Origin: an uncultured Oscillospiraceae bacterium
GTDB taxonomy: Bacteria > Bacillota > Clostridia > Oscillospirales > Oscillospiraceae
Direction of reading: 5' to 3'
NCBI GenBank assembly: GCA_947588605.1
Contig: CANPYK010000017.1
Location: 1 to 48,210 of the forward strand
DNA: 48,210 bases
The position numbers and the translations under genes are program-made. The notes under the pieces were generated by a model. The model did not search any database. It was not told where the DNA came from and saw nothing but the letters and a program-made list of their open reading frames with translations. This document shows positions 1-48,210 of this stretch, in pieces. Position 1 is the stretch's first letter, and every line of letters begins with the position of its first letter.

Positions 1-147
1 GCCCACAAGGCCGCCGTCACCGGCGACACCATCGGCGACACCCGCAAGGACGTGGTGGGCGTGGCGCTGGACATCTTCATCAAGCTCATGTCCACCGTCG
101 CCAACACCCTGGCCCCCGTTATCCGCACCGTCACGCTTATCAAGTGA
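1..147 (+). CDS. hppA: membrane-bound proton/sodium-translocating pyrophosphatase, C-terminal end (partial)
   Basis: Only the last 48 residues are present; the gene begins before the window. The fragment starts AHKAAVTGDTIGDTRKD and ends in a hydrophobic helix. The HKAAVxGDTxGDxxKD pattern is the conserved C-terminal loop of membrane-integral pyrophosphatases, which couple pyrophosphate hydrolysis to H+ or Na+ pumping across the cytoplasmic membrane. The family normally has PFKDTSGP here and this copy has TRKDVVGV, a modest departure. Ion specificity cannot be judged from this piece. A hairpin that could terminate the transcript lies about 28 nt after the stop. Confidence 0.85.
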   Translation, partial: AHKAAVTGDTIGDTRKDVVGVALDIFIKLMSTVANTLAPVIRTVTLIK

Positions 148-174
148 CCGGTCCGCAAACACCATAAAGCCATT

Positions 175-206
175 GGCGGCCGCCCTGACAAGGCAGCCGC
201 CTTCCT
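175..206 (+). terminator. hairpin downstream of the pyrophosphatase gene, probable terminator
   Basis: GGCGGC (175-180) pairs with GCCGCC (196-201), and an inner GCC (182-184) pairs with GGC (192-194) across one C-A mismatch, with a 7-nt loop. The tail is only TTCC, so termination may be partial and some transcription could enter the GH43 gene. Confidence 0.5.
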
Positions 207-219
207 GTGAAAAGACGTT

Positions 220-1743
220 ATGAAGTACAAAAATCCCATCCTCTACGCCGACTACTCAGACCCGGACGTGATCCGGGTGGGGGAGGACTACTACATGGTC
301 GCCTCCTCCTTTACCTACCTGCCCGGCGTGCCGCTCCTCCACTCCAGGGACCTGGTCCATTGGGAGCTCATCAACTATTGCGTCCGCTCCCTGCCCTTTG
401 AAAAGTACGACCGCCCCTCCCACGGCTCCGGCGCCTGGGCCCCGTCCCTGCGGTATCACAACGGCACCTTCATCGCCTTTATCCCTCTAGTGGATGAGGG
501 GATCCTGGTGGCCCGCTCCAAAGACCCCTACGGGGAATTTGCGCTCAATATGCTCTGCGAGGCCAGGGGCTGGGAGGACCCCTGCCCGTTGTGGGACGAC
601 GACGGGCGGGCCTATATGGTCTTCGCCTACGCCAAGAGCCGCGCCGGGATCCGCGACCGCCTCTCGATAGTGGAGATCGATCCGGACTGCCGCGCTCTCC
701 TGGGGAAGCCTCAGGTCATCTTCGAGGACACCAGCCTCGCGCCGGGGATCGAGGGGCCAAAAATCTATAAAGTCAACGGCTGGTACCTCATCCTGGCCCC
801 CTCGGGAGGCGTGGCGGAGGGGTGGCAGTCGGCCCTCCGCGCCCGAAATATCTGGGGCCCTTACGAATACAAGACCGTGATGCGCCAGGGCCATACCGCC
901 GTCAACGGCCCCCACCAGGGCGGCTGGGTGACGGACCCGGAGGGGAGGAGCTGGTTTATCCACTTCCAGGATGTCAATGAGCTGGGTCGGATCACCCACC
1001 TCCAGCCCATGCGCTTCCTCTCGGATTGGCCCCTGATCGGTTGTGACAGCGACGCCGACGGCATCGGTGAGCCGGTGGGGGAGTGGGATATGCCGGCGGA
1101 GGGGCAGCCTCTATACGAGATCGCCCAGTCCGACGACTTTGCCTCCGGCCGCCCCGGCATCCAGTGGCAGTGGCAGGCCAATCCCAAGGAGCGCTATTAT
1201 CACCACGACAGGGCGAAGGGCGCTCTGCGCCTTGCGTGCCTTGCCAATGACAGGCGGGAGAACCTCTTGTGGTACGCTCCCAACGCCATGACCCAGATCC
1301 CCCAGCACCCGGCCCTGACGGCTGTCACGAAGGTGTCCCTTTCGGAAAAGGGCGCCCCCGGCGACATGGCGTCCATTGGCGTCATCGGTCATTCCTACGG
1401 CTGTCTGGGCCTTCAGCGCACCAAGACGGGCTTTCGCCTCGCCCTCTATCGGGGCGAGGTGACAGACCCCGCCTTTGAGGGGGAGGCTTCCGAGGTCCTG
1501 GCCGCCAGCCGGGAGCTTGAGACAGGGCAGGCGTATCTGCGCCTGCGGTTCTGCGGCGACAAGACCTACGGCTTCTCCTGGTCGTCAGACGGGGAAAAGT
1601 ATGAGGACATCGGCGATAAGTACCCCCTGACGCGTGCCACCTGGACCGGCGCCAAGCTGTGCCTCTGGTCCTGCAACCGCGAGAACCGCCCCTCCGATGG
1701 GTATGGAGAATTCAGCTTCATGAAAATCCGTGGCGACGAGTGA
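220..1743 (+). CDS. glycoside hydrolase family 43 (beta-xylosidase / alpha-arabinofuranosidase type)
   Basis: A 507-residue protein with an N-terminal five-bladed GH43 propeller (about 1-310) and a C-terminal beta-sandwich of the kind found in GH43 beta-xylosidases (about 320-507). The three catalytic acids are recognisable: Asp14 in YSDPDV (base), Asp120 in WEDPCP (pKa modulator) and Glu178 in IEGPKIY (general acid). It has no signal peptide, so it probably trims short xylo- or arabino-oligosaccharides inside the cell. The ribosome binding site is weak (AAAAGA). An overlapping frame starting at 207 lacks any domain. It stands alone between a partial terminator and a promoter for the next gene, with no sugar transporter nearby, so the exact substrate stays open. 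Confidence 0.88.
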   Translation: MKYKNPILYADYSDPDVIRVGEDYYMVASSFTYLPGVPLLHSRDLVHWELINYCVRSLPFEKYDRPSHGSGAWAPSLRYHNGTFIAFIPLVDEGILVARSKDPYGEFALNMLCEARGWEDPCPLWDDDGRAYMVFAYAKSRAGIRDRLSIVEIDPDCRALLGKPQVIFEDTSLAPGIEGPKIYKVNGWYLILAPSGGVAEGWQSALRARNIWGPYEYKTVMRQGHTAVNGPHQGGWVTDPEGRSWFIHFQDVNELGRITHLQPMRFLSDWPLIGCDSDADGIGEPVGEWDMPAEGQPLYEIAQSDDFASGRPGIQWQWQANPKERYYHHDRAKGALRLACLANDRRENLLWYAPNAMTQIPQHPALTAVTKVSLSEKGAPGDMASIGVIGHSYGCLGLQRTKTGFRLALYRGEVTDPAFEGEASEVLAASRELETGQAYLRLRFCGDKTYGFSWSSDGEKYEDIGDKYPLTRATWTGAKLCLWSCNRENRPSDGYGEFSFMKIRGDE

Positions 1744-1765
1744 ACGCGGTTTTTGCCCCAGCGGA

Positions 1766-1794
1766 TTGACAAGCCGCATCAATAGGGATATAAT
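1766..1794 (+). promoter_or_regulatory. sigma-A promoter for the ATP-grasp/esterase operon
   Basis: TTGACA (1766-1771) and TATAAT (1789-1794) are both perfect consensus with a 17-bp spacer. The start codon lies about 48 nt downstream of the -10 box. It is one of the strongest promoter matches in the window. Confidence 0.85.
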
Positions 1795-1842
1795 ACCTTT
1801 TGACGCGATTTTCCGCGCTAAATCTGCAAAAGGATGATCCAT

Positions 1843-3045
1843 ATGAATTTTATATTTATCTCCCCGCAATTCCCACCCATCTACTGGAATTTCTGCGACC
1901 GGCTGCGGCGCAACGGCGTCAATGTGCTGGGCATCGGCGACAGCTCCTATGACAGCCTCTCCGACGGGCTCAAGGGCGCGCTCACCGAGTATTACCGGGT
2001 GGACAACATGGAGGACTACGACCAGATGTACCGAGCCGTGGCGTTCTTCGCCTTCAAGTACGGCAAGATCGACTGGATCGAGTCCAACAACGAGTATTGG
2101 CTGGAGCAGGACGCCAGACTGCGCACGGACTTCAACGTGACCACCGGCGTCAACACCCAGGAGGTGGCGTGCTTCAAGTCCAAGTGGGGGATGAAGGAGT
2201 TCTATAAAAAGGCCGGCGTCCCCACCGCCCGGTGCCATCAGGTCACCACAAAGGAGGCGGCGCGCCAGTTCATCGACCTTGTGGGTTACCCGGTCATCGT
2301 CAAGCCCGACAACGGCGTGGGCGCCAACGCCACCTATAAGCTCACAAACGAGGAAGACTTTGACAGCTTCTTCGCTGACCTGCCGCCGGTGCCTTATGTG
2401 ATGGAGGAGTTCATCACCGGCGATATCTACAGCTACGACGCCATCACCAACTCCAAATGCGAGCCCCTCTTTGAGTCCATGACCGCCTGGCCTCCCTCCA
2501 TCATGGACATCGTCAACGACAAGCTGGACCTGGCCTATTATGTAGAGGCGGACATGCCCGCGAAGCTCCGCAAGCTGGGCCGCGCCACGGCGAAGGCCTT
2601 CGGCGCCCGCAGCCGCTTCATCCATCTGGAGTTTTTCAAGCTCAAGGTGGCGAAGGCTGGCCTTGGGGATGTGGGCGATTTTGTGGGTCTGGAGGTCAAT
2701 ATGCGCCCCGCGGGCAGCTACACCCCGGACATGATGAACTACGCCCACTCCACTGACGTCTACGAGATCTGGGCGGAGATGGTAGCCTATGACGAGAGAA
2801 GGCTCCAGCCCGGCGGAGACGACCACTTCTCCGTCACCGCCGACCGGCGGGATATCTACGAGTATGTACATACCAACGAGGAGATCTTCGAAAAATACGG
2901 TGAGAGCATCGTCAAGTATGAGCGCCTTCCCGCCATATGGCTCGATCAGATGGGCAACGAGACCTTCATCGCCCACGCCCCGGACCGGAAGGCGGCGAAG
3001 GAATTCATCAAATTCGTGACCGCAAAAAAGAAGTCTAAGGAATAA
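1843..3045 (+). CDS. ATP-grasp domain protein (carboxylate-amine/thiol ligase superfamily)
   Basis: The chosen start is ATG 1843, giving 400 residues and N-terminus MNFIFISPQFPP, because AAAGGA sits 8 nt before it; the ATG at 1834 lies inside that ribosome binding site. The N-terminal pre-ATP-grasp region (1-110) is followed by an ATP-grasp fold. ATP-binding Lys154 is in VIVKPDNGVGA, the hinge EEF is at 188-190, and metal ligands are Glu262 (HLEFF), Glu284 and Asn286 (GLEVNMRPAG). Family members join a carboxylate to an amine or thiol through an acyl-phosphate. The substrate is not known. It is the first gene of a two-gene operon with the downstream alpha/beta hydrolase, bounded by a perfect promoter and a strong terminator. 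Confidence 0.8.
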   Translation: MNFIFISPQFPPIYWNFCDRLRRNGVNVLGIGDSSYDSLSDGLKGALTEYYRVDNMEDYDQMYRAVAFFAFKYGKIDWIESNNEYWLEQDARLRTDFNVTTGVNTQEVACFKSKWGMKEFYKKAGVPTARCHQVTTKEAARQFIDLVGYPVIVKPDNGVGANATYKLTNEEDFDSFFADLPPVPYVMEEFITGDIYSYDAITNSKCEPLFESMTAWPPSIMDIVNDKLDLAYYVEADMPAKLRKLGRATAKAFGARSRFIHLEFFKLKVAKAGLGDVGDFVGLEVNMRPAGSYTPDMMNYAHSTDVYEIWAEMVAYDERRLQPGGDDHFSVTADRRDIYEYVHTNEEIFEKYGESIVKYERLPAIWLDQMGNETFIAHAPDRKAAKEFIKFVTAKKKSKE

Positions 3046-3061
3046 GCGGGGAGATAAGCTT

Positions 3062-3802
3062 ATGGACGTTCGTTATTTCAAGGAGTGGAGCCGGGAGCTG
3101 GACCGGGACATGGAGTTCAAGGTCTACGGCAATCGCGGTAAGGTGTGCTTCGCTTTCCCGCCCCAGGACGGGCGGTTTTGGGATTTTGAGAATTTCGGCA
3201 TGGTGGAGTGTATGCGCCCCTGGATCGAGGAGGGGAAGATCATGCTGGTCTGTCCCGACTCCATCGACACGGAGAGCTGGTCGGCCAAGTACGACAGCCC
3301 CCGTCACCGCATCGAGATGCAGGAGCGGTATTTTCGCTACATCACCCTGGAGCTCACCCCCAGGGTCTACGAGCTGGGGGATGTCCACGGGAAGGCCATG
3401 CTCACCGGCTGTTCCATGGGCGCAGTCCATGACGGCATCTTCTTTTTCCGCCGCCCGGACCTCTATGACACGGTAGTGGCCCTCAGCGGCACCTATAACG
3501 CCAACGACTTTATCCAGGGCTACATGGACGACCTCATCTACGACAATTCCCCGGTCTATTTCCTGCCCAATATGCCCTTCGACCACCCGTATATGGAGCT
3601 CTACCGCCAGTCCCAACTCATCTTCTGCGTGGGCCAGGGGGCCTGGGAGGACGAGCTTCTGGCCGGCACCCGCGCCCTGGACGCCGTCTGCCGCCAGAAG
3701 GCCATCCCGGCCTGGTTCGACTATTGGGGCTTCGACGTGAACCACGACTGGTGCTGGTGGCAAAAGCAGTTGCCGTACTTCATGGGCAAGCTGGACCTAT
3801 GA
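3062..3802 (+). CDS. esterase-like alpha/beta hydrolase
   Basis: A 246-residue soluble protein. The nucleophile elbow GCSMGAVHDG (Gly-x-Ser-x-Gly) is near residues 118-127, and a late His in DVNHDWCWW fits the catalytic triad. The overall form resembles small putative esterases of the esterase-D type (COG4947-like; family assignment is by eye). It starts 16 nt after the ATP-grasp gene with GGGGAG as ribosome binding site. Pairing with a ligase suggests it releases, transfers or trims the ligation product, but that is inference. The strong terminator just after the stop closes the operon. Confidence 0.7.
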   Translation: MDVRYFKEWSRELDRDMEFKVYGNRGKVCFAFPPQDGRFWDFENFGMVECMRPWIEEGKIMLVCPDSIDTESWSAKYDSPRHRIEMQERYFRYITLELTPRVYELGDVHGKAMLTGCSMGAVHDGIFFFRRPDLYDTVVALSGTYNANDFIQGYMDDLIYDNSPVYFLPNMPFDHPYMELYRQSQLIFCVGQGAWEDELLAGTRALDAVCRQKAIPAWFDYWGFDVNHDWCWWQKQLPYFMGKLDL

Positions 3803-3809
3803 TGTCGAT

Positions 3810-3845
3810 AAGGCGGCGGGGGAGTACCTCCGCCGCCTTTTTACC
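3810..3845 (+). terminator. strong intrinsic terminator of the ATP-grasp/esterase operon
   Basis: A 10-bp GC-rich stem, AAGGCGGCGG with CCGCCGCCTT, carries a 10-nt loop and is followed directly by a T run at 3838-3842. It also separates this operon from the converging FAD/Rieske gene. Confidence 0.9.
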
Positions 3846-3849
3846 GGCT

Positions 3850-5151
3850 CTATTTGAGCTTCAGAGGCTTTACCGCCGGGCCTGTGATCACCGACCCGTC
3901 CTTGTTGAACCGCGAGCCGTGGCAGGGGCAGTCCCAGGTGCCGGCGCTCTCGTTTTTCTTGAGGGCGCAGCCCAGGTGCGTACACCGCGGGAACGTGGGC
4001 GTCAGGAGGTTTGCGGCGCTGCGGCCGGCGTTTTGCAAAAGCGGCCCTACCGCCATTTTCCGCGCGGGGAAAAAGACCCGCGCATAGGGGCTCGTTGCGC
4101 CTGTAACGAGCGCTGTGAGGAGCCTGGCCGCGACCATGGACGTACTCATCCCCCAGGCGTTGAAGCCCGTGGCGACGAAGATATGCGGCGTGGCGGGGGA
4201 ATAGGGGCCGATGTAGGGCACCCCGTCCAAAGTAAAGCAGTCCTGATTGACCCAGCGGCAGATCTCCTTCGCGTCGGGCAGGTGCTTTTTCAGAAACCTC
4301 TCCAGGCGTGCAAAATCATCGTTTTCCTCCCCCGGCAGATGGTTCCCGCATCCCACGAGGACCTTGTCCCCATATCCGCGCAGGAAGAACCCGGCCTGGG
4401 CGTTTTCAACCATGCTTAGATCCAGTGCCGGGGCGTTTTCCACCGCGATCACGCTCTCGCGGCACTGGTGCATCTTCATAAAATAGAGCCCCCGCCGGTC
4501 CATAAAGGGGAAGTGGCAGGCGAAAATGATGTGTTTAGCCCGCACGGACCCGCCGTCGGTGGATGCCGTCATGCCCTTCACCTTCCGCACGGCGCTGTGT
4601 TCATAGATCTCCAGCCCCTCCGCCATAGCCCGCAGGAACTTGAGGGGGTGGAACTGGCCCATCCCCGGGAACACCACCGCGCCCGCGCACCGGAGGCCCA
4701 GGGGCGCCGTATCAGTGAACACCGCCGGAAAGCCCAGCTCCTGCACGGCCTGCGCCTCCCTGCGCATTTTGGCCCCGTCCGTGGCCGACCACATGAGGGA
4801 CGGTCTCTCCTCGTAGTCGCAGTCAAGGCTTTTTGCCCTCTCCGCGATGGCGCGGACGGCCTCCAGATTGGCGTTGAGATACCCCCGCGCCATTTCTGCG
4901 CCGAAGGACTTTATCAGGTCCTGATAGAGCGTGGCGTGCTGGGCGCTGACCACCGCCGTAGTGCCCGCCGTGACGCCGGAGCCGACGCGGTTGGCCTCCA
5001 GCACCGCGCAGCGGACCCCGGCGTCCGTAAGCTCCCGGGCGATAAGAATTCCCGTCATGCCGCCGCCAATGACCAGCGCCTCCCGTTCCAGCTCCCCGAT
5101 CAGGGGAGGATAGCTTTTTTCCGAAAATTTCCGCGTCCAGATCGTATCCAT
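3850..5151 (-). CDS. FAD-dependent oxidoreductase with C-terminal Rieske [2Fe-2S] domain
   Basis: The start ATG 5151 is preferred (433 residues, MDTIWTRK) because GGAGG lies 5 nt upstream; a TTG four codons earlier is less likely. The N-terminus has a DAO-type FAD-binding fold with GGGMTG near residue 30. The last 45 residues form a Rieske domain, CTHLGC followed by CPCHGSRF, which supplies the two Cys and two His ligands of a [2Fe-2S] cluster. Its architecture is like Bacillus YhfW. The substrate, perhaps an amine or amino acid, and the electron acceptor are unknown. It is a single gene, convergent with the esterase and divergent from ogt. Confidence 0.85.
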
Positions 5152-5219
5152 ACCGGCCTCCAAGGTGTTTTTCGGTAGTATTTGCGATTTGACGCCAAAC
5201 TAACCGGAGGTGAAGAAAA

Positions 5220-5717
5220 ATGGTGACTCTCTGTACCGCCTCCTTCTCCGGCATCGACCTTGTCTGCGGCATCGAAGACGGGACCGTCGTCTCCCTGCGC
5301 TTCGGCAGGGGAGAGACGTCCGCGGAGCCTCCGCCTCTGTGGGAGAGAGTCTATACACAGCTTGTGGAGTACTTTGCCGGTAAGCGCAGGACCTTCGACC
5401 TGCCCCTCCGGTACGCGGGGACGCCCTTCCAGAGGGCCGTCTGGGAGGCGCTTTTGGCGATCTCCTACGGCGAGACGCGCACCTACGGTGAGTTGGCCCG
5501 TGCCCTTGGCCGCCCCAACGCCGCCCGCGCCGTGGGCGGGGCCTGCCACGTCAATCCCATCTGTATCCTGATCCCCTGCCACCGCGTCATCGGCGCCAAC
5601 GGGGTGCTGACAGGCTTTGCCGGCGGCATCGAGATCAAGCGGTCCCTTCTTTTATTGGAGCGGGGAGGAAAGGAGCCCTATGAAGCAAGAATTTTTCAAC
5701 AAAGCGATCCCCTTTAA
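5220..5717 (+). CDS. ogt: methylated-DNA--protein-cysteine S-methyltransferase
   Basis: A 165-residue suicide DNA repair enzyme that removes O6-alkyl groups from guanine onto its own cysteine. The active-site motif IPCHRVIG places the acceptor at Cys120, preceded by the helix-turn-helix region (YGETRTYGELARALG, 83-97) with conserved arginine finger region AARAVG. The ribosome binding site GGAGG is 8-10 nt before ATG 5220. The last 38 nt overlap the start of the next gene in another frame, which suggests translational coupling to a protease-like protein. The overlap adds a tail of about 15 residues beyond the usual family end. Confidence 0.93.
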   Translation: MVTLCTASFSGIDLVCGIEDGTVVSLRFGRGETSAEPPPLWERVYTQLVEYFAGKRRTFDLPLRYAGTPFQRAVWEALLAISYGETRTYGELARALGRPNAARAVGGACHVNPICILIPCHRVIGANGVLTGFAGGIEIKRSLLLLERGGKEPYEARIFQQSDPL

Positions 5718-6456
5718 GGACCTGGCGGGCATCCTCCTTCTGCCGGCCAAAATCGGCGGCACGGAGGGCTGGATGGCCTTCGATACCGGCACCATGCAGA
5801 CGGCGCTGAACCGGAACCACTTCCCGCAGCTGGAGGGCAAGTCCCGGGAGATCGGAAAATTTGACGGTCAGGTCGTTTTAGAGCAGGTGGAGGAGACGGA
5901 GCTTTCCGACGCCAGCGTGGCGGGGATCCCCCTTGACGGCGTTTCGGCTCTGGTGATGGACATGGATTACGTGGAAAAGAGCCTCAGGACGCTGGAGCCG
6001 GACCTTGACTTTCTCGGTTCCGTGGGTATCGACGCCTTTGACCGCGTCCCGGTCCTTGTGGATTACGGACAGTCCACCGTGACCTTCGCCCCTGAGACGG
6101 ATACCTCCGGCTGGGCGTCCGCGCCCCTCGTGATGGAGGCCCTCCCGGTAGTCACACTGGAGCTGGACGGGCGGGAGCGCCGGTTCGTCCTGGATACCGG
6201 AGCCAACACGTGCCTTCTTGCCTCCGAGCTCCAGGGGACCGTCCCGGCAGCGCCGCTGGAGGACGCGCCGGGGGTCTATACCCTCCCGGCGGTGACTCTG
6301 GCCGGACGCACATACCCCGACGTGGCGGCGGTCTTTACCGACATCTCCCAGATCCGTGAGCGCGTTGACGTGGACGGCGTCATCGGTTACCACGTCCTCT
6401 CGCCCCAGCCCTCTCTGCTGGATTTTCAAGCGGGAACTCTCTATCTGAAAGCGTAA
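5680..6456 (+). CDS. retropepsin-like aspartic protease with two DTG halves
   Basis: Start ATG 5680 (258 residues) has GGGGAGGAAAGGAG just upstream; the open frame extends to 5617 but only inside ogt. Two DTG catalytic triplets are visible, Asp35-Thr-Gly (MAFDTGTMQT) and Asp172-Thr-Gly (FVLDTGANTC). Each is followed about 75 residues later by a similar hydrophobic-glycine block (FLGSVGIDAF at 111-120, DGVIGYHVL at 232-240). The sequence reads as an internal duplication of a retropepsin unit making a one-chain active site. No signal peptide or membrane helix is seen, so it is probably cytoplasmic. Function and substrate are unknown. Confidence 0.7.
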   Translation: MKQEFFNKAIPFKDLAGILLLPAKIGGTEGWMAFDTGTMQTALNRNHFPQLEGKSREIGKFDGQVVLEQVEETELSDASVAGIPLDGVSALVMDMDYVEKSLRTLEPDLDFLGSVGIDAFDRVPVLVDYGQSTVTFAPETDTSGWASAPLVMEALPVVTLELDGRERRFVLDTGANTCLLASELQGTVPAAPLEDAPGVYTLPAVTLAGRTYPDVAAVFTDISQIRERVDVDGVIGYHVLSPQPSLLDFQAGTLYLKA

Positions 6457-6461
6457 AAAAT

Positions 6462-6490
6462 CCCCGGTACGAGACGCACCGGGGAAAATT
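6462..6490. terminator. bidirectional terminator between converging genes
   Basis: CCCCGGT (6462-6468) pairs with ACCGGGG (6478-6484). Read on the minus strand the stem is followed by ATTTTTT, a good tail for the phosphodiester glycosidase transcript. On the plus strand the tail AAAATTGTTCTTTT is weaker. Confidence 0.75.
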
Positions 6491-6499
6491 GTTCTTTTC

Positions 6500-7741
6500 T
6501 TACTCCTCCGGCCAGGTGCCTTTGACTACCCAGGCGTTGGGGAGGGTGCGGCCGGTTTTGGTCGGGGAGCTGGTCTTGGTGATCATCTCGCCCATGTAGG
6601 TCATGGAGGCGCTGGAGCCGCTGTCCATGGTCATGGCGTTGAAGCAATTGTAGCGCAGGAGGATCTCGGCGCACTCGGGGAGGGTGGTGCCCACGCTGTG
6701 GGTGGGCTGGCGGCCGTCGATGATGAGGAAGAGGGTGGACTTATCCGCGGCCTGACCGATGACGGTACGGGGCTGGATGCCCATACCGGTGGTGCCCTTC
6801 AGGGCATTCTTGCCGTTGAGGACCACAATGGGCATAAACTCCACGGCATACTTGAGCGTCGTGAGGTCCACGTCATACCCCATCCGCAGGTTATAGTCGT
6901 AGTCATAGCCGCAGATCTGGTAATTGCCGCCTATGGGCTCGTTGATGATCTTTCCCTCCGCCAGGACCAGGCCCACGGGGATGTCGCCCTTGCCGGTGCC
7001 CTCGGGGTCCACGAAGCCCCCGGCGTTGATGCCCAGGACAGCGCCGTTCCGGGAACAGAACTGGGTGACGTTCCTGCCGTAACCCGCCCGGTCGTTGACA
7101 GCCAGCATGACCCTGGAGGAATCCCGGACGATGGCCAGCTTTCCCTTATAGCTGACGCCGCTGGCCTTGCCCTCCACCGTCATGATGAGGATGCCGTTGG
7201 GCATGTCGATGGCCCAGACGGCGTCGCCGGCGGTGGTCTTGATGCCCAGGTCCTCGATGTCCTTGATCTGCAGGTCGTGGCAATCCAGGTCCTCCGGTAC
7301 GGTGGCGGGGTCGATCTCCCAGAAAAGGGCGATCAGCGCGTCCAGGCCCATGTCGGGCTTCTCCGTGGGGCTGGGCTGCGTGGTCACGGAGGGCCGGGGC
7401 GTGGTGGGGGGCGCCGACGTGGGACCGGGAGGCAGGTCGCTCTCCGGGACCTTGTTCTCCTCCAGGACCTTGTCAAGGTCCTCCATCACCTGGTCGATGA
7501 CGCCCTTGGGGATGAAGGCGGTGGCCAGCCACTTGTGGGTGAAGGTGTTCATGGCCGTCTCGATGTAAAGCGTTCTCATGCGCTTGATGAACGGGATGTT
7601 GGAGTAGACGGCGATGAGGTACAGGCACACGAGGACAAGGAACACGCTGAAAAGGACGATGGGCCACTTACGGCGCTTTCGCTTCTTTGCCCGTGTTCCG
7701 CTGGAGGACAGGATGACAGTTTTTTCTCTCTTTTTTTCCAT
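6500..7741 (-). CDS. membrane-anchored phosphodiester glycosidase family protein (NAGPA/DUF2233)
   Basis: A 413-residue protein. It has a basic N-terminus (RAKKRKRRK), one transmembrane segment at about 27-47, a Pro/Thr/Ser-rich linker at about 105-130, then an extracytoplasmic NAGPA domain. Hallmarks are GINAGGF, GIQPRTVIGQ, IIDGRQ and MTMDSGSSAS, typical of the family that includes human uncovering enzyme and bacterial exopolysaccharide-associated proteins. It probably hydrolyses or transfers sugar-phosphodiester bonds in wall polymers. No ribosome binding site precedes ATG 7741, and a promoter -10 box ends 9 nt before it, so the mRNA may be leaderless. Confidence 0.85.
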   Translation of the reverse strand: MEKKREKTVILSSSGTRAKKRKRRKWPIVLFSVFLVLVCLYLIAVYSNIPFIKRMRTLYIETAMNTFTHKWLATAFIPKGVIDQVMEDLDKVLEENKVPESDLPPGPTSAPPTTPRPSVTTQPSPTEKPDMGLDALIALFWEIDPATVPEDLDCHDLQIKDIEDLGIKTTAGDAVWAIDMPNGILIMTVEGKASGVSYKGKLAIVRDSSRVMLAVNDRAGYGRNVTQFCSRNGAVLGINAGGFVDPEGTGKGDIPVGLVLAEGKIINEPIGGNYQICGYDYDYNLRMGYDVDLTTLKYAVEFMPIVVLNGKNALKGTTGMGIQPRTVIGQAADKSTLFLIIDGRQPTHSVGTTLPECAEILLRYNCFNAMTMDSGSSASMTYMGEMITKTSSPTKTGRTLPNAWVVKGTWPEE

Positions 7742-7750
7742 AGCGGCCCT

Positions 7751-7779
7751 ATTTTAGCAGAAAACCGGTCCCGGTTCAA
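7751..7779 (-). promoter_or_regulatory. promoter of the phosphodiester glycosidase gene
   Basis: Read on the minus strand: TTGAAC (7774-7779), a 17-bp spacer, then TAAAAT (7751-7756). Only 9 nt separate the -10 box from the start codon, leaving almost no 5' untranslated region. Confidence 0.65.
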
Positions 7780-7820
7780 GAGGCAAAATGTAAAGGATGC
7801 GTGAAGGAAAAGCATCCTAA

Positions 7821-9032
<1,212 letters not shown>

Positions 9033-9038
9033 AAAAGC

Positions 9039-9067
9039 TTGCATTTGCCCCGGAAAGCGGTTATAAT
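9039..9067 (+). promoter_or_regulatory. promoter of yajC
   Basis: TTGCAT (9039-9044), a 17-bp spacer and TATAAT (9062-9067), starting 7 nt after the tgt stop codon. yajC can therefore be transcribed separately from tgt. Confidence 0.7.
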
Positions 9068-9108
9068 GGTTAAAGTATCATTTATACCATAAAATTTGGA
9101 GGTCTACC

Positions 9109-9549
9109 ATGTCTTCTACGAAGGTCAAACGTGTTCTGATCGTACTCATGTGCGTCTGCCTTATGCTGACGGCCCTCTCTGGGTGCCTCGTCAACCCTCC
9201 CGCCGACACCAGTGGCGGGTCTGACGAGGGCGGGTCCCAGACATCCGGCGGTGGCGGCGGCTGGATCCTCATGATCGTCTACCTGCTCATCATCGTCGCC
9301 GTCTTCTACTTCCTGATGATCCGTCCCGAAAAGAAGCGCAAGAAGAAGGCCCAGGAGATGCGCGATTCCCTGTCTGTGGGCGACAACGTCGTCACCATCG
9401 GCGGCATGGTGGGCAAGATTGTCAACGTCTCCGGCGACTATATCACCTTTGAGACCGGCGAGGACCGGGTCCGCATCAAGATCGCCAAGTGGGGCATCTC
9501 CTCCACCGGCAAGGACGCCGAGGAGCCTGTGGATAAGGCCGGCGAGTGA
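9109..9549 (+). CDS. yajC: preprotein translocase subunit YajC with a lipoprotein-like N-terminus
   Basis: A 146-residue protein whose core (about 47-130) is a standard YajC: one membrane helix (WILMIVYLLIIVAVFYFLMI), then IRPEKKRKKK and the SVGDNVVTIGGMVGKI block. YajC associates with SecDF at the Sec translocon. Unlike typical YajC it has an additional hydrophobic N-terminal segment (residues 7-25) ending in the lipobox-like LSGC with Cys26, followed by a Gly/Ser-rich linker. The chain may therefore be a lipoprotein as well as a membrane protein. The ribosome binding site is TTGGAGG. A hairpin follows the stop. Confidence 0.9.
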   Translation: MSSTKVKRVLIVLMCVCLMLTALSGCLVNPPADTSGGSDEGGSQTSGGGGGWILMIVYLLIIVAVFYFLMIRPEKKRKKKAQEMRDSLSVGDNVVTIGGMVGKIVNVSGDYITFETGEDRVRIKIAKWGISSTGKDAEEPVDKAGE

Positions 9550-9563
9550 TCCAGGCATAAACC

Positions 9564-9616
9564 TCCCTCCCCGAGAATAAGTCTTTGTAAGGCTTGTTCT
9601 CAGGGAGGGATTTTTT
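9564..9616 (+). terminator. long hairpin with T run directly before the next start codon
   Basis: TCCCTCCC plus GAGAA (9564-9577) pairs with TTCTC plus GGGAGGGA (about 9596-9610), followed by TTTTTT at 9611-9616. The structure is a classical intrinsic terminator for yajC. The next start codon, ATG 9617, follows the T run immediately, and the only ribosome binding site for it (GGGAGGGA) is the 3' arm of the stem. Confidence 0.8.
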
Positions 9617-10018
9617 ATGTCCAAAAACGATAAGCTCAACATAAAGCGTGTCCTTGGCGGCGCGGCGCTGGGCGCGGCGGTGACGCTGGCGCTCTCGACG
9701 CTGGCGGTGATGTTCCTGGCGCTGCCGGTGGCCACCGGCGTGATAGGGGAAGGGTCCGAGCGCGCCCTGGTGGCTGTCTGCGCCTTCCTTGCCGCCGCCG
9801 TGGGGGCCCTTGTCGCGCGGCTCAAAAATAAGGGCGCGGCTCTCATTTCCGGGGCGGGCGCGGCGCTCATCGCCGTCCTTTTGCGCGTCGTCATCGGCCT
9901 GTGCCTCGAGGGCGCCCACGCGCCCGGCGGCGCCGACACCGCCGTGTGCCTCGCCATGGTGTGCGGCGGCGTGGCCGCGGGAGCCGTGAGCGTAAAGCAC
10001 CGCCGTCGCCGGCGCTGA
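9617..10018 (+). CDS. TIGR04086 family membrane protein
   Basis: A 133-residue, strongly hydrophobic protein with about four membrane helices (roughly 12-40, 48-66, 70-92, 105-126) and a basic C-terminal end KHRRRRR. Its size, topology and position right after yajC match the TIGR04086/YrzE family of Firmicutes, whose function is unknown. Its ribosome binding site is buried in the terminator stem upstream, so expression may depend on whether that hairpin forms. Confidence 0.7.
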   Translation: MSKNDKLNIKRVLGGAALGAAVTLALSTLAVMFLALPVATGVIGEGSERALVAVCAFLAAAVGALVARLKNKGAALISGAGAALIAVLLRVVIGLCLEGAHAPGGADTAVCLAMVCGGVAAGAVSVKHRRRRR

Positions 10019-10341
10019 GACTGTCAATTTGACCATGCCCATATTACAATTTGTAATTACGGGCAAATGTTGACATAAATTGAACCGGATTACCAAGATG
10101 TTGTGCTTTGGTGAACCGATAACTCTAAATATAGCGGAAATCACCGGATTTGCGGGGGTGGGGAGGCGGCGACCGGTTAAGTAGTTAACATAACGCTGTT
10201 AACATAATTTTTTGTCATAATTCACAAATTTTAGATTTTCTCTTGATTATTTATCCCGGATGTATTATGATAAAAAGGCCCTCGAAAGTTGGCGCTTTTT
10301 TCAGGCATTTCCAGCCCCGCCGGGACATACCCTCTTAGCGG
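10019..10341. other. AT-rich intergenic region with palindrome and GTTnACATAA repeats
   Basis: No gene is supported here. It holds the perfect palindrome ATTACAA-T-TTGTAAT (10043-10057), one GTTGACATAA (10069-10078) and two GTTAACATAA copies with a 14-bp period (10184-10193, 10198-10207), then the promoter at 10243-10271. The related motif GTTTACATAA occurs at the radA promoter. The role is unknown; operator sites are the simplest reading. Confidence 0.5.
10243..10271 (+). promoter_or_regulatory. probable promoter of the SpoIIM-like gene
   Basis: TTGATT (10243-10248), a 17-bp spacer and TATGAT (10266-10271), about 80 nt before the start codon. This is a reasonable sigma-A match, but a sporulation sigma factor could act instead. 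Confidence 0.5.
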
Positions 10342-10353
10342 GTGAGGTTTTGC

Positions 10354-10974
10354 ATGAACAAAAGACGCTTCCTTTTCGCATCCGCGGTCTTTCCGCGCTC
10401 TTACGTCCCGGCGTATATGCTTTGCGCTCTGTTGCTTGCGCTGGGGATCGTGTCCGGGACCTTTCTCTCCGCCGGCTTTGTGGAAAGCGGCGGCGCGGAG
10501 AGCTTCATGGCCGGGTATTTGCCGGCGCTGCGTTCCGGATCTGAGCTGGGGCTGACGTGTTTCCTTTTGACGCTGTCCCGGTATCCGGTCCTGGCGTTCC
10601 TCCTGGGCTTTTCCGTGCTGGGGGCGGTGGGGATCCCGGTCCTCTGCTTTGCCCGGGGCTTCACCCTGGCCTTTGCCCTCTCTACGCTGACGCGGCTTTA
10701 CGCCGGCGGCGGCGCCAGGATGGGCTGTCTGCTCTTTGGCGCGGTGTCGGCGCTGTCCCTGCCGGTTTTTCTCCTGGTGTCCTCCGGGGCTTTTTTGTCC
10801 GCGGTGCATTTAGGGAGAGTCTGGTTTTCCATCCCCGCCCCGGCGGAGCCTGATAACGGCGCCAGGGCATATCTCCTTCGCTTTTTCCTGGCGATGCTCC
10901 TCCTGCTTCTCCTCGCCATAGGGGAGAGGGCCGCTTTGGCGGCGGGGCTTGCGTCGCTTCCCGTTTTCTCCTGA
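10354..10974 (+). CDS. SpoIIM-like (stage II sporulation protein M family) membrane protein
   Basis: A 206-residue protein from ATG 10354, chosen over GTG 10342 because GGTGAGG lies 6 nt before the ATG. About five membrane helices are visible (near 18-42, 68-92, 95-115, 125-150, 180-200). The spread of helices and the block LGFSVLGAVGIPVLCFARGF resemble SpoIIM/DUF95 proteins. In Bacillus SpoIIM scaffolds the DMP peptidoglycan-degrading complex during engulfment. Position just upstream of xerD supports this, since spoIIM also lies near xerD in Bacillus. Sequence divergence is high, so the family call is moderate. Confidence 0.6.
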   Translation: MNKRRFLFASAVFPRSYVPAYMLCALLLALGIVSGTFLSAGFVESGGAESFMAGYLPALRSGSELGLTCFLLTLSRYPVLAFLLGFSVLGAVGIPVLCFARGFTLAFALSTLTRLYAGGGARMGCLLFGAVSALSLPVFLLVSSGAFLSAVHLGRVWFSIPAPAEPDNGARAYLLRFFLAMLLLLLLAIGERAALAAGLASLPVFS

Positions 10975-10992
10975 ACGAAAGAAGGTGGCCAT

Positions 10993-11883
10993 GTGCCTGA
11001 AAACAACTATATAGACGAGTTTTCCCGTTACCTCAAGGAGGAGAGGCACGTGTCCTCCAATACCTTCCTCTCCTATGTGCGTGACGTGAACCAGTTCGCC
11101 GAATACCTCGCCAAGCACGGCGGGCCCGGCCTTGACGAGGTGGACCAGTCCACGGTGAAGGATTATATGGACTGGCTCCGGGACGAGGGGCGGTCCGCCG
11201 CCACGGTGGCCAGGTGCCTTGCGTCCATCAAGTGTTTCTACGTCTTTATGGAGGAGCAGGGCGCGGTGGAGAAGAATCCGGTCCACGATATCCCCATCGA
11301 GCGCAGCGTGAAAAAGCTCCCCCAGATCCTCACCAGCGAGGAGGTGGAGCTGCTCCTGGACCAGCCCAAGTGCACCGACATGAAGGGCTACCGGGACAGG
11401 GCCATGCTGGAGCTCCTCTACGCCACCGGTATCCGCGTCAGTGAGCTCATCAGCATGAACATCGACGACGTGAAGCTCTCCGCCGGCATCGTCAAGTGCT
11501 CCACCCACGGCAAGGAGCGCTACATCCCCATGTACTCCGCCGCCATCCGCGCGGTGTCCGACTACATCAACCTGGTCCGGGGCCAGATGATCGCCTCCCC
11601 CACGGAGGAGGCCCTGTTCGTCAACGTCAACGGCGAGCGCATGACCCGCCAGGGCTTCTGGAAGGTGGTCAAGCATTACCAGGAGACCGCCAAGATCGAC
11701 AAGGACATCACCCCCCACACCCTCCGCCACTCCTTCGCCGCCCACCTTCTGGAGAACGGCGCGGACCTCCGCTCCATCCAGGAAATGCTGGGCCACGCGG
11801 ATATCTCCTCCACCCAGGTCTACGCCCAGGTGGTGAAAAAACAGCTCAAAGACGTCTACAACAAAGCCCACCCACGGGCGTAA
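10993..11883 (+). CDS. xerD: site-specific tyrosine recombinase XerD
   Basis: A 296-residue recombinase starting at GTG 10993 (GAAGGTGG upstream); the ATG two bases earlier is in a frame that stops after seven codons. The N-terminal SAM-like core-binding domain covers 1-90 and the catalytic domain 108-290. The active-site set is complete: Arg148, Lys174, His242, Arg245, His268 and nucleophile Tyr277. XerD resolves chromosome dimers at dif with a partner recombinase. A second family member lies at 18032-19066. It follows the SpoIIM-like gene by 18 nt and ends in a strong terminator. Confidence 0.92.
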   Translation: MPENNYIDEFSRYLKEERHVSSNTFLSYVRDVNQFAEYLAKHGGPGLDEVDQSTVKDYMDWLRDEGRSAATVARCLASIKCFYVFMEEQGAVEKNPVHDIPIERSVKKLPQILTSEEVELLLDQPKCTDMKGYRDRAMLELLYATGIRVSELISMNIDDVKLSAGIVKCSTHGKERYIPMYSAAIRAVSDYINLVRGQMIASPTEEALFVNVNGERMTRQGFWKVVKHYQETAKIDKDITPHTLRHSFAAHLLENGADLRSIQEMLGHADISSTQVYAQVVKKQLKDVYNKAHPRA

Positions 11884-11897
11884 CTCCTTAATAAAAG

Positions 11898-11934
11898 CAA
11901 ATATCCCCGGCACCGTTCGTGCCGGGGATATTTG
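11898..11934. terminator. 16-bp perfect inverted repeat, bidirectional terminator
   Basis: CAAATATCCCCGGCAC (11898-11913) pairs perfectly with GTGCCGGGGATATTTG (11919-11934) around a 5-nt loop. It lies between xerD and the converging phosphotransferase gene and can serve both, though neither T tail is long. Confidence 0.85.
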
Positions 11935-11946
11935 TATATATGTCGT

Positions 11947-13001
11947 TCACTCCATCACGGAGGCGAAGTCAAAGTCCTCCGTCAAAAGCCTCTCCGCCTC
12001 GTCGAGGGCGGCGGCGATATCCTCGTCTGTCTTCGCCGCCTCCAGGCACTCACAGTTTGTCAACCACAGGGGCTTTACACAGCGAAACAGGGGAAGAGCA
12101 AGCTCCCGCTCGGCGTCCGAGAAGCGGTACTCCCGGCCAGCAACGGAGAGAGCGTACTTTATGCACCGGACGGCGTCGTCGTTTTCGCGCCTCGCGACCT
12201 CGCCGGGGCTCAGGCCATCCGTATCCTCGCCGGTGTCGCCCCAGGTGAAGGGCGCCTCCCGCATGATAAGGTTCAAAAGCGTGTCGCGTCCCGCGATATT
12301 GAAGTCTATGACGCCCCGGAAAGCGCCCGCCGCGTCAAGAAGGATGTTGGACCTGTTGATGTCCGACTGGAAGACAGAGGTGGGGATCTCGTCGTACCGG
12401 CTTTTTACAGCCGCCCGGTTGGCCTCCCACCGCGCCCATATATCCATGGCCCGCTCACGGAAGCGCTCAGGCAGGGCCTGAGCCGCGCGGAGCCAGCCGT
12501 GGGCCACGTCAAGGACCTCCGGCTCTGCGTCATTTTTGTCAAATACCTCAAACAGCGTGTAGGCGGAGGGGAGATAAGAGAAGTCAAACCGCTTCGCGGC
12601 CACACGGGCGTTCATGATGATCGCGTCTTCGTACCAGATGTACCGCCCGTCCGGGAGGGTGATGGGAAATTCCGCTCGGTCAGCCGGCGTATAGGGGGCA
12701 AATTCCTCCGCCCAGACAACGCACCGCCGCCCCTCGTAGTCGATTTGCGGGAAATTCCCGGCGCGGTCGCGCAAAAAACGCGGGCAGTAATACCCCAGTG
12801 CCCGGTACTCCCGCGCAAGCCGCTCCCACATCGAAAGATGCTCCTGGTCTGTAAAGCCGTTTGTGGCCAGCTTTACAACGAGCTTGCCGCCGGGCAGTTC
12901 GCCGATCAGCGTCCGGCGAAAGTCGATGTCCCCGTGGCAGGAGTCCTGGCTTTCGATGTTTGAGGGCTCCGCCTGCGTGAAGAGGCGGAAGATATCCGCA
13001 T
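11947..13001 (-). pseudogene. aminoglycoside-phosphotransferase-like kinase, frameshifted just after the start codon
   Basis: The intact part (to ATG 12831, 294 residues) carries the catalytic loop FQSDINRSNILL and metal motif GVIDFNIAGRD of the choline/aminoglycoside kinase (APH) superfamily. The same frame stays coding for another 58 codons upstream and includes the nucleotide-binding strand KLVVKLA, which a working kinase needs, but contains no ATG, GTG or TTG back to the nadC stop codon. An ATG at 12999-13001, behind AAAGGA, is out of frame by one base. One inserted G would give ATG-GCG-GAT and a protein of about 351 residues. It is a small-molecule kinase by family and its substrate is unknown. 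It could be a real mutation or a sequencing error. Confidence 0.65.
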
Positions 13002-13014
13002 TGTCCTTTTTTCC

Positions 13015-13848
13015 TTACTTCGTAAACTTCAGGCTGATATCCAGCGCCTGAACAGAGTGGGTGAGGGCACCGATGGAGATGTAGTCGACGCCTGTCTCGG
13101 CCACCTCCCGAAGGTCCCGTTCGCCCATGTTGCCGCTGGCCTCGGTGAGGGCGCGATGGCCGATGAGCTTGACGCATTGGCGCATATCCTCCACCGACAT
13201 GTTGTCCAGCATGATGATATCCGCCCCAGCGTCCAGACATTGGCGCACCTGGTCCACGGTCTCCGCCTCGATCTCCACCCGGAGGGTGTGTGGGGCGTTG
13301 CGCCGCACAGCCCGAATGGCCTCGGCGATGCCGCCGGCGGCGACGATGTGGTTATCCTTGATGAGTACCCCGTCGGCCAGGTTGAATCGGTGGTTATTCC
13401 CGCCGCCGGCGCGGACGGCGTATTTCTCCAGCACCCGAAGCCCCGGCGTCATCTTCCTGGTGTCCACGATGACGCATCCGGTGCCCTCCACCGCCCGGAC
13501 GGCGGCTCTCGTGGCGGTAGCCACGCCGGACATGTGCTGGACGAGGTTCAGCGCCACCCGCTCCCCGGCCAGGACCGTGCGGGAAGGGCCAGAGATCTTC
13601 GCAAGCTCCTGGCCCTTTTTGACCTCGTCCCCATCCTTGACGAGTGGCGTGACGCAGATGCGCTCGTCCACCAGCTTAAAGACGCGCACCAGCACCTCCA
13701 TCCCGCAAAAGACCCCGTCCTGCTTGGCCCGGAAGGCCCCCTCGGACACGGCGGAGGCGGGAATGCAGCTCTCCGTGGTGATATCCCCGGTGCCCAGGTC
13801 CTCGGAAAGGGCATCTAAAATCAGCTTATCAAGTCCCAATGTGTTCAT
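13015..13848 (-). CDS. nadC: nicotinate-nucleotide pyrophosphorylase (carboxylating)
   Basis: A 277-residue enzyme that converts quinolinate and PRPP to nicotinate mononucleotide. Family blocks are present in order: ERVALNLVQHMSGVAT, DTRKMTPGLR, AGGGNNHRFNL and IKDNH, then the barrel strands ending EASGNMGERD and DYISIGALTHS. It starts 10 nt after the nadB stop with AGGAGGA between, so the two genes form one operon. nadA is not adjacent, which leaves quinolinate synthase to be found elsewhere. Confidence 0.95.
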   Translation of the reverse strand: MNTLGLDKLILDALSEDLGTGDITTESCIPASAVSEGAFRAKQDGVFCGMEVLVRVFKLVDERICVTPLVKDGDEVKKGQELAKISGPSRTVLAGERVALNLVQHMSGVATATRAAVRAVEGTGCVIVDTRKMTPGLRVLEKYAVRAGGGNNHRFNLADGVLIKDNHIVAAGGIAEAIRAVRRNAPHTLRVEIEAETVDQVRQCLDAGADIIMLDNMSVEDMRQCVKLIGHRALTEASGNMGERDLREVAETGVDYISIGALTHSVQALDISLKFTK

Positions 13849-13857
13849 AAGTCCTCC

Positions 13858-15399
13858 TCAGCTCTCGCGGTAATGGGCCCCGATGCTCTCCCGGCGGGAG
13901 AGGGCCGACAGGATGATGGATTCAGAAATGATGGCCAGGCTCAGGTCCTCGTCATAGGCTTTGGCGGGATCGAAGCCCGCCATGAGCGTCGCCAAGATCT
14001 CCCGCATCTCGCGAAGGGCCGTCTCCAGCCCCTCTTTCGTGCGGATGACGAAGCAATGCTTACTCATGATCCTCTGCATCCTCGTCCGCAGGGCGGCGAA
14101 GTCCAGATCCAGCGCCGGCCGTACGGGGAGGGCGGGCATCAGCTCCTCCGAGCTTGAGCCCGATTTTTCAAAGGTCTCGTTGATATGCTCCGCGGCGCGG
14201 CGGCCGAAGACCAGGCACTCCAGCATGGAGTTGGAGGCCAGCCTATTGGCCCCGTGTACGCCGGTGGAGGCCGTCTCGCCGCAGGCGTAGAGCCCCGGCA
14301 CCGCCGTACAGGCGTGCAGGTCCGTCTTCACGCCGCCCATCATGTAGTGGTGGACGGGGCAGACGGGGATATAGTCGTGGGCGATGTTGATCCCGTGCTT
14401 CAGGCACTCGGTGTAGATGGTGGGGAAGCGCTTGGAAAGCTCCTCCTCCGGCTCGTGGGTGATGTCGATGAAGACGTGGCTCTCGCCGCTTTTGCGCATC
14501 TCGTTGTAGATGCCCCGGGCCACGATGTCCCGCGGCGCCAGCTCGGCAAGCTCGTGCTTTCCCACCATGAACCGATCGCCTTTGGCGTTTTTCAAAAGCC
14601 CTCCCTCGCCCCGGACGGATTCGGAGATGAGAAACGCCCGCCCCCGGCTCTCCGGCGTCCAGAGGCCCGTGGGGTGGAACTGGATGAACTCCATCCCCCT
14701 CAGCTCCGCCCCGGCCCGGATGGCCGCCGCCAGCCCGTCGCCGGTGGCTACGGCCGGGTTGGTGCTGGAGGTGAAGACCTGCCCGATGCCGCCGGTGCAC
14801 AGCACCAGATGGCGGGTGGCCACGGTCTCATATTTCCCGTCCTCGTCCTTCACAAGAAGGCCGGAAACGCCCTTGTCGTCGGTGAACACGTCCACGAAGA
14901 AGGTGTTGTCCCGGAAAAGGATGTTGTCCCGCTGGGAGGCGATGTACGCCAGCACCTTCACCGTCTCCCGCCCGGTGGCGTCGCCGCCGGCATGGAGAAT
15001 GCGGTTTTTGTGGTGCCCCCCCTCACGTGTAAGGTCCAGCTCGCCGTACTCGTTGAGGTCGAAGGGGACGTTCATGTCGATGAGCTTGCGGATGTCCCGT
15101 GGCCCCTCGTCCACCAGCACATGTACCGCCGCTTCGTCGCACAGCCCCGCGCCCGCCACCAGCGTGTCCCGGAAATGGAGCTCCGGGTCGTCGTCCGACG
15201 CCGTCACCGCCGCGATGCCTCCCTGGGCCAGCCAGGAGCTGGAGATATCGATGGTCTCCTTGGCGAACACACAGCAGGTGAGGGCAGGGGAGAGGTTCAG
15301 CGCGCAATAAAGCCCCGCGATCCCGGCCCCCACAATGACCACGTCATAATTGGAGTGCCGCTCCGGCTTCACCGACCCGTCAATGGCATAACGCATCAT
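13858..15399 (-). CDS. nadB: L-aspartate oxidase
   Basis: A 513-residue flavoprotein that oxidises aspartate to iminoaspartate, the first step of de novo NAD synthesis. The FAD fold opens with VIVGAGIAGLYCALNL (near residues 21-36). The active-site region SSWLAQGGIAA, the quinone/fumarate-type segment FIQFHPTG, and the HxxGGV-like MMGGVKTDLHA followed by ACGETASTGVHGANRLASNS all match NadB. ATG 15399 is preceded by AAGGA. Transcription probably starts at the promoter near 15602-15630, leaving a leader of about 200 nt. Confidence 0.95.
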   Translation of the reverse strand: MMRYAIDGSVKPERHSNYDVVIVGAGIAGLYCALNLSPALTCCVFAKETIDISSSWLAQGGIAAVTASDDDPELHFRDTLVAGAGLCDEAAVHVLVDEGPRDIRKLIDMNVPFDLNEYGELDLTREGGHHKNRILHAGGDATGRETVKVLAYIASQRDNILFRDNTFFVDVFTDDKGVSGLLVKDEDGKYETVATRHLVLCTGGIGQVFTSSTNPAVATGDGLAAAIRAGAELRGMEFIQFHPTGLWTPESRGRAFLISESVRGEGGLLKNAKGDRFMVGKHELAELAPRDIVARGIYNEMRKSGESHVFIDITHEPEEELSKRFPTIYTECLKHGINIAHDYIPVCPVHHYMMGGVKTDLHACTAVPGLYACGETASTGVHGANRLASNSMLECLVFGRRAAEHINETFEKSGSSSEELMPALPVRPALDLDFAALRTRMQRIMSKHCFVIRTKEGLETALREMREILATLMAGFDPAKAYDEDLSLAIISESIILSALSRRESIGAHYRES

Positions 15400-15680
15400 A
15401 GCTTGTCCTTCTTTCGTGAGAAGCGTTTATCTTTTGGGAATCTCTGAATGAATCGAAGTACCAAGATTGGCGAGCAGATTTTTCGCCAGAGAAAGGCAAA
15501 AAATTGCAGGAATACTTTGTGTATTTCAAAATTTTTTGACGAACTATGGCGGAAAATATGCCGTCAAGATTGGTGCGGCGATTTGTGCAGAGGTTCCCTA
15601 TATTATACCGCCCCGCCGCTCGGTTGGCAACAAAATCTTACATAAAATCAGACGCTTTTTCGCCGCCGGAACCGGCATAA
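15400..15680. other. AT-rich leader region upstream of nadB
   Basis: About 280 nt without a gene. It carries the nadB promoter and a long transcribed leader. CAAGATTGG occurs twice (15462-15470 and 15565-15573), and on the minus strand a small GGCGA/TCGCC hairpin lies near the first copy. No known riboswitch fold was recognised. Confidence 0.45.
15602..15630 (-). promoter_or_regulatory. promoter of nadB-nadC
   Basis: On the minus strand: TTGCCA (15625-15630), a 17-bp spacer and TATAAT (15602-15607). Confidence 0.7.
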
Positions 15681-16433
15681 TTACCCTTTATACCTCTCCA
15701 AAATATCCAGGATCCCCTCTCTAAGCACGTTCCCGCCCAGCACGGCGCCGTCAGGAGAGATCGTAACGGCGCGGATGTCGCGGGGGTCCTGGTCGTAGGG
15801 GCTGGACAGGGGAGCGGCAGGGGAGAAGTAGTCCCCCAGATACCGGACGGCGCTGCCGGCGGGAAAGACGGTGTTGCCCTCCCCGGTGGGAATGCCCAGG
15901 TCCTCAAACTCCCGCAGGATCGCCCGGGTGCGCTGGTTATAGGGATTTTCGCCCTCCGGACCGCCCAGCCAGGCGGGGCTGAGCTTCACGGGGATCCCCT
16001 CGGCGCAAAGGCGGCGGGCGAAGTATTTCACCGGCCCCAGGGGGATCGTCTCCTGGTGAAAGGCGTCCACGGAGAGGAGCACGCCGGTGAGGCCGCTGCC
16101 GGCCAGCATCCGCGTGACGGCGTAGATCTTATCCGCGTTCCGGCTGAAAAAACCGTTGGTGATGAGCTCGATACGCGGTATGCCGCAGTCCGCCCCAGCC
16201 CGGAGGATCCGGCAGACGGCCTCGGGGTAGAGGAGCGCCTCCCCGCCGAAGGCCATGAGAGACGTGATCTTAAAGGCCCCGCACGCCTCCCGGACCGCCC
16301 GCTCCACGGCCTCCGCATCCACGCACCCACCGGCCCCGTCGTGCTCCCCCTGGGAGCAATGCTTACACCGCCCCGTACACCTGTCGGTGACCATGATCTC
16401 GATCCTGTTGAGATGTTGAACGTATGGATTCAT
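15681..16433 (-). CDS. radical SAM protein of unknown function
   Basis: A 250-residue protein starting at ATG 16433, with AAAGGA 9 nt upstream. The [4Fe-4S] motif is CTGRCKHC (Cys19, Cys23, Cys26), followed by a GGEALLYP glycine-rich SAM-binding block and LSVDAFHQE typical of the radical SAM barrel. It has no SPASM or TWITCH cluster, so it is a minimal enzyme. It begins 6 nt after the stop of the upstream 519-residue protein and is surely co-transcribed with it. The reaction and substrate cannot be told from sequence. Confidence 0.8.
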   Translation of the reverse strand: MNPYVQHLNRIEIMVTDRCTGRCKHCSQGEHDGAGGCVDAEAVERAVREACGAFKITSLMAFGGEALLYPEAVCRILRAGADCGIPRIELITNGFFSRNADKIYAVTRMLAGSGLTGVLLSVDAFHQETIPLGPVKYFARRLCAEGIPVKLSPAWLGGPEGENPYNQRTRAILREFEDLGIPTGEGNTVFPAGSAVRYLGDYFSPAAPLSSPYDQDPRDIRAVTISPDGAVLGGNVLREGILDILERYKG

Positions 16434-16439
16434 CAACGA

Positions 16440-17999
16440 TCATCCTTTCAGCTCGTAAAGCCGCAGGCAGGAGTTTTCGCCGCCCTGGGAGAAGGCGAGG
16501 AGGAGCGTCCGGCCGTCCTGCCTGAACATGTGCCGGAATTCCCCGCGCAGCCGGTGCCGGGAGACGGGCTTCAGCGCCTGGTCCCAGACCTGAAGGCCGG
16601 AGCCTCCGTTGGTGACCACGGGACCGAGGCCCGGGAGGACCCCGACCAACAGGACGACCTCACTTTCGCTGAGCTCCCGGCCGGCAATGACCCGGCGCTC
16701 CGCAAGGTCGATGGCGGTGAGGCTGTCATAGGAGACGGACATATAGAGCATGTTCCCGTCCACGGCCGCCTGCCCGCTCTGATAGACATTCCGGCCCAGC
16801 TCCATACTCCAGAGGGGCCGGAGGGCGCTGTCAAAGCAGTGGAGCGTCTGCTCGACGCCTAAAAGGAGCCTGTCCCCCCAGAGCACCGGCCTTTGCCAGT
16901 GGTAGACACTGGAAAGCCGCACCTCCCGCCGGTCCGTGCCGTCCGGGGCGGCGGTCAGGAGATAGCTCTCCGTGGTCATCAACTCCCGCCTTACCGTCAC
17001 GTCATAGCACCAGCAGAGCCGCCCGTCCGGGAAGGAGAGAGGCGCCAGGAGGCCGTAGGCAGTGTCCCGGATGCCCATGTCCCAGTCGTTTTCGTGGGTC
17101 CGCACGTTCCGGCAGAGACCGCCCGCCAGGATATGCGCGTAGTCTATGGACAGGCATTGCTTCTGGGTCATACCGGGCAGAAAGACCTCGTCCAGAGGCC
17201 GACCCTCCCGGTCCAGTGTGTACACCGTCTCGCCCTCAGGCCGCTGGATATACACAGGGAACAGAACGTCCGGCCCACCCTCCGGCGGGATGGGAAGGGG
17301 GATCCTGCCCGAGATGGCGGGCGGTACATCGAAAAGCCGGCAGAGGCGCCCGTCACGGACCTGATAAAACGCCGCGGGACCATTAAGACCGTCCCGCCAC
17401 GCCAGGATGTTCCGGCCTCCGGTGACGGCCCGGAAGCAGGGAAGCTCGTCCAGGAGCTGAAGCCGGCTCCGGTTGACAATTTTGCTCTCGGCGTCCTTCT
17501 GTGCAAGATACGCTTGGAGATACTCCCCGGTGGGGGCGCTGACCCGGTCGACCATCTCCTCCTCAGCCCACAGGGGACAGCCCAGAACGTCCTCCAGCAG
17601 CCTGACACACGTCTCCGGGTTTGTCTCCCGGAAGACGGTTTTCAGGGCTTTCTCGTCTTCCTCCGAAAGCCCCAGCGCCTCCCGCCAGGCCGCCGGCTTC
17701 CCGGGGACCCGGGGAAACTCCTCATACGCCGCGGGTACGAACCGCGCGGCCCGTTTCCCCGCCAGGAAAACGGCGAATTCCACATAGTCGTCGTCAAAAT
17801 ACTTCGTGCTGACCACCGGGCAGGGGAGGACCCGCGAGGCCCTTTTCGCCGCCCCCTGCGTCTCGCCCCATGAGAGTCCCTCGCGCACCGCCGTCACCCA
17901 GCCATCGGATACGATCCGCAGCACAAACTCCGGCAATACGCCCCGCGCAGCCTCCAAATCAGAACATTTCACCTGGATATTCGCAAACTTACAACCCAT
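16440..17999 (-). CDS. uncharacterised 519-residue protein with beta-propeller-like C-terminal half
   Basis: No family was recognised with confidence. The N-terminal 150 residues look like a separate alpha/beta domain (MGCKFANIQVKCSD, then KYFDDDYVEFAVFLAGKRAARFVPAAYEEF). Residues about 200-519 contain repeated short strands of the type YTLDREGRPL, LHCFDSALRPLWSMEL, LTAIDLAERRVIAGREL and LQVWDQALKPVSRHRL, like PQQ- or WD-type propeller blades. No signal peptide is present, so it should be cytoplasmic. It sits 6 nt before the radical SAM gene; a role as partner or substrate-binding protein is a guess. Confidence 0.6.
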   Translation of the reverse strand: MGCKFANIQVKCSDLEAARGVLPEFVLRIVSDGWVTAVREGLSWGETQGAAKRASRVLPCPVVSTKYFDDDYVEFAVFLAGKRAARFVPAAYEEFPRVPGKPAAWREALGLSEEDEKALKTVFRETNPETCVRLLEDVLGCPLWAEEEMVDRVSAPTGEYLQAYLAQKDAESKIVNRSRLQLLDELPCFRAVTGGRNILAWRDGLNGPAAFYQVRDGRLCRLFDVPPAISGRIPLPIPPEGGPDVLFPVYIQRPEGETVYTLDREGRPLDEVFLPGMTQKQCLSIDYAHILAGGLCRNVRTHENDWDMGIRDTAYGLLAPLSFPDGRLCWCYDVTVRRELMTTESYLLTAAPDGTDRREVRLSSVYHWQRPVLWGDRLLLGVEQTLHCFDSALRPLWSMELGRNVYQSGQAAVDGNMLYMSVSYDSLTAIDLAERRVIAGRELSESEVVLLVGVLPGLGPVVTNGGSGLQVWDQALKPVSRHRLRGEFRHMFRQDGRTLLLAFSQGGENSCLRLYELKG

Positions 18000-18031
18000 T
18001 TTTGCGTCTCCCTTGTTCTCTCAGCCTTATG

Positions 18032-19066
18032 TCATGGCTCATCTCCGTCCTCCTCGTCTTCCGCCGCCGGTTCGGTTCTTTTATGGGAGGCGAGAGGGGA
18101 GAGCATGGCGGCTTCGCGCAGGCCCTCGTTTTCCACGTGGGTGTAGATCTCCGTGGTGTTCAGATGCTCGTGGCCTAAAAGCTCCTGAAGGGTCCGGACG
18201 TCCACGCCGGAGTGGAGCATCAGCGTGGCGGCGGTGTGGCGGAGCTTGTGGGCGGAGTATTTCGTCTCGTCGAGCCCCGCCGCGCCCAGGTGCTTTTTCA
18301 CCAGCGTGTGGACGGTGGATTTCGAGATCCGCTCCCGCCGGGAGGAGAGGAAAAGCGCCCTTTCACTTACCGGCGCCAGGGTCTTGCGCACCTTGAGATA
18401 GTCGTTCAGCGCCTCCGCCACCGCGTCATTTATGTAAACCACCCGCTCCTTGTTGCCCTTACCCAGCACCCGCAGATGGTCTGCGCGGACATCTGTTAAA
18501 TTGAGTCCAACCAGTTCAGAGATCCGCAGGCCGCAGTTGAGAAAAATCGTTAGGATGCAATAATCTCGCTCCTTATTTCTTCCATCCACGCTGTCCAGAA
18601 GCCTTTCGGACTCGTTGAGGCTCAGGTATTTGGGCAGGGATTTCATGATCTTAGGGGAGTCCAGGTCCTGAATGGGGTTGGACTCCAGCTTGTGGGTCTT
18701 CAGCGTCAGGTATTTATAAAAGGAGCGAATGGCGGCGACCTTCCGGGCCCGGGAGGCGGAATTGAGGCCGTATTCCGGGTCCTGGGCGTTCTGATTTTTC
18801 ACCCGGTCCCGGGACATGTAGCCCAGGTAGTCGTAGACATCCGACAGGGTGACGGACCTGACAAAGTCCAGGTCCACATCGGCGATGGAGACGCTGTCCA
18901 GCTCCGTATCCCGCGGAAGAGCGTTTTTCAAAACCTTCATGTACCGGAAAAACGTCCGCAGGTCCAGATAGTATTCGTCCACAGTCCGCCGGGAGTGGCC
19001 GGCGATATTCTCATGGTAGTTGAGAAAGTCCCGGATGATCTCCGGCGCCTCAGTGCGGTAGTCCAT
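18032..19066 (-). CDS. tyrosine recombinase, XerC-like
   Basis: A 344-residue recombinase from ATG 19066, with AAAGGAG 8 nt upstream; an open frame upstream lacks homology and a ribosome binding site. The core-binding domain covers 1-125 and the catalytic domain 140-320. Active-site residues are Arg181, Lys203/206 region, His273, Arg276, His299 and Tyr308. The last 20 residues are acidic (AAEDEEDGDEP). No phage genes or attachment sites are near, so it is more likely a chromosomal Xer partner than an integrase. A palindrome lies 73-98 nt upstream of the start. Confidence 0.85.
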   Translation of the reverse strand: MDYRTEAPEIIRDFLNYHENIAGHSRRTVDEYYLDLRTFFRYMKVLKNALPRDTELDSVSIADVDLDFVRSVTLSDVYDYLGYMSRDRVKNQNAQDPEYGLNSASRARKVAAIRSFYKYLTLKTHKLESNPIQDLDSPKIMKSLPKYLSLNESERLLDSVDGRNKERDYCILTIFLNCGLRISELVGLNLTDVRADHLRVLGKGNKERVVYINDAVAEALNDYLKVRKTLAPVSERALFLSSRRERISKSTVHTLVKKHLGAAGLDETKYSAHKLRHTAATLMLHSGVDVRTLQELLGHEHLNTTEIYTHVENEGLREAAMLSPLASHKRTEPAAEDEEDGDEP

Positions 19067-19138
19067 AAAGCAAGCTCCTTTGTCTGGGGAAGTGGTATAG
19101 ACAGCATACCACACCCCCGGGAAAAATTCCACACATTT

Positions 19139-19164
19139 TTGAACAAAATAAAAATTTTGTTCAA
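19139..19164. repeat. 11-bp perfect palindrome upstream of the XerC-like gene
   Basis: TTGAACAAAAT (19139-19149) and ATTTTGTTCAA (19154-19164) are exact inverted copies around AAAA, lying between the radA stop and the recombinase start. It could be an operator or a weak AT-rich hairpin. It is not a terminator of the usual GC-stem type. Confidence 0.6.
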
Positions 19165-19197
19165 TGTAGGGGAGGAGAAAACGGGGAAAAGGGCGGG

Positions 19198-20562
19198 TCA
19201 CGCGTCCAGGACCAGCGCCATGGCCTCACGGACGGTGGCGGCCTCAAAGAGCCTGAGGCCCGCCGGCGGCGTCAGCTTGAAGCGGCGCTGGCGCGGAATA
19301 ATAGCTTTTTTGAAGCCGTGACGCGCGATCTCCGAAAGTCTCTGCTCCAGCTGCGCCACAGCCCGCAGCTCTCCCGTGAGCCCGACCTCGCCCAGCGCCA
19401 CCAGATCGTCCGGGATGGGTATGTCCCGGGCGCTGGATGCAATGGCCAGCACAGCCGCCAGGTCCGCCGCCGGTTCGTTGATATAGAGCCCGCCGATGAC
19501 GTTGAGGTACGCGTCCAGGCCGTTGGTCCGCAACCCGCCGCGCTTGTCCAGCACCGCCAACAGGAGCATGGCCCGGTTATAATCCAGCCCGTTGGAGGTC
19601 CGGCGCGGAACGTTATAGTTAGTTACAGCTAACAAAGCCTGGAGCTCCGCCAACACAGGCCGGGAGCCCTCCATGACGCAGGTAACGCAGGTCCCTGGCG
19701 TGTTCACCGGACGGCCGGAAAGCAGCATTTCCGAGGGGTTGGGCACCTCTCTGAGGCCGCGTTCGGCCATCTCAAAGACGCCGATCTCGTTGGTGGACCC
19801 GAAGCGGTTCTTCGCCGCCCGCAAAATGCGGTAGCTGGCGGCCTCATCGCCCTCAAAATACAGGACGCAGTCAACCATATGCTCCAGCACCTTGGGCCCC
19901 GCGATGGCGCCCTCCTTGTTCACATGGCCGATGACAAAGACTGTCACGTGCTCGCCCTTGGCAAGGCGCATCAGCGCCATGGTGCACTCCTTGACCTGGG
20001 TGACGCTGCCCGGAGCGCTCTGGCTCTCCGGCGAATAGAGCGTCTGGATAGAGTCTGCAATGAGAATATCGGGGCTCACGTCCTCCACGGCGTCCAGGAT
20101 ATCGGAAAGATTCGTCTCCGACAAGATCAGCAGATTCGGGCTGTCCACACCCAATCGCTGGGCGCGCAGCTTGAGCTGTCGTTCCGATTCCTCGCCGGTG
20201 ACGTAGAGGATCTTCTGATGCTCCCCCATGTGCTGGCAGATCTGTAAGAGCAGCGTGGACTTCCCGATCCCCGGTGCGCCGCCCACCAGCACCAGCGACC
20301 CCTCCACGGCCCCGCCGCCCAGGACCCGGTCCAGCTCTCCAAGGCCGGTATCAAAGCGCAGCTCCTCAGTTATGTCAACCTCCCGGAGAGTGACCGGCTT
20401 TTTACCCCGCGCGTTCCGGGAACCGGGCGCGGAGCGCTTGTCCTCCGCCTTGGACGGCTCCTCCACAATGGTGTTCCACGCCCCGCAGGCCGCACACTGT
20501 CCGCTCCACTTGGGAAACTCGTTTCCGCACTCGGTGCAGTAAAAAACCGTCTTGCTCTTCAT
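19198..20562 (-). CDS. radA: DNA repair protein RadA
   Basis: A 454-residue protein from ATG 20562, with GGAGGG upstream; the open frame extends further but without support. The zinc ribbon has Cys9, Cys12, Cys23 and Cys26. The RecA-like ATPase has Walker A GAPGIGKS (95-102), the RadA signature KNRFG (in AKNRFGSTNEIGVFEM), and a Lon-protease-like C-terminal domain (DYNRAMLLLAVLDKR onward). RadA drives branch migration and processes recombination intermediates. It lies between cwlD and the XerC-like gene, all on the minus strand. Confidence 0.95.
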   Translation of the reverse strand: MKSKTVFYCTECGNEFPKWSGQCAACGAWNTIVEEPSKAEDKRSAPGSRNARGKKPVTLREVDITEELRFDTGLGELDRVLGGGAVEGSLVLVGGAPGIGKSTLLLQICQHMGEHQKILYVTGEESERQLKLRAQRLGVDSPNLLILSETNLSDILDAVEDVSPDILIADSIQTLYSPESQSAPGSVTQVKECTMALMRLAKGEHVTVFVIGHVNKEGAIAGPKVLEHMVDCVLYFEGDEAASYRILRAAKNRFGSTNEIGVFEMAERGLREVPNPSEMLLSGRPVNTPGTCVTCVMEGSRPVLAELQALLAVTNYNVPRRTSNGLDYNRAMLLLAVLDKRGGLRTNGLDAYLNVIGGLYINEPAADLAAVLAIASSARDIPIPDDLVALGEVGLTGELRAVAQLEQRLSEIARHGFKKAIIPRQRRFKLTPPAGLRLFEAATVREAMALVLDA

Positions 20563-20581
20563 CCGAAGCCCTCCATTATTT

Positions 20582-20643
20582 TTATGTAAACTCGCAGTTA
20601 TGTAAACATATGAATTATGTATACCAAAAAAGATTATGTCAAT
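20582..20643. repeat. tandem TTATGTAAAC boxes at the radA promoter
   Basis: TTATGTAAAC at 20582-20591 and 20598-20607 are identical. TTATGTATAC at 20615-20624 has one change, and TTATGTCAAT at 20634-20643 is a weaker copy covering the -35 box. Start-to-start spacing is 16, 17 and 19 bp. The regular phasing over the promoter and leader suggests binding sites for a regulator. Confidence 0.6.
20614..20642 (-). promoter_or_regulatory. promoter of radA
   Basis: On the minus strand: TTGACA (20637-20642), a 17-bp spacer and CATAAT (20614-20619). The -35 box follows the cwlD stop codon immediately. Confidence 0.7.
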
Positions 20644-21353
20644 CACTCAACGCCCTGCAAAACCCCGCCCAAAACGGCGGCGGCCAGCTTCAATTGATAG
20701 GTCGGGTCCTCCAAGAGCCGCGCCTCGGCGGGATTGGAGACAAATCCGCACTCAACCAGCACGCCGGGACAGGAGATGTGGTTCATGAGATAGACGTCCT
20801 TCCCTATCCGCACGACCCCCCTGCGGTTGTCCTCCGACACCCCTGCGAGGGTACTTTGAACCGCCTCCGCCAGGGCTTGACTGCCCTCCGTGGGGGCATA
20901 GAACACCTGGCTTCCACGGGGCTGTGAGGTGGTATATTTGTTCTGGTGGATGCTCACCAGCACCGCGTCGTCAAAGGAGCCGATCAGCGCCTCCCTGGCC
21001 TTGGTGTCCGCCACCTTCTTGGCGTGGATCGTTTTGGCGTCCTCCGGGTAGTCGATTTCCTCGCTTTGCCTTGTGAGCACCGGCACGACGCCGTAGAGCT
21101 CCGCCAGGGCCTCCAGCTTTAAGGTAATGGCCAGATTCAGCGCGCTTTCACTTGTCCCCGTCACGGAGACGGCGCCCCCGTCTGCGCCGCCGTGCCCGGC
21201 GTCCAGGATGAGGGCCCTCCCACACCTGCCGTCCAGCTCCAGCATCACGGTCCTTGGCGGCATGGCGGACAGCGTCACGGCCATGGCCGCCGCGCCCAGC
21301 GCCCCGATGACGGCCAACGCCGCCGCAGCCCTCCATAAAACGGAATTTTTCAT
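20643..21353 (-). CDS. cwlD: N-acetylmuramoyl-L-alanine amidase, CwlD-like
   Basis: A 236-residue Amidase_3 protein with an N-terminal signal/membrane segment (about 8-30). Zinc and catalytic motifs are DAGHGGADGG (His54), the SES block (Glu69), SIHQN and VECGFVSNPAE. Such enzymes cut the amide between MurNAc and the stem peptide; CwlD makes muramic-lactam in the spore cortex. The single-domain form and sporulation genes next door favour CwlD over a vegetative autolysin. The ribosome binding site is GGGGAG. Confidence 0.8.
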   Translation of the reverse strand: MKNSVLWRAAAALAVIGALGAAAMAVTLSAMPPRTVMLELDGRCGRALILDAGHGGADGGAVSVTGTSESALNLAITLKLEALAELYGVVPVLTRQSEEIDYPEDAKTIHAKKVADTKAREALIGSFDDAVLVSIHQNKYTTSQPRGSQVFYAPTEGSQALAEAVQSTLAGVSEDNRRGVVRIGKDVYLMNHISCPGVLVECGFVSNPAEARLLEDPTYQLKLAAAVLGGVLQGVE

Positions 21354-21395
21354 GCTTCCACTCCCCTTTCACAAAAAGCTATTCGGGGATAAGCC

Positions 21396-21404
21396 ATTAT
21401 AGCA
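21396..21404 (-). promoter_or_regulatory. extended -10 promoter of cwlD
   Basis: On the minus strand TGCTATAAT is an extended -10 element (TATAAT at 21396-21401). The sequence 17 bp upstream, TGGATT, is a poor -35 box. Confidence 0.5.
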
Positions 21405-21545
21405 CGTCTACACGGGAAAATCCAGTCAAAAACCTATATTTTGCGTCTTTTCTCCGCGTGCCCTACCATGTGTCGTGCGGTCGGGGCGTTGCATAGTATG
21501 TGCCGGATGCGTCAGCGCACCGACAAACCATTGGAGGAAACCGTT

Positions 21546-22010
21546 TTGGAAACTATGAAGCCTGACATGATGCCCCAGGGCTGTGACGCCAAGTTCGGCG
21601 TTCTGCCCGCTTGCGCGCCCCTGGCTACCAGCTGGGTGCCGCCTCAGGGCATGAACCCGCCCATGTATGCCCCCGAGGAGGCCCTGACGCGGGGGACGCT
21701 GTTCCCCGGCCTTGACCTGCCCTTTATGAATATGGTCAACAAGTCCAATCCCTACGCCGGCACGCCCCTGGGGGAGCTGATGGCCCTCACGTTCATGGCC
21801 AAGGAGCTCCAGCTCTACCTGGACACCCACCCGGACGATCAGGACGCCTTCAAGGCCCTGAAGGACACCCTGGCCCTCAAGCGCGAGGGCGCCAAGCGCT
21901 ACGTCAAGCTCTACGGCCCCCTGCGTCTGGAGGACATGGAGGACAGCGCCAGCTACGATTGGCTCCGTGGCCCCTGGCCCTGGGAATACTGCGAAAGGAT
22001 GGGTAAATAA
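21546..22010 (+). CDS. cotJB: CotJA-CotJB fusion spore coat protein
   Basis: One open frame of 154 residues from TTG 21546, chosen because GGAGG lies 8 nt upstream; ATG 21555 would be 17 nt away. Residues about 30-65 carry CotJA signatures (PPMYAPEEALTRGTLFPGLD, then LPFMNMVN). They run without a stop into a full CotJB (GELMALTFMAKELQLYLDTHP to the end, with WLRGPWPWE). In Bacillus and many clostridia these are two separate short proteins of the inner coat cotJABC operon. cotJC follows after 2 nt. Confidence 0.85.
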   Translation: METMKPDMMPQGCDAKFGVLPACAPLATSWVPPQGMNPPMYAPEEALTRGTLFPGLDLPFMNMVNKSNPYAGTPLGELMALTFMAKELQLYLDTHPDDQDAFKALKDTLALKREGAKRYVKLYGPLRLEDMEDSASYDWLRGPWPWEYCERMGK

Positions 22011-22012
22011 CC

Positions 22013-22609
22013 ATGTTCTCTTACGTAAAAAGCCTGGAATACCCGGTCAAGATCAAAAACACCAACCCCGCCCTGGCCAAATTTATCATCAGCCAGTACG
22101 GTGGTCCCGACGGCGAGATGTCCGCGTCGCTGCGGTATCTGAGCCAGCGGTACTCCATGCCCACGCCGCAGCTGCGGGGGCTTTTGACGGACATTGGCGT
22201 GGAGGAGCTGGGCCACTTTGAGCTGGTGGCCGCCATCATCCACCAGCTGACCCGTGACATGACGCCGGAAGAGGTGAAGAAGGCCGGCTTTGAGACCTAC
22301 TTCGTGGACCACACCGCCGGCATCTATCCCCAGTTCGCCTCCGGCACTCCCTGGACCGCCGCCACCATCGGCGTGAAGGGCGACACCATCACCGACCTCA
22401 CCGAGGACATGGGCGCGGAGCAAAAGGCCCGCACCACCTACGACAACATCCTGCGCCTCTCTGACGACCCGGACGTGAACAACGTCATCAAGTTCCTCCG
22501 CGAACGCGAGGTCGTCCACTTCCAGCGCTTCGGCGAAGCCCTTGGCAAGACGCTGGAGATGCTGGACCAGAAAAACGTCTACTACATGAACCCCTCCTTC
22601 GATAAATAA
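22013..22609 (+). CDS. cotJC: spore coat protein CotJC, manganese-catalase family
   Basis: A 198-residue protein that keeps the ferritin-like four-helix fold of manganese catalases, with metal-ligand candidates in GGPDGEMSASLRYL, GVEELGHFELV and REREVVHFQRFGE. CotJC is an inner coat component of spores and may retain catalase activity. It starts 2 nt after the CotJAB fusion and is followed by a strong terminator. Confidence 0.93.
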   Translation: MFSYVKSLEYPVKIKNTNPALAKFIISQYGGPDGEMSASLRYLSQRYSMPTPQLRGLLTDIGVEELGHFELVAAIIHQLTRDMTPEEVKKAGFETYFVDHTAGIYPQFASGTPWTAATIGVKGDTITDLTEDMGAEQKARTTYDNILRLSDDPDVNNVIKFLREREVVHFQRFGEALGKTLEMLDQKNVYYMNPSFDK

Positions 22610-22622
22610 CCCCCAAAAATCG

Positions 22623-22662
22623 ACCTCCCCGGCGCGCCAAGACGACTGCCGGGGAGGTTTTT
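22623..22662 (+). terminator. terminator of the cotJ operon
   Basis: ACCTCCCCGGC (22623-22633) pairs with GCCGGGGAGGT (22648-22658) and is followed by TTTTT. The stem is 11 bp with no mismatch. Confidence 0.9.
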
Positions 22663-22739
22663 CGTGACTTCCGATTCTCTTTTGCGTTCTCAGAGTATCA
22701 GGCCATGCCTGGTGTGAATGATCGCTGGCAAGTGGGAAT

Positions 22740-23231
22740 TTAGCAAAATAATTTTTTGAAAGAAGATAATTCCCCACGATAACGGAAACTGTGTCCGTTG
22801 GGATTTTCTCCCACTATCCGCATTCCAAGCTTTTGAGCGATTCGCTGTGAATTGGAGTTATGCTTATTGATATATGCCTCTGTATACTCGATATGATTCG
22901 GGAGAATGCTGCCGACATATTTCAGGAAGTGGTAAAAAAGAACTGTCCGCTGATACTCCGGCGCGATTTCAATTTCTTCAATCAGTACAATGTTTTCGTG
23001 AATACTATACTGAAGGTATCCCGCTAAAGCTTCGCCGACATACATCAAAAGGATTTGCTTCTCCTTTATTTGCTCCGACGTCATATAGGACAGCCATATT
23101 TTCATGTCTTCCTCGCTGCTATACCCCGTCGGCGCTATTTTACCCATATTCGTCGATAGAATGTGGAACATTTGCGGCAGAAGGGCCTCTGATTTCATGG
23201 GGTCAAAATCGCGAAATGAAACTTGAGCCAT
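22740..23231 (-). CDS. GNAT-family acetyltransferase, AT-rich
   Basis: A 163-residue protein from ATG 23231, behind GGGAGG. The GNAT acetyl-CoA fold is seen in LIEEIEIAPEYQR and the late segment NSNSQRIAQKLGMRIVGEN, the usual NxxSxxxAxKLGF-like end. The substrate is unknown. The base composition differs from the neighbours: sampled 60-nt lines at 22741 and 22861 have 21 and 24 G/C, while the surrounding genes run near two thirds. This points to recent acquisition. It lies alone after the cotJ terminator and only about 60 nt from the nfnB end. Confidence 0.75.
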   Translation of the reverse strand: MAQVSFRDFDPMKSEALLPQMFHILSTNMGKIAPTGYSSEEDMKIWLSYMTSEQIKEKQILLMYVGEALAGYLQYSIHENIVLIEEIEIAPEYQRTVLFYHFLKYVGSILPNHIEYTEAYINKHNSNSQRIAQKLGMRIVGENPNGHSFRYRGELSSFKKLFC

Positions 23232-23289
23232 GGCATCCTCCCAAAGCCCTGATCCGACTACGTCTTCCATTGTCCGCGCCGGGACGGGT

Positions 23290-24672
23290 TTACTTGCTCT
23301 TGATATACTCGTCGATGCTCCTGGCGGCGGTCTTGCCGGCGCCCATGGCGAGGATGACGGTGGCCGCGCCGGTGGCGGCGTCGCCGCCGCAGAAGACGCC
23401 CTCGCGGGAGGTGGCGCCGGTCTCGTCCGTGGTGATGCACCCGCGGCGGTTGGCCTCGAGGCCGGGGGTGGTGGCGCGGATGAGGGGGTTGGGGCTGGTG
23501 CCGATGGCCACGATGACCGTGTCCACCTCCATTTCAAACTCGCTCCCCTCGATGGGCACCGGCCGGCGGCGGCCGGAGGCGTCGGGCTCGCCCAGCTCCA
23601 TGCGGATGACCCTCATGCCCCGGACTCTCCCCTGCTCGTCGCCCAAGATCTCCGTGGGGTTGCAGAGAAGGTCGAACGCAATGCCCTCCTCCTTGGCGTG
23701 GTGGACCTCCTCGGCCCGGGCGGGCAGCTCGGCCTCGCTGCGGCGGTAGACGATGTGGACGTCCGCGCCAAGGCGCTTGGCGCACCGGGCGGCGTCCATG
23801 GCCACGTTGCCGCCGCCCAGGACCGCGACTTTACGGCTCACAAAGATAGGCGTGGGGCTGTCGGGCTTGTAGGCTTTCATAAGGTTGATGCGCGTCAGGT
23901 ACTCATTGGCGGAGAAGACGCCGACCAGGCTCTCCCCGGGGATCTTCATAAACTGGGGAAGTCCCGCGCCGGAGCCGATGAAGACGGCCTCGTAGCCTGT
24001 ATCGAAAAGCTCGTCGACGCTCAGCGTCTTGCCGATAACGGTGTTGAGCTCAAGCTCCACGCCCAGGGCCCGGAGCTTGCCCACCTCCTTCTCCACGATG
24101 GACTTGGGCAGACGAAATTCCGGGATGCCGTAGCTCAGCACGCCGCCGGCCACGTGGAACGCCTCGAAAACCGTGACGGCATAGCCCATGCGGGCCAGCT
24201 CCCCGGCGCAGGTGAGGCCGGCGGGACCGGAACCCACCACGGCGACCTTGTGGCCGTTGGCGGGGGCCTTATCCGTGTTGGCGACGTTATGCTCCAGCGC
24301 CCAGTCGGCGACAAAGCGCTCCAGGCGCCCGATGCCCACGCTCTCGCCCTTGATGCCCCGGACGCAGCGCCCCTCGCACTGGCTCTCCTGCGGGCAGACG
24401 CGCCCGCAGACGGCGGGCAGGGCGTTGGCACGGGAGAGGGCCTTGTACGCGCCCTCCAGGTCCCCCTCCTGGATGTGTCCGATGAACTCCGGGATGGGCA
24501 CGTTCACCGGGCACCCCTCCACGCACCGGGGGTTCTTGCACCGCAGACACCGGTGGGATTCCTTTTCCGCAAGCTCCGGGGTGTAGCCCAAAGCCACCTC
24601 CAGGAAGTTGCGGCTGCGCACCTCCGGGGCCTGTTCGGGCATTTTCGTCTTCTCCAGGGTCATGTCAGGCAT
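23290..24672 (-). CDS. nfnB: NfnB / NADPH-dependent glutamate synthase small-subunit type flavoprotein
   Basis: A 460-residue protein from ATG 24672, with GGAGGGG upstream, overlapping the end of nfnA by 8 nt. Two [4Fe-4S] clusters are formed by Cys42, 45, 50, 54 and Cys89, 93, 99, 103. The FAD fold has VAVVGSGPAGLTCAGELA, and the NADPH fold has VAVLGGGNVAMDAAR. The C-terminus has GVFCGGDAATGAATV. Because its partner is an NfnA-type subunit, the pair is most likely the electron-bifurcating NADH-dependent reduced ferredoxin:NADP+ oxidoreductase. A glutamate synthase beta-subunit role cannot be fully excluded, since it is often annotated gltA. Confidence 0.88.
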   Translation of the reverse strand: MPDMTLEKTKMPEQAPEVRSRNFLEVALGYTPELAEKESHRCLRCKNPRCVEGCPVNVPIPEFIGHIQEGDLEGAYKALSRANALPAVCGRVCPQESQCEGRCVRGIKGESVGIGRLERFVADWALEHNVANTDKAPANGHKVAVVGSGPAGLTCAGELARMGYAVTVFEAFHVAGGVLSYGIPEFRLPKSIVEKEVGKLRALGVELELNTVIGKTLSVDELFDTGYEAVFIGSGAGLPQFMKIPGESLVGVFSANEYLTRINLMKAYKPDSPTPIFVSRKVAVLGGGNVAMDAARCAKRLGADVHIVYRRSEAELPARAEEVHHAKEEGIAFDLLCNPTEILGDEQGRVRGMRVIRMELGEPDASGRRRPVPIEGSEFEMEVDTVIVAIGTSPNPLIRATTPGLEANRRGCITTDETGATSREGVFCGGDAATGAATVILAMGAGKTAARSIDEYIKSK

Positions 24673-25513
24673 TGCCCATCCCCTCCAATCTGCAAGCGTG
24701 TCCGGCTTTCCGGCGCTGTTCAAATTCCTTATACGTAGCGGCGCGGGCGATGGTCTCGTCAAAGTCGATGAGGTGCCCGTCGAAGTCCGGCCCGTCCACG
24801 CAGGCAAACTTCACCTCGCCCCCCACGGTCACCCGGCAGCAGCCGCACATACCGGTGCCGTCGATCATGATGGGATTCATGCTGACGGTGGTGGGGATGT
24901 CAAAGCGCTTCGTGACCCGGCAGACGAATTTCATCATCACCAGCGGCCCAATGGCGTAGACCCGGTCGTACCGCTCCCCCGCCGTCAAAAGCTCCTCCAG
25001 CTTGCCGGTGGTGAAGCCGTGATAGCCGTAGGACCCGTCGTCGGTGCAGATATAAAGGTCGTCGCAGGCAGCTCTCATCTCGTCCTCCAGAATGACGATG
25101 TCGCGTGTCCGGAACCCGCCGATGAGGTCCACCTTCGCCCCCGCGTCGTGGAGGGCCTTGGCCACGGGAAGCGCGATGGCGCACCCCAATCCGCCACCCA
25201 CCACGGCGGCGCGCTTCACACCCTCAATGGGCGTGGGCTCGCCCAGCGGGCCCACAAAATCCGTAAGGCACTCCCCTTCCGAAAGCTCGTCCAGCGTCAT
25301 GGTGGAGTCCCCCACCTTCTGGAAGACCACGGTGACGAGCTCCCCGTCCGTGGAGCTGACAGTCAGGGGGATGCGCTCCCCGTCGGCGCAGGCGCGCAAA
25401 ATAATGAACTGCCCCGCCCGTGCCTTTTTGGCCACAAGCGGTGCGCAGACCGAGATGCTGGAAATATCGGGCGTCAGCACCTTTTTCCGAACGATCTCAT
25501 ATTTTTCCGGCAT
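24665..25513 (-). CDS. nfnA: NfnA / dihydroorotate-dehydrogenase-type FAD-[2Fe-2S] electron transfer subunit
   Basis: A 282-residue protein from ATG 25513 behind AGGAGAGG. The N-terminal FAD domain (1-95) is followed by an NAD-binding domain with VVGGGLGCAIALP (104-116). The C-terminal [2Fe-2S] site DGTGMCGCCRVT uses Asp219, Cys223, Cys226 and Cys238, typical of NfnA and PyrK-like subunits. With NfnB it balances NADH, NADPH and ferredoxin pools in anaerobes. Confidence 0.88.
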   Translation of the reverse strand: MPEKYEIVRKKVLTPDISSISVCAPLVAKKARAGQFIILRACADGERIPLTVSSTDGELVTVVFQKVGDSTMTLDELSEGECLTDFVGPLGEPTPIEGVKRAAVVGGGLGCAIALPVAKALHDAGAKVDLIGGFRTRDIVILEDEMRAACDDLYICTDDGSYGYHGFTTGKLEELLTAGERYDRVYAIGPLVMMKFVCRVTKRFDIPTTVSMNPIMIDGTGMCGCCRVTVGGEVKFACVDGPDFDGHLIDFDETIARAATYKEFEQRRKAGHACRLEGMGNA

Positions 25514-25564
25514 GAAAATCACCTCTCCTAATAGATTATGCGATTTTTTGCGTATAAACCATCA

Positions 25565-26254
25565 TCAGGGCGCGTAAAGAAAACGTTTGTTCCACACCGC
25601 GTACTTTCCGTCTTCATCGATGATCCCGACCACCATATCGCCCACGTCCTGCCCGACCTCTATTCTCACCGCTACCTCCAGGACAGGCTTACCAAGCTCA
25701 TTCTCCCCGGCATAGACCATCCCGCAAAGCTCCATGAGACTGCCGTCGCGGACCCACTGGACCGTCACCTCATGCCTCCAGGAGCGGTAGTCCGCCGGGA
25801 TGTCCTCCTCGCTTATGTCCCGCAGGTCCATGTCGTCATGCCGGTAAGCCGGTTCCCCGTAGGCGTCCGTAAAGTTGTCCACGAGGCCGTAAAAATAGTC
25901 CATGGCCTCATCATACCGCATGACATCGGCCTGGTTTTGATGGAAATACATATGGTGCCTGCCCAGGATATCGATGCTCGCGACCATGCTTACGGAGCAA
26001 ACCAGGTCGTCGTTGGCATACCCGTATCCGAAGTCGTAGGTGGAGCCGAGGACTTTGGCAAAATTCCCGCCATACTCTCTCGTCCCCGACTGCCTCGTAA
26101 ATTCATCCTCGCCGATCCCGAAGGGGGCGGAGGGAAAATAGAATCTTCCGTCCGCGTCAAGGAAGGACTCCGGCCCTTGAATGTCCCGTTCCACCCTGGA
26201 GGACCGGGAGACCGGAAAGCTTATGCCCCTGGTGAGGATCACAAGGACGAGCAC
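25565..26254 (-). CDS. membrane-anchored protein of unknown function, 5' end cut off by a MITE
   Basis: From GTG 26254 the frame gives 229 residues with no recognised domain: an extracytoplasmic-looking chain with many aromatic and acidic residues. The frame stays open upstream to 26323, adding KAQRICKGILRW and a strong membrane helix (TFLALLAAVAVLVLVIL), but it has no ATG. The repeat element at 26322-26481 lies exactly there. Removing it with one TTA copy joins the frame to ATG 26498, giving MWFTP-KAQRI and 256 residues. As it stands, translation from 26498 stops after nine codons. The gene is thus probably inactive, or made from an internal start without a full membrane anchor. Confidence 0.6.
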   Translation of the reverse strand: MLVLVILTRGISFPVSRSSRVERDIQGPESFLDADGRFYFPSAPFGIGEDEFTRQSGTREYGGNFAKVLGSTYDFGYGYANDDLVCSVSMVASIDILGRHHMYFHQNQADVMRYDEAMDYFYGLVDNFTDAYGEPAYRHDDMDLRDISEEDIPADYRSWRHEVTVQWVRDGSLMELCGMVYAGENELGKPVLEVAVRIEVGQDVGDMVVGIIDEDGKYAVWNKRFLYAP

Positions 26255-26318
26255 CGCAACGGCGGCAAGCAGCGCCAGAAAGGTCCAGCGCAGGATGCCC
26301 TTGCAGATCCTCTGCGCC

Positions 26319-26484
26319 TTATACTAATATCTATTTAAAAGGAGACACCGAGCGGCGTGGATTTTTCGCGTCAGGCAAGGAAGACGCCGCAGGGAATACC
26401 CTTTGGTATTTCCAAGGCGGCTGACGCGGCATGACGCGAAAAAGACCGGCGCGAATGACTTCTTTTAATTAGATATTAGTATTA
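26319..26484. mobile_element. 160-bp MITE-like element with TTA target duplications
   Basis: The core (26322-26481) begins TACTAATATCTA and ends with its exact reverse complement apart from the twelfth base. TTA flanks it on both sides (26319-26321 and 26482-26484). Terminal inverted repeats match at 21 of 23 positions. Inner arms TTTTTCGCGTCA also pair, and the centre AATACC-CTTT-GGTATT folds back, so almost the whole element is one long imperfect hairpin. It encodes nothing and must depend on a transposase elsewhere. It splits the gene at 25565-26498. Confidence 0.8.
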
Positions 26485-26498
26485 GGTGTAAACCACAT
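26485..26498 (-). other. displaced 5' fragment (first codons) of the interrupted gene
   Basis: On the minus strand ATG-TGG-TTT-ACA-CC precedes the element, with AAGGGGTGGG as ribosome binding site about 5 nt upstream of the ATG. It joins in frame to the coding part at 26320 when the element and one TTA are removed. Confidence 0.6.
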
Positions 26499-26520
26499 AA
26501 GACCCACCCCTTAAAATTCA

Positions 26521-26544
26521 ATCCGGCTTTTTGCAAAGCCGGAT
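26521..26544 (-). terminator. terminator of rpsU
   Basis: ATCCGGCTTT pairs with AAAGCCGGAT, a perfect 10-bp stem with a 4-nt loop, 10 nt after the rpsU stop. The tail on the minus strand is TGAATTTT, a modest T stretch. Confidence 0.75.
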
Positions 26545-26553
26545 CGAAAATTT

Positions 26554-26739
26554 TTAATAATAGCGCTTATTCTTGTTCTTCCTGGCCGCCTCGGACTTCT
26601 TGCGGCGTCTGACGGAAGGACTCTGGTAGTACTCCTTTTTCCGGAGGTCGGCGAGGACGCCCGCCTTGGCGCAGTTACGCTTGAATCTCTTCAGCGCGCT
26701 GTCCAGAGACTCGTTTTCCTTCACATGGACTTCTGACAT
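26554..26739 (-). CDS. rpsU: 30S ribosomal protein S21
   Basis: A 61-residue basic protein, [19 protein letters not shown], with the family's [22 protein letters not shown] tail. Length and sequence are standard for bacterial S21, a small-subunit protein near the mRNA exit that helps initiation. AGGGAGGGG lies 6 nt before ATG. It has its own near-perfect promoter and a terminator, so it is a single-gene unit after leuS. Confidence 0.97.
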
Positions 26740-26814
26740 CTATTTCCCCTCCCTCCGACATACGCGAACGCGTTTTGCTTTTATTCTTGGCTGGAAATCA
26801 ATTCAGCTTTGATT

Positions 26815-26843
26815 ATTATAATGACTTTGGCGGCGGTTGTCAA
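26815..26843 (-). promoter_or_regulatory. promoter of rpsU
   Basis: On the minus strand: TTGACA (26838-26843), a 17-bp spacer and TATAAT (26815-26820), both perfect. The leader to the start codon is about 70 nt. Confidence 0.85.
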
Positions 26844-26860
26844 TAAGAATTTACACTTTT

Positions 26861-29407
26861 TTATTTGTTGTTCGCCGCGGGCTTGACCACAAGGCTCACC
26901 ATCTTGGGCTTGACGATGGTGCGGACAAGCTCCATCCCCTCCAGGGCGCGGGCGACCTTTTCCTGGGAGAGGACCACGGACAGCACCGCGTCGTCGTCGG
27001 CCTCCAGGGGCACCACGGCGGTGGCGCGGACCTTGCCGTTCACTTGGATGGCGATCTCCTTCTCGGCCTCCACCATCTTGCTCTCGTCGTACTGGGGCCA
27101 CGGGGAGGTGCTGGCATACCCCTCAAAGCCCTGGCGCTCCCAGAGCTCCTCCACCATGTGGGGGGCGAAGGGCGAGAGCAGGAGCAAAAGCGCCTTCACG
27201 TCGCCCCTTGAGGGGGCGTGCTCGCCGAAGGTGTTCATCAGGGTCATCATGGCGGCGATGGCGGTGTTGAACTTCATGGCCTCGATGTCCTCGCCCACCT
27301 TCTTGATGGCGCGGTGGACGGCGGCCTCGTTGGCGTGGGAATACGTCTCGTCCCCGTCGATGCGGTTCTCCGCCAGGGTCCAGACGCGGTCCAGGAAGCG
27401 CTTACAGCCCTTGACGGCGTTGTCCGACCAGGCGGCGGCCTTCTCGAAGTCGCCGATGAACATGATGTAAAGCCGCAGGGTGTCCGCGCCGTAATCCCGG
27501 ACGATGTCGTCGGGGTTCACCACGTTGCCCAGGGACTTGGACATCTTCACGATGGGGTGGGAGGCCATCTCGCCGTACTGCTCCACAAGATGCGCCCTGG
27601 CGGCGTCCTCGCTGCCGAATTCGTCCACCAGCGCCGTCTGCTGCTCCTTGGACATGCAGTCGAAGCACTGGGGATTCTGGCCTAAGATCATGCCGTGGCT
27701 GGTGCGCTTGGCGTAGGGCTCGGGGGTGGGCACCACGCCGATATCGTAAAGGAACTTGTGCCAGAAGCGGCTGTAGAGAAGGTGCAGGGTGGTGTGCTCC
27801 ATGCCGCCGTTATACCAGTCCACCGGGGACCAATAACTGAGCGCCTCCTTGGAGGCCAGGGCGTCCGGGTTGTGGGGGTCCATATACCGGAGGAAATACC
27901 AGCTGGACCCGGCCCACTGGGGCATGGTGTCCGTCTCCCGCTTGGCCGGTCCCCCGCAGTGGGGGCAGGTGGTGTTCACCCAGTCGGTCATCTTGGAAAG
28001 GGGACTCTCGCCGTCGTCGGTGGGCTCGTAGCTTTCCACATCGGGAAGCCGCAGGGGCAGCTCGGATTCCGGCAGGGGCACCCAGCCGCAGTGGTCGCAC
28101 CAGACCATGGGGATGGGCTCGCCCCAGTAACGCTGGCGGGAGAAGACCCAGTCGCGCAGCTTGAAGTTGACCTTGGCCTTCCCGATCCCCTTTTCCTCCA
28201 GCCATTTCGTCATGGCGGGGATGGCGTCCTTGACCGTGAGGCCGTTGAGGAAATCGGAGTTGACAAGAATGCCCGTCTCGTCCTTGGCGGTAAAGGCGGC
28301 CTTTTGTACGTCCTCGCCGCCGGAGACGACCTCGATGATCTCACAGCCGAACTTCTTGGCAAACTCCCAGTCCCGGTCGTCGTGAGCGGGCACCGCCATA
28401 ATGGCGCCGGTGCCGTAGGTGGCCAGGACGTAGTCGGAGATGAAGATGGGGATCTCCCGGCCGTTCACGGGGTTGATCGCCGCGACGCCCGAGAGCTTCA
28501 CGCCGGTCTTCTCCTTGCTCAGCTCCGTGCGCTCCATGTCGGACTTGGAGGCGGCCAGGCGCTGATACGCCGTGACCTCGTCGAGATTTTGAAGGAGCGG
28601 GGCCCATTTTTTGATGAGGGCGTGCTCCGGGGAGAGCACCATGTACGTGGCGCCGAAGAGGGTATCGGGCCGGGTGGTAAAGACCACGATCTCGTCCCCC
28701 GTGGTGGCCTTGAAGGTCACCTCCGCGCCGGTGGAGCGGCCGATCCAGTTGATCTGCTGGGTCTTCACCCGGTCGATAAAGTCCACATCGTCCAAATCGT
28801 CGATGAGCCGCTGGGCGTACTCGGTGATCTTCAGCATCCACTGACTCTTCTCCTTGCGGATGACGGGACTTCCGCACCGCTCGCAGGCGCCCTCCACCAC
28901 CTCCTCGTTGGCCAGGACGCACTTACAGGAGGTACACCAGTTCACGGGGACCGTGGCCTTGTACGCAAGGCCCTTTTTCCACAGCTGGAGGAAGATCCAC
29001 TGGGTCCACTTATAATACTCCGGGTCCGTGGTGTCCACCACCCGGTCCCAGTCGAAGCCGAAGCCCAGCATCTTGAGCTGCCTGGTGAAGTTGGCGATGT
29101 TGTCCTTTGTTACCTTGGCCGGGTGGACGTGGTTTTTGATGGCGAAGTTCTCCGTGGGCAGGCCGAAGGCGTCAAAGCCGATGGGGAAAAGGACGTTATA
29201 GCCCTCCATCCGCTTTTTCCGGGTCACCACGTCCATGGCGGTGAAGGGGCGCGGGTGTCCCACGTGCAGACCGGCGGCGGAGGGGTACGGGAACTCGATG
29301 AGCCCGTAGAACTTGGGCTTGTCGGACCCCGTCTCGGCGCGGAAGGGCTTCTCCCGCTCCCAGACGGCCTGCCATTTCTTTTCAATCGACGCGTAATCGT
29401 ATTTCAT
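26861..29407 (-). CDS. leuS: leucyl-tRNA synthetase
   Basis: An 848-residue class I synthetase from ATG 29407, with GGAGCGATACC upstream. The HIGH-like motif is GLHVGH (46-51) within [18 protein letters not shown], and KMSKS lies near residue 620. The zinc-type [23 protein letters not shown] insert, the CP1 editing domain with [14 protein letters not shown], and the C-terminal domain are all present. It is the last gene of the smc-to-leuS run, 12 nt after rsfS. No T-box leader precedes it, so it does not have the usual tRNA-controlled regulation directly upstream. Confidence 0.97.
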
Positions 29408-29418
29408 GGTATCGCTCC

Positions 29419-29781
29419 TTATCCCTGGGTGATGAGGCCGCTGATGTCCACCTCCGGGGCGTCGCCCCACAGGTGCTCCAGGTTATAAAACTTGCGTGTC
29501 TCGTCGGTGAAGATGTGTAAAACAAGGCATCCGTAGTCGGCCAGCACCCAGCCGCCGCCGTGGTAGCCCTCGGTGCGCAGGGGATGCTCCCCCTGGTCGG
29601 AAAGGGCCTTCTCCACCTCGTCGGCCAGGGTCTTGATGTGGGTGGTGTTGCCGGCGGTGCAGATGATGAAAAAGTCGGCCAGTACGGTGACGTCATGGGT
29701 CTTCAGGACCTTGATGTTCTCCGCCTTCTTGGCGTCCAGGGTCCGGACGGCGATGTCGGTCATTTCTTTCGGTGTAAGCAT
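29419..29781 (-). CDS. rsfS: ribosome silencing factor RsfS
   Basis: A 120-residue protein from ATG 29781, behind GGAGG. It matches the RsfS/Iojap family ([25 protein letters not shown], then [31 protein letters not shown]). It binds L14 of the large subunit and blocks subunit joining when nutrients are low. Its usual neighbours nadD and yqeK are one gene upstream here, separated by the LCP gene. Confidence 0.95.
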
Positions 29782-29798
29782 GGTGTTCCTCCCTCTGA

Positions 29799-31403
29799 TC
29801 AAGTATTTTCACTCTCGCCGGTGGTCTCGGCGGGCGTCGTCTCGGCTGGGGTCGTTGGGGAAATCGTCTCCGGAGGCGTTGTCTCGGGGGCCTGCGTTTC
29901 CGGAGTCTTCGTCTCCGGCGGCGTCGTCTCGGGCGGCTGTGTCTCCGTGGGCGTCGTCTCCGTGGGGTCCGTCTCCGGGGGCGGGGCGGATGGGTCGGGC
30001 TCCGTCTCCGGCGGTTCGGAGGGGTCGGAGGTCTCGGGGTCCGTCTCCGGAGGCCGGCTGGGGGCGATCTCGCCGGGGTCCGTCTCCGCGGGGTCCGTCC
30101 CGGCAGGATCGGTGGTAACGGCGGGATCCGTTCCCTCCTGGGGCTGAGTCTCCGGCGGCGGGGTGGGCTGCGGCTCTGTCGCCGGGGGATTCGTGGCAGT
30201 GGGTTTTGAGGTGCTGGGCTTGGAGCTGGAGCCGTTGGCGAAGCTGGGGTCGGCAAAGCTTCCGGTGGTGGACACCATCTTGCCGCTGGCGTTCCTCGTG
30301 AGCACGTCCAGATTATCGACGGTAACGGAGACGTTGTAGGGGTTGATCATGGCGTTGATCATCTCGATCCACTCGTCCAGCGTCACGGTCACGTAGCTGC
30401 GGCCCTTGTAGTAGTCGTTGTAGTTGCCTGGCATGGTGTCGAAGTGGACGTCCTCGGCGTTCATCTTCAAAAGCTCCTTGGCAAACCAGACGCACTGCCC
30501 GGTGGTAAGGTCGGTGGTCAGATCGTTGAAGAAGATGTCCACGATGTCCGTTACCGGGATCTGGTCCTTTTTAGCCAGGACCTGGGAGACCATGGCGGCC
30601 AGGAATTCATGCTGGGCGTTGATGCGGCCAATGTCCGCGTCGGAATAGCCCTTCCGGTAGCGCATATACTCCACGGCTTTCTTGCCGGTCATGTGGGTCA
30701 TGCCCTTGGTGAAGTGGATGTGGAGGTTCTGGGCGTCGTCGTCGTAGTTCATGTTCTGGGGCACGTAGTAGTCCACGCCCCCTACGGCGTCCACGATCTT
30801 CTCGATGGCCCGGAGCTTGATGACCACGTAAAAGTCCGGCTTGAAGCCGATAAGATCGGTGATACCCTCCATAAAGCCGTCTGTGCCGCCGTAGGCGTAC
30901 ATGGCGTTGACCAGCTTACTGCGGTAGCTCACGTTCACCAGGGTGTCCCGGGGGATGCTCACCACGTTGAGGGTGTAGTTGTTGGTATCGAATTTGGCCA
31001 CCATGATGGCGTCGGTATTGGTCCCGGCGATATCCCGGGCGGCGACGACGACGGTGTAGATACCGTCGTTGCGGATCACATCCGGGGGCTCGGTGGCCGC
31101 CGTCAGGGGGACCGTGGAGTCTGAGGCGGCGGGATCGGTCCCGCCGGGGTCATCGGGCCCGGTGGCCTCCGTGACCCGGGAGGGGAGGTTGAGCCCGGGG
31201 TTGGTGAGCTCCGGGGGCTTGACGGCGATCTTGAAGTAGAGCAAAGCCGCCAGCGCCAAGGCCGCCAGCACGCCGGCGACAATGCCCACGATCAGGAGGG
31301 CCTTCTTCTTGCCGGACATCTTCTTCTTTTGCTTCGCGCGGCCGGCGCCCGCCGGGGCGCCACCTGCGTGTTTTGATTTTTTACTGTCTCCGAAAAGCTT
31401 CAT
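29799..31403 (-). CDS. LytR-CpsA-Psr family protein with long Pro/Thr/Glu-rich tail
   Basis: A 534-residue protein from ATG 31403 (GAAAGGA upstream). A basic cytoplasmic start (KKKMSGKKK) is followed by a membrane helix at about 35-58, a linker, and the LCP catalytic domain (about 95-300) with DAIMVAKFDTNN, VSIPRDTLV and the late MRYRKGYSDADIGRINAQHEFL block. LCP enzymes attach teichoic acid or other polymers to peptidoglycan. Residues about 385-534 are a repetitive tail of ETxPPET-type units, far longer than in typical LCP proteins and probably wall-spanning. Confidence 0.9.
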   Translation of the reverse strand: MKLFGDSKKSKHAGGAPAGAGRAKQKKKMSGKKKALLIVGIVAGVLAALALAALLYFKIAVKPPELTNPGLNLPSRVTEATGPDDPGGTDPAASDSTVPLTAATEPPDVIRNDGIYTVVVAARDIAGTNTDAIMVAKFDTNNYTLNVVSIPRDTLVNVSYRSKLVNAMYAYGGTDGFMEGITDLIGFKPDFYVVIKLRAIEKIVDAVGGVDYYVPQNMNYDDDAQNLHIHFTKGMTHMTGKKAVEYMRYRKGYSDADIGRINAQHEFLAAMVSQVLAKKDQIPVTDIVDIFFNDLTTDLTTGQCVWFAKELLKMNAEDVHFDTMPGNYNDYYKGRSYVTVTLDEWIEMINAMINPYNVSVTVDNLDVLTRNASGKMVSTTGSFADPSFANGSSSKPSTSKPTATNPPATEPQPTPPPETQPQEGTDPAVTTDPAGTDPAETDPGEIAPSRPPETDPETSDPSEPPETEPDPSAPPPETDPTETTPTETQPPETTPPETKTPETQAPETTPPETISPTTPAETTPAETTGESENT

Positions 31404-31441
31404 ACCGCTTATCCTTTCGCCGTGATCCCCTGGCCGCACGC

Positions 31442-32608
31442 TCAGCTTCGCGCCGCGGTGATATACGCAAGGGCTCCCAGGGTCCGCTCATGGGGTACGA
31501 TCCCCCGTGAGCGCATATCCTCGATGCTCATCTTAAATCCCAGCTCAAGAGCCCCGTCGAGATCGGTGTAGGCGAGCCTTCTCAGCTCCTCCACGCCGGG
31601 AAAATCCCGGTTGGGCTCTATGTAATCCGCCATGTAAATGACTTTCTCTAAAAGCGTCATGTCCTCGTGGCCTGTGGTGTGCCAGTAGATGGCGCCGTAC
31701 ACCTCGTCGTCACAGCCGAACTCGTATTTGGCGATGCCGGCGCCGGTCTTGGCGTGGAGGAGCTTTCCCTCGCTCCTCTCCATCTCATCCAGGATGATAC
31801 CATATTTTTCGCAAAGACGCAACTGTTCATCCAATTTCTCTTTTTTTGTGATGTCGTGGAGGATCCCGGCCTCCCGGGCCTGCTCCTCGTCCGCGCCCCA
31901 GCGCTTCGCCAGACGCGCGGCCTCCTCCTCGCACCCGGCAACGTGGGGCACGCGTTTAGGGTCCAGCATGGCGTAGGCTTTTTTCCGGAGCCACGCAAAG
32001 TCCGGCTTGGCCCCATATAGGCGCAGCTTGACGATGCGCCCGTAGACATCCTCCGGCAACAGATCGCAGCCCCGGCGGCGCGTCAACTCCTCCCGGACAA
32101 GGGTGGACGACACGTCCACGGCGTGGATGGGGACCACCTTCACGTTGGCGTTGAGGCGGCTTCGAAGATCCGCGGCGGCGCGTACCACCGCTCCCCTGTC
32201 CTCCTCCCGGCGGGCGAAGACGGCGAGAGTCGCGAGCTTCGCGATCTCCCTGTACTCCCGCCACTGGGTGAAGCTCAGGAGCATATCCGTGCCCATGAGG
32301 AGGTAGAGCCTGTCCGTCGGATACCTCTCCCGCACCCGCCGCAGGGTGTCCACGGTGTAGCTCACGCCCCCGCGGGCAAGCTCCATGTCGGAGACCTTGC
32401 AATGCTTGACGTGACCAAAGGCCAGCCTGCAAAGCTCCAGCCGTTCCCGCCCCTCCGGCGAGCCCGCCGGCATCTCCTTATGGGGCGGGACGAAGTCCGG
32501 GATCACCAGGAGCTTATCCAGCCCCAGCGCCCGTATCGTCTGGGCCGCCGCCTCCATGTGCCCCCTATGCGGCGGGTTGAACGTCCCACCAAAGATACCG
32601 ATCTTCAT
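31442..32608 (-). CDS. nadD: nicotinate-nucleotide adenylyltransferase fused to YqeK HD-domain hydrolase
   Basis: A 388-residue fusion. Residues 1-195 are NadD (GGTFNPPHRGH at 7-17, VSSTLVREE near 166-174), which makes deamido-NAD. Residues 205-388 are a YqeK-type HD hydrolase with His222, His251-Asp252, His310 (YWHTTG) and Asp328 (MADYIEPNR), expected to cut diadenosine tetraphosphate. In most Firmicutes the two are adjacent separate genes. The start overlaps the yhbY stop by 4 nt. Confidence 0.93.
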   Translation of the reverse strand: MKIGIFGGTFNPPHRGHMEAAAQTIRALGLDKLLVIPDFVPPHKEMPAGSPEGRERLELCRLAFGHVKHCKVSDMELARGGVSYTVDTLRRVRERYPTDRLYLLMGTDMLLSFTQWREYREIAKLATLAVFARREEDRGAVVRAAADLRSRLNANVKVVPIHAVDVSSTLVREELTRRRGCDLLPEDVYGRIVKLRLYGAKPDFAWLRKKAYAMLDPKRVPHVAGCEEEAARLAKRWGADEEQAREAGILHDITKKEKLDEQLRLCEKYGIILDEMERSEGKLLHAKTGAGIAKYEFGCDDEVYGAIYWHTTGHEDMTLLEKVIYMADYIEPNRDFPGVEELRRLAYTDLDGALELGFKMSIEDMRSRGIVPHERTLGALAYITAARS

Positions 32609-32901
32609 AGACGTATCCTTTTCTCCTCGGGAAGGTCGGGGTTCGGCTTATAGAGCACGAACACGTTCCCGATGGCCTGGACGCCGTCGGCGCGGGTGTG
32701 TAAGGCAAGGGCGTCGCACACCTCCCGGGCGGTCATCAGCGCCGATTCCAGCACCTTGCCCTTGAGAAGCTCCCGGGTGTGGAAGGCGTTCTCCGTCTCC
32801 TGGACCACGGCGTCGGTGACGCCGCCCTTGCCCACCATGATAACGGGGTCCAGCTTGCCCCCAAGGCCCCGGAGGGCGGCCCTCTGCTTGCTTGTCAGCA
32901 T
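32605..32901 (-). CDS. yhbY: YhbY family ribosome-associated RNA-binding protein
   Basis: A 98-residue CRM-domain protein, MLTSKQRAALRGLGGKLDPVIM, with GKGGVTDAVVQE and the GNVFVLYKPN end that define the family. It binds pre-50S RNA during ribosome assembly. AAAGGAG precedes ATG 32901. The start overlaps the end of rdgB by 7 nt and the end overlaps nadD by 4 nt. Confidence 0.93.
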   Translation of the reverse strand: MLTSKQRAALRGLGGKLDPVIMVGKGGVTDAVVQETENAFHTRELLKGKVLESALMTAREVCDALALHTRADGVQAIGNVFVLYKPNPDLPEEKRIRL

Positions 32902-33497
32902 GGCGTATGCTCCTTTCCCATGTACTTTTGAAGCTTCTCCGCGAAGGCCCGGAAGGCCCGGCCCCGGTGGGAGATGGCGTTTTTCTCGGCATCCGTCAGG
33001 CACGCCATGGAGTGGGTATGCCCCTCCGGCACGAAGATGGGGTCGTAGCCGAAGCCGTGCTCCCCCTCGAAGACGTGTCCGATGGTCCCCTCGATGACCC
33101 CCTCGGCGGTGAGCTCGTCCCCGTTTGGAAAAACGCACACCACGGCGCACCGGAACCTGGCGCCCCGGTCATCAGACCCGTCGACGATGGAAACGATCTC
33201 CCGGCAGGTCTCCCGGTAGCTCCGGTCTCCGCAAAAGCGGGAGGAGTAGACGCCGGGACCGTTATCCATGGCGTTGACCTCGAGCCCTGAGTCGTCCGCC
33301 ACACAGGGCCGGCCTGTGGCCGCCCCGGCGGCGCGGGCCTTGATGCGGGCGTTTGCCTCAAAGGTCTCCCCCGTCTCCTCGGCCTCAAAATGACAGCCTG
33401 CCTCGGACTGGGAGACGACGGTAATGCCCATGGGACCTAAGATCTCCCGAATTTCCCGAAGCTTATCGGCATTGTTAGACGCTAAGACGATCTCCAT
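32895..33497 (-). CDS. rdgB: XTP/dITP diphosphatase (RdgB/HAM1 family)
   Basis: A 200-residue enzyme that removes non-canonical purine triphosphates. It has the substrate site VLASNNADKLREI, the FEANARIKA helix, VADDSGLEV with the catalytic Asp, and HGFGYDPIF. It lies 12 nt after ftsY in the operon. Confidence 0.95.
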   Translation of the reverse strand: MEIVLASNNADKLREIREILGPMGITVVSQSEAGCHFEAEETGETFEANARIKARAAGAATGRPCVADDSGLEVNAMDNGPGVYSSRFCGDRSYRETCREIVSIVDGSDDRGARFRCAVVCVFPNGDELTAEGVIEGTIGHVFEGEHGFGYDPIFVPEGHTHSMACLTDAEKNAISHRGRAFRAFAEKLQKYMGKEHTPC

Positions 33498-33509
33498 AGC
33501 TTTCCTTTC

Positions 33510-34415
33510 TCACCCCAACAGGGCCTCGGCGAATTCCTCCGGGTCGAAGGGGATGAGGTCGTCGGCCTTCTCCCCCACGCCCACGAACCGCACCGGCACG
33601 CCAAGCTTCTGGGTGATGGCAAAGACGATGCCGCCCTTGGCGGTGCCGTCCAGCTTCGTGAGGACGATGCCGGTGAGGCCGGCGTATTTCTTGAATTCCT
33701 CCGCCTGGGAAAGGCCGTTCTGGCCGGTGGTGGCGTCGATGACCAGGAGCGTCTCCCGGTCCGCGCCGGGAAGCTCCCGGTCGATGACGCGGCTTATTTT
33801 CGCAAGCTCGTTCATGAGATTGGACTTATTGTGGAGCCGTCCGGCGGTGTCCACGATGATGATGTCGCTGCCCCGGGCCTTGGCGGCGCTGATGGCGTCG
33901 AAGACCACGGCGGCGGGGTCGGATCCCTCCTCATGGCGGACAAAGTCGGCCCCGGAGCGGTCGGCCCAGATCTTCAGCTGCTCGGCGGCGGCGGCGCGGA
34001 AGGTGTCCCCGGCGGCCAGCAGGACCTTCTTGCCCTGGTTGTGGTACATGAGGGCGAGCTTGCCGATGGTGGTGGTCTTCCCCACCCCGTTGACGCCCAC
34101 CACGAGGATGACGGAGGGATGGGTGGCGAGCCTGAGCTCCCCGCCCTTTCCCAGCATGTCCACGAGGATGTCCCGGAGGGTGTCCCGCACCTCGTCGGAG
34201 CCCCGCAGGCCCCGCTCCTCCACCTCGTCCCGGAGCCTGTCCACCGCGTCCATGGACGCCTCGGCGCCCACGTCGGAGAGGATCAGCGTGTCCTCCAGGT
34301 CGTCAAAAAAGTCCTCATTCTCCCCGGTGAACGAGGCGATGGTGGCGTTGAGCCGGTTTTGGAAGCTCTGCTTCGTCTTGGCAAGGCCGGCTTTGATCTT
34401 ATCGAAAAAACCCAT
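33510..34415 (-). CDS. ftsY: signal recognition particle receptor FtsY
   Basis: A 301-residue GTPase with an NG domain and almost no acidic A domain, as in many Gram-positives. G motifs are GVNGVGKTTT (107-116), DTFRAAAAEQL, DTAGRLHNK and TKLDGTAKGG. It docks ribosome-SRP complexes at the membrane. It follows smc by 18 nt, the standard smc-ftsY order. Confidence 0.97.
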   Translation of the reverse strand: MGFFDKIKAGLAKTKQSFQNRLNATIASFTGENEDFFDDLEDTLILSDVGAEASMDAVDRLRDEVEERGLRGSDEVRDTLRDILVDMLGKGGELRLATHPSVILVVGVNGVGKTTTIGKLALMYHNQGKKVLLAAGDTFRAAAAEQLKIWADRSGADFVRHEEGSDPAAVVFDAISAAKARGSDIIIVDTAGRLHNKSNLMNELAKISRVIDRELPGADRETLLVIDATTGQNGLSQAEEFKKYAGLTGIVLTKLDGTAKGGIVFAITQKLGVPVRFVGVGEKADDLIPFDPEEFAEALLG

Positions 34416-34433
34416 GTTGTTCTCCTCCTTGTA

Positions 34434-37400
34434 TCAAGCCCCGATCTGCTTCTCCGCCTCGTCCAGGTCAATGACCAGGACCTTGGAGACGCCCTTCTCC
34501 TGCATGGTGACACCGTAGAGGACGTCGGCCTCCTCCATGGTGCCCCGGCGGTGAGTGATGGTCAAAAACTGCGTCTTGCCGGAAAGGCCCCGCATATAGT
34601 CGGCCACGCGGATGACGTTGGCGTCGTCCAGGGCCGCCTCGATCTCGTCCATCACCACGAAGGGCGTGGGGCGGACCTTCAAAATGGCGAAATAGAGGGC
34701 GATGGCCACGAAGGCCTTCTCCCCGCCGGAGAGGAGCGTGATGGTCTTGAGGCTCTTTCCCGGCGGCTGGACGCGGATGTCGATGCCGGAGCCCAGCACG
34801 TCCTCCGGGTCCTCCAGGGTGAGGCTGGCTCGCCCGCCGCCGAAGAGCTCCAAAAACGTCTCCTGGAAGCCCTGGTTGATGCGCTCGAACTCCTCCACGA
34901 AGATGGTCTCCATGGAGCCGGTGATCTCGCCGATGATGTCCAGAAGCTCCCGGCGGGCCTTCTCGATGTCGTCCCGCTGGTCGGTGAGGTAGGTGTACCG
35001 GGTGTTCACCCGCTCAAATTCCTCGATAGCGCCGAGGTTCGGCGTGCCCAGGGACCCCATCTCCCGCTTGAGCTCTCCGGTGCGCCGGCGGGCCTGAGGG
35101 AGGCTGGGCAGCTCCAGCCGCTGTTCCTGGGCGGCGGAGCGTGTGAGGCCGTAGCCGTCCCAGAGCTTGTCCAGAATCTGCTTTTCCTCCATCTGAGCCG
35201 CCTCCATGCGGTTTTCTAACCGCGCGGCGTTTCGCTCCAGGTCGAGAAGGGCGTTGTTTTTCTCCTGCAAAAGCTTATCGGACCGGGTCCTCTCGGCCTC
35301 GATGGACAGCTTTTCATTGGTGATCCGGGCGATCTTCTCCCGCCGGAGGTTGGCCTCACTGCGGATGGCGTCGGCCTTGCGCTGGCGGGCGGCGATTGCC
35401 GCCTCCGTATCGGCGGCCTTCTCCCGCAGGAGCCGGATCGTCTCCTCCTGGGTCTCCCGGTCCCCGGCCAGGCCCTCCCGTAGGCGGGCAAGCTCCCCGA
35501 TCTGCCGCTCCCCGGCCTCGTGCTCGGCCTGGAGGGAGGCGCGCTTTTCCCGGAGGGCGCTTTCGCTTTGGGAAAGCTCCTCCCGCCGGGCGGCCAGGGC
35601 CTCGTGGCCCACCGCCTCGGCGTCCAGCTGCTCCCGGAGGTCCGATACCTCCGCCTCCAACGCCTCGGCGTCTTTTGTGAGGGCGCCGGCGCGGGCCGCC
35701 GTCTCGGCGCGGCGGGCGGTGAGGGTCTGGGATTCCTCCTGAAGCTGCGCAAGGTGCTCAGTGAGGGACGTGAGCAGGAGGTCGTAGTGCTCCCCGGTAG
35801 AGGTGAGCTTCAAAAGGTCGTTCTGCACGGTCTGGAGCTCCTCGGAGGCCACGTTCAGCTCGTATTCCGCCGCCGCCAGGGCGCGCTTTTGCTCCCCGGC
35901 GTCACGATTGGCCTCCTCCAGGGAGGCGGCCAGCTTCTGTTCCCGCTCGGTCATGGCCTTGAGCTCGTTGGCGCGGGAGAGGATGCCGGTGTTCCGGGCG
36001 GCACTGCCGCCGGTCATACTGCCCCCGGCGTTGATGACCTGACCGTCCAATGTCACCACCCGGAAGCGGTGGCCGTATTTCCGTGCGATGCGCACGGCGC
36101 TGTCCATGGTGTCCGCCACGGCGGTGCGGCCCAGAAGGTTCAGGAAAATATCGGAATACTGCGGCTCAAAAGACACAAGGTCGAAGGCCAGCCCCTCGAA
36201 GCCGTCCTCGTCGGTAAGGCCCCGCTCCTGTAAGCGGGAGCCGCGTATGACGTTCATAGGCAGGAGGGTGACGCGGCCGGCGTCCAGCCGCTTGAGGTGG
36301 TTGATGACGTTCTTGCCGTCGGTGTCCGTGCCCACCACGATGTTCTGCACCGCCGCGCCCAGGGCCGTTTCGACGGCCAGGGCGTAGCGCTCGTCGGCCT
36401 TCAAAAGCTCCCCGGCGGGGCCGTGGATGTTGTGAAGGACGCCCCGGTCGGCCTCCCGCATGACGGTTTTTACCGCCTTGGAATAGCCCTCGTACTCCCG
36501 CTCCATGTCCGCTAAGAGCTGACGGCGGGCGCGGACAGCGTTCATCTCCAGCTCCAGCTTGGCGCGCTTATCGCCGGCGGCCTCCGCCCGCTTGCGAAGT
36601 CCCTCGGCCCGAAGCTCATAGCCCCGGCAGACGTTTTTCAGGGACTGCGCCCGGTCACTTGCCTCGTCCAGGGCTTTTTTGTTATCACTGCTCTCGGCCT
36701 TGGCGGTCTCCACACGCCCGGCCTGGGCGGCAAGCTCCTCCGTGAGGGCGGTAAGGCGCTGGTCCATCTCCTGAGCGGCGGCGGTAAGGGACCCCAGCTC
36801 CACGCGGGTTTTGGAAAGCGCGTCCGTCTTCTCGCTAAGCTTCGTATTGAGGCCGCCCAGCTTCCGGGTGTACTCCCCTTCCCCGGCGAAAAGGTTCTCG
36901 GCGGCGAGGCGCAGCTTGTCAAGCTCTTCGGCGATGTCCGCCGTCTCTTTGTCGATCTCGGCAAGCCGGTTTTGGCGCTCCTCGATCTGCGCCAAAAGGC
37001 CGGAGCTTTGCCCTTCCCGGTGGGCGATCTCCTCCAGCACCCGGTCGATGTTCTCGCCGGTGTGCTCCAGATTGGCCCGGAGGACCGCGATGCCGGCCTC
37101 CTCATCGGCGACGGAAAGCTCGAGCTTGGCGGCCTCCTCCCGGACGGCCTCGGCCTCCAGGTCCTTCTCCCGCATCCGCTGGGCAAATTGCTCCCCGGCG
37201 GCATAGAGACGCTCCAGCTCTGACCGGGCGCGCTCCAGGTCGCCGGCGGCCTTCAGGGAATCCTCCCGCAGGACCTGAGTCCGGTCGGCCAAGCCCTCCA
37301 GGTCTGAAAGCCACAGGGAGATCTCCAGTCCCCGGAGCTCGTCGCGCAGGAGGAGGTATTTCTTGGCCGTCTCGGACTGGCGGCGCAGGGGCTCGACCTG

Positions 37401-38000
37401 CATCTCCAGCTCGCCGATCTTGTCGTTGACGCGTGTCAGGTCCTCGTCGGCCCGCTGGAGCTTGCGTTCGGACTCCTCCTTGCGGTAGCGGTAGCGGGAA
37501 ATGCCCGCCGCCTCCTCGAAGATCTCCCGGCGGTCCGTGCTCTTGGCCGAGAGGATGGAATCTATTTTACCCTGTCCGATGATGGAGTAACCGTCCCGGC
37601 CGAGGCCGGTGTCCATGAAAAGCTCGTTGATGTCCCGCAGACGCACAGGCTTTTTGTTTATGTAATACTCGCTCTCCCCGGAGCGGTAGTAGCGGCGGGT
37701 GACCTGGACCTCGTCCGTGTCGCTGGGAAGGGCGCGGTCGGCGTTGTCCAGCGTCAGGGAGACCTCGGCGAAGCCCACCTGGCCGCGCCGTTCCGTGCCG
37801 CCGAAGATCACATCCTCCATCTTCCCGCCCCGCAGGGCCCTGGTGGACTGCTCCCCCATCACCCATTGGATGGCGTCGGCGATGTTGGACTTGCCGCTCC
37901 CGTTGGGCCCCACAATGGCCGTCAGGGGCTTATCGAAGGACAGCACCGTCTTTTCCGGGAAGGACTTGAAGCCCCTCATTTCCAATGCCTTAAAATACAA
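34434..38000 (-). CDS. smc: chromosome segregation protein SMC
   Basis: An 1188-residue SMC ATPase. Walker A is GPNGSGKSN (31-39), a coiled coil follows, the hinge around 500-660 ends with AGGSMTGGSAARNTGIL, a second coiled coil follows, and the C-terminal ABC signature LLSGGEKAFVAIAL and Walker B TPFVVMDEIEAALDD complete the head. The start codon is TTG 38000 (TTG-TAT-TTT-AAG) with GGGAG 8 nt upstream; no ATG is better placed. It has its own promoter upstream. Confidence 0.97.
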   Translation of the reverse strand: MYFKALEMRGFKSFPEKTVLSFDKPLTAIVGPNGSGKSNIADAIQWVMGEQSTRALRGGKMEDVIFGGTERRGQVGFAEVSLTLDNADRALPSDTDEVQVTRRYYRSGESEYYINKKPVRLRDINELFMDTGLGRDGYSIIGQGKIDSILSAKSTDRREIFEEAAGISRYRYRKEESERKLQRADEDLTRVNDKIGELEMQVEPLRRQSETAKKYLLLRDELRGLEISLWLSDLEGLADRTQVLREDSLKAAGDLERARSELERLYAAGEQFAQRMREKDLEAEAVREEAAKLELSVADEEAGIAVLRANLEHTGENIDRVLEEIAHREGQSSGLLAQIEERQNRLAEIDKETADIAEELDKLRLAAENLFAGEGEYTRKLGGLNTKLSEKTDALSKTRVELGSLTAAAQEMDQRLTALTEELAAQAGRVETAKAESSDNKKALDEASDRAQSLKNVCRGYELRAEGLRKRAEAAGDKRAKLELEMNAVRARRQLLADMEREYEGYSKAVKTVMREADRGVLHNIHGPAGELLKADERYALAVETALGAAVQNIVVGTDTDGKNVINHLKRLDAGRVTLLPMNVIRGSRLQERGLTDEDGFEGLAFDLVSFEPQYSDIFLNLLGRTAVADTMDSAVRIARKYGHRFRVVTLDGQVINAGGSMTGGSAARNTGILSRANELKAMTEREQKLAASLEEANRDAGEQKRALAAAEYELNVASEELQTVQNDLLKLTSTGEHYDLLLTSLTEHLAQLQEESQTLTARRAETAARAGALTKDAEALEAEVSDLREQLDAEAVGHEALAARREELSQSESALREKRASLQAEHEAGERQIGELARLREGLAGDRETQEETIRLLREKAADTEAAIAARQRKADAIRSEANLRREKIARITNEKLSIEAERTRSDKLLQEKNNALLDLERNAARLENRMEAAQMEEKQILDKLWDGYGLTRSAAQEQRLELPSLPQARRRTGELKREMGSLGTPNLGAIEEFERVNTRYTYLTDQRDDIEKARRELLDIIGEITGSMETIFVEEFERINQGFQETFLELFGGGRASLTLEDPEDVLGSGIDIRVQPPGKSLKTITLLSGGEKAFVAIALYFAILKVRPTPFVVMDEIEAALDDANVIRVADYMRGLSGKTQFLTITHRRGTMEEADVLYGVTMQEKGVSKVLVIDLDEAEKQIGA

Positions 38001-38041
38001 ATCCTACACTCCCATATCTTGCGTTGAGCAACAGCTTTCCA

Positions 38042-38081
38042 GTCTAAATAGACAGTATACCACAGTCGTGGGATTTTTCAA
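38042..38081 (-). promoter_or_regulatory. promoter of the smc operon, with a small palindrome
   Basis: On the minus strand: TTGAAA (38076-38081), a 16-bp spacer and TATACT (38054-38059), followed directly by the palindrome GTCTA-TT-TAGAC (38042-38053) at the expected start of transcription. Confidence 0.55.
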
Positions 38082-38118
38082 TGAAATATTTATGAATTTG
38101 CCGCAAAACACGGCGAAG

Positions 38119-38141
38119 CCCCGCCGCGCAAGGCGGCGGGG
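38119..38141 (-). terminator. terminator of the sigma/anti-sigma operon
   Basis: CCCCGCCGC pairs with GCGGCGGGG, 9 bp with a 5-nt loop, about 16 nt after the stop codon at 38157. The downstream stretch has no clean T run, so strength is uncertain. Confidence 0.6.
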
Positions 38142-38156
38142 CGGTTTGAAATACGG

Positions 38157-39341
38157 TCACCACAGCTCATAGGGCGGCATGACGCCCTCTCGGGTCAGGA
38201 AGTCCGCGACATGCTCGGCGGAGGGACCGGCGAGGTGTCCGGCTTCTCTGCCCCAGGGGTCAAATAGCGTCAGGAGGACGCCGTCGCCCTCGTTTGTCCG
38301 CGCCTCCTCCAGCATGGCCCGCAGCTCCCAGAAGGTGCCGTGGGACAGGGTCCCCAGGGGGATGGCGTCGCCCTCCGTGAGGCCGGGCCTCAGGTAAACG
38401 ACACGTCCGTCCCGGTAGATCAGGACACGGCTGCCGTCCTCCTCCCGGTCCCTGGAGAGGGACAAGAGGAGCTGGGCATTTTCCCCGGTGAGCCGACCGC
38501 TGGTGGGGTCGTCCCGGTTGAAGGACGTAAGGTCCGGGGTCCTCCCCACAAGGGCGTTTCTCTGCATGACCGAGACGGCGGTATAGAGGACCAGCTCCGC
38601 GTCCGCCTCGTCCTCCGGGACGGCTTTGGTAGTGATCGAGTAGAGGACGTCGCCGATGGTGAAGTCAGCCCCCAGACGAACGGTTTCCCCCAGCTCCAGC
38701 CGCCAGGCCACGCACCGGATCGGCCCGAAGACGCTTTCCTCCATCTCCTCCGGGAGGAAACAGTCGATGTCCAGGGGGCGGTCCGCCGCCGTCACGGTCA
38801 CCAGGGCCGGTATGGGAAATTTCTCCCTCCGGTAAATGAGGCGAAGGCCCCGCAAGGTCCCATCGTCATTCCACAGGAAATTCCCGGAAAGATTGCTGCT
38901 GTATATCCACCGCTCCGGGTCCCCCGGCCCCAGAAAGGCCGTGGGGCAATCCATGGACCAGCTGAGCTCCAGCTGCCAGGCGGACATAGGCGTTTCCTCA
39001 AAGGCCAGGACGTTCCCTGTTGGGTCCGACACGGTCTCGTTGAAGTGGAGTACCGGCGGTTCCTCCGTCAGGGTGGGGTTCGTCGGCGCGGGGTCTGTCT
39101 GCCCGAGGCCGTCTGTGGGCGGGGTGCTGGGCATCGGGTTTTTGACGACCGGCAAGGTGTCCGTGTGGACCGGGTCAGGCGTCGGGCGGTGAGGCAGGGC
39201 CAGAGCCACCGCCACCGCCAAAAGGGCCGCGGCGGCGAGGAGGCTTGTTGTGAGCCTGCGTTTGTGTTTGGTCGGCCTCTCGGAACGGTCGATGAGGTCC
39301 GGGTCGAGCTCAGAAAAGGCCTCGAAAAGCCTTGTATTCAT
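38157..39341 (-). CDS. membrane protein of unknown function, probable anti-sigma factor
   Basis: A 394-residue protein from ATG 39341, which overlaps the sigma factor stop by 4 nt. The short cytoplasmic part (MNTRLFEAFSELDPDLIDRSE, then a basic patch) is followed by one membrane helix at about 31-49, a Pro/Thr linker to about 90, and a 300-residue outer region without a recognised domain. This layout, and the coupling to an ECF sigma gene, are what is expected of an anti-sigma factor sensing something outside the membrane. It lacks a zinc-binding anti-sigma motif, so the role rests on context. Confidence 0.6.
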   Translation of the reverse strand: MNTRLFEAFSELDPDLIDRSERPTKHKRRLTTSLLAAAALLAVAVALALPHRPTPDPVHTDTLPVVKNPMPSTPPTDGLGQTDPAPTNPTLTEEPPVLHFNETVSDPTGNVLAFEETPMSAWQLELSWSMDCPTAFLGPGDPERWIYSSNLSGNFLWNDDGTLRGLRLIYRREKFPIPALVTVTAADRPLDIDCFLPEEMEESVFGPIRCVAWRLELGETVRLGADFTIGDVLYSITTKAVPEDEADAELVLYTAVSVMQRNALVGRTPDLTSFNRDDPTSGRLTGENAQLLLSLSRDREEDGSRVLIYRDGRVVYLRPGLTEGDAIPLGTLSHGTFWELRAMLEEARTNEGDGVLLTLFDPWGREAGHLAGPSAEHVADFLTREGVMPPYELW

Positions 39342-39889
39342 TCCAAAAATCCCTCCTTTTTGAGGTAAACGGAAAGTTTTTTCCTGGTACGGGCAAGACA
39401 GACGGAGACGGCGTTGGGGGTCATGGAAAAGCGGCGGGCGATGTCCCCGACAGGCTCGGCGTAGAAGCACCGGCGGATGAAGATGTCCCCGTCCCGGCGG
39501 GGCAGGGTCCGTATAAAGGCGCTGACGGCCCTGCCCAGCTCCTTTGCCGACGCCTCCCCGAAGGCGCTGTCCGGCGCGACGGCGTCCAGCTCATGAAGGA
39601 CGGCCTGGGCCTCTCCCGCGCCCCGCTTGTCCGCGCCCTGGCGGCGCAGACGGTCCAGGGCCAGGTTGCGGACGATTTTCGCAAGGTACGCCCGGAGAGA
39701 TGCCGGCCGCTCCGGCGGGATCGTCTCCCAGGCCCGGAGGTACGCGTCGGCCTCGCACTCCTCCGCGTCCTCCGGGGAGACGAACTGTCCTGCCAGGGCG
39801 CGCAGCAAAGCGCCGTATTTTGCCCGTGTCTCCGCCACGGCCCCGCTGTCCCGCCGCCAGTAAAGCTCAACGATCGCCCCGTCCTCCAT
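39338..39889 (-). CDS. ECF-type RNA polymerase sigma factor
   Basis: A 183-residue protein from ATG 39889, with GAGGTGA upstream. Region 2 is DAEECEADAYLRAWETIPPER (about 40-60) with LRAYLAKIVRNLALDRLRRQ. Region 4 is the helix-turn-helix PVGDIARRFSMTPNAVSVCLARTRKKL near the end. The coupled downstream membrane protein is the likely regulator. A GGAAAG / CGTCTA promoter before it suggests self-activation. Confidence 0.88.
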   Translation of the reverse strand: MEDGAIVELYWRRDSGAVAETRAKYGALLRALAGQFVSPEDAEECEADAYLRAWETIPPERPASLRAYLAKIVRNLALDRLRRQGADKRGAGEAQAVLHELDAVAPDSAFGEASAKELGRAVSAFIRTLPRRDGDIFIRRCFYAEPVGDIARRFSMTPNAVSVCLARTRKKLSVYLKKEGFLE

Positions 39890-39925
39890 CTGTCTCACCT
39901 CTTTTTTGAAGGTCCTTCATCTATA

Positions 39926-39953
39926 TAGACGCAAAATAACAGGAAATCTTTCC
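39926..39953 (-). promoter_or_regulatory. probable ECF-sigma autoregulated promoter
   Basis: On the minus strand GGAAAG (39948-39953), a 16-bp spacer and CGTCTA (39926-39931). The GGAA and CGTC cores are the usual ECF -35 and -10 types and differ from the TTGACA/TATAAT promoters elsewhere in this window. Confidence 0.5.
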
Positions 39954-39973
39954 GCGTATTTTTGGATGTAAAA

Positions 39974-40007
39974 CTTTCCCCATCAGCATGACCGCCGATG
40001 GGGAAAG
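39974..40007 (-). terminator. terminator of the GNAT gene
   Basis: CTTTCCCCATC (39974-39984) and GATGGGGAAAG (39997-40007) form an 11-bp stem. On the minus strand it is followed by TTTTAC. It separates the GNAT gene from the ECF operon. Confidence 0.75.
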
Positions 40008-40012
40008 AATCA

Positions 40013-40537
40013 TTATATTTTATGCTTCGATAAATAGAGGACCAGATCGTCGTCATTACAGCAGTCGCGGTACGGCTCACAGACCCGGTCCTTATACCAG
40101 ACGCCGCTCCCGTCCGGGATGTATCCGCGCTTGATATACATTCTCTGGGCGCTTCCGTATCCGCTGTGCAGGCCCACGCCCAGGTATATCACGTCCGAAT
40201 AAGAAAACGCGATTTGTTCCGCCACATCCATGAGCTTGCCGCCGATCCCTCTGCGCCTGTATTTCTCCAAAACGGCGAAATCAACGATCTCCGCCCAGCC
40301 GCGATCAGCGAACGCGCCGCTTTTGGCGTCGGGATAGACGTTGATGTATCCGGCAGCGCAGCCGTTCCATTCGGCGGCCAGGGCGACCGCTTTGCCCTCG
40401 GCCTGATGCCTCAGCCGCGTTTCAAATTTGTCTATCGTCGCGTCCCAGCCCTGCGCGATCTCTTCCTCCGTCAGGATTTGGGCGTCGCTCGGTTGCAGAT
40501 CCCGAATGACGATCCCGTTTTGATCATAATAAACCAT
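40013..40537 (-). CDS. GNAT-family acetyltransferase
   Basis: A 174-residue protein from ATG 40537; the ATG at 40558 lies practically at the predicted transcription start. The acetyl-CoA site is VDFAVLEKYRRRGIGGKLM (R-x-x-x-G-I-G), followed by SGYGSAQRMYIKRGYIPDGSG and GVWYKD. Substrate unknown. It has its own promoter and terminator inside the accessory block between blaR and the ECF genes. Confidence 0.88.
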   Translation of the reverse strand: MVYYDQNGIVIRDLQPSDAQILTEEEIAQGWDATIDKFETRLRHQAEGKAVALAAEWNGCAAGYINVYPDAKSGAFADRGWAEIVDFAVLEKYRRRGIGGKLMDVAEQIAFSYSDVIYLGVGLHSGYGSAQRMYIKRGYIPDGSGVWYKDRVCEPYRDCCNDDDLVLYLSKHKI

Positions 40538-40562
40538 TTTTTCAACGCCCTCTTTCATGGAC

Positions 40563-40591
40563 ATCATAGCACATAAAATTGTACTATGCAA
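40563..40591 (-). promoter_or_regulatory. promoter of the GNAT gene
   Basis: On the minus strand: TTGCAT (40586-40591), a 17-bp spacer and TATGAT (40563-40568). Confidence 0.65.
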
Positions 40592-40604
40592 CCGCCGAAA
40601 GGCT

Positions 40605-40629
40605 GAGCCCGCCCTTTTGGGGCGGGCTC
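40605..40629 (-). terminator. terminator of the blaI-M56 operon
   Basis: GAGCCCGCCC pairs with GGGCGGGCTC, 10 bp with a 5-nt loop, right after the M56 peptidase stop codon. Confidence 0.75.
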
Positions 40630-40638
40630 GGGGTGGGG

Positions 40639-41925
40639 TCAGTCGTTCCAGGTTACGGTTCCGTTTTCAATGGCGCGGAGGACAGTGGTCCACTGGTCGG
40701 GAGTGAACTGGCTTTCATCAGAGCGGGAGACGGAGAGGAGCTTGTAGCCCATGACGTACAGGCCGTTCTCCCTCTCCGTGAGGAAGTCGCCTCTGTCGAC
40801 GCTGACCCAGACCTGGTGTCCGTCGGAAAGCTCCGGCTCCACAAGCACCGGTTCTTGGGTCCCGTCGGGGTTGATCTGGATGACGTAAAGCTTCACCTGG
40901 CCCGGATTCCCCTCCGGGTCCGGGGAGGCGCCGTCGGTGACGATGCCGCCAAAGCCGGGTAAGGCGGTCCCAGCGCCCTCGCCCGTCTCCGTGGCGGGGG
41001 GCTCCGTCTCCGGCGTCTCCGGCTGGGTGGTCCCGGCGGCGAAGGCGGTGAGGACGAAGGCCGCCACAAGCGCCAGCGACAGCACAAGGGTCAAAACAGT
41101 CTTTTTTTGGAATTTCATGACACATCGAATCCTTTCTTCATCGGCGATCCCGCCGAAGGCCACGGGTCCGGGGGTAAGGCCGTCCCTTTTCGACCGGAAA
41201 TGAAGGAGCGCCAGGGCGTACGCCCGTCGGGCGTCGCCGCCCAACTCCGACAGCGCCGCCTCGTCGCAGGCAAGCTCCATGTCCCGGCCCAGAAGAGCGT
41301 AGAGGAGCCAAACCACCGGATTGAACCAGTGCAGGCACAGCGCCAGCGCCGCAAGGCCCTTCAGAACCGTGTCGAAGCGCCTTATGTGGCACAGCTCGTG
41401 GAGCATGGCATATTGGGAGGCCGGAGCGTTCAGGTCCGCGTCCGCCGGCATCACGATGGTGGGGCGCAGGACGCCGTAGGCTACGGGCGTGGGGAGGCCC
41501 CTCACCGTCCGGACCGTCACCCGCCGCCGAAGCGGGCGGGAGAGGGTCGGCAGGGCGGTCTTCACGACGGTCCCGGTGTTCAGAAGCCGGCGGGCGCGTA
41601 TGTGGCCGAGGGCAAACCAGGCCCCCAGCAGCGCCGCCACGGCAAGCCAGAGAAATCGCAGCACCGGGAAGGCGCCGGAGGCCGGGACGGACTGCCCCGC
41701 CCCGCCGCTCACCGCCACGACGATGCCGGAGACATGGACCGAGGCGGGGGCGGGCCGGGCGTACAGCGGAAGACCCAGAGGCAGCAAAAGCCGCGCCAGC
41801 GCCGCCGCCCAAAGCCAGACCATGGCACGCCGGGGAAGCCTGTCCCGGAGGACCGTCCGCAAAAGCGAGGCCAGCAGGACGGCCACGCCGCCCTGGAGGG
41901 TCATCCGGGCAAAGCTCACCGTCAT
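40639..41925 (-). CDS. BlaR1/MecR1-like M56 membrane peptidase (antirepressor)
   Basis: A 428-residue protein with membrane helices near 8-24, 35-55, 88-107, 188-210 and 275-297. The zinc protease motif is HELCH (His176, Glu177, His180), with a downstream DMELACDEA that supplies the third ligand. In BlaR1 the protease domain responds to an outer sensor and inactivates BlaI. Here the outer part (about 298-428) begins with a Pro/Glu/Thr linker and is only about 130 residues. It lacks the SxxK penicillin-binding motif, so its signal is not a classical beta-lactam one. It overlaps blaI by 4 nt. Confidence 0.85.
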   Translation of the reverse strand: MTVSFARMTLQGGVAVLLASLLRTVLRDRLPRRAMVWLWAAALARLLLPLGLPLYARPAPASVHVSGIVVAVSGGAGQSVPASGAFPVLRFLWLAVAALLGAWFALGHIRARRLLNTGTVVKTALPTLSRPLRRRVTVRTVRGLPTPVAYGVLRPTIVMPADADLNAPASQYAMLHELCHIRRFDTVLKGLAALALCLHWFNPVVWLLYALLGRDMELACDEAALSELGGDARRAYALALLHFRSKRDGLTPGPVAFGGIADEERIRCVMKFQKKTVLTLVLSLALVAAFVLTAFAAGTTQPETPETEPPATETGEGAGTALPGFGGIVTDGASPDPEGNPGQVKLYVIQINPDGTQEPVLVEPELSDGHQVWVSVDRGDFLTERENGLYVMGYKLLSVSRSDESQFTPDQWTTVLRAIENGTVTWND

Positions 41926-42281
41926 TCCCAGTCCTCCACCAGCTTGTAGAGCCGGTCAAGCTGCTCCTGGGTGAGCCGCTCCTTCCCCAGAAGGGAGGCA
42001 AAGAGCTGGGGCCGGGAGCCGTCGAAGACCTTCTCGATGAGCTCCTCCGTCTCGGCCCGCTGGACCTGAGACTTGGGGATCAGGGGCCGGCAGACGAAGC
42101 CCGGCTCCACGCGCTCCAGCGCCCCCTTGGCGATACAGCGCTTGATGAGGGTGTAGGCGGTGTTTACGTTCCAGCCGTACCGGGCGTTGAGCTCCGAGGC
42201 CACTCGCTTCGCGGGGCACTCCCCCTCCCGCCAGATCACGTTCATGACCTTCAGTTCGGAATCAAACAGTTTTACGTCCAT
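41922..42281 (-). CDS. BlaI/MecI/CopY family transcriptional repressor
   Basis: A 119-residue winged-helix protein: LFDSELKVMNVIW, the recognition region NVNTAYTLIKRCIAKGALER, and a C-terminal dimer helix with LTQEQLDRLYKLVE. AAGGAGGAG precedes ATG. Such repressors are cleaved when the partner M56 protease senses its signal. Two dyads over its own promoter fit autoregulation. No beta-lactamase or PBP gene is in the neighbourhood. Confidence 0.92.
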   Translation of the reverse strand: MDVKLFDSELKVMNVIWREGECPAKRVASELNARYGWNVNTAYTLIKRCIAKGALERVEPGFVCRPLIPKSQVQRAETEELIEKVFDGSRPQLFASLLGKERLTQEQLDRLYKLVEDWE

Positions 42282-42319
42282 GGACTTCTCCTCCTTTGGG
42301 GTTTCTGCGATCGCGGTTT

Positions 42320-42367
42320 AATAATACCACAGTCTTATTCGGTTGTCAATACTACTAGGGTCTTATT
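42320..42367. promoter_or_regulatory. two BlaI-type operator dyads over the blaI promoter
   Basis: Two 20-bp sites, 42320-42339 and 42348-42367, share AATAnnAC-n4-GTnTTATT-like symmetry (read on the plus strand AATAATACCACAGTCTTATT and AATACTACTAGGGTCTTATT). The centres are 28 bp apart. The first covers the -10 box and the second the -35 box. Confidence 0.6.
42321..42349 (-). promoter_or_regulatory. promoter of blaI
   Basis: On the minus strand: TTGACA (42344-42349), a 17-bp spacer and TATTAT (42321-42326). Confidence 0.75.
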
Positions 42368-42436
42368 CTTGAAAAAAACATGGGCCGCCAGGAAGGGAGC
42401 CACTTTACTTAGATTATACTTGACAAATACTTATTT

Positions 42437-43447
42437 TTATGGTATAATACGCTCGACGGTAAGATCAGGGAGGGGGCGTTCGAGGAATTTGACGGTTTTG
42501 AGGGCATATTCCGCTTTCAATGCTTCGATGTTGGCGCGTTTTTGGCCGGTGGCGGCGGAGGTGCGGCCGGGGGGGACGGCGAAGAGGATGTCCGCTCCCC
42601 TGTCGCGCTTTGTGAGCAGGGCGCGCTCGCGGGTGAGATAGCGGCGGGAGAGGACCAGTTCGCCAAGGGCCGGGTGGTAAGCGCCGGCCACAGCTTCGCC
42701 GGCGGACAGGTCGTCGGTGGGGTTGAGGCCCAGGCGGACGATGGGGATATGGGCGGCGTCGAAGAGCTCGGAGATCTCGGCACACCAGTCCACGGCCTCC
42801 TCCACCGTGTTTTCCCGGTAGAGACCGGCGCGCCAGAGGTCATAAAGCGGCGTATCCCGGAGGATCACCGTGGGGTAAAGGCGTACGCCGTGGGGGGAAA
42901 GCTCCGTAAAGCGGCGGGCGGTCATGAGACTCTTTTCCCGGGTGTCGCCGGGAAGGCCGGTCATCATCTGGAGGATGAGCTCAAAGCCGGCGGCCTTGAC
43001 GTGCGCGGCCGCTTTTTCCGCGTCCCCGGCGGTGTGGCCTCGGCCGGACAGGCGCAGGACCTCGTCGTCCATGGACTGGACGCCCAGCTCCACGGTGCGC
43101 ACGCCGTAGGCGCGCAGGAAGTCCAGCGTCTCGGCGTCCACCGCGTCGGGGCGGGTGGAAAGGCGGATGTCCGCAATCGCTCCCGAGCGGATATAGGGCT
43201 GTGCCGCCTCCAGAAGCTCCCGCTGGCGCGCGCGGGGAATGGCCGTGAAGCTCCCGCCGTAGAAAGCGAGAGTGGGCGGCGTCTCCGGATTTGACCGGGC
43301 AAGGCCCTCCTCCACCGCGCGGCGGACGTCCCGTGCCGTGGCGGGGCTTTGCGCGCCGGAGACGCGGCGTTGGTCGCAAAAGACGCACCTGTGCGGACAG
43401 CCCAGGTGCGGGACGAAGACGGGGATGATGGCGCGGCGGGCCTTCAC
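42437..43447 (-). CDS. Elp3-like radical SAM protein
   Basis: A 336-residue protein starting at GTG 43447, which overlaps the rnc stop as GTGA with GGAGG 9 nt upstream. The cluster motif is CPHRCVFC in FVPHLGCPHRCVFCDQRRVSG, followed by LAFYGGSFTAIP and VELGVQSMDDEVL. It resembles the short Elp3/YtqA-type proteins encoded beside rnc and smc in clostridia, with no acetyltransferase domain. The substrate is unknown; a tRNA or RNA role is inferred from context. Confidence 0.85.
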   Translation of the reverse strand: MKARRAIIPVFVPHLGCPHRCVFCDQRRVSGAQSPATARDVRRAVEEGLARSNPETPPTLAFYGGSFTAIPRARQRELLEAAQPYIRSGAIADIRLSTRPDAVDAETLDFLRAYGVRTVELGVQSMDDEVLRLSGRGHTAGDAEKAAAHVKAAGFELILQMMTGLPGDTREKSLMTARRFTELSPHGVRLYPTVILRDTPLYDLWRAGLYRENTVEEAVDWCAEISELFDAAHIPIVRLGLNPTDDLSAGEAVAGAYHPALGELVLSRRYLTRERALLTKRDRGADILFAVPPGRTSAATGQKRANIEALKAEYALKTVKFLERPLPDLTVERIIP

Positions 43448-44115
43448 CGCAGGGCCTCCAGGGCCTTGGCGGCGGCGTGCTGTTCGGCGTCCTTCTTGCT
43501 CCGGCCCTCCCCCGAGGCCAGGAGCTCGCCGTTGAGCCACAACTCCACGGTGAAGCTCTTCATGTGGTCCGGGCCCGATTCCCCGGCGGGGCGGTATTCC
43601 AGGACCTGGTTATTCTTCCGCTGGACAAGCTCCTGGAGCTCGGACTTCCAGTCCCGGTCCGGGTGGGTCTCCCCCGCCTCGAAGTGGTCCAGGAGGAACC
43701 GGCGGATGAAAGCGGCGGCGGCGTCGATGCCCCCGTCCAGGAAAATGGCGGCGATGACCGCCTCCACCGCGTCGGCGGTGATGGAGGGGCGGGTGCGACC
43801 GCCGCTGTGCTCCTCCCCACGGCCTAAAAGGAGGCTGTCGCCCAGCCCCAGATCGGCGGCCACGAGGCTTAAAGAGCGCTCGCAGACAAGCTCCGCCCGC
43901 AGGCGCGTCATGCGCCCCTCGGGCAGGTCCGGGAAGCGGGTATAGAGGTACCTCGCCACCACAAAGCCCAGCACCGCGTCCCCCAGGAATTCCAGCCGTT
44001 CGTTGCAGGGGCCGGCGGCGCGGTTTTCGTTGGACCAGGAGCTGTGGGTCAGGGCGGTGTGCAGTAAGGAGGCGTCGCGGAAGGCGTAGCCGATCTTTTC
44101 CTCAAGCGGGCTCAC
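43444..44115 (-). CDS. rnc: ribonuclease III
   Basis: A 223-residue RNase III: catalytic signature NERLEFLGDAVLGFVVARYL (about 39-58), a second acidic block TADAVEAVIAAIFLDGG, then a dsRNA-binding domain ending KKDAEQHAAAKALEAL. It processes rRNA and structured mRNA. Starts within the plsX stop (4-nt overlap) and shares GTGA with the next gene. Confidence 0.97.
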   Translation of the reverse strand: MSPLEEKIGYAFRDASLLHTALTHSSWSNENRAAGPCNERLEFLGDAVLGFVVARYLYTRFPDLPEGRMTRLRAELVCERSLSLVAADLGLGDSLLLGRGEEHSGGRTRPSITADAVEAVIAAIFLDGGIDAAAAFIRRFLLDHFEAGETHPDRDWKSELQELVQRKNNQVLEYRPAGESGPDHMKSFTVELWLNGELLASGEGRSKKDAEQHAAAKALEALR

Positions 44116-45149
44116 GGCGTTTCCTCCTTCTCCGGGAGCTTCATGTACTCGATGTTGGCAGCGATCTCCTCCGCCATGGGGCTCTCGGCGGCCTCCATGG
44201 CCTGACGGACGGCGGAACGGATGGCGTAGGCCTTCGAGGAGCCGTGGGCCTTGATGACGGGCTTCTGGATGCCGAGAAGCGCCGTGCCGCCCACCTCCTC
44301 GGAGTTCAGCTGCTTTTTGAGGGCCATGAGGTCCTTCTTGAGGATGAGGGCCGCCAGCTTCGACAACGCACCCTTTTTCAGCATCCCCTTGAGCTCCCGC
44401 ATGAAATAAAGGCCCATGCCCTCCACGGACTTGAGGAAGATGTTCCCGGCAAAGCCGTCGGACACCAGCACGTCACACACGCCGTCCATCACGTCACGGG
44501 CCTCCACGTTGCCGATGAAGTTGATGCGGCCCTGAGCGCCGGCGTCCTTCAGAAGCCTGTGGGCCTCCTTGTAGAGCTCGCTTCCCTTGGTCTCCTCCGC
44601 GCCGATGTTGAGAAGGCCCACACGGGGGGCCTCCAGATGCCGGACGGACTTCATGAAGAAGCTTCCAAGGAAGGCAAACTGCAGGAGATACTCCGGGGTA
44701 CACTCGGCGTTGGCGCCCACGTCCACCATGAGCGTCCCGCCGTTGCCCGGTGTGGGGAGGATGGGGGCGAGGCAGGCGCGGCGGACGCCCTTCACGCGCT
44801 TGACCACCAGCGTGGCACCGGACAGGAGCGCGCCGGTGGAGCCGGCGGAGACCATGGCGTCGGCCTTGCCGTCCTTGAGAAGGCGCAGGCCCACGGTCAT
44901 GGAGGAGTCGGGCTTCGCTTTAGTGGCGGTGGCGGGGTCGTCCTCCATCTCGATGACCTGGGAGGCGTTGGCAATCTCCACATTGGCGGGCAGGTCGCCC
45001 TCCCCCAGCTCCTGGAGGGAGCGCAGAATGTCCTCCCCACGGCCCACAAGGATGATGTCCACGGGAAATTCCCTGGCCGCCATCACGGCGCCCTTGACGA
45101 TCTCCAGAGGGGCGTTGTCCCCGCCCATGGCGTCCACGACGATCTTCAT
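44112..45149 (-). CDS. plsX: phosphate acyltransferase PlsX
   Basis: A 345-residue enzyme that makes acyl-phosphate from acyl-ACP for phosphatidic acid synthesis. It has MKIVVDAMGGDNAPLEIVKGA at the start and the conserved VSAGSTGALLSGATLVVKR and VDVGANAECTPEYLLQFA blocks. AAAGAGG precedes ATG. acpP, often between plsX and rnc, is absent from this position. Confidence 0.97.
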   Translation of the reverse strand: MKIVVDAMGGDNAPLEIVKGAVMAAREFPVDIILVGRGEDILRSLQELGEGDLPANVEIANASQVIEMEDDPATATKAKPDSSMTVGLRLLKDGKADAMVSAGSTGALLSGATLVVKRVKGVRRACLAPILPTPGNGGTLMVDVGANAECTPEYLLQFAFLGSFFMKSVRHLEAPRVGLLNIGAEETKGSELYKEAHRLLKDAGAQGRINFIGNVEARDVMDGVCDVLVSDGFAGNIFLKSVEGMGLYFMRELKGMLKKGALSKLAALILKKDLMALKKQLNSEEVGGTALLGIQKPVIKAHGSSKAYAIRSAVRQAMEAAESPMAEEIAANIEYMKLPEKEETP

Positions 45150-45182
45150 AAGAAAACCTCTTTCTTGCTTTATTTCTTACGT

Positions 45183-45211
45183 TGTATATAATTTCAGAAC
45201 AGCTCGTCCAA
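45183..45211 (-). promoter_or_regulatory. possible promoter of plsX
   Basis: On the minus strand: TTGGAC (45206-45211), a 17-bp spacer and TATACA (45183-45188), overlapping the end of the aph-like gene. The match is partial. Confidence 0.35.
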
Positions 45212-45997
45212 AAGGAGATACCATCTCAGCTTTTCCCGGTCGGGACGGATACCCAGGGCCTCAAAGAGGCGGTCCGAGTCATCGGGCCTTGTGACGGAGG
45301 CGTATTTTCCCGTCAGGTTGTCCCGCAGACTGCGGCGGCACAGGGCGATATCACGCCAGCGGTCGCCGACGCCGGCGTCGCCCAGGTCGATGAAGCCGGA
45401 GACGCCTGTCTCGCTGAGGAGGATATTGGGTAGGCAGAAATCGCCGTGGGACAGCACCGGGTCGTAGTCCGGGCGGTTTTGCTCCAGCCAGCAAAGCAGG
45501 GACTCCGGGTCCTTGAAGCCGCCGGGGCCGAAGGTGGCGGGGTCCGTATGGTCTAAGTCCGCAAGGCCACGCTCTACGCGAAGGCGCGCCTCCATAAGCT
45601 CCGTCTCCCGGTCGCGCGTCACGGGGCAGTCCGAGATGTCCGTGTCCCAAAGCATCCGCATGGCCTCCGCAAGGCGCTGGGTGAGCAGCCGGGGCCTGTC
45701 CAGGAAGAAGGCGTCGCACGCCATTATCCCCTTTAGTCTGGTCATCAGCAGGAAGGTCCTCCCCTCCTGCTCCTCGCATTCGATCACCCGCGGCGCCGGG
45801 ACCTTCCCCTGAAGCCACCGGAGGATCGCGGCCTCCCGCAAGCTCCACGGGGCGGAGGGCTGGATCTTCAGGACCATATCCTCATACATTCGCACGGCGG
45901 CGCCGGACTGGCCGATGGCGTTCTCCGTGTACGCAAGGCCCCGCGTTCTCCGCTCGATGCCGGGAGGAAGGGGCAATTGACCGATGGGCTCCCTCAT
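45194..45997 (-). CDS. APH(3')-like aminoglycoside O-phosphotransferase
   Basis: A 267-residue protein whose catalytic parts are complete: Lys44 (VLKIQP), Glu55, HGDFCLPN with Asp186 and Asn191, and GFIDLGDAGVGDRWRDIA with Asp204. The HGDxCLPN and IDLGxxGVxDRxxDIA wording and the end LLDELF resemble APH(3') enzymes that phosphorylate kanamycin-type drugs, closer than generic kinase-fold proteins. Its start overlaps the trmFO stop by 4 nt, so it is translated with a housekeeping gene. Whether it confers resistance is not shown by sequence. Confidence 0.8.
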   Translation of the reverse strand: MREPIGQLPLPPGIERRTRGLAYTENAIGQSGAAVRMYEDMVLKIQPSAPWSLREAAILRWLQGKVPAPRVIECEEQEGRTFLLMTRLKGIMACDAFFLDRPRLLTQRLAEAMRMLWDTDISDCPVTRDRETELMEARLRVERGLADLDHTDPATFGPGGFKDPESLLCWLEQNRPDYDPVLSHGDFCLPNILLSETGVSGFIDLGDAGVGDRWRDIALCRRSLRDNLTGKYASVTRPDDSDRLFEALGIRPDREKLRWYLLLDELF

Positions 45998-47310
45998 GTC
46001 GTTTGATCCGTGATCCCGCCGGCAAGGGTATCGACGATCGACAGGCTCCGGGCCGAAAGCTCGGCGTTTTTGTTGCGCTTGCCGCGGACGCGGTGGTCCA
46101 GGGGCGGGATGAGGCCGAAGTTGATGTTCATGGGCTGGAAATCCCCCACACTGCCGGAGGAGACGTAGAGGGCCAGGGCCCCCAGGGCCGTCTCCTGAGG
46201 GAAGTTGACGGGCTCCTCGCCCAGAAGCTCACGGGCCGTCTCGATGCCTACCAGCATCCCGGAGGCGGCGGACTCGATGTACCCCTCCACGCCGGTCATC
46301 TGGCCGGCGAAGGAGATGCGGGGGTCGGACCTGAGGCGATAATAGCGGTCCAGGAGCTTCGGGGAATTTAAGTACGTATTGCGATGCATCACGCCGTAGC
46401 GGACAAATTGAGCGTCCCTGAGGGCCGGGATCATGGAGAAGACCCGGCGCTGTTCGGGAAAGCGCAGGTGCGTCTGGAAGCCCACCAGATTATAAAGCGT
46501 GCCCTCGGCGTTGTCCCGCCGCAGCTGGACCACGGCGTAGGGCTCCCGGCCGGTTTTGGGGTCTTTGAGGCCCACGGGCTTTAAGGGGCCGTAGCGGAGG
46601 GTGTCCAATCCCCGTCTTGCCATGACCTCCACGGGCATACAGCCCTCAAAGACGCCGGCATCCTCAAAGCCGTGGAGCGGGGCCTCCTCGGCCCTGGCAA
46701 GCTCGGTAACAAAGGCGATGTACGCATCCTTTTCCAGGGAGCAGTTTACATAATCTGACGTGCCCTTGTCGTAGCGGGAGGCAAACCAGGCAAGGTCCAT
46801 GTCCACGCTCTCCAGCGTGACGATGGGGGCCACGGCGTCGAAAAAGTGCAGGCCCTCTCCCCCGGTGAGGCGGGCGATCTCATCGGCCAGGGGGCCGTCG
46901 GTGAGGGGACCGGTGGCGATGACGACGCGCCCGTCAGGGACGGAGGCGACCTCCTCGTGGCGGACGGTGACGCGGGGGTGGCTTGTGAGCCTGTCGGTGA
47001 CGGCGCGGGCGAAGCCCTCCCGATCCACGGCCAGTGCGCCCCCGGCGGGGACCTTGTGCGCGTCGGCGCAGGACATGATGAGGGAGCCTAAACGGCGCAT
47101 CTCCTCCTTGAGAAGGCCCACGGCGTTGGTGAGCTCGTCGGACCGCAGGGAGTTGGAGCAGACGAGCTCGGCAAAGTCGTCGGAGACGTGAGCCGGAGAG
47201 CGCTTTTGGGGCTTCATCTCAAAAAGCGTCACGTCGATGCCGCGCTGGGCCAGCTGCCAGGCGCACTCGGAGCCCGCGAGGCCCGCGCCCACCACGGTGA
47301 CGGCGCTCAT
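45994..47310 (-). CDS. trmFO: methylenetetrahydrofolate--tRNA-(uracil-5-)-methyltransferase
   Basis: A 438-residue folate- and FAD-dependent enzyme that makes ribothymidine-54 in tRNA. FAD motif GAGLAGSECAWQLA (8-21), the strictly conserved LVCSNSLRSDELTNAVGLLKEEMR, and ASGMLVGIETARELLG near the C-terminus are clear. The topA-trmFO order is typical of Firmicutes. Overlaps topA and the aph-like gene by 4 nt each. Confidence 0.97.
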   Translation of the reverse strand: MSAVTVVGAGLAGSECAWQLAQRGIDVTLFEMKPQKRSPAHVSDDFAELVCSNSLRSDELTNAVGLLKEEMRRLGSLIMSCADAHKVPAGGALAVDREGFARAVTDRLTSHPRVTVRHEEVASVPDGRVVIATGPLTDGPLADEIARLTGGEGLHFFDAVAPIVTLESVDMDLAWFASRYDKGTSDYVNCSLEKDAYIAFVTELARAEEAPLHGFEDAGVFEGCMPVEVMARRGLDTLRYGPLKPVGLKDPKTGREPYAVVQLRRDNAEGTLYNLVGFQTHLRFPEQRRVFSMIPALRDAQFVRYGVMHRNTYLNSPKLLDRYYRLRSDPRISFAGQMTGVEGYIESAASGMLVGIETARELLGEEPVNFPQETALGALALYVSSGSVGDFQPMNINFGLIPPLDHRVRGKRNKNAELSARSLSIVDTLAGGITDQTT

Positions 47311-48210
47311 TCGTCCCCTCCGGCGGGCTTTTTGGAGGAGGTTTTCCTGGTCGTTGTGGTCTTTTTAGCCGTCGATGACTTCTTTGCGGCTGTTTTTGAG
47401 GCGGTTTTGGGGGCCGCGGCGGTCTTTTTCGTAGTCTTCCTGGCGGCGGGCTTTTTGGGGGCCTCCGCCGCTTCGGCGGGTTCGGACGACGCCTCCGCAG
47501 GCGTCTCGCTGGTCTTGCGCTTGTAGCCGCGCTTGTCCTCGGGGACGAAGCGGGAGCACTGCTCGTTGACGCAGAAGGGCTTCTGGAAGCCGCGCCCGGA
47601 TTTTTTGAAGAGGGTGTGGCCGCACTCGGGGCAGTTGTCCTTGGTGGGGACGTCCCAGGTGATGAAGCCGCACTCCCGCCCGCGCTCGCAGGCGTAGAAG
47701 GTATTTCCGTTCCGGCTGGTGCGCTTTAAAATGCGTGAGCCGCACTTGGGGCACTTGCCGGGCATCTCGATGACGATGGGCTTGGAGAACTTGCACTCGG
47801 GGAAGCCGGGACAGGCCAGGAATCGGCCGTACTTGCCGGACTTCACCACCAGCTTCCGGCCGCACTCGGGGCAAACTTCGTCCGATTCCTCATCGGGGAC
47901 CTTGATATGGACGCCCTCCAGGGCCTTTTCGGCGTCGGTGAGGGACTGGTTGAAGCCGCCGTAGAAGTCCGACAGGACCTGCTGCCACTGGCGCTCGCCC
48001 TTCTCCACGCTGTCCAGCGTCTCCTCCATCCGGGCGGTAAAGTCCGGGGAGACGATGTCCGAAAAGCGCTCCTTCATAAGGCCGGTGACCACCTCGCCCA
48101 GGGGCGTGGGGCGCAGATATTTGCCCTCCTTCACCACGTATTCCCGGTCCAGGATGGTGGAGACGGTGGGGGCGTAGGTGGAGGGGCGGCCGATGCCCGT
48201 CTCCTCCATC
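47307..48210 (-). CDS. topA: DNA topoisomerase I, C-terminal part (partial)
   Basis: The last 300 residues or so; the 5' part is beyond the window. It starts in the catalytic core with EETGIGRPSTYAPTVSTI, then carries four-cysteine zinc ribbons (CPECGRKL...CPGFPEC, CPKCGSRI...CERGREC, CPECGHTL...CVNEQC), and ends in a Lys/Thr/Ala-rich tail of about 65 residues. Topoisomerase I relaxes negative supercoils. The basic tail is an extension beyond the zinc domains and probably adds DNA affinity. Confidence 0.95.
   Translation of the reverse strand, partial: MEETGIGRPSTYAPTVSTILDREYVVKEGKYLRPTPLGEVVTGLMKERFSDIVSPDFTARMEETLDSVEKGERQWQQVLSDFYGGFNQSLTDAEKALEGVHIKVPDEESDEVCPECGRKLVVKSGKYGRFLACPGFPECKFSKPIVIEMPGKCPKCGSRILKRTSRNGNTFYACERGRECGFITWDVPTKDNCPECGHTLFKKSGRGFQKPFCVNEQCSRFVPEDKRGYKRKTSETPAEASSEPAEAAEAPKKPAARKTTKKTAAAPKTASKTAAKKSSTAKKTTTTRKTSSKKPAGGDE

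Follow-up and report, generated by a model that had tools for sequence, protein, structure and literature searches.

We found that a small gene of an uncultured Oscillospiraceae bacterium is interrupted within its first codons by a 160-bp MITE, in the stretch of 48,210 nucleotides that we analysed (the window). We put a probability of about 0.86 on the reading that this is a non-autonomous element of IS630 type, moved into a TNA target by an IS630-family transposase supplied in trans, and that its arrival cut off the native start of the gene. The case is carried by the element and its target-site duplication, by empty alleles in relatives, by a multi-copy family, and by ends shared with a transposon of the IS630 family whose own duplications are TNA as well. 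With natural alleles from before and after the insertion, the locus is a clean example, from an uncultured gut lineage, of a gene cut off by a MITE, and the genus-wide set of insertions makes both target choice and timing readable. The features of the site are collected in Table 1.

Table 1. Coordinates in the window of the MITE, its target-site duplication and the genes around it
Feature	Position	Strand	Remarks
MITE (fold-back element), 160 bp	26322..26481	.	begins TACTAATATCT, ends AGATATTAGTA
Target-site duplication TTA, left copy	26319..26321	.	one TTA only in the unoccupied site of L039
Target-site duplication TTA, right copy	26482..26484	.	window sequence
First five codons (MWFTP) of the interrupted gene	26484..26498	-	ATG 26498-26496; L039 and L040 start alike
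Purine-rich ribosome-binding-like stretch AAGGGGTGGG, 5' of the ATG	26503..26512	-	L039 and L040 similar
Remainder of the interrupted gene, 251 codons and stop, open	25565..26320	-	first GTG at 26254
Upstream gene, small ribosomal protein S21-like	26554..26739	-	conserved beside the gene in L039, L041 and L042
Downstream gene, ferredoxin-NADP reductase subunit-like	24665..25522	-	L039 and L042 keep its start behind the gene

The first-pass annotation had claimed a fold-back element flanked by TTA on each side, and both its borders and the duplication can be read in the sequence. The inverted arms (26317-26347 and 26456-26486) are 31 nt long and 87% complementary. The fold-back of the element is far outside chance expectation, whether folded as RNA (-66.5 kcal/mol, z -8.6) or as DNA (z -8.8), with 0 of 200 shuffles equalling it in either case. 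The element is a MITE: it is too short for a transposase (160 bp, in a family of 81-321 bp), has terminal inverted repeats and a fold-back structure, is accompanied by target-site duplications (34 of 41 elements, with empty sites at five of seven loci), occurs in many copies at separate sites (at least 40 in its own genome, G000), and has ends in common with an autonomous transposon (21-25 of 26 bases at the right end). The family is new and of a kind already known; its status as a MITE family is well documented. An Rfam scan of the window at the gathering threshold returned zero families, and a lax threshold gave seven matches in four loci, every one under its gathering score.

We searched 34 genomes of the genus (the element's own and 33 others) for orthologues of the interrupted gene, using its 229-aa body as the query, and found the gene in three: its own genome, G021 (96%) and G016 (92%), the two relatives being the uncultured Oscillospiraceae MAGs Lapin-020 bin26 and Lapin-021 bin36. 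The 160 bp do not stand at this place in all relatives; the orthologous locus is empty in both gene-bearing ones, where the DNA at the site reads ATGTGGTTTACGCCTAAGGCGCAG in G021 and ATGTGGTTTACACCCAAGGCGCAG in G016. Both empty alleles keep one uninterrupted frame from the same ATG, beginning MWFTPKAQRI. The G021 protein (L039, MWFTPKAQRIFKG...) has 253 aa, with a C-terminus three residues earlier, and the G016 protein (L040, MWFTPKAQRICKGILRW... / MWFTPKAQRICKG...) has 256 aa. The 256-residue product that had been reconstructed by removing the element and one TTA therefore matches a real allele, with the length seen in G016. On the gene strand, the G021 site has a single TAA (TTA on the plus strand) against two in the window, and G016 has CAA at the same position and no TNA target. 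Flanking sequence is retained on both sides of the locus, in the same order in both relatives. This order bears on the possibility of a misassembly at a repeat, with the gene intact in the organism: short-read contigs often break at such repeats, and several contigs of this genome terminate in MITE or IS sequence. Against it, besides the conserved flanks, stands the exact TTA duplication, which a false join is not expected to make, and we consider such an artefact scarcely credible.

The consequences for the gene follow from the frame. From ATG 26498 the minus strand reads MWFTPNTNI and then stops, exactly the arrest after nine codons that the first-pass annotation had described, with only 17 bases of the gene, from the ATG to TAA, ahead of the element. 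The insertion comprises 163 added bases with an in-frame stop codon at each element end, so the native start no longer gives rise to the native protein, and the gene is probably silent. What remains open in the window is a 229-aa ORF starting at GTG 26254, the first ATG, GTG or TTG downstream. This codon is residue 28 of the intact protein and falls within a predicted N-terminal helix (residues 5-36); the product of the gene is probably membrane-anchored. Structure prediction on three sequences gave a mean pLDDT of 45, with only helix 5-36 partly reaching 70 or more. The 229-aa body had no match in Pfam, and the intact orthologue had none in NCBIfam and nothing of note among PDB sequences (best E 0.38). 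The interrupted gene (25565-26498) is thus an orphan with no family match, present in three of the 34 genus genomes. From their sequences, we take the upstream neighbour to be rpsU, and the downstream gene presumably encodes a subunit like that of ferredoxin-NADP reductase.

The body of the gene shows no visible decay. Its dN/dS is 0.17 against G021 and 0.22 against G016, and the changes specific to the window are 9 synonymous and 2 non-synonymous, small counts that would fit a recent insertion. An undecayed downstream frame, together with the very stable RNA fold, could also be expected of an element retained as a regulatory hairpin that damps translation or downstream genes, rather than of a recent disabling insertion. 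We regard this as very unlikely, given that the element is missing from the site in both relatives and that stops stand in frame at both of its ends; a scan of the insertion found 0 promoter-like sites and 1 terminator-like site against 1.5 expected by shuffling. On the preferred reading of a recent disabling insertion, a stable hairpin so early in the transcript might still affect neighbouring genes.

We then surveyed the element beyond this site. Its own genome holds 28 full or nearly full-length copies, one further full-length copy at 84%, and 11 longer copies that match as positions 1-106 plus a second piece. The end motif TACTAATATCTA, allowing at most one mismatch, occurs at 93 sites versus 3 for a reversed control. 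The copies fall into size classes of 81, 143, 159/160, 259, 280 and 318-321 bp, with nested palindromes on common ends. A 156-bp inner module of the long elements (L055 445-600) occurs 10 times in full in the genome, and a segment of it (about 44-108) at 28 further places; with these copies elsewhere, the long class may be composite. Beside the element at L004 (G000:C11 near 46.4 kb) lies a separate repeat, intergenic and about 190 bp long, with matches in 10 of 10 genus genomes searched, among the matches listed, and multicopy in several; the MITE is inserted within or beside one copy of it. At another locus, a 6S RNA match (L052 2735-2933) scoring 41.6 bits against a gathering score of 46.4 begins 25 bases beyond a 280-bp family element.

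We detected the element in 18 of 40 genomes searched (its own included), all 18 within the genus (18 of 25) and none among 15 genomes of other genera in the order. A draw of 200 genomes of the taxonomic family gave 11 matches, four in the genus and seven in other genera; among the seven, only G095 had a full-length copy (79%), the other six having short internal matches. The element was not found in phages or plasmids, nor in an exact-pattern search of viral contigs.

The flanks of these copies define the target. We read 41 elements. Left aside were L059 and L060, L024 (which lies at a contig edge), L029 and L030 (duplicates of the elements in L052), L062 (where the end motif is missing even with one mismatch allowed) and isolated ends at the edges of contigs. 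Identical 3-bp repeats flank the 34 noted above and are all TNA (17 TAA, 11 TTA and 6 TGA); the other seven have no matching TNA flanks. The search for further copies that had been proposed therefore yielded them with 3-bp duplications; the TTA target claimed for the element holds at the window site, while the target of the family is the broader TNA.

We also queried seven insertion sites for empty alleles, the window site across the genus and six others in ten genomes, and found five (the window site, L005, L007, L018 and L021) empty in at least one relative. In G021 the empty sites of L007 and L018 consist of one TTA and one TGA, respectively; an element-free alignment of L018 was also obtained in G005 (80%), where the target is altered. 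L021 is empty with a single TTA in G016. L005 is empty in G016 and G021 but less cleanly, with two extra bases in G016 and sequence that diverges just beyond the TAA in G021. At L004 a different repeat confounded the test, and for L012 the match in G021 covered one side only, with the element absent there. At L021, G021 is occupied by a family element 8 bases off with its own TTA repeats (L165 295-453), so this place was either hit twice or rearranged. Since the empty site of L018 is TGA, its duplication cannot be TA, and a TA duplication is ruled out for the family by this allele and by the TGA sites. Empty sites at five of the seven loci and the undecayed frame make the insertion look recent, in agreement with the age given by the first-pass annotation.

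Contig C27 of the MITE's own genome carries 131 bp that form the right end of a transposon present whole in G016 (L064 530-1631), where TTA stands on both sides. This transposon has an HTH ORF (orfA) and an overlapping DDE_3 ORF (orfB), with a stop codon TAG inside the terminal repeat. OrfB scores 136.6 bits with NF033545 transpos_IS630 (cut-off 100) and matches PF13358 DDE_3; orfA alone scores 60.3 bits, below the NF033545 cut-off. A second, diverged transposon in G021 (L094 924-2037) has TGA on both sides. The right 26 bp of L064 share 21-25 bases with 27 MITE copies (25 in three of them); for the window copy, one end shares 23 and the other 22. Between the MITE ends and the left 26 bp the agreement is lower, at 19-22. 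From these likenesses, this transposon is the probable autonomous partner of the MITE, and a transposon with similar termini, as had been sought, was found in relatives, of the IS630 family and with TNA duplicated. Its orfB is an IS630-type DDE transposase, so the description that the partner works like IS630 stands; strict membership by the target rule of a 2-bp TA duplication fails, L094 being flanked by TGA and the empty L018 site being TGA.

The own assembly retains right ends only, of 131 bp (C27) and 127 bp (C38), the latter halting at the contig edge and the former continuing into other sequence, and we found no intact IS630 transposase of the partner type in it. At E<=1e-40 the transposase occurs in three of the 34 genus genomes, its own not among them, against 18 of 25 for the MITE; the partner is therefore missing, unassembled or different in most hosts. 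A family search of ten genomes placed IS630 above the cut-off in two, G016 and G021, and the same search in controls gave a signal in eight of 14 genomes, above the cut-off in two. The host genome has a weak match on C18 (35.9 bits, below the cut-off), and an active transposon copy, if there is one here, may lie in an assembly gap. What looks like the start of an IS5-like transposase on C27 was rejected as an unrelated piece beyond the 131-bp right end. At L048 (115-936), a gene that we take from its sequence to be an erm-like rRNA methyltransferase adjoins a right end of IS630 type at the edge of a contig.

Two other sources of transposase were weighed. An IS1182-like transposon, the first candidate seen, adjoins ends of the MITE on contigs C16 and C40 of the same genome, with its transposase directly inside the element end at L043 (779-2206; NF033551 239 bits, below the cut-off of 270, and DDE_Tnp_1_6 above its cut-off) and a similar reading frame inside the end at L045 (1-441). 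However, the length of MITE end that precedes it differs, about 28 bp at one place versus about 72 bp at the second, and at both it begins with an end of its own, GGGCTGTGAAAAAAGAGCAG. These unequal depths and separate ends make it look like an insertion into MITE copies; we rejected it on these grounds and give very little credence to its being the autonomous partner. It is also improbable that a transposase of the IS5 family (IS1031 group) moves the MITE and that the likeness to IS630 is one of ends alone. Members of that group are reported, in passages of PMC12016507, to prefer TNA and to leave a 3-bp repeat, but no IS5-type transposon with TACTAAT ends appeared among the end-motif sites and loci read, and both transposons that have such ends and can be read on either side belong to the IS630 family, with TTA and TGA duplicated.

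Mobilisation by an IS630-type transposase, the reading we prefer, can be pictured from work on ISY100, whose transposase is described in passages of PMC2170065 as sufficient by itself to excise and insert the element. Its cuts fall at the 3' ends and, on the 5' side, two bases within the element, and TA is duplicated. By analogy, a two-ORF IS630-family DDE transposase acting in trans would recognise the element by its TACTAAT... ends, excise it from another place and join it to a 3-bp TNA, here TTA. Repair of the gaps left by a three-base stagger would duplicate the TNA target. The element landed in the first codons of the small gene, where translation from the native start now ends after nine codons. 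The 'precise excision' of the first-pass annotation holds as a description of the sequence, in that the frame is restored; excision, whether led by a transposase or by slippage, was not observed in the alleles compared. Mariner-type cleavage normally leaves a footprint, and since excision by the transposase is expected to leave extra bases, slippage between the repeats would be the likelier route back to a single, clean TTA.

We next asked how general the TNA target is, scanning 13 two-ORF IS630-type elements: L064, L094 and 11 from plasmids of other phyla, some of these annotated as a single joined gene (L162 lay outside the scan). Identical TNA repeats outside symmetric ends were readable in eight of the 13 (TTA in L064 and L154; TGA in L094, L159 and L161; TAA in L156 and L160; TCA in L158), and the TGA and TCA repeats among them contain no TA. 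The five others comprise L164 (TAA versus TTA), L155, L157 and L163, with no clear reading, and L153, readable with TA or a 4-bp repeat. For L159, L160 and L161 an alternative register scores slightly better for the ends and has no repeat, and for several scanned elements 2-bp readings exist one or two bases further in. These readings, made from occupied sites, are suggestive only. A pattern search gave a D-to-E spacing of 31 for 11 loci and of 32 for L159. It picked up an earlier D in L154, L157 and L163, where a count by eye from the DxAGWH motif yields 31. The pattern had no match in L153, L155, L138 and L139. We see even odds that two-ORF IS630-type transposases with a D-E spacing of about 31 residues form a distinct group, with a 3-bp stagger at TNA in place of a 2-bp stagger at TA, that was the source of the MITE burst. 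Such a TNA-cutting group may span Bacillota, Pseudomonadota, Cyanobacteriota and Deinococcota.

For IS630, whose canonical target is TA, duplication of a 3-bp TNA is unusual, and passages of PMC2170065 and PMC7325037 tie the family to TA. The finding of such a duplication together with an IS630-type transposase is a lead, TA being the target by which the IS630/Tc1/mariner group is generally characterised. In the one open-access library searched, we found no report of an IS630 with a 3-bp TNA target, a TNA-duplicating MITE or an Oscillospiraceae MITE. ISY100 and canonical IS630 resemble the partner in transposase family, with HTH domains and DDE_3, and differ in target: ISY100 is described as inserting almost only at TA and duplicating it (PMC2170065, in part), compared with a 3-bp TNA here. 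The IS1031 group of IS5 shows the reverse, with a 3-bp TNA target reported in passages of PMC12016507, whereas the partner transposase here is of IS630 type. Among MITEs, Nezha of cyanobacteria is likewise tied to a resident IS, an ISNpu3-like element being its proposed partner (PMC3049150, compared by description). A two-ORF IS630-type copy in Trichormus variabilis ATCC 29413 (L156), readable with TAA on both sides, belongs, at a guess, with Nezha. RUP of Streptococcus pneumoniae (107 bp, proposed partner IS630-Spn1) is another short multi-copy MITE for which IS630-family mobilisation has been proposed and gene-disrupting insertions reported, in passages of PMC2229807 and PMC3049150; by its description it uses TA-containing targets, compared with the TNA duplication of the family described here.
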